From positions 5,308-40,495 of the forward strand of contig JAHDBR010000019.1 in assembly GCA_020630295.1 (NCBI GenBank): a stretch of 35,188 nucleotides of DNA, read 5' to 3'. The position numbers were made by a program, and so were the translations under genes. A model generated the notes under the pieces. It was not told the DNA's origin and made no database searches. It saw only the letters and a program-made list of their open reading frames with translations. This document shows, piece by piece, positions 1 to 35,188 of this stretch (positions within the stretch are counted from its first letter, which is position 1; each line of letters starts with the position of its first letter). This DNA is from Sphingomonadaceae bacterium (lineage in GTDB: Bacteria; Pseudomonadota; Alphaproteobacteria; Sphingomonadales; Sphingomonadaceae).

Positions 1-209
1 AAATCATACCACCCGCCGCGATTGGGCACGGCATAAACGGCAATTTCGGGATTAAACAGCGATCCGATGAAGGACCACGGGAAGATAAATCCGTGCCACA
101 GGCCCCACAAAAATCCGGGTGAACCCGCATCATCTGCAACGCCAGCATCGATCTGGGATGCGCAGGCGGAGAGGAGAAGTGTGATCGCGAGTAACGGCGC
201 GATTTTCAT
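1..209 (-). CDS. Small lipoprotein, C-terminus cut by the window edge
   Basis: The visible part is about 69 residues. It begins with a lipoprotein signal (Lys near the start, hydrophobic stretch, lipobox LLSAC), so it should be anchored to a membrane after lipidation of Cys15. After the signal it has an aromatic- and glycine-rich segment (GFLWGLWHGF, then FPWSFIGSLFNP) that resembles short uncharacterised lipoproteins of sphingomonads. An in-frame ATG at 224 would add five residues (MRRTA); I prefer the ATG at 209 because the n-region is then of normal length, but either is possible. It lies just downstream of the stop of the small membrane protein at 228-539 and is probably co-transcribed with nrdA. 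Function is not known. The reading frame is open to the first base of the window. Confidence 0.65.
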   Translation of the reverse strand, partial: MKIAPLLAITLLLSACASQIDAGVADDAGSPGFLWGLWHGFIFPWSFIGSLFNPEIAVYAVPNRGGWYD

Positions 210-227
210 GGCTGTTCTTCGCATCGT

Positions 228-539
228 TTAATCCCCCAGCTTGGACCTGATTGTTTTTCTCAGAATCAGGAACGGCGCCGCCCAGAATACGAGGTAGAGC
301 CAACCTGCCGGGCCTGCGCGCAGGGAGCATACGGGTATCTCGATCAACGAAGACCGACGGGTTCTCAATTCCAGGCAATCTGTATTGATCCCCAGCTCAC
401 GCCCAAGATAGAAGATTGCGAACGTCCAAATGACAAACAGGGCAAGAAAAGCAAAAAGGCCGAACCACGAAACATGAAGCGTTCGTGGCTCGACCTTTTC
501 GGCAGTCTCGTTTTCCTGGCTTACTGGCAGCTCAGACAT
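228..539 (-). CDS. Small membrane protein, two predicted TM segments
   Basis: A 103-residue protein with a short hydrophilic N-terminus, a hydrophobic segment at about residues 25-45 (LFAFLALFVIW) and a second at about 79-93 (WLYLVFWAAPFLIL), followed by a basic tail. It is therefore likely an inner-membrane protein. The chosen ATG lies inside the last codons of nrdA: the ATG shares bases with the Cys codon of the nrdA C-terminal CLSC motif, giving a 19-base overlap in another frame, which suggests translational coupling. A longer reading frame extends upstream but only antisense-free inside nrdA, so I reject it. The product between nrdA and a lipoprotein has no recognisable family; I do not assign a function. 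Confidence 0.6.
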   Translation of the reverse strand: MSELPVSQENETAEKVEPRTLHVSWFGLFAFLALFVIWTFAIFYLGRELGINTDCLELRTRRSSLIEIPVCSLRAGPAGWLYLVFWAAPFLILRKTIRSKLGD

Positions 540-2584
540 TCCTCGTAATCGGTCTGCTGCTCGCCCAATTCGGCTTTCAGTTCGATTTCCGGCGCGGTGG
601 AGGTGTTGTCTGCCTCCACTCCGCCCGCGAAGCCGGCGCGCTGGACCGATTTTGACCGGAGGTAATAGAGCGATTTGATGCCTTGCTCCCATGCGCGGAA
701 GTGCAGCATCATCAGATCCCATTTATCGACATCCGCCGGGATAAACAGGTTCAGGCTTTGCGCCTGATCGATGAATGGTGCGCGATCCGCCGCATATTCG
801 AGCAGGTAACGCTGATCGACTTCGAAGCTGGTCTTGAAGGTCGCTTTCTCGGTGTCATCGAGGAAATCGAGATGCTGCACACTGCCGCCATTTTCGAGGA
901 TCGAGTTCCACACATTGACGGAATCTTTCGACTTCTCGCGCAGCAATTTCTCCAGATACGGGTTCTTTACAATGAAGCTGCCCGACAGGGTTTTATGCGT
1001 GTAGATATTGGCCGGGATCGGTTCGATACAGGCGCTGGTGCCGCCGCAAATGATCGAGATCGACGCGGTTGGTGCAATTGCCATTTTGCAGCTGAAACGC
1101 TCCATCGCGCCCATTTCTTCCGCATCGGGGCACGGGCCGCGTTCTTTCGCAAGGATCAGCGAGGCTTCTTCCGCCTTGCCCGAAATATGCTTGAACATTT
1201 TCAGGTTCCAGACTTTCGCCATGGAGCCCTCCAGCGTGATATTCTTGGACTGGAGGAATGAGTGGAAACCCATCACGCCAAGGCCAACCGAACGCTCGCG
1301 CATGGCCGAATATTTCGCGCGCGCCATTTCTTCGGGCGCACGGTCAATATAATCCTGCAGCACATTGTCGAGCATCCGCATCACATCTTCGATGAAGCGC
1401 TTATCACCGCTCCACTCATCCCATTTTTCCAGGTTGAGCGAAGACAGGCAGCACACTGCGGTGCGGTCATTGCCAAGGTGGTCGATACCCGTTGGCAGCG
1501 TAATTTCACTGCACAGGTTGGAGGTGGAAACTTTCAGGCCCAGCTCGCGGTGATGCTTCGGCATCATGCGGTTCACCGTATCGTTGAACACGATGTAAGG
1601 TTCACCCGTGGCAAGGCGTGTCTCGACCAGTTTCTGGAACAGTGAACGCGCATCGACATCGCCGCGCACTTCGCCGGTTTTGGGTGACTTCAGATCAAAC
1701 CGGTCGCCATTGCGGACCGCTTCCATAAATTCATCGGTCAGCAGCACACCGTGATGCAGGTTCAGCGCCTTGCGGTTGAAATCGCCCGACGGTTTACGGA
1801 TTTCGAGGAATTCCTCGATTTCAGGGTGGCTGACATCAAGATAGCAGGCGGCCGAACCGCGGCGCAGCGAACCTTGCGAAATGGCCAATGTCAGGCTGTC
1901 CATCACCCGCACGAACGGGATAATGCCGCTGGTCTTGCCATTCAGGCCAACCGGCTCGCCAATACCGCGCACATTGCCCCAATAAGTGCCGATGCCGCCG
2001 CCTTTTGACGCGAGCCAGACATTCTCGTTCCAAGTGCCGACAATCCCGTCGAGACTGTCTGAAACGGAATTGAGATAGCAGGAAATCGGCAGACCGCGCG
2101 CGGTGCCGCCATTGGACAGCACAGGCGTTGCAGGCATGAACCATAGACGCGAGATGTAATCATACAGGCGCTGCGCGTGTTCCGCGTCACCTTCATCGGC
2201 ATAGGCATCGGCCACACGGGCAAACAGATCCTGGAAACTTTCACCGGGCAGCAGATAACGGTCAATCAGTGTTTCCTTGCCGAATTCTGTCAGCAATTCG
2301 TCGCGCGAAGAATCGGTGACGATGTTGAACCGGCGGTCATTCACCTTCTTGCTGTCGTCAACCGGAGCGGCGGCAGCCTTCATCGCTTCGCCCAAAGCCT
2401 CGCCAGCCTTTGCGGCCACCAAATCTTCGCTGCCCTTATCGGCTACATCCATGCTCACTGCGCTTTTATCATTGGTGTTAGCCTTAGTGGTGGTTTTTTC
2501 AGATACTGCATCGTCACGATCCAACGTGATTTCGCCATTTTCCTCGAGGCCCATTGCCGCATCATCTCCAGTTCTGAAATCCAT
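521..2584 (-). CDS. nrdA: Ribonucleoside-diphosphate reductase, class I alpha subunit
   Basis: 687 residues. The large subunit reduces NDPs to dNDPs using a radical delivered by the beta subunit NrdB. Family signatures seen: active-site Cys in PISCYLN (C169), NLCSE (N356, C358, E360), a second redox Cys in AVCCLS (378/379), the radical-transfer tyrosine pair in SLYYLRS (Y640/Y641), and the C-terminal shuttle pair CLSC (C683/C686). The first 80 or so residues are Ala/Asp/Lys-rich low complexity; no N-terminal ATP-cone, the usual dATP overall-activity domain, is visible, and the catalytic domain begins near RRFNIVTDSSRDELL. The start ATG at 2584 follows a G-rich stretch (GGGCGGGACTACAT). nrdB is not in the window. 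Upstream DNA holds paired NrdR-box-like sites and many GANTC sites, so repression by NrdR and cell-cycle control are plausible. Confidence 0.95.
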   Translation of the reverse strand: MDFRTGDDAAMGLEENGEITLDRDDAVSEKTTTKANTNDKSAVSMDVADKGSEDLVAAKAGEALGEAMKAAAAPVDDSKKVNDRRFNIVTDSSRDELLTEFGKETLIDRYLLPGESFQDLFARVADAYADEGDAEHAQRLYDYISRLWFMPATPVLSNGGTARGLPISCYLNSVSDSLDGIVGTWNENVWLASKGGGIGTYWGNVRGIGEPVGLNGKTSGIIPFVRVMDSLTLAISQGSLRRGSAACYLDVSHPEIEEFLEIRKPSGDFNRKALNLHHGVLLTDEFMEAVRNGDRFDLKSPKTGEVRGDVDARSLFQKLVETRLATGEPYIVFNDTVNRMMPKHHRELGLKVSTSNLCSEITLPTGIDHLGNDRTAVCCLSSLNLEKWDEWSGDKRFIEDVMRMLDNVLQDYIDRAPEEMARAKYSAMRERSVGLGVMGFHSFLQSKNITLEGSMAKVWNLKMFKHISGKAEEASLILAKERGPCPDAEEMGAMERFSCKMAIAPTASISIICGGTSACIEPIPANIYTHKTLSGSFIVKNPYLEKLLREKSKDSVNVWNSILENGGSVQHLDFLDDTEKATFKTSFEVDQRYLLEYAADRAPFIDQAQSLNLFIPADVDKWDLMMLHFRAWEQGIKSLYYLRSKSVQRAGFAGGVEADNTSTAPEIELKAELGEQQTDYEECLSCQ

Positions 2585-2799
2585 ATGTAGTCCCGCCCGT
2601 CCCTATCAGTTTGAACAACCGCGCCTGCGCACCGATGTTCCGCATTCGTTCGAATCGGCAGGATCGCATCCTACCTAGCATTTTTCATCCGAGTAGCGGT
2701 GAATTACTTATCCCCCAGCTGCCCACAGCCCGACTGTTCCTCTTCCCCCAAACAGGCCGAATCATCCCCGCGCCAGCCCAGCGGCTAACGCCTTGAACA

Positions 2800-2815
2800 A
2801 CACGATCTAGTAGGT
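2800..2815. promoter_or_regulatory. NrdR-box-like site 1
   Basis: ACACGATCTAGTAGGT matches the NrdR consensus ACACWATATATWGTGT at about 11 of 16 positions. NrdR is the nucleotide-sensing repressor of ribonucleotide reductase genes and binds pairs of such boxes about three helical turns apart. A second similar box begins 32 bases further on. It lies upstream of nrdA as read on the minus strand. Confidence 0.5.
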
Positions 2816-2831
2816 GTCCCCAGCAATCGAA

Positions 2832-2847
2832 CCACTAGATACTGAAT
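2832..2847. promoter_or_regulatory. NrdR-box-like site 2
   Basis: CCACTAGATACTGAAT matches the same consensus at about 11 of 16 positions and shares the CTAGAT core found in box 1 on the opposite strand. The start-to-start distance of 32 bp (16-bp spacer) is what tandem NrdR boxes usually show. It overlaps the palindrome at 2839-2853. Confidence 0.5.
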
Positions 2848-2853
2848 CAGTAT
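2839..2853. repeat. 15-bp perfect palindrome
   Basis: ATACTGA-A-TCAGTAT is a perfect inverted repeat with a single central base. Its centre carries a GANTC methylation site (2844-2848) and its left arm overlaps NrdR-like box 2. It has the form of a dimeric regulator operator; the protein is unknown. Confidence 0.5.
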
Positions 2854-2870
2854 GGATTCGGACGCAAGAG

Positions 2871-2890
2871 GGTAAATGGTATTTTACCAT
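2871..2890. repeat. Two overlapping inverted repeats
   Basis: GGTAAA-TGGTAT-TTTACC (2871-2888) and ATGGTA-TTT-TACCAT (2876-2890) share bases, so only one of the two hairpins could form at a time. It sits in the nrdA/nrtS regulatory region. It could be an operator or a chance AT-rich symmetry. Confidence 0.35.
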
Positions 2891-3028
2891 GTTCGAACCC
2901 CCAAGATGTGGGGTGTGTTAGTCTGCTGCAACGCAGCGACGCGGCAGAAATCCTCGGCTTCTGAATCCATCAACCCCAAAAATGAATCCGTGAAAAAATA
3001 TTTCGCGGGAAAAGTACGTTTCAGGGCT

Positions 3029-3056
3029 TTGATTCAATCGAATCGGGGCGTGTAAT
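3029..3056 (+). promoter_or_regulatory. Putative nrtS promoter with GANTC sites between -35 and -10
   Basis: TTGATT (3029-3034), a 16-base spacer and TGTAAT (3051-3056) resemble a sigma70 promoter, predicting a start near 3063 and a short leader with GGAG at 3080-3083. Two GANTC sites (3031-3035 and 3040-3044) lie in the -35 element and spacer. In Caulobacter, promoters with methylated GANTC between these elements are activated by GcrA, so cell-cycle control is a reasonable inference. Confidence 0.4.
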
Positions 3057-3090
3057 TTTCGTTCGTGAAAACGCTGATTGGAGCATTAAA

Positions 3091-3345
3091 ATGGGCAGAG
3101 AAAATATTCGCCAAACAGGCCCGCTCGCGGCCAGCCTGTCCGGCCCGGTTTTGAAACGCTCAATAAGCGTTGCGATCATTATCGGGACGCTGCTCAATGC
3201 GATCAATCAGGGTGATGTTATTATAGAAGGCGGAACGCCGGTATTCTGGAAGCTGGCGCTGACCTATCTCGTGCCGTTCGCCGTTGCGACATACGGAGCA
3301 TATGCCGCGCTGGCGGTTACCGCTCCGCCGGATGCTCCGGATTAA
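3091..3345 (+). CDS. NrtS-like small membrane protein (nitrate/nitrite transport)
   Basis: 84 residues with two hydrophobic segments, at about 24-38 (ISVAIIIGTLLNAI) and 53-75 (LALTYLVPFAVATYGAYAAL). The pattern GTLLNAINQGD followed by W-K-LTYLVPF-VATYG matches the small NrtS family, described in cyanobacteria as a nitrate/nitrite transporter of two TM segments that probably works as an oligomer. The ATG at 3091 has a good Shine-Dalgarno (GGAG at 3080-3083). It is transcribed away from nrdA and ends 52 bases before the convergent hydrolase. No nitrate assimilation genes are in the window, so the substrate here is only inferred from the family. Confidence 0.7.
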   Translation: MGRENIRQTGPLAASLSGPVLKRSISVAIIIGTLLNAINQGDVIIEGGTPVFWKLALTYLVPFAVATYGAYAALAVTAPPDAPD

Positions 3346-3397
3346 CGCCGCCAAGAAGCGCTTTCAGACCCGCCCGGTACAACGCAGCAATCAGACT

Positions 3398-4285
3398 TTA
3401 ATCATGTGCCTTGGCATGGCTGGCAATATCGTTGGCAATGCTTTCCACCAGCTCCATCGGCAAATCATGGCCCCAGCCCGGATAGGTTTTGATGTGCGCG
3501 CCCGGAATGCTGGCTGCGGTGTCGCGGCCGCCTTCTACCGGCACGAGCGGATCATCCTCGCCGTGCAAAACAAGTGTCGGCACCGTCACATCTTTGAGCA
3601 TAGAGCGCCGGTCCCCGTCTGCGACGATGGCGGACAGATGGCGCGTGGGACCTTCGGGATAGACGCTGCGGCGGACAGTTTCCCGTACCCGCGTGCGCAA
3701 TCGGTCTTCCTCTGCCGGATAGGCCGGGCTGCCAATCGTACGCGACAATTTCATGCCGTGTTCTACCAGCACATCTTCTTCCATGCTGGCGGGGCGTGTA
3801 ATCAGAACCTTCATCGCCTCTTTCTTCGCCGCAGGCAATTTCGGGTTTCCGGTGGTTGAGAAGATGGAGGTAAGCGATTTCGCTTTGTCCGCATGTTTCG
3901 CCGCCACGTGCTGCGCAATCATGCCGCCCATACTCGCCCCGACAATATGCGCCTGCTCAATGCCCAGCGCCTCCAGCAGGCCCGCGCCGTCATCCGCCAT
4001 ATCGGCCAGAGTATAGGGCACTTTGGGCGTGATGCCGAACTTGTTCAGAATGGTCATTTTGATAATGCCGGGCGCCTTCACCCCGTCAAACTTGTGACTA
4101 AGGCCAATATCGCGATTATCATAGCGGATCACGCGGAAGCCGCGCTCCACCAGCGCATCGACCAGTTCGATCGGCCACAGCGTCAATTGCGCGCCAAAGC
4201 CCATGATCAGAAGCATCGGCGGCGCGTTTTTGTCACCGTGATCTTCGTAATGAATGTCAATTCCGTTGGCTTTGATCGAGGGCAT
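3398..4285 (-). CDS. Alpha/beta-fold hydrolase
   Basis: 295 residues from the ATG at 4285, which follows a good Shine-Dalgarno (AGGA, 8-base spacing); the frame continues upstream but without such a site. Alpha/beta hydrolase signatures: oxyanion-region motif near MGFGAQ (28-33), RYDNRDIGLS after strand 4, nucleophile elbow GASMGG (Ser118), acid in HGEDDPLVP (Asp244 or Asp245) and catalytic His in GWGHD (His273). The complete triad suggests an active enzyme, probably an esterase or a hydrolase of the RdmC/methylesterase-like branch; the substrate cannot be read from sequence. No signal peptide, so cytoplasmic. It lies 63 bases downstream of the ABC-F gene on the same strand and may share its transcript. 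Confidence 0.85.
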   Translation of the reverse strand: MPSIKANGIDIHYEDHGDKNAPPMLLIMGFGAQLTLWPIELVDALVERGFRVIRYDNRDIGLSHKFDGVKAPGIIKMTILNKFGITPKVPYTLADMADDGAGLLEALGIEQAHIVGASMGGMIAQHVAAKHADKAKSLTSIFSTTGNPKLPAAKKEAMKVLITRPASMEEDVLVEHGMKLSRTIGSPAYPAEEDRLRTRVRETVRRSVYPEGPTRHLSAIVADGDRRSMLKDVTVPTLVLHGEDDPLVPVEGGRDTAASIPGAHIKTYPGWGHDLPMELVESIANDIASHAKAHD

Positions 4286-4348
4286 ACGTTTTATCCTGCT
4301 ACTTATCGCTCCCTCTTGGCCATAATTGCGCGGCCTGCGCAAGGGCGC

Positions 4349-6235
4349 TCAGCCCTGTTCGATCTGCTCCAGCCGTTCGCCCAGCTCCATCCACTCGGCT
4401 TCTGCCTCCTCCAGCTGATCGGATAGCTGCGCCCTGTTAGAAAGGAGATCGCTCATCGGCTTTTCGGCCAGCGCCTTGGCGGCTTTGTCCGGCTCGTACA
4501 TTGCCTGATCGATAGCGGTGCGGTCCGCTTGCAGCTTGGCCATGCGCTTTTCCGCCTGGCTCAGTTCGGCGCGCAAACTGCGGATCGCGGCCCTGTCTTT
4601 CGCCGATGCCCCGCGCTTGCCCTTTTTCGATTTGCCCTTTTTGGTGCCCGCATTTTCATCATTCTTCGGCTGGTTATTGCCCAGCACAAAGTCGATGTAA
4701 TCCTCCATACTGCCTGAATATTCTTTGGCTGTTCCCTCATCAACCAGCACCAGCCGGTCTGCGCTCAGTTCCACCATATGGCGGTCGTGACTGATCAGGA
4801 TTACCGCCCCGCTATAGTCGTTCATCGCCTGCACCAATGCCTCGCGGGCATCCACATCGAGGTGGTTGGTCGGTTCGTCCAATATCAGCAGGTGCGGCGC
4901 ATCGCGGGTAATCAGCGCCAATGCCAGACGGGCGCGTTCTCCGCCCGAGAGTTTGGCGACTTTCTGCGTCGCACGGTTACCGGAAAAGCCGAAGCGCCCC
5001 AATTGTTCGCGAATGGCGCCGGGCGGCTTGCCCTTCATCGCGCGGGTCATATGCTCCAGCGGCGTGTCATCGCCTGCCAGCTCCTCCACCTGATACTGCG
5101 TGAAATAGCCGACCTTCATCTTGCCCGGCGCGTTTACTTCACCTTCCATCAACGGAAGCTGCGCGGCGAGCAGGCGGGCCAGTGTCGTCTTGCCATTGCC
5201 GTTCCGGCCCAGCAGCGCGATCCGGTCATCCGGCTCGATCCGCAGACTGACGCGTTGCAGGATCGGCACCTCTGGCGTGTAGCCCACGGCCGCCATATCC
5301 ATGGTAATCATCGGCGGTTTCAATTCAGCCGGGTTGGGAAAATCGAAACTGAGCGAGGGATCTTCCATTAGCGCGGCTATCGGCTGCATCTTGGCCAGCA
5401 TCTTCGCGCGGGATTGCGCCTGTTTGGCAGTCGAGGCGCGGGCGCTGTTGCGCGCTACGTAATCCTGCAAGCGCGCCCGCTGCGCATCTTGTGAAGCCTT
5501 GGCCGATGCCAGCTGCGCCGCACGTTCGGCGCGCTGTTTTTCAAAGCTGTCATAGCCGCCGGGATACAGCGTCAGCCGCCCTCCTTGCAGATGCAAAATA
5601 TGATCCGCCACCTTGTTCAGCAAATCGCGTTCGTGGCTGATGACCAGCAAAGTCGCCGGATAGCTTTTCAGGAAATTCTCCAGCCACAAAGTGGCTTCCA
5701 GATCGAGGTGGTTGGACGGCTCGTCCAGCAACAACACATCGGGCTGGGAAAACAACAACGCACCCAGCGCAACGCGCATTTTCCAGCCACCTGAAAAACT
5801 GTCGAGCGGCTGGCGCTGCATTTCCTCGTCAAAACCCAGCCCGGTCAGGATGCGTGCTGCACGAGAAGGGGCGCTATAGGCGTCGATTGCCAGCAGCCGT
5901 TCATGCACATCGCCCAGCCGGTCCATATCGGTGCAATTTTCCGATTCCTCGAGCAGCTCGGCGCGTTCGACATCGGCGGCCAGCACGACCTCTTCCGGCG
6001 TTAAAGTGCCGCTGGGTGCGTCCTGCGCAATATAGCCCAACCGGACTTTCGAAGACCGGGTCACCGCGCCTTCATCCGGCTCGATCTCGCCAATCAGCGT
6101 CTTCATCAATGTCGATTTGCCCGCGCCATTGCGGCCGATCAGCCCGACGCGCGCACCATGCGGTATCGCGGCGCTGGCGTGTTCGAGAATCGGGCGGCCG
6201 CCAAGCCGGACAGTGACATCATCAATGGTGAGCAT
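4349..6235 (-). CDS. ABC-F family ATPase (Uup/YheS-like)
   Basis: 628 residues from ATG 6235, preceded by AGAGG with 8-base spacing. It has two ABC nucleotide-binding domains and no membrane segments. Domain 1: Walker A GRNGAGKST (34-42), signature FSGGW and Walker B LLLDEPSNHLD. Domain 2: GRNGNGKTT, LSGGERARLALA and LLILDEPTNHLD. The linker between domains is charged and helical, as in ABC-F factors. After domain 2 come a Lys-rich stretch (KKGKSKKGKRG) and a C-terminal predicted coiled coil of about 75 residues, as in Uup and YheS. ABC-F proteins act on the ribosome (translation rescue or antibiotic protection) or, for Uup, on branched DNA; they are not transporters. The first signature has Phe in place of the usual Leu before SGG. 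Exact subfamily needs a tree. Confidence 0.9.
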   Translation of the reverse strand: MLTIDDVTVRLGGRPILEHASAAIPHGARVGLIGRNGAGKSTLMKTLIGEIEPDEGAVTRSSKVRLGYIAQDAPSGTLTPEEVVLAADVERAELLEESENCTDMDRLGDVHERLLAIDAYSAPSRAARILTGLGFDEEMQRQPLDSFSGGWKMRVALGALLFSQPDVLLLDEPSNHLDLEATLWLENFLKSYPATLLVISHERDLLNKVADHILHLQGGRLTLYPGGYDSFEKQRAERAAQLASAKASQDAQRARLQDYVARNSARASTAKQAQSRAKMLAKMQPIAALMEDPSLSFDFPNPAELKPPMITMDMAAVGYTPEVPILQRVSLRIEPDDRIALLGRNGNGKTTLARLLAAQLPLMEGEVNAPGKMKVGYFTQYQVEELAGDDTPLEHMTRAMKGKPPGAIREQLGRFGFSGNRATQKVAKLSGGERARLALALITRDAPHLLILDEPTNHLDVDAREALVQAMNDYSGAVILISHDRHMVELSADRLVLVDEGTAKEYSGSMEDYIDFVLGNNQPKNDENAGTKKGKSKKGKRGASAKDRAAIRSLRAELSQAEKRMAKLQADRTAIDQAMYEPDKAAKALAEKPMSDLLSNRAQLSDQLEEAEAEWMELGERLEQIEQG

Positions 6236-6316
6236 GGCTGCGCCTCTAGCAACTGATTTCATTTCGCCCAACGGATTTGATTGGATGCACGCGCACAAAA
6301 CGCCTATCCGCGGCGC

Positions 6317-6604
6317 ATGGATATGGAAAACCTGCTGCTCCGCTATTTTGGCACCACCGATCTGGCGGAGGTCAAAGTCGATGCGATACCCGCTGCGACT
6401 GACCGGATGCTGGTCGATCTGGGTATGGAGAAGGACGCGGGCAAACGCTTTGGCCTATGGAGCCTGCTCTATATGCTGGACGCTGCACCAGATCTGGATG
6501 TGGCTTTCAAGGATGAGGCAGACCGCGAAGCAGCGCGCAACTTCATGGATATGATTGCCGCTGCCGGTGAAGGCGCGAACGGCAGTCAGGAATACACGCC
6601 GTAA
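6317..6604 (+). CDS. Conserved hypothetical protein, about 95 residues
   Basis: A small acidic soluble protein without signal peptide or TM segment. It starts MDMENLLLRYFGT and continues through a helical region containing WSLLYMLDAAPDLDVAFKD, then EAARNFMDMIAAAGE. I recognise it as the type of short uncharacterised ORF common in Erythrobacteraceae but know no function. Starts at 6317 or 6323 (ATG GAT ATG) are both possible; there is no strong Shine-Dalgarno. It is divergent from the ABC-F gene (81-base gap) and converges on the TraB-like gene. The frame could be read from 6281, but that adds an unlikely basic leader. Confidence 0.6.
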   Translation: MDMENLLLRYFGTTDLAEVKVDAIPAATDRMLVDLGMEKDAGKRFGLWSLLYMLDAAPDLDVAFKDEADREAARNFMDMIAAAGEGANGSQEYTP

Positions 6605-6629
6605 CCCTTAACTGGCTGGCGTGCTGTTC

Positions 6630-7601
6630 TCAGTTGCTGGCGGCCTTACGCCAAACCGGCCCGTTTATGGTGCGTCCGCTATTTTCCAGCTGGTCAAGCA
6701 CGCCATTATCTTCGGCGAGGATTCTTAGCGGCACCACCGCCAGCGTCGTGCCATCCGCCTGTGCGGCAGTGGTAATCGCATCGACCCACTGACCTCTTAA
6801 TTCACCGCCAACCTCGTCATCCGCCCACGGCCAGCAGCGGCCTAGCGCAATTTCCAGAGGGTTTTCCATAACCGCGGGGATGCGCGATGCCGTCCAATCT
6901 GCACCGCGCCGTGCGATAATCTCTTCCCCTTGTTCGGTCGCCTCCATCGCGGCATCGAGGCAGGGCAGATGCGATTCCGGCGGCGCTTCGGCCAGACTGT
7001 CGAGCAGGTCTTCACCGCGCACTGTTCCTACCGGTTCGCGCGGCACATCCGCCTTCCGTGCGGCTTTCTTGACCACGTCGGTTGCATCCTTGCCGGTGTC
7101 GCGAGTGAAACCAAGCCGCCGTGCAAGCAAATCAAACGACGTCATAAGAAAGCTGCGGCGCGAATAATCCTTGTCATAGCGTTCTTCCAGCGCCTCCAAA
7201 CGGGCGCTGCGTTCGCTATCGAGAAAATCATCGGCCACGGTGCCTTTGGGCAGCTTGGTCAGTTTACCGCCCGCAAAGATCATCCGCAAAATATCACCCG
7301 GCGATACTTTGGGTTTGATGCCAAGGATCACCCGGTCCGCTTCGCCGGTGGCTTCTTCCAGCAGGTCCGGGAACCATTCCGTCGATTTCGGAACCGCCGC
7401 AATCTCGCCAACCAGAATGACGGCACCATTTGGTGTATAAATCGTCCACATCGGCGCGCCTGACCGCTGGGCCTTGACGACGATGATGTTGTCCGCAGCC
7501 GCGCTGCTGGCCGCCTGCCCGCCGCCCACTTCATGCGCATATAAAGGTCCACTGGCAGCCAATGCGGCCGCCGTAAGAAAGCCGGAAAGCCGCAATCTCA
7601 C
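6630..7601 (-). CDS. TraB/GumN-like exported protein with degenerate motifs
   Basis: 323 residues starting at a GTG (7601) that overlaps the nadB stop as GTGA, the classic coupled arrangement; the much longer open frame upstream lies antisense-free within nadB and is not credible. It begins with a Sec-type signal (MRLRLSGFLTAAALAASGPLYA), so it is probably periplasmic. Overall form fits the TraB/GumN family: WTIYTPNGAVILVGEI near the start, a long helical middle and a C-terminal motif with LAVVPLRILAEDNGVLDQL. In typical members the first motif is GTxH and is followed by a Glu-containing LEID-like strand; here these read GEIA and LGIK, so the family His and Glu are missing. It may be a non-catalytic relative. 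Family assignment is from overall pattern only. Confidence 0.65.
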   Translation of the reverse strand: MRLRLSGFLTAAALAASGPLYAHEVGGGQAASSAAADNIIVVKAQRSGAPMWTIYTPNGAVILVGEIAAVPKSTEWFPDLLEEATGEADRVILGIKPKVSPGDILRMIFAGGKLTKLPKGTVADDFLDSERSARLEALEERYDKDYSRRSFLMTSFDLLARRLGFTRDTGKDATDVVKKAARKADVPREPVGTVRGEDLLDSLAEAPPESHLPCLDAAMEATEQGEEIIARRGADWTASRIPAVMENPLEIALGRCWPWADDEVGGELRGQWVDAITTAAQADGTTLAVVPLRILAEDNGVLDQLENSGRTINGPVWRKAASN

Positions 7602-9208
7602 GGCACCAAAACCGTATCGCGCGCAACGCTGTCCGTTTCGGGATAATCCAGCGTGTAATGCAGCCCGCGGCTTTCGTGCCGGTCTAATGCCGAATTGACG
7701 ATCAGCTCTGCCGATTGCAGCAGATTGCGCAGCTCGATCAAATCCGTGGTGACGCGGAAATGGCCGTAATAATCTTCGACTTCCTCTGTCAGCATCCGGA
7801 TGCGGTTGCGCGCGCGTTCCAGCCGTTTGGTGGTGCGCACGATGCCAACATAATTCCACATGAAGCGGCGGATTTCCGTCCAGTTTTGTTTAACCACCAC
7901 CTCTTCATCAGAATCAGTCACGCGGCTTTCGTCCCAATCCTTGATTACGGGCGGCTCCAGCAATTCATCCCACCGGCCCAGAATATCGCGCGCTGCCGCT
8001 TCGCCGAATACGAAACATTCGAGCAAGCTGTTGGAGGCAAGCCTGTTCGCGCCATGCAAGCCGCTTTCGGTTACTTCGCCCGCCGCCCACAGGCCCGGCA
8101 GATCGGTCCGCGCATCCAGCCCCACCAGCACCCCGCCGCACGTATAATGCTGCGCCGGAACGACCGGAATGGGGCCCTTGGTCATATCAATCCCCAGACC
8201 CATCAGCTTTTCGTGAATGGTGGGGAAGTGATGCGTCACAAAATCAGCCGGTTGGTGGCTGATATCCAGATGGACATAGTCGAGGCCGTACCGCTTGATC
8301 TGGTCATCAATCGCACGTGCCACCACATCGCGCGGGGCCAGCTCCATCCGCTCCGGATCATAATCCGCCATAAAACGGTGGCCTGTTTCCGGGTGCAGCA
8401 AATGCCCGCCCTCGCCGCGCACCGCCTCTGTAATCAGGAAGTTTTTGACCTCCAGATTATACAGACAAGTGGGATGGAATTGCATCATCTCCATATTGGA
8501 AACGCGCGCACCTGCCCGCCACGCCATTGCGATGCCGTCACCGGTTGCCCCCCGCGGGGCAGTGCTGAATTGATAGACCCGGCCTGCACCGCCTGCGGCC
8601 ATAATCGTGGCGCGGGCGGTATAAGTCTCCACCTCGCCGGTTTTCTGGTTAAGCGCATATGCGCCCCATACGCGCCCCGAACCGGAGTAATCCTGCGCAT
8701 TGCGTCCAGTAATCAGATCGACGCAGGCGCGGCCTGCCAGCATAGTGATATTGGGATTGGCGTTGGCCGCATTTAGCAGCGCTTCCTGCACCGCCCAACC
8801 GGTTGCATCGTCAACGTGCACAATCCGCCGGTGCGAATGCCCGCCTTCGCGGGTCAGGTGCAAATTGCCGCCTTTGCCGTCCAGCCCGTCCTGATTGAAC
8901 GGCACGCCCAGCTCGACCAGCCGCTCGATAGACCGCGGCGCGCGCTCGATCACAAATTCCACAGTTTCACGCCGGTTCAGTCCGGCGCCTGCAACCATCG
9001 TATCGCGAATGTGATTGTCGAACGTATCGCCAGCATCCAGCACTGCAGCGATGCCGCCCTGCGCCCATGCCGTAGAGCCGCCATCAAGCCCGCCCTTGGC
9101 AAGCACCAGAACCTTTTTATGCTCGGCTAAAGCCAGTGCAGCCGTCAGGCCCGCGGCACCGGAGCCGATGATCAATACGTCAAAATGTGCCTGTGCGTCG
9201 GTCATCAT
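7598..9208 (-). CDS. nadB: L-aspartate oxidase
   Basis: 536 residues (535 if the second ATG at 9205 is used, which has the better spacing from AGGAT). NadB oxidises L-aspartate to iminoaspartate with FAD, the first step of de novo NAD synthesis. Seen: N-terminal FAD-binding motif VLIIGSGAAGLTAAL (residues 12-26), the STAWAQGGIAAV loop, the HTRRI-type segment (GGHSHRRIVHVDD), MEMMQFHPT, PAQHYTCGGV with the catalytic-region His and Arg, and the GLHGANRLASNSLLE motif close to the C-terminal helical domain. Full length for the family. The gene sits in a tight minus-strand cluster: 10 bases after the ABM gene and overlapping the TraB-like gene. nadA and nadC, its usual neighbours, are absent from the window. 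Confidence 0.95.
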   Translation of the reverse strand: MMTDAQAHFDVLIIGSGAAGLTAALALAEHKKVLVLAKGGLDGGSTAWAQGGIAAVLDAGDTFDNHIRDTMVAGAGLNRRETVEFVIERAPRSIERLVELGVPFNQDGLDGKGGNLHLTREGGHSHRRIVHVDDATGWAVQEALLNAANANPNITMLAGRACVDLITGRNAQDYSGSGRVWGAYALNQKTGEVETYTARATIMAAGGAGRVYQFSTAPRGATGDGIAMAWRAGARVSNMEMMQFHPTCLYNLEVKNFLITEAVRGEGGHLLHPETGHRFMADYDPERMELAPRDVVARAIDDQIKRYGLDYVHLDISHQPADFVTHHFPTIHEKLMGLGIDMTKGPIPVVPAQHYTCGGVLVGLDARTDLPGLWAAGEVTESGLHGANRLASNSLLECFVFGEAAARDILGRWDELLEPPVIKDWDESRVTDSDEEVVVKQNWTEIRRFMWNYVGIVRTTKRLERARNRIRMLTEEVEDYYGHFRVTTDLIELRNLLQSAELIVNSALDRHESRGLHYTLDYPETDSVARDTVLVP

Positions 9209-9218
9209 ATCCTGCCGT

Positions 9219-9518
9219 TCAGAGCTGCTTTGCCTTGCCGCCTTCGATCAATTGCAAATCGCGGTCATGGATGCCGAAGCGGTCCCAATTTTCACGCCAT
9301 TCGATCAGATGTTCGCTTTCAAAATGGGCATCAAGAGCCTCCTGATCGCGCCATATCTCGGTCACATGGATCAATCCAGGTTCGATAACATCTTCGGAAT
9401 AGGCATAGGAAATACAGCCATCTTCAGCCAGGCTAGCCTCGATCATTTCCTGCATAGCGTAGCGGGCTTCGTTCAGATTTTCCGCCGGCATCCGGACGGT
9501 TCCGATGATTAGCAACAT
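9219..9518 (-). CDS. Antibiotic biosynthesis monooxygenase (ABM) domain protein
   Basis: 99 residues forming a single ABM/YgiN-like ferredoxin-fold domain: MLLIIGTVRMPAEN, EMIEASLAEDGCISYAYSED, then IHVTEIWRDQEALDAHFES. The pattern of a GC-Y motif followed by E-W-D--AL--H is characteristic of small dimeric quinol monooxygenases and related proteins that need no cofactor. No signal peptide. Its ATG overlaps the stop of the ABC ATPase gene by one base (TGATG), so translation is probably coupled. Substrate unknown; many members act on quinols or polyketide-like compounds. Confidence 0.8.
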   Translation of the reverse strand: MLLIIGTVRMPAENLNEARYAMQEMIEASLAEDGCISYAYSEDVIEPGLIHVTEIWRDQEALDAHFESEHLIEWRENWDRFGIHDRDLQLIEGGKAKQL

Positions 9519-10468
9519 CAGGCGTTCTCCTGCTCGGTGCGGCTGGTCAGGCTGACAAACACATCTTCAAGATCGGCCTCCCGCGTAGTCACATCTTCCA
9601 CGATCAGACCTTTTTCCTGCAGTATCGCCAGCACTTGTCCGGCGGTCAGGCTGTCCTTGTTATAGGTCACTTCTACACCGCGTTCGCCAACCAGTTCGGT
9701 TTTGACAAAGGCATCATGGCTGGGCGGAGACGCAAGATCGGACCCGACCGTGACCGCAACGATTTTCTCGCGCGCCATATCCACCATTTCGCGGGTGGGT
9801 TTATTGGCGATCAGTTCGCCGTGATTGATAATCGCAACGCGGTCGCACAGCTGTTCCGCCTCTTCCAGATAATGTGTGGTCAGAACCACGGTCACACCAT
9901 CAGCATTTAATTGCTGCACCAGTTCCCATAATAGGCGGCGCAATTCCACATCGACGCCGGCGGTCGGCTCGTCCAGCACCAGAATTGGCGGAGAATGGAC
10001 CATCGCTTTTGCGATCAGCAGACGGCGTTTCATTCCGCCCGATAATGTTCGCGCATAGGCATCGCGCTTATCCGCCAGATGCACAGCTTTCAGCAATGCC
10101 TCGGAACGGCGCAGCGATTTCGCAATCCCGTAGAAACCCGCCTGATTTTCCAGCACCTCGTAAGGCGTGAAGAATGGATCGAACACAATTTCCTGCGGGA
10201 CAATCCCGATCGCCCGCTTCGCATTGCGGCGCTGCTCGTCAATGTCAAAGCCCCAAATTTGCGCGGTGCCGCTGGTTTTGGTGACCAGCCCGGCGAGGAT
10301 ATTGATGATCGTCGATTTACCCGCACCATTGGGGCCCAGCAGGCCGAAAATGCCGCCTTCCGGCACATCGAAGCTCACGCCTTTCAGCGCCAGCTTGCCC
10401 TCTTCACCGCCAATACCGGCATAGCGTTTTACGACATCATTGATCTGGATTGCAGGAGGATTGCTCAT
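9518..10468 (-). CDS. ABC-2-type transporter ATP-binding protein
   Basis: 316 residues from the ATG at 10468 (GGGCGG upstream); an upstream extension in frame is basic and lacks conservation features. One nucleotide-binding domain: Walker A LLGPNGAGKST (43-53), Q-loop VPQE, signature LSGGMKRRLLIAKA, Walker B ILVLDEPTAGVD and switch His in LTTHYLEEAEQLCD. After the domain comes a C-terminal extension of about 80 residues ending TREADLEDVFVSLT, typical of the YadG/CcmA-like drug and polysaccharide exporters. The partner permease (YadH-like) is not next to it; the next gene is the ABM protein. It either works with a permease encoded elsewhere or the permease was moved. Confidence 0.9.
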   Translation of the reverse strand: MSNPPAIQINDVVKRYAGIGGEEGKLALKGVSFDVPEGGIFGLLGPNGAGKSTIINILAGLVTKTSGTAQIWGFDIDEQRRNAKRAIGIVPQEIVFDPFFTPYEVLENQAGFYGIAKSLRRSEALLKAVHLADKRDAYARTLSGGMKRRLLIAKAMVHSPPILVLDEPTAGVDVELRRLLWELVQQLNADGVTVVLTTHYLEEAEQLCDRVAIINHGELIANKPTREMVDMAREKIVAVTVGSDLASPPSHDAFVKTELVGERGVEVTYNKDSLTAGQVLAILQEKGLIVEDVTTREADLEDVFVSLTSRTEQENA

Positions 10469-10550
10469 AGGCACCGCCCTAAGGCCGGAAACGCCATCGC
10501 GTAAAGAGAGAACGTGACGGCTTGGATGACTTGGGATAGTTATTTGCACG

Positions 10551-10820
10551 TTAACCATACTTTAGCGTGCAGGCATTATAGCGCGTGGCCATGACACAGA
10601 TCTTGCGCAAATTCGCCGCCCGTTTTGGCAAATCCTCTTTGGAAGCGGCCCGTCCTGCGGCTGTACACAGCACAATGCCGCATAATGTCGCTATGGCCGC
10701 AATTGGCGCGCCAATGCCGGAATTCCTGTAACCGGCCTTGCCATGGCGCAGGCCTTGTGCGCCCGTACCCACATCGTTTGACTTGCGCAGCGCGCCGTTG
10801 CCAATTATCGGCAAGCGCAT
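10551..10820 (-). CDS. Possible small exported or membrane protein, 89 residues
   Basis: A short open frame opposite and divergent to the zinc-finger gene; the two ATGs share the CATG at 10818-10821. In favour: a very good Shine-Dalgarno (GGCGGAG, GGAG with 8-base spacing), a codon choice like that of the neighbours (GGC, GCG, CTG, AAG), and a hydrophobic segment at about residues 37-52 (IGAPIAAIATLCGIVL) followed by a charged tail with two Cys and the ending YNACTLKYG. Against: no recognised family and a less typical N-terminus. It fills most of an otherwise empty 350-base interval upstream of the ABC ATPase gene. Treat as a candidate. Confidence 0.4.
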   Translation of the reverse strand: MRLPIIGNGALRKSNDVGTGAQGLRHGKAGYRNSGIGAPIAAIATLCGIVLCTAAGRAASKEDLPKRAANLRKICVMATRYNACTLKYG

Positions 10821-11079
10821 GAGCACATCTCCGCCAGAAATCCTCAAAGTCGATACGCGCCGCGTGGCGTGTGACGGTGCCACCGCCATTCGCGGAGGCG
10901 ACAATTTCCGTCCTGCAGCTTTGGGCCATCCCAAAGTCTATCTGGAAATCGACGAGCACGGCTATGTCGATTGCGGATATTGCGATCGCCGCTTCGTGCT
11001 GGAAGGCGGCCCGGCAGACGGCGCAGACCAGAGCAGTTTGAAAGACATATCGGAAGGCGGCGATCCTGGTCACCGCTGA
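10819..11079 (+). CDS. Zinc-finger (zf-CHCC) domain protein
   Basis: 86 residues. The core reads RVACDGATAIRGG, GHPKVYLEID, then VDCGYCDRRFVLEGG, which is the zf-CHCC pattern: Cys, His, then CxxC as zinc ligands. Relatives include the mitochondrial complex I subunit NDUFS6 and short alphaproteobacterial proteins of the same length, so a role as a complex I accessory or assembly protein is possible but not shown. Start at 10819 chosen because the frame upstream is basic and unlike the family. Shine-Dalgarno is weak. It precedes tldD by 78 bases on the same strand. Confidence 0.8.
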   Translation: MSTSPPEILKVDTRRVACDGATAIRGGDNFRPAALGHPKVYLEIDEHGYVDCGYCDRRFVLEGGPADGADQSSLKDISEGGDPGHR

Positions 11080-11108
11080 TCGTGCCCGTGGGTAGCTGCG
11101 AAGTCGCG

Positions 11109-11134
11109 TGACTTTTGAATGCCTGACTTTTGAA
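11109..11134. repeat. Direct repeat TGACTTTTGAA upstream of tldD
   Basis: TGACTTTTGAA occurs twice, at 11109-11119 and 11124-11134, with a 15-bp period. The second copy provides part of the candidate -35 of tldD. It may be a tandem binding site or a small local duplication. Confidence 0.5.
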
Positions 11135-11150
11135 CGATAGCGCCCTATAT
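11123..11150 (+). promoter_or_regulatory. Putative tldD promoter, possibly giving a leaderless mRNA
   Basis: CTGACT (11123-11128), a 16-base spacer and CTATAT (11145-11150) form a fair sigma70-like promoter. The predicted start is at about 11157, next to the ATG at 11158, and no Shine-Dalgarno precedes that ATG. A leaderless transcript is therefore likely if this promoter is the one used. Confidence 0.35.
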
Positions 11151-11157
11151 CGGGTTG

Positions 11158-12582
11158 ATGACAACAACCGACCCGCGCTCACTGCTATACGCTGACAGCA
11201 AACTCACTCCCGATGATGCCCGCGCAATCACGGCAGAAACACTTGCCAGTTGCGACGATGGAGAGCTGTATTTGCAGCACAGCGTCACAGAGGCATTCAC
11301 CTTTGACGATGGCCGGCTGAAGACAGCGGATTACTCGCGCGATTCGGGCTTTGGTCTGCGCGGCGTTTCGGGCGAGATGACCGGCTTTGCCCATGCCAAT
11401 GACATCAGCGCCGCCGCGATCCGCCGCGCGGGCGAGACATTGCAATTACTTGATCCGGCCACGGGACAGACCACGCCTGCGCCGCGCCGCAGCAACCAAA
11501 AGCTATATACCGATGCCAGCCCGCTGGATGCAGTCCCGTTTGCAAAGAAGGTCGCTTTGCTGGAACAGATTGACAAGGTCGCGCGCGCGCGTGATCCGCG
11601 CGTGTCGCAGGTCACCGCTTCGCTCGCAGCCAGTTGGAACGTGGTCGAAATTATTCGCGCCGACGGGTTCCGTGCAACCGATATCCGCCCGCTGGTCCGC
11701 CTGAATGTATCAATAGTGGCCGAAGTGAACGGTCGCCGCGAACGCGGATCCTACGGATTTGGCGGACGTTATCTCTATGACCGCCTATTTGATGAAGATG
11801 CCTGCGCCCATGCCGTGGACGAGGCCGTGCGTCAGGCAATGGTCAATCTGGAAAGCGTCGATGCGCCAGCTGGAGAGATGCCGGTGCTGCTCGCGCCCGG
11901 TTGGCCCGGTATTATCCTGCACGAAGCAGTCGGGCACGGGCTGGAAGGCGATTTCAATCGCAAGGGCACCAGCGCTTTTTCAGGCAAAATTGGCGAGCGT
12001 GTTGCCGCACCGGGCGTGACCATTGTCGATGATGGCAGCATTGCCGACCGCCGGGGCTCCTTGTCCATTGACGATGAGGGAACGCCAACTGAGGAAACCG
12101 TCTTGATCGAAGATGGTATCTTAAAAGGATACATGCAGGACCGGCTCAATGCGCGACTGATGGGCGTGCAGCCCACGGGCAATGGCCGCCGCGAGAGTTA
12201 CCAGCACGCGCCAATGCCGCGCATGACCAACACATTTATGCGCGGCGGGCAGGATGATCCCGCAGAAATGCTTGCCGGAATGAAGAACGGAATTTTCGCG
12301 CAAGGGTTTGGCGGCGGACAGGTGGATATCGTCTCTGGCCGATTCACCTTCTCCTGCACCGAAGCCTATATGGTTGAGAACGGCAAATTGGGCGCGCCGA
12401 TTAAGGGCGCCACGCTGATCGGAGATGGCCCCAGCGTGCTGACCAAGGTGCAGGGCATCGGCAATGACATGGCGCTGGATGATGGCATCGGAATGTGCGG
12501 CAAAGGCGGGCAATCTGTACCTGCCGGTGTGGGACAGCCAACTTTGCTGGTAGGCGGACTAACCGTAGGCGGGACCGCTTAA
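11158..12582 (+). CDS. tldD: Metalloprotease subunit TldD
   Basis: 474 residues. TldD with its partner TldE (PmbA) forms a heterodimeric zinc protease that degrades unfolded peptides and processes some modified peptides. Seen: N-terminal domain with ELYLQHSVTEAFTFDDGRLK, the zinc motif HEAVGHGLEGD (H255, E256, H260, HExxxH), downstream GTSAFSGKIGERVAAPGVTI, SIDDEGTPTEET, RRESYQHAPMPRMTNT, and the C-terminal SGRFTFSCTEAYMVENGKLG with the conserved Cys ligand and GDGPSVL. Length is normal. The ATG at 11158 is used; a TTG one codon earlier is less likely. tldE is not in the window. The gene stands after the zinc-finger gene. Confidence 0.95.
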   Translation: MTTTDPRSLLYADSKLTPDDARAITAETLASCDDGELYLQHSVTEAFTFDDGRLKTADYSRDSGFGLRGVSGEMTGFAHANDISAAAIRRAGETLQLLDPATGQTTPAPRRSNQKLYTDASPLDAVPFAKKVALLEQIDKVARARDPRVSQVTASLAASWNVVEIIRADGFRATDIRPLVRLNVSIVAEVNGRRERGSYGFGGRYLYDRLFDEDACAHAVDEAVRQAMVNLESVDAPAGEMPVLLAPGWPGIILHEAVGHGLEGDFNRKGTSAFSGKIGERVAAPGVTIVDDGSIADRRGSLSIDDEGTPTEETVLIEDGILKGYMQDRLNARLMGVQPTGNGRRESYQHAPMPRMTNTFMRGGQDDPAEMLAGMKNGIFAQGFGGGQVDIVSGRFTFSCTEAYMVENGKLGAPIKGATLIGDGPSVLTKVQGIGNDMALDDGIGMCGKGGQSVPAGVGQPTLLVGGLTVGGTA

Positions 12583-12639
12583 ACCGGCATTCTGGCCGGA
12601 GTCAGGCACAGTTCACGTCTTTATGATATAGAGTTACGA

Positions 12640-13053
12640 ATGACCCGAAACCGCACCACACCCATCGCCCTGATCGCCGCCATCGCGGCTGCCGCTTTGC
12701 CGCTATCGGCCGCGGCCAAGGATAACGACAAGGGAGAGGCCGAGCTGGCCGAAATTCTGGAAGGCCGAGAGGCGGGTGAACCCGTTTCCTGTCTGACCCG
12801 CACCCAGCGTGACCGGATGCAGATTGTTGACCGGACTGCGCTGGTATTTCGCGATGGTAGAACAATCTACGTCAACCGGCCTACCGGCGTTCGGTTTCTG
12901 GATGATTTCGATGTGCCGGTATTTCGCATCTTTGGCGGCCAGCTTTGCCGGTCGGACCAGTTTGAAATGCGCAGCCGTGCCGGATCGTTTGCGGGACCCA
13001 CTTTGGTTCTCGGGGAGTTTGTACCCTATACCAAGATTGAAACGGACGGATAA
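12640..13053 (+). CDS. Exported hypothetical protein, paralogue 1
   Basis: 137 residues with a Sec signal peptide (MTRNRTTPIALIAAIAAAAL, cleavage after SAAA). The mature protein is about 110 residues with two Cys, in GEPVSCLT and GGQLCRSD, that could form a disulfide in the periplasm. It shares with the next gene the order LAEILEGREAGEP-C, IVDRTALVFRDGRTIYVN, FRIFGGQLC and LGEFVPYTK, so the two are tandem paralogues. I recognise the type as common and uncharacterised in Sphingomonadales. A TATGAT at 12622-12627 may be its -10; Shine-Dalgarno is weak. Confidence 0.75.
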   Translation: MTRNRTTPIALIAAIAAAALPLSAAAKDNDKGEAELAEILEGREAGEPVSCLTRTQRDRMQIVDRTALVFRDGRTIYVNRPTGVRFLDDFDVPVFRIFGGQLCRSDQFEMRSRAGSFAGPTLVLGEFVPYTKIETDG

Positions 13054-13097
13054 TGCCGCTGCGCCCGCCGCAGGATGATATGACAAGGAGTAGAGCC

Positions 13098-13505
13098 ATG
13101 AAACTTTCCAAGATAATCGCCGCACCGCTCGCCGCTGCTGCCCTTCTGGCCGCACCTTCCGCCTATGCGGACGATTCTACGGCGCCGACCAAAGGCGAAA
13201 TCAAGCTGGCCAAGATGCTCGAAGGCCGCGTAGCCGGTGAACCGCAAAATTGCATTCGCACACTACCGAACCTGAAGCTCACCATGATTGATGAAACTGC
13301 GCTGGTGTATAAAAGCGGGCGCACGCTCTATGTGAACATACCGAGCGATCCCGGTGCAATCGATAATGACGATACTCTGGTAACGCGCCGCTTTGGCAGC
13401 CGGCTTTGCAACACGACTATCGTAACAACGATCGACCGGTTCCACGGCGGATATACAGGCAATATTTTTCTCGGCCAGTTTGTCCCCTATCGCAAAGCAA
13501 GCTGA
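13098..13505 (+). CDS. Exported hypothetical protein, paralogue 2
   Basis: 135 residues from the ATG at 13098, which has a strong Shine-Dalgarno (AAGGAG, 13085-13090). Sec signal MKLSKIIAAPLAAAALLAAP with cleavage after SAYA. The mature part matches paralogue 1: LAKMLEGRVAGEP-C, MIDETALVYKSGRTLYVN, RRFGSRLC and LGQFVPYRK, with both Cys kept. The pair is separated by 44 bases and reads as one transcription unit, with the DUF924 gene starting 9 bases later. Function unknown; a small periplasmic protein stabilised by one disulfide is the best description. Confidence 0.8.
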   Translation: MKLSKIIAAPLAAAALLAAPSAYADDSTAPTKGEIKLAKMLEGRVAGEPQNCIRTLPNLKLTMIDETALVYKSGRTLYVNIPSDPGAIDNDDTLVTRRFGSRLCNTTIVTTIDRFHGGYTGNIFLGQFVPYRKAS

Positions 13506-13514
13506 TCGCGCCTG

Positions 13515-14066
13515 ATGGCCGAGGTTACGCCCACATGGGCGGCTGACTTGCTCGATGTGTGGTTTACGAAGCTGGACCAGAAAGACTGGTTTCGCGGCGG
13601 TGACGCTGTGGATGATCTGCTGCGAAGCAAGTTTTCCGGCACACTTGATCAGCAATCCGGCTGTCCCGCCAGCCATTTCCTGACTGATCCCCGCACCGCA
13701 CAAGCAGCCATTTTGCTGTTCGATCAGGTCCCGCGCAACATTCACCGTGACACGCCGAAAGCGTTTGCAACGGATCCGCTGGCACTGCGGATCGCGAAAG
13801 AGTTCATCGCCAGTGGATGGGACAAAGACTTAGCGGCTGCACAGCGGCAATTCGTAGCAATGCCGCTGATGCACAGTGAAAATCTGGCTGACCAGGATGC
13901 CAGCGTCGCCTATTTCAGCGCTCACTTACCTGAGAATCTATCATTTGCAGAGAACCACCACGATGCGATTGCCAGGTTTGGCCGCTTCCCGCATCGCAAC
14001 GATATTCTCGGCCGCCAAACCACTCCGGCAGAGGCGCAGGCCATTGCCGAAGGGCTTCGTTGGTAA
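13515..14066 (+). CDS. DUF924 family protein
   Basis: 183 residues, the normal length for DUF924. Family pattern seen: VLDVWF-like start (LLDVWFTKLDQKDWF), the segment AAILLFDQVPRNIHRDTPKAFATDPLAL, FVAMPLMHSENLADQD and the ending FGRFPHRNDILGRQTTPAE. It has the all-helical TPR-like fold reported for this family and no known biochemical role. No signal peptide. It begins 9 bases after the exported paralogue 2, so it is likely in the same transcript, and it converges with the nitronate monooxygenase gene. Confidence 0.9.
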   Translation: MAEVTPTWAADLLDVWFTKLDQKDWFRGGDAVDDLLRSKFSGTLDQQSGCPASHFLTDPRTAQAAILLFDQVPRNIHRDTPKAFATDPLALRIAKEFIASGWDKDLAAAQRQFVAMPLMHSENLADQDASVAYFSAHLPENLSFAENHHDAIARFGRFPHRNDILGRQTTPAEAQAIAEGLRW

Positions 14067-14090
14067 ACCGGTCAGGGCTGGTAAGCCCGA

Positions 14091-15062
14091 TCAGGCGGAA
14101 ATAGCGTTCATGCGCTGACGGATTTCTTCCGCTTCGCCCATGATCCGGTCGATCAATTCCTGACAGGTCGGGATGTCATTGATCAGGCCCGCCACCATGC
14201 CGCAGCTCCATGCACCAGCGTCCATATCGCCTTCCATCATGATGCGCGGATAAACACCTGCAACTTCCTCGATGATGTCTTCAAATTTCAAATCCGCGCC
14301 CAGTGCACGCTCTTTTTCCAGCAGGCGTTCCACGGCGTCATTGGTCATCACGCGCTCTGTATTGCGCAGCGGACGCATAACAAGGCGCGTATCCAGTTCG
14401 GACGCTGCGACAATCGCCGCCTTCACGTTTTCGTGAACCGGTGCCTCTTTTGTGGCAATAAAGCGCGTGCCCATATTCATGCCAGATGCGCCCATCGCGA
14501 TGCTGGCCATCAGCGAACGTCCGTCCGCCATACCGCCAGACGAAACAAATGGAATTTCCAGCTCGTCCGCCGCGCGCGGCAACAGGATGAAGTTCGGCAC
14601 GTCATCCTCGCCCGGGTGGCCACCGCATTCAAATCCGTCAACCGACACAGCATCACAGCCGATGCTTTGCGCCTTTAGCGCGTGCCGCACACTGGTGCAT
14701 TTGTGGATCACCTTAACGCCGGCTTCCTTGAAGAAAGGCAGCACTTGTGCAGGATTGTTACCGGCTGTTTCAACCGCTTTCACCCCGCCTTCGATGATTG
14801 CTTTGACATAGCCGGGATAATCGGGCGCGTTGACCGTGGGCAGGAATGTCAAGTTTACGCCAAACGGCTTGTCCGTCATTTCCTTACAACGGGCAATTTC
14901 TTTCGCCAGCAAATCAGGGGTTTTCTGCGTCAAACCAGTGATGATGCCCAACCCGCCCGCATTGGAAACCGCCGCCGCCATTTCGGCAAATCCGACATAA
15001 TGCATTCCGCCCTGAATAATCGGATGCTGGATGCCAAACATTTCTGTGATTGCGGTCTTCAT
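14091..15062 (-). CDS. Nitronate monooxygenase / 2-nitropropane dioxygenase family
   Basis: 323 residues, FMN-dependent TIM-barrel family. It oxidises alkyl nitronates such as propionate 3-nitronate, detoxifying them, though several members have other activities. Seen: FGIQHPIIQGGMHYVG (residues 9-24), SNAGGLGIITG, PFGVNLTFLPT, GCDAVSVDGFECGGHPGEDD, PFVSSGGMADGR and MGTRFIATKEAPVHE, in the order of family phosphate- and FMN-binding loops. The catalytic-region His is present in CGGH. Full length. It lies 15 bases downstream of nth and on the same strand, so the two are probably co-transcribed. Confidence 0.9.
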   Translation of the reverse strand: MKTAITEMFGIQHPIIQGGMHYVGFAEMAAAVSNAGGLGIITGLTQKTPDLLAKEIARCKEMTDKPFGVNLTFLPTVNAPDYPGYVKAIIEGGVKAVETAGNNPAQVLPFFKEAGVKVIHKCTSVRHALKAQSIGCDAVSVDGFECGGHPGEDDVPNFILLPRAADELEIPFVSSGGMADGRSLMASIAMGASGMNMGTRFIATKEAPVHENVKAAIVAASELDTRLVMRPLRNTERVMTNDAVERLLEKERALGADLKFEDIIEEVAGVYPRIMMEGDMDAGAWSCGMVAGLINDIPTCQELIDRIMGEAEEIRQRMNAISA

Positions 15063-15077
15063 TTCACTTCTCCCAAA

Positions 15078-15740
15078 TCAGCTAGCCTCCTGCTTCGCGA
15101 GCCATTTGCAATGGCCGGAAACAGGGCATTTTTCGCATTTCGGAGCGCGCGCAGTGCACACTCGCTTGCCGAACTGAATGAGCCAGAAATGTCCGTCTCG
15201 CAAGGCCCATTCGGGCGCACGCGCTTCAAGCTGCCGTGCCGTAGCGTCAGCGAGTTTCGCATTGGTCAGCCCGATCCGGTTACAGACCCGGTGAACGTGT
15301 GTATCCACCGCGATAACGTCTTTTCCGAAGGTGAAACTCAACACGATATCCGCGCATTTGCGGCCGATTCCCGGCAAACCCAGCAGCCCTTCACGCGTGT
15401 CCGGTACACGCCCGCCATGCTCTGCAATCAAAGTCTCGCAAAATTTGCGGATGTTGCGGGTCTTCACATTGTACAAACCGCACGGCTTGATCGCCGCAGC
15501 AATGGCGCGGTCATCCAGTTCGAGCATCTCCTCCGGCGTTTGGGCAAGCGCAAATAGTTGATGTGCAGCCTTGGCTGTATTCCTGTCCAGAGACTGTGCG
15601 GATAGCATACAGGAGATGCAGGAACGAAACGCATCGGGCTGCCCCTTCGGACCTTTGGCGCCGCGTGTGCGGCCCGGCATATGTTCCGCCAGAATACGGA
15701 ATACAGTTTCGATCTCTTGGCTATCCAGCGTCTGGCCCAT
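15078..15740 (-). CDS. nth: Endonuclease III (DNA glycosylase/AP lyase)
   Basis: 220 residues from the ATG at 15740. Removes oxidised pyrimidines and cuts the AP site in base-excision repair. Seen: helix-hairpin-helix LPGIGRKCA with the catalytic Lys (K128), the catalytic Asp in AVDTHVHR (D146) and the C-terminal iron-sulfur cluster ligands with C-X6-C-X2-C-X5-C spacing (C195, C202, C205, C211). All catalytic residues are present. An upstream TTG two codons earlier is a poorer start. The DMT transporter gene ends 37 bases upstream on the same strand. Confidence 0.95.
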   Translation of the reverse strand: MGQTLDSQEIETVFRILAEHMPGRTRGAKGPKGQPDAFRSCISCMLSAQSLDRNTAKAAHQLFALAQTPEEMLELDDRAIAAAIKPCGLYNVKTRNIRKFCETLIAEHGGRVPDTREGLLGLPGIGRKCADIVLSFTFGKDVIAVDTHVHRVCNRIGLTNAKLADATARQLEARAPEWALRDGHFWLIQFGKRVCTARAPKCEKCPVSGHCKWLAKQEAS

Positions 15741-15777
15741 AGGCAAATAGCGCCGGAATGGCCTTAACGTTCCGTGC

Positions 15778-16620
15778 TCAGCGCCGGATGGTCATCAATA
15801 TCCCGCCGATGATCAGCCCTCCGGCAATTGCGATATCCGCAGTGAGCGGCTCGGCCAGCAATATTGCTCCGCCGAGAGCCGCCACGATCGGTGTGGCCAA
15901 TTGCACCGACGCGCTGGTGGCGAGCTTCAAAAGCGGAGCGACGCGGTACCAAATCACGTAGCCGAGACCCGATGTCAGCGCACCGGCAACAATCGCGAGA
16001 CCCACACCCCAAGCCGATGGCGCGCTTTGATCAAGCAACAGCAAAGGCAGAGACAGCGGAGCTGCGATCAGAAAATACACAGCCGTATCGCGGGCGGGAT
16101 CGCGGGCCCCTCTGCCAATGATGGTGTAGACACCCCACGCCGCGCCAGCGATTGCCATCATCGCGCCCGCGGCCGGTTGCACCGCTTCGCTTCCGGGCAG
16201 GAACAACCAGGCCAGTCCCGCCAAAGCGATGCCCAATCCGGCCCAACCGTTCCACCTTGGGCGCGCGCCCTGTATCACGCCGATTGTCATAATGCTGGCT
16301 TGCACGCAGCCGAACAGTATCAATGCGCCCGTAGCCGCAGACAGCGTGACATATGCGAGGGAAAAGCCCGCAATGTAGATCAGCAGGGGCAGCGCTCCTC
16401 GTGCATCCTGCATCGTCGGGCGGGCCTTAATGAAGGGCACTAGAATGGCGGCACCCGCAGCAAGTCTGATGACCGAAAATGCGCCTGCTTCAATCGCGCC
16501 ATTAGCCAGCGCCATACGCGCAATCAGAGAATTTCCGGCAAAGGCAAGAATTGCAAGCGCGGTCAGAAAGGCGAGCGACAGCGGGCTGAGAGTTCGGCTT
16601 TCATCGGGCACGACACGCAT
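15778..16620 (-). CDS. DMT superfamily (EamA) transporter
   Basis: 280 residues, strongly hydrophobic, with about ten TM segments arranged as two EamA repeats: the first from LSLAFLTALAILAFAGNSLIA and the second starting near AAGAMMAIAGAAWGVYTIIG. The second repeat contains SGLGYVIWY and ends with ASVQLATPIVAALGGAILLAEPLT, typical of the family. Members export or import small metabolites such as amino acids and nucleotides; the substrate here is not predictable. Start ATG 16620 is the only good one. It follows guaA on the same strand with a 66-base gap. Confidence 0.9.
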   Translation of the reverse strand: MRVVPDESRTLSPLSLAFLTALAILAFAGNSLIARMALANGAIEAGAFSVIRLAAGAAILVPFIKARPTMQDARGALPLLIYIAGFSLAYVTLSAATGALILFGCVQASIMTIGVIQGARPRWNGWAGLGIALAGLAWLFLPGSEAVQPAAGAMMAIAGAAWGVYTIIGRGARDPARDTAVYFLIAAPLSLPLLLLDQSAPSAWGVGLAIVAGALTSGLGYVIWYRVAPLLKLATSASVQLATPIVAALGGAILLAEPLTADIAIAGGLIIGGILMTIRR

Positions 16621-16686
16621 CCATTATCTTTACCGTTCTCCGGCAGAATCAGGCACGCCGTTCAGCCAGAAGCAAATCGGCAAAAC

Positions 16687-18261
16687 CTATTCCCACTCAA
16701 TCGTACCGGGCGGTTTGCTAGTATAGTCATAAACCACGCGGTTCACGCCCTGCACTTCGTTCACAATCCGTGTTGCGCATTGCGTCAGGAAGCTGGCGTC
16801 GAATGGGTACACATCCGCAGTCATCCCGTCGGTGCTGGTAACGGCGCGCAAGCCGCAGACGCTGTCATAGGTGCGGGCATCGCCCATCACGCCTACGGTT
16901 TTAACGGGCAGCAGCACCGCAAATGCCTGCCAGATCGCATCATACAATCCGGCGTTACGAATTTCTTCAAGATAGATCGCATCCGCCTTGCGCAGAATGT
17001 CACAGCGTTCCTTATTCACTTCACCCGGAATGCGGATGGCAAGGCCGGGACCAGGGAACGGGTGACGGCCAACAAACATATCGGGAAGGCCCAATTCGCG
17101 GCCCAGATCGCGCACCTCGTCCTTGAACAATTCGCGCAAAGGCTCGACCAGCTGCATATTCATCCGCTCTGGCAAGCCGCCAACATTATGGTGGCTTTTG
17201 ATCGTCACGCTGGGTCCGCCGGTGAACGAGACTGACTCGATCACATCAGGATACAGAGTGCCTTGCGCGAGGAAATCAGCGCCGCCGATCTTCGCGGCTT
17301 CTTCTTCAAACACGTTGATGAATTCGCCGCCGATGAATTTGCGCTTCTTTTCCGGGTCGGAAACGCCCGCAAGACCCGCCATAAAGCGTTCTTCGGCATC
17401 CACCACGACCAACGGAATATTGTAGTGATCGCGGAACATCTTCTCGACTTGCGCCCGCTCGTCCAGACGCAGCAGGCCGTGATCAACGAATACGCAGGTC
17501 AGCTGATCGCCGATTGCCTCGTGAATCAAAATGGCCGCAACCGAACTGTCTACTCCGCCCGACAGGCCGCAAATCACTTTGCCGTCACCCACCTGGTCGC
17601 GGATCTCGGCGATTTTGGTGTCGCGATAGGCGGCCATCGTCCAGTCACCCTTGAGGCCGCAAACGCGGCGAACGAAATTGCCGAGTAACTTCGCGCCATC
17701 GGGCGTATGGACGACTTCGGGATGGAATTGTGTGCCGTAGAACTTGCGCTTCTCATCCGCGATTACGGCAAATGGCGCGCCGTCCGAAGTGGCTACAATT
17801 TCAAATCCGGGCGCGAATTTTGTGACCTTGTCTCCGTGGCTCATCCATACCTGATGGCGTTCGCCCACATCCCACATTCCATCGAATAGCGCGCATTCTT
17901 TGGTCACGGTCAGAAATGCACGGCCAAATTCGCCGCCTTCGCCCGTTTCGTGGCCACGGCGAACTTCACCGCCCAGCTGGTGGCTCATCACTTGCTGCCC
18001 GTAGCAGATCCCCAATATCGGAACGCCCGCGTCAAACAGAATATCCGGTGCGCGCGGTGAACCTTCATCAGGGACGCCCGCAGGCGATCCGGATAGTATG
18101 ATGCCTTTAGGCTTCATCCGGTGGAATGCCTCCTCCGCCATGCTGAAAGGGGCGATTTCAGAATATACACCCGCCTCGCGCACGCGGCGTGCGATCAGTT
18201 GGGTAACCTGACTGCCAAAGTCGACGATAAGGATGGAATCGGGAAGATGTGCTTGGTCCAT
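16687..18261 (-). CDS. guaA: GMP synthase (glutamine-hydrolysing)
   Basis: 524 residues. Converts XMP to GMP with ATP and glutamine, the last step of guanine nucleotide synthesis. Domains: class I amidotransferase (GICYGQQ, nucleophile C86; H180 and E182 in QFHPE), ATP pyrophosphatase (P-loop SGGVDSS, 234-240) and the C-terminal dimerisation/XMP domain ([13 protein letters not shown], ending PPGTIEWE). All catalytic residues are present. No Shine-Dalgarno is visible before the ATG at 18261. No RNA regulatory element (purine or PRPP riboswitch) was recognised upstream. It is followed by the DMT transporter gene. Confidence 0.97.
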
Positions 18262-18479
18262 GGCGCGCAGCGATACGGCGGCGCTGCGATGCTGGCAAGC
18301 ACGAGGAACCTGCCAAAGCGGCTCTTACACAGGCAATATCCTCAGAGCGATTTGTGACCGAGTAAAACGCGCATGGGCGTAAGGAAATTTCAAACGGTGT
18401 AACCAAAATTGCGCCAGCTGCGAATGGTATTTCAGACGCAACAACGCTCAACCGAGCACATCAAACAAAGGATATTATT
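18262..18479. other. Gap between guaA and the short ORF
   Basis: 218 bases upstream of both guaA (minus) and the short ORF at 18480 (plus). It must hold both promoters, but I found no clear sigma70, RpoH-like or EcfG-like (GGAAC...CGTT) element, and no gene-like frame. It has no striking repeat. Confidence 0.5.
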
Positions 18480-18563
18480 ATGCGCAACCTGACTGAACGA
18501 ACATTCGCCTTTATCTTCGCTGCTGCACTGAGCGGGATTTTCCTGAGCCCGACTATCGCCTGA
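18480..18563 (+). CDS. Short ORF, 27 residues, signal- or TM-like peptide
   Basis: MRNLTERTFAFIFAAALSGI and then FLSPTIA before TGA: a short N-terminus with two basic residues followed by a single hydrophobic helix. The start has a good Shine-Dalgarno (AAAGGA, 8-base spacing) and no other ORF explains the region, so I think it is translated. It could be a small membrane peptide or a leader. Downstream on the same strand, about 90 bases later, lies the structured RNA at 18655-18881, and no terminator intervenes, so they may share a transcript. Not recognised as a family; too short for similarity. Confidence 0.5.
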   Translation: MRNLTERTFAFIFAAALSGIFLSPTIA

Positions 18564-18580
18564 TCGCAGATCAAACTATT

Positions 18581-18597
18581 GTTGCAATTTATGCAAC
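18581..18597. repeat. Inverted repeat GTTGCA-ATTTA-TGCAAC
   Basis: A perfect 6-bp inverted repeat with a 5-base AT spacer between the short ORF stop and the structured RNA. It could be an RNA hairpin (processing or stability) or a DNA operator for a separate sRNA promoter. Confidence 0.45.
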
Positions 18598-18654
18598 TAA
18601 GATACAGATTTTCTCATTTGTATAAACTCTGACGCAACATTATTTCACCTTTGA

Positions 18655-18881
18655 ACCGGCGGCCACTCCTCCCTCTCTCCCGAATTGGCCCCGGTGACAC
18701 AGATTGACGGCACACGCACTCCCTCCTCCCGCGTGATTTCGCAATCTGGCCAATATTGCTGCTGCCTGCGAGTGCAGTGGAACGCCCGGCCCGATGGCCG
18801 CCCGTTCAGGCAAGTTGGCGATTAGAGACGCGGCTGCTCCAGTTCCCCCTAATAACGGAAGCAGCCGCGTCTCCCTTTTTT
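18655..18881 (+). ncRNA. Putative anti-Shine-Dalgarno sRNA (cuckoo/CcsR-like)
   Basis: Three nested hairpins and a terminator can be drawn by eye. SL1: ACCGG (18655-18659), one bulged C, GGCC (18661-18664) pairs with GGCC and CCGGT (18687-18695); its 22-base loop begins ACTCCTCCC. SL2: CAGATTG (18700-18706) pairs with CAATCTG (18742-18748), then CG/CG, then CACGC (18713-18717) with GCGTG (18731-18735); its 13-base loop ACTCCCTCCTCCC contains CCTCCTCCC. SL3: 18764-18811, with GCCT/AGGC, GAACG/CGTTC and GGCC/GGCC. Then the 14-bp terminator. CU-rich loops that can pair with Shine-Dalgarno sequences are the mark of alphaproteobacterial cuckoo/CcsR sRNAs, which are derived from transcripts of small ORFs. 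The 5' end and promoter are not determined. 6S, tmRNA, SRP and RNase P were considered and do not fit. Confidence 0.6.
18825..18881 (+). terminator. Strong rho-independent terminator
   Basis: GAGACGCGGCTGCT (18825-18838) pairs perfectly with AGCAGCCGCGTCTC (18860-18873), a 14-bp stem with a 21-base loop, followed by CC and six T on the plus strand. There is no T-run on the minus side, so it ends plus-strand transcription, and the only plus-strand unit before it is the short ORF and structured RNA. Confidence 0.9.
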
Positions 18882-18906
18882 CCTAACGTGCGAAATTTCA
18901 GGGCGC

Positions 18907-20538
18907 TTAGAGCTGCGCAAGCAAGCTATCGATATGTTCGCGCTGTGCCGCATCGGCAAATTCGCGTACATCCTGAACCGCTTTGCGCGCTTCGGCCTTG
19001 CGGCCATTGGCAGCGAGAGCGGCGGCATAGTGCCATCTTACTTCCAGATTTCCGGGAAGCGCGTTCCTCGCCTGGCCAAGCCAGCGCAAGGCTTCTGCGT
19101 TGTTGGTCTTTGATTGCAGCAAAACCCAGCCCATAGTGTCCATTACTTGCGGATCATCCGGGGTGAGCGCAGCGGCGCGGCGCGCAAGCGTCAGCGCCTG
19201 TCCCAAATTGCCTGTTTCCAGCTCGGCCAATGCGCCATTGTTCAGGACCAGCGCATTGCTCTCCATCCCCTTTCCGCGCAAATCGGCATAGATCGACCGT
19301 GCGGTTTCCCAATCACGTTTGGCAATTGCGGCATCCGCTTGCGATAATTTCTGCGATAGATCTTCGGGTGGTTGCTGGCTGCCTAAACGCGCAGCGAAGG
19401 GATCATCGCGGCCGGTTTCCTGCGCCAGACGTGATGCCAGTGCCAATAATTGCGGCTGTGCAGCAGCGCGTTTCGCCGGTGTTTGAACAACCGCCCAAGC
19501 ACGTTCGGTCTCACCCACCGCAACCAGCGCCTGCGCCATGACAATTGCGCCCTGCATATGGCCGGGATTGTTACGCACGAACGGACGGAGAAAGGCGATC
19601 GACTGTTCATGATTCCCGCGCAAATGGGCAATTTCGCCCATCAGCAATTGCGCGGCAGGTACTTTGCGCAATTGCGATTCGGCATCCTGCATCGTGGAAT
19701 GTGCACTATCCAGATCACCTTTTACGAATGCCAGTTTTGCGTCGAGAAACATCCCCATCGGATGACCCGGCGCAATCTCCCGCGCGGCATCAAGGGTTTC
19801 GGTCGCCTCATCCAGTTTGCCCATATCGGCCTGCACCGCAGCCAAGGACAGGCGCGGGCCCACGATGGACCGGTTTATCGCAACGGCGGCCGCAAAATGT
19901 TCTTCCGCTTCGGCAAAATCTTCGCGCATGAGATCCAGCTTGCCCGCCAGCGTTTGCGCTTCGAGCGAGCCTTTATCCGCATCCAAGGCGCGATCGGAGA
20001 ATGTTTTTGCCGGGCCAATCTGTCGGCGACCCAATGCTATTTCTCCGCGCAAGGCCAGCAGCCGTGCATCTTTGGGATGCGTCTCCACCGCTCGATCCGC
20101 GATTGCGACTGCAGTATCTTCATCCTCCATTTGCAAATGCGCACCAATCTTGACCCAGCTGGCAAGCGGGTCATCAGCGCCAGCGTTGTCTGCCCATGTA
20201 AGCGCGGACTCGGCCTGCCTTTGTAGCAGTTTTGCGTGCCCCATCAGGCTGGCGGCTTGGCCCGTCATGCGCTGATCTTGAGGCAATGCTTCGAGAGCCG
20301 CCTGAGCGCCAACCCCATCCCCGAGAGCCAGTAATGCTTCCGCATATTTCAGACGTAGTTCGGTATTGGCCGGCTGCGCATCTATCGCTTGCGCATAATG
20401 CAGGCGCGCCGCCCCTAAATCACCGGACTCCAGTGCTTCGGCCGCTAGCGTTTCGGGACTACCTTCCGAGATTCCGCAGGCTGAAAGGGTCAGCGCCAAA
20501 GGTAGGGCCAAGAGCGAGATTTTGCGTTTAAATGTCAT
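18907..20538 (-). CDS. TPR-repeat lipoprotein
   Basis: 543 residues. It starts with a lipoprotein signal (MTFKRKISLLALPLALTLSAC, lipid Cys21), and the rest is a run of TPR-like helical pairs, with typical A, G, Y and A positions (GDLGAARLHYAQAIDAQPAN, GNLGQALTLARRAAALTPDD). It should form a periplasm-facing superhelix that binds proteins. The architecture resembles the PEP-CTERM-associated PrsT lipoproteins but it is shorter than those as I recall (PrsT is usually well above 800 residues), so the link is an inference from the neighbouring PEP-CTERM gene. ATG 20538. Its own terminator is not obvious; a separate one precedes it at 20653-20688. Confidence 0.75.
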   Translation of the reverse strand: MTFKRKISLLALPLALTLSACGISEGSPETLAAEALESGDLGAARLHYAQAIDAQPANTELRLKYAEALLALGDGVGAQAALEALPQDQRMTGQAASLMGHAKLLQRQAESALTWADNAGADDPLASWVKIGAHLQMEDEDTAVAIADRAVETHPKDARLLALRGEIALGRRQIGPAKTFSDRALDADKGSLEAQTLAGKLDLMREDFAEAEEHFAAAVAINRSIVGPRLSLAAVQADMGKLDEATETLDAAREIAPGHPMGMFLDAKLAFVKGDLDSAHSTMQDAESQLRKVPAAQLLMGEIAHLRGNHEQSIAFLRPFVRNNPGHMQGAIVMAQALVAVGETERAWAVVQTPAKRAAAQPQLLALASRLAQETGRDDPFAARLGSQQPPEDLSQKLSQADAAIAKRDWETARSIYADLRGKGMESNALVLNNGALAELETGNLGQALTLARRAAALTPDDPQVMDTMGWVLLQSKTNNAEALRWLGQARNALPGNLEVRWHYAAALAANGRKAEARKAVQDVREFADAAQREHIDSLLAQL

Positions 20539-20652
20539 GGTGTTGGAAATAGCAAAATCGTCCTAAAGAACCGCTAACCAAATGCCCAGTTTCTAGGGAG
20601 AGTATTCCGGCGTATTTCGCATTTGGGACAAGTGCGATCAGACGGTACAAAA
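20539..20652. other. Short leader region upstream of the TPR gene
   Basis: 114 bases between the TPR lipoprotein start and the terminator of the PEP-CTERM gene. No gene or clear promoter motif is seen. Confidence 0.4.
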
Positions 20653-20688
20653 GAAAGGCCGGCCCAGCATATGCTGAACCGGCCTTTC
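20645..20688 (-). terminator. Terminator of the PEP-CTERM gene
   Basis: On the minus strand GAAAGGCCGG (from 20688) pairs with CCGGCCTTTC (ending at 20653), around an inner CAGCATATGCTG palindrome, followed by TTTTG. It lies 25 bases after the stop of the PEP-CTERM gene and separates it from the TPR lipoprotein gene. Confidence 0.85.
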
Positions 20689-20712
20689 CGGATTGGAATG
20701 TTTACCTGAAAA

Positions 20713-21378
20713 TCAGGCGAAAGCGCGGCGGCGGCGACCAGCCCACAGGCCGATCAGTGCCAGACCAAACAGTGCCATTCCGCCAGGTGCAGGAACCGGA
20801 GTGCCCGGACGTGCAGTCAGGTCAAAGTTGATATCCCAATGCGGGATCGACCAGCCTGACGGGTCAAGAATGTTCAGCCACGCGGAGCCGCCGAAATCGC
20901 CGGTTTTGTCATTAGCGCCTGCGCCAACCTGAAGTGTGGTTGTGCCAGCAAGCGAATCTGCAGGGTTCAGCGTATAAGTCGCGCCATCGATAGTGATGGT
21001 GCCGGCTGCGCCGGAGTAGAAGTCCATTGTCGACGGATCATAAGCACCGCCGCCGCCTTTATAGGCTTGCGTGGGGTCGAGCGCATCTTGGAAACCGTCA
21101 AATGACAGATCAAGAATTGCTGTTTGGCCAATGCTGTTGATCGCAGTGCCGGTAAAGGTCGCAGTGCCGGTGTCGGTGTCCTGCGTAAAAGTCGTGCCGT
21201 CCTGGAACGAGAACTTACGCTCACAGCCGCTGCCGACACTGTTGGTCCACAAACCGTGCGAACATGAAGTGTCTGTCGCGTCGGTTACGTCATACTCTAC
21301 AACAGTCGCACTTACAGGTGCAGCCATTGCGGTGGTCATTGCGGCGCCGATAATCGCCATTTTTGCAGTACGGGTCAT
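20713..21378 (-). CDS. PEP-CTERM sorting domain protein
   Basis: About 221 residues. It has a Sec signal (MTRTAKMAIIGAAMTTAMAA) and a C-terminal tripartite signal: VPAPGGMALFG, a hydrophobic stretch ALIGLWAG, and RRRRAFA. This is the PEP-CTERM form with PAP in place of PEP, a substrate pattern for an exosortase that cleaves and anchors or releases surface proteins linked to exopolysaccharide. The middle region is Gly/Thr/Asp-rich and beta-prone, with Cys in TSCSHGLW and GCERKF. ATG 21378 fits AAGGA spacing better than the ATG one codon upstream. No exosortase gene is in the window. Confidence 0.8.
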   Translation of the reverse strand: MTRTAKMAIIGAAMTTAMAAPVSATVVEYDVTDATDTSCSHGLWTNSVGSGCERKFSFQDGTTFTQDTDTGTATFTGTAINSIGQTAILDLSFDGFQDALDPTQAYKGGGGAYDPSTMDFYSGAAGTITIDGATYTLNPADSLAGTTTLQVGAGANDKTGDFGGSAWLNILDPSGWSIPHWDINFDLTARPGTPVPAPGGMALFGLALIGLWAGRRRRAFA

Positions 21379-21531
21379 CATATTCCTTTGCCCCCATCAC
21401 CAGGTCGCCATTCACCAAAAAGGCGCACCCAAATAAAGATGTTGAGGTTAAAGCAGGAACGATGCCAGTTTTGATTTCTCCCGCTTTTCTGCGGCTTTCA
21501 AAGGTTAACGCCATACCGGCCGATTGCAGAC

Positions 21532-21570
21532 CTGTCAGTTTTCCCGACAGACAAATGTAAGCGGATGTAA
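21532..21570. promoter_or_regulatory. Inverted and direct repeats upstream of the PEP-CTERM gene
   Basis: CTGTC (21532-21536) and GACAG (21546-21550) form an inverted repeat with a 9-base spacer. Next to it ATGTAAGCGG and ATGTAACG (21555-21570) are direct repeats at a 10-bp period, the arrangement of response-regulator sites such as those of OmpR-type proteins. Both lie about 150-190 bases upstream of the PEP-CTERM start. The regulator is not identified. Confidence 0.35.
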
Positions 21571-21616
21571 CGAAATGGCTGAATTTCAAATCGGCATTTC
21601 AAGGTCCATGCCGCCG

Positions 21617-23170
21617 CTAATCAGGCAAACCCAACTGTTCGGCTTTGGCGCGCAATTCTGTCTTCAGCAGCTTGCCGATGTGACTACGCGGCATTTCATT
21701 GACCGGGTGTAGCCGCGCGAGGCGTTGCGTTTTACCAAGGCGGCTATTTACATCAGACAGAATGTGTTCGGCAGAAATGCCTGACGCGGGATCAAGGGTT
21801 ACGAAGCCGACCGGCGTTTCGCCCCATTTAGAGCTGGGCACCCCGATCACGGCAGCTTCGATAACACCGTTTTCTTTGAGAAGTTCGTCCTCCAGATCGA
21901 CCGGATAGATATTGAACCCGCCGGAAATGATCATGTCTTTTGCCCGTCCGACCAGCTCGACAAAGCCATCCGCATCAATCCGTCCGATATCGCCCATCCG
22001 CATCCACACCGAACCGTCTTCCGGATCGGTCCATAACGAACTGCGCGTGTCACCTTCACGGTTTTTGTAACCAAGCATCATTGCCGGCGAGATGCCTACC
22101 AGATTGCCAGCCGTTCCCGCCGGCACTTCGCGGTCTTCATCGTCGAGCACTTTCAAGCTGTGGCCAGGCGCCGGCTGACCGACAGTATGCAATTTGTCAG
22201 GGTGCTCATGCGCATAAAGCAAACAGGTGACGCCGCCCTCGGTCATTCCGTAAATCTCTATCAGCGCGCCGGGCATGCGCCGCAGCACCTGCGCTTTCAG
22301 ATCCGCGGGAAACGGGGCCGATGTGCAATATTTGAGCGCCAGCGCAGACAGATCGAAATCATCAAACTGCGGCTCTTCCATCAACCGGCGATATTGTACA
22401 GGCACCAGCATAGTGTGCGTCACGCCGTAGGCTTGAGCATTCTCCAGCCATTTGACCGTATCAAACTTACCCATAATCGTCGTGCAGGCCCCGGCCAGCA
22501 GCGATGACAGAAAGCAAACCATTGTGGTGTTGGAGTAGAGCGGGGTCGAGGCAAGCGCTTGCGCGTCCGGCGTGTACGCCCGCGCAGCCGCAGGGGCGAA
22601 CTGGAACCAGCGCATTTTGTGCGAGTGGACAATCCCTTTGGGAATACCAGTGGTACCGCTGGAATAGATAATGTTGAACGGCTCTTCCCCGCGCGGCACA
22701 AATGGAGATGAACGCGTGCCTTCCGGCGCCATCCAGCCATCCAGGTCTTCGTCCAAAACAATGCGGTCCAGCCCGGCCATGAAGCCGTCGCCCAGCTCGG
22801 TCAGCTTCGCGCGGTCGATGAACAAATGCCGTGCACCTGAATCCTTGGCCATGCCTTCCAATTGCTCGGGGCTGGCGCTGGTTGTGAGTGGGGCCGCAAC
22901 TCCGCCAGATATGACAGCGGCAAGAAATACCAGTCCGTATTCGACGCTGGACGTGCCCAAAATAGCCACTGATTGCCCTTGCTGCAGCCCGGTTTCCTGC
23001 AGGCGCGCCGCAATCCGTTCTACCCTATCTGCAACTTGCGCCCAGTTCAGCGTTGTTCGTTCGTCGCGTAAAGCCGGCTTGTCTGCGCGCGCCTCTGCCC
23101 AACCATGGATAATTTCGCGGTACGTACCATAAGGCTGTTCGAGTTTGGCAATGATGTCTTCTTGGGTCAT
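21617..23170 (-). CDS. AMP-dependent acyl-CoA synthetase/ligase
   Basis: 517 residues. ANL-family adenylation enzyme that activates a carboxylic acid to an acyl-AMP and then a CoA thioester. Seen: P-loop YSSGTTGIPKG, the aromatic-rich MRWFQF, YGMTEGG (A5 motif), MGDIGRIDADGFVELVGRAKD (A7/A8 region) and the terminal catalytic Lys in HIGKLLK. No signal peptide. The acid substrate (medium- or long-chain fatty acid, or an aromatic or other acid) is not clear from sequence. It is transcribed toward the PEP-CTERM gene, with 235 bases between them and no link in function that I can show. Confidence 0.9.
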   Translation of the reverse strand: MTQEDIIAKLEQPYGTYREIIHGWAEARADKPALRDERTTLNWAQVADRVERIAARLQETGLQQGQSVAILGTSSVEYGLVFLAAVISGGVAAPLTTSASPEQLEGMAKDSGARHLFIDRAKLTELGDGFMAGLDRIVLDEDLDGWMAPEGTRSSPFVPRGEEPFNIIYSSGTTGIPKGIVHSHKMRWFQFAPAAARAYTPDAQALASTPLYSNTTMVCFLSSLLAGACTTIMGKFDTVKWLENAQAYGVTHTMLVPVQYRRLMEEPQFDDFDLSALALKYCTSAPFPADLKAQVLRRMPGALIEIYGMTEGGVTCLLYAHEHPDKLHTVGQPAPGHSLKVLDDEDREVPAGTAGNLVGISPAMMLGYKNREGDTRSSLWTDPEDGSVWMRMGDIGRIDADGFVELVGRAKDMIISGGFNIYPVDLEDELLKENGVIEAAVIGVPSSKWGETPVGFVTLDPASGISAEHILSDVNSRLGKTQRLARLHPVNEMPRSHIGKLLKTELRAKAEQLGLPD

Positions 23171-23200
23171 GCGCAGACCCTAGACCGGCCTGCGCGGCAA

Positions 23201-27296
<4,096 letters not shown>

Positions 27297-27308
27297 TAAT
27301 TCGCGCCT

Positions 27309-28064
27309 GTGAACAGAATGGTCGCCTCCGGCTCTCAGGAAGAGCAGGTCGGCAGGCTGATCATCGCGGGCGTGATTATCATGATGCTGCCCGCGATTCC
27401 GTTCGGCAATTATGTTATGTATCCCTTTGTGATACTGGGCACATGGTTCCACGAAATGGGACACGGGCTGGCAGCAATGGCGCTGGGTTACGGGTTCGAA
27501 AAACTGATTTTATATCCAAGCGGTTCGGGCATGGCCATTTCCAGCGTGCGTGCCGATACTAGCGGCCTGAGCCATGCGATTATCAGTGCGGGCGGTCCGC
27601 TGGGGCCTAGCGTAGTCGGATCACTGCTGATCCTTGCCAGTTCCAAGGCCAAGCTATGGCGGCCCACTCTGTACGCATTGGCGGGCGCGATCATGCTGTC
27701 CACGCTTATCTGGGTGCGTAGCGCGACGGGAATAGCGGTGCTGCCGCTGATTGCAGGACTGCTGATCGTAATTGCATGGAAATCGCGCGATTCCATTGTT
27801 TTGTTCGCGCTCCAATTCCTCGGCGTACTTGCCGCGCTCAGCATGTTCCGTGATTGGGATTATCTGTTTTCGTACAGCGCCGAAATCGGCGGCAATACGA
27901 TGCTGTCCGATACCGGAGCCATGGAGGAGGCATTGCTTCTGCCGTACTGGTTATGGGCAATAGTGATCATCGGCATCTCCGGCCTGATGATCGGGGCAAG
28001 CCTGAAATATGCACTTAAAGAAGATGGCCGCGCATCGCGCTGGACCCGTCTGGACAGATATTGA
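27309..28064 (+). CDS. M50-family-like membrane metallopeptidase
   Basis: 251 residues, mostly hydrophobic with about six or seven TM segments. The zinc motif HEMGH is in TWFHEMGHGLAAM (H48, E49, H52, within a TM segment), the mark of M50 site-2-type or M50B proteases; a further conserved region ISAGGPLGPSVVG follows, which fits the M50B pattern. It probably cuts within or near the membrane, but the substrate is unknown. The start is GTG 27309 or ATG 27318; neither has a good Shine-Dalgarno. It starts just after gyrB and its stop overlaps a TTG of the next gene. Confidence 0.75.
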   Translation: MNRMVASGSQEEQVGRLIIAGVIIMMLPAIPFGNYVMYPFVILGTWFHEMGHGLAAMALGYGFEKLILYPSGSGMAISSVRADTSGLSHAIISAGGPLGPSVVGSLLILASSKAKLWRPTLYALAGAIMLSTLIWVRSATGIAVLPLIAGLLIVIAWKSRDSIVLFALQFLGVLAALSMFRDWDYLFSYSAEIGGNTMLSDTGAMEEALLLPYWLWAIVIIGISGLMIGASLKYALKEDGRASRWTRLDRY

Positions 28065-28078
28065 GCAAGGCGGGCAGA

Positions 28079-29170
28079 ATGACCGAAAGCACCGATACAG
28101 CCACTTCTCCAATGGGCAGCGGATTTGAACGCGGCGGGTTTATCCTGTTTCTGGCGCTGGTTACATTAGCCCTGATTGTGGTGGTTTGGCCTTTTGCCTC
28201 GCCATTATTATGGTCTGTGCTGGCAGCGATCATGTTCAGACCATTGAACGACTGGTTGCTACCGCGCTGCGGAGACAGCGCCAATCGCGCGGCTATCGGA
28301 ACATTGCTGATCATCACATTTGCCGTGCTGTTGCCGGCGTTACTCATCGGCAGCATGGTGGTGGAACAAGCCGCAGAATTGTTCTTCGCATTTCGCGACG
28401 GCCAGATCGACGTGGGTGCATGGTTCAGTCAGATTTACGATGCCTTGCCTGCAACCATTCGCTCCGTGCTTGACACATCGGGCTTCGGAACGCTGGGCGG
28501 CCTGATTGAACAAGCGCAGCAATTTGCCAAAGAAAGTACCGGCATCATCGCGCGTCAGGCAGTGGCCATTGGCGGCGGCGCGCTCAGTTTTGTGCTGGCA
28601 TTTGGCGTTGGACTATATGTCACCTATTTCCTGCTTCGTGATGGTAGGGAAATCGGCGCAGCCAGTGTCGCAGCGCTACCGATGGAGCGGGCAATTTCTG
28701 CCGAGCTGGCGGACAAGTTTCTGTCCATTGTTCGCGCAACGATCAAAGGCTCGGTGGTGGTCGGCCTGGTGCAGGGCGCGCTTGGCGCGATTACCTTCTG
28801 GATTGCCGGCGTCCCTTCGGTGTTTCTGCTTGGCCTGCTGATGGCGATATTTTCTCTATTGCCCGCGCTGGGTCCGGCGATTGTATGGCTGCCCGTGGCC
28901 ATCTATCTGCTGGCGACTGGCGCAATCTGGCAGGGCGTTCTGATCATCGCTTCGGGCGTGTTGGTGATTGGGATGGCTGATAATGTCTTGCGCCCGATTC
29001 TGGTGGGCCGCGATACGGGCATTCCTGACTGGATTATTCTGGTGACCACGCTGGGCGGGATCGGCCTGCTAGGGCTGTCGGGGATTGTTGTCGGGCCTCT
29101 GGTCGCGGGCCTGTTTCTGGCAGGATGGTCGCTTTCCAAAGAGCGCAACAGCGCGGCGCAGGCAAGCTAG
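28079..29170 (+). CDS. AI-2E/PerM family permease
   Basis: 363 residues from ATG 28079; a TTG 18 bases earlier overlaps the previous stop (TTGA), but the ATG has AAGG upstream. It has around seven or eight TM segments and a middle soluble region (QIYDALPATIRSVLDTSGFG). The pattern of FLILRDG-like LLRDGREI, PSVFLLGLLMAIFSLLPALGPAIVWLPVA and DNVLRPILVG matches the AI-2E/PerM (formerly UPF0118) family. Roles reported include autoinducer export and sodium or acid stress; here the function is unknown. Tightly packed between the M50-like and HI0933-like genes. Confidence 0.9.
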   Translation: MTESTDTATSPMGSGFERGGFILFLALVTLALIVVVWPFASPLLWSVLAAIMFRPLNDWLLPRCGDSANRAAIGTLLIITFAVLLPALLIGSMVVEQAAELFFAFRDGQIDVGAWFSQIYDALPATIRSVLDTSGFGTLGGLIEQAQQFAKESTGIIARQAVAIGGGALSFVLAFGVGLYVTYFLLRDGREIGAASVAALPMERAISAELADKFLSIVRATIKGSVVVGLVQGALGAITFWIAGVPSVFLLGLLMAIFSLLPALGPAIVWLPVAIYLLATGAIWQGVLIIASGVLVIGMADNVLRPILVGRDTGIPDWIILVTTLGGIGLLGLSGIVVGPLVAGLFLAGWSLSKERNSAAQAS

Positions 29171-29175
29171 TTACA

Positions 29176-30360
29176 TTGACCTATGATGTGATCGTTTTGG
29201 GCGCTGGGGCAGCGGGCCTGTTTTGCGCGGCGCAAGCCGGGCAGGCTGGCAAACGCGTATTGATACTGGAAAAAGCGTTCCAGCCCGGCAAGAAAATCCT
29301 GATTTCCGGCGGCGGCCGATGCAACTTCACCAATATCGGTGCAGGCCCCGCCAATTATCTGTCCAGCAATCCGCATTTCGCCAAATCTGCGCTGAGCAGA
29401 TATACCGCGCAGGACTTCGTCGACTTGGTCGATAGTTACGGCATCAGCTGGCACGAAAAAACGCTGGGGCAATTATTCTGCGATCAAAGCGCCAAGCAGA
29501 TTGTCGAAATGCTGCTCGACGAATGCGACAAGGCAGAGGCCGCGGGCGGCAATGTAGAATTGCGCTGCGGAGAGGAAATTTCCGAGGTCACTAACGAAGA
29601 CGGGGCGTTCCTGGTCACTTCCAACGGCGCATTACATGGCGCACATAATCTGGTGATCGCCACTGGCGGTCCGTCAATCCCGAAAATGGGTGCCAGCGGG
29701 TTTGCCTATGATTTGGCGCGTCAATTCGGTTTGAAAATCATCGAACCGCGCCCGGCGCTGGTTCCACTGACACTTGGCGGAGAAGATGTGTTGTTCCGCG
29801 ACTTGTCGGGTGTGGCAGCCGATGTGGAGGCAAGCGCAGGCAAAACCACTTTCGCAGAAGCGGCATTGTTTACCCATAAGGGGCTGTCCGGCCCTTCGAT
29901 TCTGCAAATCTCTTCATATTGGAAGCATGGCGAGCCTATCGCGATTAACTTCCTGCCCGAACAGAGCGCGGGCTGGCTGATTGAGGCGAAGCGGACCCAA
30001 CCGCGCACATCGATCAAGGCCGTACTGAAAGAGGCGCTGCCCACCCGGCTGGCAGACACTCTGGCCGAACGGCTGGCCATACCTACCGAGCTTGCCAACG
30101 CGTCTGACAAAGCATTGCGGTCCGCCGAAGAGAGATTGGCCCGATGGGAATTCCGGCCCAATGGCACCGAAGGGTTTGCCAAGGCAGAAGTGACAGCCGG
30201 CGGGATCGACACGAATATGCTGTCCTCCAAAACGATGGAGGCAAAGTCAGTGCCGGGGCTGTATGTGATTGGCGAGGCAGTGGACGTAACCGGATGGCTG
30301 GGCGGGTATAATTTCCAGTGGGCTTGGGCATCCGCCTACGCAGCCGCGCAGAATATGTGA
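29176..30360 (+). CDS. HI0933-like NAD(P)/FAD-dependent oxidoreductase
   Basis: 394 residues from a TTG at 29176, which gives MTYDVIVLGAGAAGLFCA, the usual N-terminus; the open frame 51 bases upstream lies within the previous gene. FAD motif VLGAGAAGLFCAAQAGQAGK, then the family hallmark GKKILISGGGRCNFTN, the ATGGPSIPKMGASGFAYDLARQFG region, GLSGPSILQISSYW, and a C-terminal GLYVIGEAVDVTGWLGGYNFQWAWASAYAAA. This is the HI0933/BaiN family, flavoproteins of uncertain physiological role (some reduce steroid double bonds). It starts 5 bases after the permease stop; likely same transcript. Confidence 0.85.
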   Translation: MTYDVIVLGAGAAGLFCAAQAGQAGKRVLILEKAFQPGKKILISGGGRCNFTNIGAGPANYLSSNPHFAKSALSRYTAQDFVDLVDSYGISWHEKTLGQLFCDQSAKQIVEMLLDECDKAEAAGGNVELRCGEEISEVTNEDGAFLVTSNGALHGAHNLVIATGGPSIPKMGASGFAYDLARQFGLKIIEPRPALVPLTLGGEDVLFRDLSGVAADVEASAGKTTFAEAALFTHKGLSGPSILQISSYWKHGEPIAINFLPEQSAGWLIEAKRTQPRTSIKAVLKEALPTRLADTLAERLAIPTELANASDKALRSAEERLARWEFRPNGTEGFAKAEVTAGGIDTNMLSSKTMEAKSVPGLYVIGEAVDVTGWLGGYNFQWAWASAYAAAQNM

Positions 30361-30439
30361 CCACAGACCGGCCGCGTAGGGGTTTGGGCCGCTCGGCCAG
30401 TTTCTTTACTTTGCAACAATCACACGGCATCGCAGAGCC

Positions 30440-32194
30440 ATGACACGCACAACATCCAGACTACTCATTACATTGTTGCCCGCCATTCTGCTTGGCGGAT
30501 GCTCGACATTGGGCATTACACCTCCACAGAACCGGGCGGCAGAGCCGGTTACAGTAAAGATTGTCGGGCTGAACGATTTTCACGGCAACATTGAACCGAA
30601 AACGCGCCCCACCCGCGTAATTGATGCGGATGGCGAGGAGCAGCAGGTTTACACAGCCGGTGCCGCCTATCTCGCCAGCGCAGTGGCGCATTACCGTGAC
30701 CAGTCGGAATATAACCTTGTCATCGCAGCGGGTGATCTGATCGGCGGCAGTCCGCTGGCATCTTCCATCTTTCTGGATGAACCCGCAATCGGCGCGATGA
30801 ACCGGATCGGTCTGGACTTTAACGCGGTTGGCAATCACGAATTTGACCGCGGCTGGCAGGAATTGCTCCGCATCCAGCAGGGCGGATGCGAACAACATAC
30901 TTTGCGCGCTCCGTGTCAGGTGGAAACCCCCTATCCCGGGGCCGAATTCAAATTTTTGGCCGCCAATGTTATCACGCAAGACGGAACCACCCTGTTCCCC
31001 GCATACGGGATCAAACGGTTCGATGTGGATGGCCGCGATGTGGCAGTGGGCGTGATTGGCCTAACACTGAAAGATACGCCCAGCCTGGTCACACCCAGCG
31101 GCGTAGAAGGGCTAACCTTCACCGAAGAAGCGCAAGCGATCAACGCCGTCATTCCGCAGTTAGAGCAAGCCGGGGCGGATGCGATTGTCGTATCCATCCA
31201 CCAGGGGCTCTACACCGAAGTCGGCTATAACGATAAAAGCTGCGGCGGCGTATCCGGCCCGCTGCTGGACATTCTGAAACAGGTCGACCGCAAGGTTGAT
31301 GTGGTAATTTCCGGCCATACGCACCGCGCCTATGTGTGCGACTTCAAACAGATTGATCCGACCCGCGATTTTCTGGTGACCAGCGCCAGCTTTGGCGGCT
31401 CTATGCTAACTGACATCACGCTGACCATCGATCCGGTAACCGGCGGCGTCATCTCCAAGACAGCGGATAATGTCATTGTGCAGAGCGTTGGCACAGACCG
31501 CGAAGGCAATCCTGCACCCACGAATGCGCAGTTCACCCGCTGGACACCGAATGCTGAAATTGCCGCCTATGTCGAACGCTATGTCTCTGCATCGCGGGAC
31601 GCATCGCAGCGGCCGGTTGGCAAGATTTCCGGCGCAGCCCCCAAGAAAGGCGGCATGGATGAAACGATGCTGGGCAATCTGATCGCCGATGCGCAGCTAT
31701 TCGCCACGCAGGAAGCGGGCGCCCAGATTGCGCTGATGAACAATTCGGGCATACGCGTCAGCCTGGACCCGGCAGAAGATGGCAGCATCAGCTACGGCGA
31801 TATTTACGCCGTGCAACCCTTTGGAAATACGCTGATCACCAAAAGCTTTACCGGCGCACAATTGCTGGCTCTGTTGGAACAGCAATTTGATGAAGTGGGT
31901 TTCAATCAGACCTTTTCCGTATCGCGCGGATTTGGGTTTTCGTATGACCTGTCACGCCCCGTCGGCAGCCGCGTGACCAGCGTTTCGCTGAACGGTTCGC
32001 CAATTGATCCGGCCGCGACATACCGTGTGACGATGAACAGTTTTCTGGCCGCAGGCGGGGACGCGTTCACAGTGTTCGAGCAAGGCGCGAACGCTGTCAC
32101 CGGACCGGTCGATCTGGATGGTATGGAGGCCTATCTGGCCAGCGCGGAGGTGATTGAATTACCGGCTGTCGGGCGCATCACTGCGGCCGAGTAA
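30440..32194 (+). CDS. Bifunctional UDP-sugar hydrolase/5'-nucleotidase lipoprotein
   Basis: 584 residues. UshA-like, two domains: an N-terminal calcineurin-like metallophosphatase (GLNDFHGNIEP, AGDLIGGSPL, GNHEFDRGW, VISGHTH) with the two-metal ligands present, and a C-terminal substrate-binding domain (MNNSGIRVSLDP, YAVQPFGNTL, TMNSFLAAGGDAF). It hydrolyses extracellular nucleotides and UDP-sugars to nucleosides. The N-terminus is a lipoprotein signal (lipobox LLGGC, Cys21), so it should be membrane-anchored in the periplasm, unlike the soluble E. coli UshA. Start ATG 30440. It converges with the TetR gene (10 bases between stops). Confidence 0.9.
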   Translation: MTRTTSRLLITLLPAILLGGCSTLGITPPQNRAAEPVTVKIVGLNDFHGNIEPKTRPTRVIDADGEEQQVYTAGAAYLASAVAHYRDQSEYNLVIAAGDLIGGSPLASSIFLDEPAIGAMNRIGLDFNAVGNHEFDRGWQELLRIQQGGCEQHTLRAPCQVETPYPGAEFKFLAANVITQDGTTLFPAYGIKRFDVDGRDVAVGVIGLTLKDTPSLVTPSGVEGLTFTEEAQAINAVIPQLEQAGADAIVVSIHQGLYTEVGYNDKSCGGVSGPLLDILKQVDRKVDVVISGHTHRAYVCDFKQIDPTRDFLVTSASFGGSMLTDITLTIDPVTGGVISKTADNVIVQSVGTDREGNPAPTNAQFTRWTPNAEIAAYVERYVSASRDASQRPVGKISGAAPKKGGMDETMLGNLIADAQLFATQEAGAQIALMNNSGIRVSLDPAEDGSISYGDIYAVQPFGNTLITKSFTGAQLLALLEQQFDEVGFNQTFSVSRGFGFSYDLSRPVGSRVTSVSLNGSPIDPAATYRVTMNSFLAAGGDAFTVFEQGANAVTGPVDLDGMEAYLASAEVIELPAVGRITAAE

Positions 32195-32204
32195 CTGGCG
32201 CAAG

Positions 32205-32834
32205 TCAGGCTAACCTTAATTCAGAGACGCCGCGCGCACCGCCGTCCTCGCCGCTTAGACCGGCAAATATCGTGTCGATAATTCCGGCCAGCTTTTTCTC
32301 GGTCAACCGGTCACCCAGCATCATCAGCACGCGCGGCGATGTGTAGCAAATGACCATCTGGTTGATCAGCGACATAGCCGCGTCAATTGTCAAACCGGCA
32401 AAGTGTCCCTCTGCCTGCGCCTGCGCCACCAACTCGCTCATATAATGGTCGGCCAGATCGATATAGCCGCGGACATCCTCCATCCGTGCTTCGCCCAATT
32501 CCAAATATAGCGCAAATGTATCCGGATCATCGCGCAACCGCTGTTGCTCGCGCCGGAACCGGCGGGCAAAAAATTCGTAGAATTTGCGCTGGATGGGCAG
32601 ATCGGAAGCGACCACTTCCTCCATAATTGCCACGTCGGGCGCAAACCAATCTTCTATGATCGCGTCAAACAGTTCGCCCTCTCCCGGGAAGATGGCATCT
32701 ATTCGCGCGCGCGAAGATTGGGTTTCTGCCGCCAGATCGGCGTTTGAAACGAGTTTCCCGCGCCTCTCGATCAGCTCCATCGCAACAGCGATCAGCTTCC
32801 TACGCTCGGTTTTGATATCTGCGGCGGTGTTCAT
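32205..32834 (-). CDS. TetR/AcrR family transcriptional regulator
   Basis: 209 residues. N-terminal helix-turn-helix of the TetR type: KTERRKLIAVAMELIERRGKLVSNADLAAETQSSRARIDAIFPGEGELFDAII, with the turn near NADLAAETQSSRA. The C-terminal part is a helical ligand-binding domain (DTFALYLELGEARMEDVRGYIDLADHYM, DRLTEKKLAGIIDTIF). Ligand and targets are unknown; the flanking PlsC-like and carboxylase genes suggest a lipid-related role, which is only inference. It is downstream of the PlsC-like gene on the same strand with 126 bases between, where an operator could lie. No clear palindrome was found there. Confidence 0.85.
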   Translation of the reverse strand: MNTAADIKTERRKLIAVAMELIERRGKLVSNADLAAETQSSRARIDAIFPGEGELFDAIIEDWFAPDVAIMEEVVASDLPIQRKFYEFFARRFRREQQRLRDDPDTFALYLELGEARMEDVRGYIDLADHYMSELVAQAQAEGHFAGLTIDAAMSLINQMVICYTSPRVLMMLGDRLTEKKLAGIIDTIFAGLSGEDGGARGVSELRLA

Positions 32835-32960
32835 AATGCTTTCCGGCAGTGTAATCGGTCAGGGCCTATGTAGAGTTGCTGCGGATGAACTTAAACCGCC
32901 GATGCGATGAACCGCCAATGTTTTTCTGCCTGCGCATCGCAGGGCCTGTTTGCCGCAAGC

Positions 32961-33605
32961 TCAACCTTCGCCTTTGGCCTCGTGCTTCAGCCGCTCGGCC
33001 TGTGCTTCGACAACCTTATAACGCGCATAATCGGGCAGCTTGGATCGCATGAATGCAGCCAGCTTCGCCAGATCATCGGGATAGTTTCCAGTTGGCATCA
33101 TCGGCGGACCGAAGCCCAGAATATTGCGTTTATTGCATACCCATGCCGGAACAATCGGCACCCCCGCGGACTGGGCGATGTGATAGAAACCGGATTTCCA
33201 TTCGCCATCGGTCGTTCGCGTGCCTTCTACCGCAATCACCAGCGCCAGCTCGTCACGTGTTTTGAATTCTTCGGTAATCTGCTCGACCGCATTCATCCGT
33301 TTGGTCCGGTCAATCGGGATACCGCCCATATCGAGCATGAAATTACGCATAACCCCTTTGAATAGAGTGTGCTTACCCATGAAATTGGGTTGGATTCCCT
33401 CTTTCTCAGTCGCACCTGCAAAGAATACGAAGTCCCAATTCGACGTGTGCGGCGCGCCAGCAATCACATATTTCTTTATGTCCCGGGGCAGCCCGCCATC
33501 GATTTTCCAACCCTTCAGATCGTAAATCCAGATGATGATCCGCCGCACAATGCGCGACAGGAATGATGGCTTGCGCTCCGTAGCGCGGGCCGAAAGATCG
33601 GTCAT
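32961..33605 (-). CDS. PlsC-like 1-acyl-glycerol-3-phosphate acyltransferase
   Basis: 214 residues from ATG 33605 (GGGAG, 6-base spacing). Transfers an acyl group in phospholipid synthesis or related acylation. PlsC motif I: APHTSNWDF (H53, D58, HX4D), motif III-like VEGTRTTDGEWKSGFY, then SAGVPIVPAWV. A membrane-associated N-terminal helix (IVRRIIIWIYDL) is present. The acyl acceptor is not fixed by sequence; relatives also include other lysophospholipid acyltransferases. A frame that continues upstream is not needed. Confidence 0.9.
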   Translation of the reverse strand: MTDLSARATERKPSFLSRIVRRIIIWIYDLKGWKIDGGLPRDIKKYVIAGAPHTSNWDFVFFAGATEKEGIQPNFMGKHTLFKGVMRNFMLDMGGIPIDRTKRMNAVEQITEEFKTRDELALVIAVEGTRTTDGEWKSGFYHIAQSAGVPIVPAWVCNKRNILGFGPPMMPTGNYPDDLAKLAAFMRSKLPDYARYKVVEAQAERLKHEAKGEG

Positions 33606-33654
33606 ATTCTCTCCCAATGACCAGAGCCTAGCATTTACGTTCCGGAAAGCGAAC

Positions 33655-33678
33655 GCTTTTGCTCCTAAGAACAAAAGC
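33655..33678. repeat. Hairpin GCTTTTG...CAAAAGC between carboxylase and acyltransferase genes
   Basis: A 7-bp inverted repeat with a 10-base loop in the 104-base gap upstream of the PlsC-like gene. It has no following T-run in either strand beyond the stem, so it could be an operator or an RNA hairpin and not a classical terminator. Confidence 0.4.
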
Positions 33679-33709
33679 ACCTGGAATCGATCGGCCAAAC
33701 GGTTGGAAA

Positions 33710-35188
33710 TTACATCCGGAAGACGCCGAATTGCGGACGTTCCGGTATGGGTGCTTCCAGCGTTGCGGCAAAGGCCAGCCCCAGCACATCGCGGGTCTGC
33801 GCGGGGTCGATCACGCCATCATCCCACAGGCGCGCGGTAGCGTAATAGGGATTGCCTTCATCTTCATATTTCTGGCGGATCGGGGCCTTGAAGGCTTCCG
33901 CCTCCTCCTCGCTCCACTTATCGGCATCGCGGTGGACCGTGGCCAGCACGCTCGCAGCCTGCTCTCCGCCCATTACGCTAATCCGCGCATTAGGCCAGGT
34001 GAACAGGAAGCGCGGCGAATATGCGCGGCCTGCCATACCGTAATTGCCTGCGCCGAAGCTGCCGCCGATGACCACGGTGATTTTCGGGACGGTTGCGGTG
34101 GCAACGGCAGTCACCAGCTTTGCGCCGTGTTTGGCGATGCCTTCCGCTTCGTATTTCCCGCCGACCATAAAGCCGGAAATGTTCTGCAGGAACAGCAGCG
34201 GAATGCGGCGTTGCTGCGCCAGCTCGATAAAGTGCGCGCCCTTCTGCGCGCTTTCCGAGAACAGGACGCCTGCATTGGCCAGAATGGCCACCGGCATACC
34301 CCAGATATGGGCAAAGCCGCAGACCAGAGTGGAGCCGTAATGTGCCTTGAATTCGTGAAACTCGCTGCCATCAACCAGCCGCGCAATCACTTCCTTCACA
34401 TCATAAGGTGCGCGCACATCATCGGGAATGATTGAATAAAGTTCATCGGCATCAAATTTGGGCGGGCGCGGGTCCTTGATTTGTACATCCGCAGCGGCGC
34501 CTGTGTTCTCACCAAGGTGCGAAACAATGTCGCGGACAATGGTCAGCGCGTGTTCGTCATTCTCGGCCAGATGATCGACCACGCCCGATTTCTTGGCATG
34601 AAGATCGCCGCCGCCCAGATCCTCGGCCGTGATTTCTTCGCCCGTTGCAGCCTTCACCAGCGGAGGCCCCGCAAGGAAGATCGTGCCTTGGTTCCGCACG
34701 ATCACGGTTTCGTCCGACATGGCGGGCACATAGGCCCCGCCAGCCGTGCAGCTGCCCATGACACAGGCAATCTGCGGAATGCCTTGCGCGCTCATATTCG
34801 CCTGATTGAAGAAGATGCGGCCAAAATGATCGCGGTCCGGGAAAACCTCTGCCTGATGCGGCAAATTCGCCCCGCCGCTATCGACCAGATAGATGCACGG
34901 CAGACGGTTCTCCATCGCGATTTCCTGCGCGCGGAGGTGCTTCTTCACCGTCATCGGATAATAGGTGCCGCCCTTTACCGTGGCATCGTTGCACACGATC
35001 ATCACCTGACGGCCCGACACGCGGCCAATGCCGGCAATCATTCCGGCCGCAGCAATGTCATCCTTATACATATCATTGGCGGCAAGCTGCCCGATCTCGA
35101 GAAACGGCGAACCCGGATCAAGCAATCGCTCCACCCGTTCTCTCGGGAGCAACTTGCCGCGCCCGACATGACGTTCGCGGCTCCCCTC
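33710..35188 (-). CDS. Acyl-CoA carboxylase beta subunit (methylcrotonyl-CoA type), N-terminus cut
   Basis: The frame runs to the window edge, so only the last 492 residues are present; full proteins are about 530. It carries the carboxyltransferase domain: [79 protein letters not shown], the oxyanion GG region [20 protein letters not shown], and [11 protein letters not shown]. This order is typical of methylcrotonyl-CoA carboxylase beta (leucine/isovalerate degradation) more than of propionyl- or acetyl-CoA carboxylase, but the assignment is by resemblance. The biotin-bearing alpha subunit gene is probably outside the window. Ends 104 bases before the PlsC-like start. Confidence 0.85.

Follow-up and report, generated by a model that had tools for sequence, protein, structure and literature searches.

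Trans-acting small RNAs (sRNAs) of the anti-Shine-Dalgarno (anti-SD) kind are characterized by SD-complementary loops, hypervariable stems and a terminator, as established for NfeR1/ar14 (PMC10746234, PMC7143759, PMC3927594), the loops of which silence mRNAs by pairing with their SD regions (PMC10746234, PMC7143759). CcsR1–4 of the cuckoo group are short RNAs that are processed by RNase E from the transcript of ccaF1, which encodes a 71-aa DUF1127 protein, and are under the control of RpoHI/RpoHII (PMC10253847). In Sphingopyxis granuli, SuhB depends on Hfq and blocks the translation of thnR, and its level goes up when growth is fast (PMC6563040). Beyond SuhB, riboregulation in the order Sphingomonadales has been little mapped, and the RNA described here would add a family of sRNAs that is conserved in a constant genomic position.

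The window analysed in this study is a 35,188-nt stretch from a Sphingomonadaceae bacterium. Comparative analysis indicates that positions 18655–18881 are very probably a real small regulatory RNA that is widely conserved in the Erythrobacteraceae. The features of the locus are as follows.

16687–18261, minus strand: guaA (GMP synthase), divergent neighbour and synteny marker, with the same adjacent placement and orientation in most of the related loci
18480–18563, plus strand: small ORF for a 27-aa hydrophobic peptide (MRNLTERTFAFIFAAALSGIFLSPTIA), of a family travelling with the sRNA
18581–18597, plus strand: GTTGC-N7-GCAAC dyad, fitting the generic LysR-type T-N11-A box
18609–18620, plus strand: TTTTCTCATTTG promoter element (−35 region), with invariant or near-invariant columns
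18639–18644, plus strand: ATTATT, probable −10, at a fixed 18-nt spacing from TTTG
18655–18695, plus strand: SL1 hairpin with a C/U-rich anti-SD loop at 18666–18685; one compensatory pair in the genus
18700–18748, plus strand: SL2 hairpin with a loop at 18718–18730, the loop sequence being limited to a few species
18749–18819, plus strand: SL3, a three-way branched element with the conserved inner hairpin GCUGCCUGCGAGUGCAG
18825–18881, plus strand: terminator hairpin (GAGACGCGGCUGC..GCAGCCGCGUCUC) with a 17-nt loop, then CCTTTTTT
18907–20538, minus strand: TPR protein gene, convergent neighbour; an acyl-CoA synthetase gene occupies the same place in most relatives

In most of >60 Erythrobacteraceae loci, the sRNA is flanked by guaA, which diverges from it, and by a convergent gene for a TPR protein or an acyl-CoA synthetase. 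No long conserved ORF covers 18655–18881, in agreement with the first-pass annotation, which had described about 225 bases that no ORF explains. A riboswitch or leader of the downstream gene was rejected because this gene runs convergently to the RNA. A literature search, which was not exhaustive, found no publication describing this guaA-side sRNA.

The minimum free energy of 18655–18881 calculated by RNAfold is −98.6 kcal/mol (z = −5.8), and none of 200 shuffled sequences folded as well. In this fold, SL1 and SL2 present loops of 20 nt (CUCCUCCCUCUCUCCCGAAU) and 13 nt (ACUCCCUCCUCCC), respectively, and the terminator stem (18825–18873) comprises 15–16 bp, closed by an unusually large 17-nt loop and followed on its 3' side by CCTTTTTT. 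In the alignment of 8 genus members, 49 consensus pairs were identified, and 93.9% of the cells at these positions are paired, versus 37–51% after the partner is slid. Compensatory (both-side) changes were found in 16 of the 49 pairs, compared with a mean of 6.2 in shuffled alignments, none of 500 of which scored as high. These changes fall, among others, in the SL3 helices (6 of 10 pairs in the outer helix and 4 of 4 in one inner helix) and the terminator. Judged from this covariation, the RNA structure is under selection in the window genus. The first-pass annotation had proposed a structured plus-strand RNA and had staked it in part on compensatory base changes in related genomes; the proposal is supported by the fold, by the covarying stems and by the terminator. 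Two of its details were revised: of the three hairpins described, SL1 and SL2 are borne out and SL3 branches instead of forming a simple hairpin, and the terminator with its T-run stands with a stem of 15–16 bp instead of 14 bp.

A DNA search of 61 relatives detected the RNA in all 7 other members of the window genus and in one neighbour genus. A search pattern built from the invariant promoter-like blocks of the relatives' alignment matched 50 of 201 family genomes, some by chance. In the collection of named genomes it hit 69 stretches: about 64 belong to Erythrobacteraceae-type records, and 5 come from unrelated bacteria and are apparently chance matches. In an order-wide scan, additional convincing cases were confined to the same GTDB family, the other families being at about the control level. 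For 50 non-redundant loci, the 220 nt on the 3' side of the promoter gave a mean z of −4.07 versus −0.12 for the 220 nt on its 5' side; a 62-nt SL1 segment by itself is only weakly stable (mean z −1.1). The SL1 stems are hypervariable: their arms diverge widely among species yet fit their own partners, and across genera they are too variable for alignment by MAFFT. SL1 arms paired at −16.6 kcal/mol with their own partner versus −10.6 kcal/mol with that of another species, a comparison biased by the choice of arms for self-pairing. Because the stems are hypervariable and the loops and promoter are kept, sequence-based models miss this sRNA.

The first loop is C/U-rich and anti-SD-like, on a hypervariable stem, nearly everywhere in the family. 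SL1 loops are 83% C/U and commonly contain CUCUCC or CCUCC cores, with short or non-C/U loops in some Qipengyuania members. Many members also have a hairpin of the terminator type, the large loop of which is rich in C/U (72%, often AGUCCUCCCCC); some members have no T-run or recognized terminator. In the window, SL2 carries CCUCCUCCC exactly, SL1 carries CUCCUCCC and the terminator loop carries AGUUCCCCCUAAUAACG; the family-wide form is CCUCUCCC or CCUCC-like. The long C/U loop of SL2 is common to the window and locus L009 and, in part, L012, and CCTCCTCCC in SL2 is kept within the genus only in the window and, near-exactly, in L009. The anti-SD loops of SL1 and SL2 are as first described, and what is conserved among the relatives is a looser C/U-rich SL1 loop, not the exact CCTCCTCCC. 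A genome-wide set of CCTCCTCCC loops was rejected, as the source genome contains 7 such sites versus 11 for the reversed control and thus no enrichment.

The complete promoter element consists of GTTGC-N7-GCAAC, 11 nt, TTTTCTCATTTG, 18 nt and ATTATT, from which a transcription start at about 18650–18655 is expected. The dyad was found with fixed spacing in 78 guaA-sRNA promoters and 23 suhB promoters, and the latter carry TTTTCGCACTTG, which is near-identical to TTTTCTCATTTG, at the same position. Two more distant matches to the promoter pattern are themselves SuhB/MmgR genes (RF00519; 51.2 and 44.7 bits, cut-off 41). Family-wide, and in the source genome as well, SuhB-type loci have GTTGC-N7-GCAAC-N11-TTTTCGCACTTG at the same distance to the RNA, and in all 7 genus genomes scanned both the suhB and guaA loci match the promoter. 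In the source genome, GTTGC-N7-GCAAC-N11-TTTTCKCAYTTG occurs with zero mismatches at the guaA-side sRNA and suhB, the next best site having three mismatches. This distribution suggests that the two RNAs form a two-sRNA regulon. The SuhB/MmgR-type sRNA gene with this promoter element lies at about 990–1155 of L186 (source genome, G000:C20:9000-11200). A similar promoter-like element was also observed 5' of a gene whose small product looks secreted and is possibly UrcA-like, beside the sRNA locus in L149 (about 970–1200) and L162 (about 1036–1260). The LsrB sites of NfeR1 and AbcR1 likewise fit the T-N11-A LysR-type box (PMC10746234, PMC8844928). A PhaR/AniA site was rejected, as the published PhaR motif, YGCRNYGCR, is without the N7 spacing (PMC12542648).

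The small ORF at 18480–18563 corresponds to the tiny upstream ORF of 27 codons noted in the first-pass annotation, which had already set it apart from the usual DUF1127 type; its product is unrelated to DUF1127. The peptides of this family vary little in length, all 18 that were aligned being 27 aa long, with the consensus MRxLxxxxxAFxxAASLSGxxLSPTIA. Differences at codon positions 1, 2 and 3 account for 31, 14 and 55%, respectively (31, 8 and 60% in the upstream set), figures that are somewhat biased because the frames were found partly by the peptide pattern. The ORF is apparently under coding selection, as for a translated gene. One clear copy was found in the source genome (E = 2.6e-14), and the peptide matched no Pfam or NCBIfam family above the cut-off. 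Its position varies: in the window genus the ORF is located 5' of the sRNA, in several genera it forms part of the transcript, in Qipengyuania it follows on the 3' side, and in Tsuneonella it is preceded by a further copy of the sRNA promoter. A tandem duplication of the promoter unit was seen in L159, L160, L161 and L082, with the first copy accompanying the sRNA and the second driving the peptide ORF. A second conserved block, AAATTTC...GTGTAACCAATATTGC (about 18388–18437 in the window), lies 5' of the ORF in the genus and is possibly the peptide gene's own promoter; GTGTAACC is also found 5' of the downstream-placed ORF in Qipengyuania (L060).

Alternatively, the RNA could act in cis on the peptide gene, SL1 covering the ribosome site of that gene in genomes with the ORF within the transcript, or, in the window genus, could be a processed 3' UTR of the peptide mRNA. 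The presence of the ORF and its AGGAG site in the segment from SL1 to the terminator in several genera and the lack of a clear terminator between the ORF and the sRNA in the window are compatible with such an arrangement, which we nevertheless consider unlikely. The conserved sRNA promoter sits between the ORF and the RNA, and in L009, L012 and L016 the RNA is kept while the ORF is missing or degraded. Moreover, SL1 loops pair with the ribosome site of their own ORF at −10.4 kcal/mol and with those of other species at −10.0 kcal/mol, and the pairing of the window SL1 and SL2 with the ORF ribosome site amounts to −4.2 and −5.4 kcal/mol, respectively. Pairing of SL1 in cis with this site was rejected, there being no cognate advantage.

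The reading that we prefer, and regard as probable, is that of a trans-acting sRNA of about 225 nt with its own promoter, of a type common to SuhB/MmgR, which represses translation through its anti-SD loops, probably with Hfq. We infer its transcription, pairing in trans, use of Hfq and growth signal as follows. The RNA would be transcribed rightward from this promoter and would pair with purine-rich SD regions in the mRNAs of other genes, lowering the translation of those mRNAs. The pairing would be made by exposed C/U-rich loops: that of SL1 in nearly all species, that of the terminator and, in a few species, that of SL2. Hfq would probably assist the pairing; the Hfq of the source genome has two domains in tandem, encoded by a single open frame of 188 aa (L235/L236, G000:C83:2704-3129). 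Because the promoter type is common to both, the guaA-side sRNA and SuhB/MmgR are probably made under the same signal, which would be fast growth or carbon surplus if Sphingopyxis SuhB is a guide; by analogy, a SuhB-like timing of the guaA-side sRNA is likely.

Among complementary SD sites, proposed as the place to look for targets, perfect GGAGGAG-ATG sites were found 5' of several real genes in the source genome. None of these candidates recurs in the relatives, and conserved targets based on such sites were rejected, none being common to the genus. The leading candidates in the source genome, all strongly complementary and named from protein sequence only, are a sigma-factor-like gene (GGGAGGAGGGGTGCAATG, L219) and TadB-like (L217), sdhA-like (L224) and pyruvate dehydrogenase subunit-like (L234) genes. 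Instead of silencing mRNAs, the hairpins might act as a sponge for RNA or a decoy for protein, e.g. titrating another sRNA, one with GGAGG motifs, or Hfq. The presence in a single RNA of several loops with C/U tracts of great length would suit this role, and an sRNA sponge described in Caulobacter (PMC12559287) provides an alphaproteobacterial precedent; the documented role of similar loops, however, is anti-SD silencing, and we regard a sponge or decoy as very improbable.

The guaA-side sRNA, read as an anti-SD silencer, can be compared with four known systems. The first-pass annotation had leaned towards a cuckoo/CcsR-like RNA and had pointed to Rfam covariance models as a check, neither of which led to an assignment. 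At threshold the window contained no CcsR1 (RF02791) match, and a search of 551 nt of it at E ≤ 5 likewise gave none; ar14/NfeR1 (RF02344) scored 13.4 bits against a gathering cut-off of 58.8 (E = 4.3); and neither SuhB/MmgR (RF00519) nor AbcR1/AbcR2 (ar15) had an Rfam match in the window. miRNA-type Rfam matches in the relatives, which were under the gathering scores and biologically senseless, were discarded. No DUF1127 protein was detected above the cut-off anywhere in the source genome, and the loop and promoter signatures also differ from those of the cuckoo RNAs. A diverged but true member of the cuckoo/CcsR-ar14 lineage, inherited from an alphaproteobacterial ancestor, would share the anatomy of hypervariable stems, anti-SD loops, terminator and adjoining small ORF, and the ar14 alignment, weak as it is, is full-length. 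Such descent seems improbable to us given the missing Rfam matches and DUF1127 gene, a promoter unlike the published NfeR1 and CcsR promoters (PMC10746234, PMC10253847), and an SL1 consensus, CCUCUCCC, that is nearer to CAUCCUCUCC of SuhB/MmgR.

Like ar14/NfeR1, the window RNA has several hairpins with anti-SD loops, hypervariable stems and an upstream T-N11-A LysR-type box (PMC10746234), whereas ar14 has the promoter CTTAGAC-N17-CTATAT and identical CCUCCUCCC in all three hairpins, and the window RNA has a different promoter and varied loops with one exact copy, in SL2. With CcsR/cuckoo and CcaF1 (CIN1 locus) it shares an anti-SD loop RNA, an adjoining tiny protein gene and a terminator; unlike CcsR, it is one long RNA with its own putative promoter, which resembles that of SuhB, and an unrelated 27-aa hydrophobic peptide. 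AbcR1/AbcR2 also contain CU-rich anti-SD motifs, and AbcR1 is under LysR-type control (PMC8844928), but they are tandem 114–121-nt RNAs beside lsrB. SuhB/MmgR (ar8) has GTTGC-N7-GCAAC-N11-TTTTCKCAYTTG at identical spacing in the same genomes and a C/U-rich anti-SD stretch, CAUCCUCUCC, resembling the family SL1 motif, while SuhB is about 61–77 nt in length, highly conserved in sequence and encoded at another locus, and the window RNA is about 225 nt with hypervariable stems.

We give an even chance to the wider proposal that the Erythrobacteraceae have their own counterpart of cuckoo/CIN1, in which an anti-SD sRNA and an unrelated 27-aa membrane-type peptide are combined with a dedicated promoter in a two-member regulon with SuhB/MmgR, the peptide gene having repeatedly entered and left the sRNA transcript, which in some genera would be a dual-function RNA. 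It would be an independent case of an anti-SD sRNA with a small peptide and would open to test the question of whether such combinations recur because of their function. The guaA-side sRNA should be filed as its own family, tied to SuhB through the common promoter, inside the known class of anti-SD sRNAs and apart from the cuckoo RNAs.
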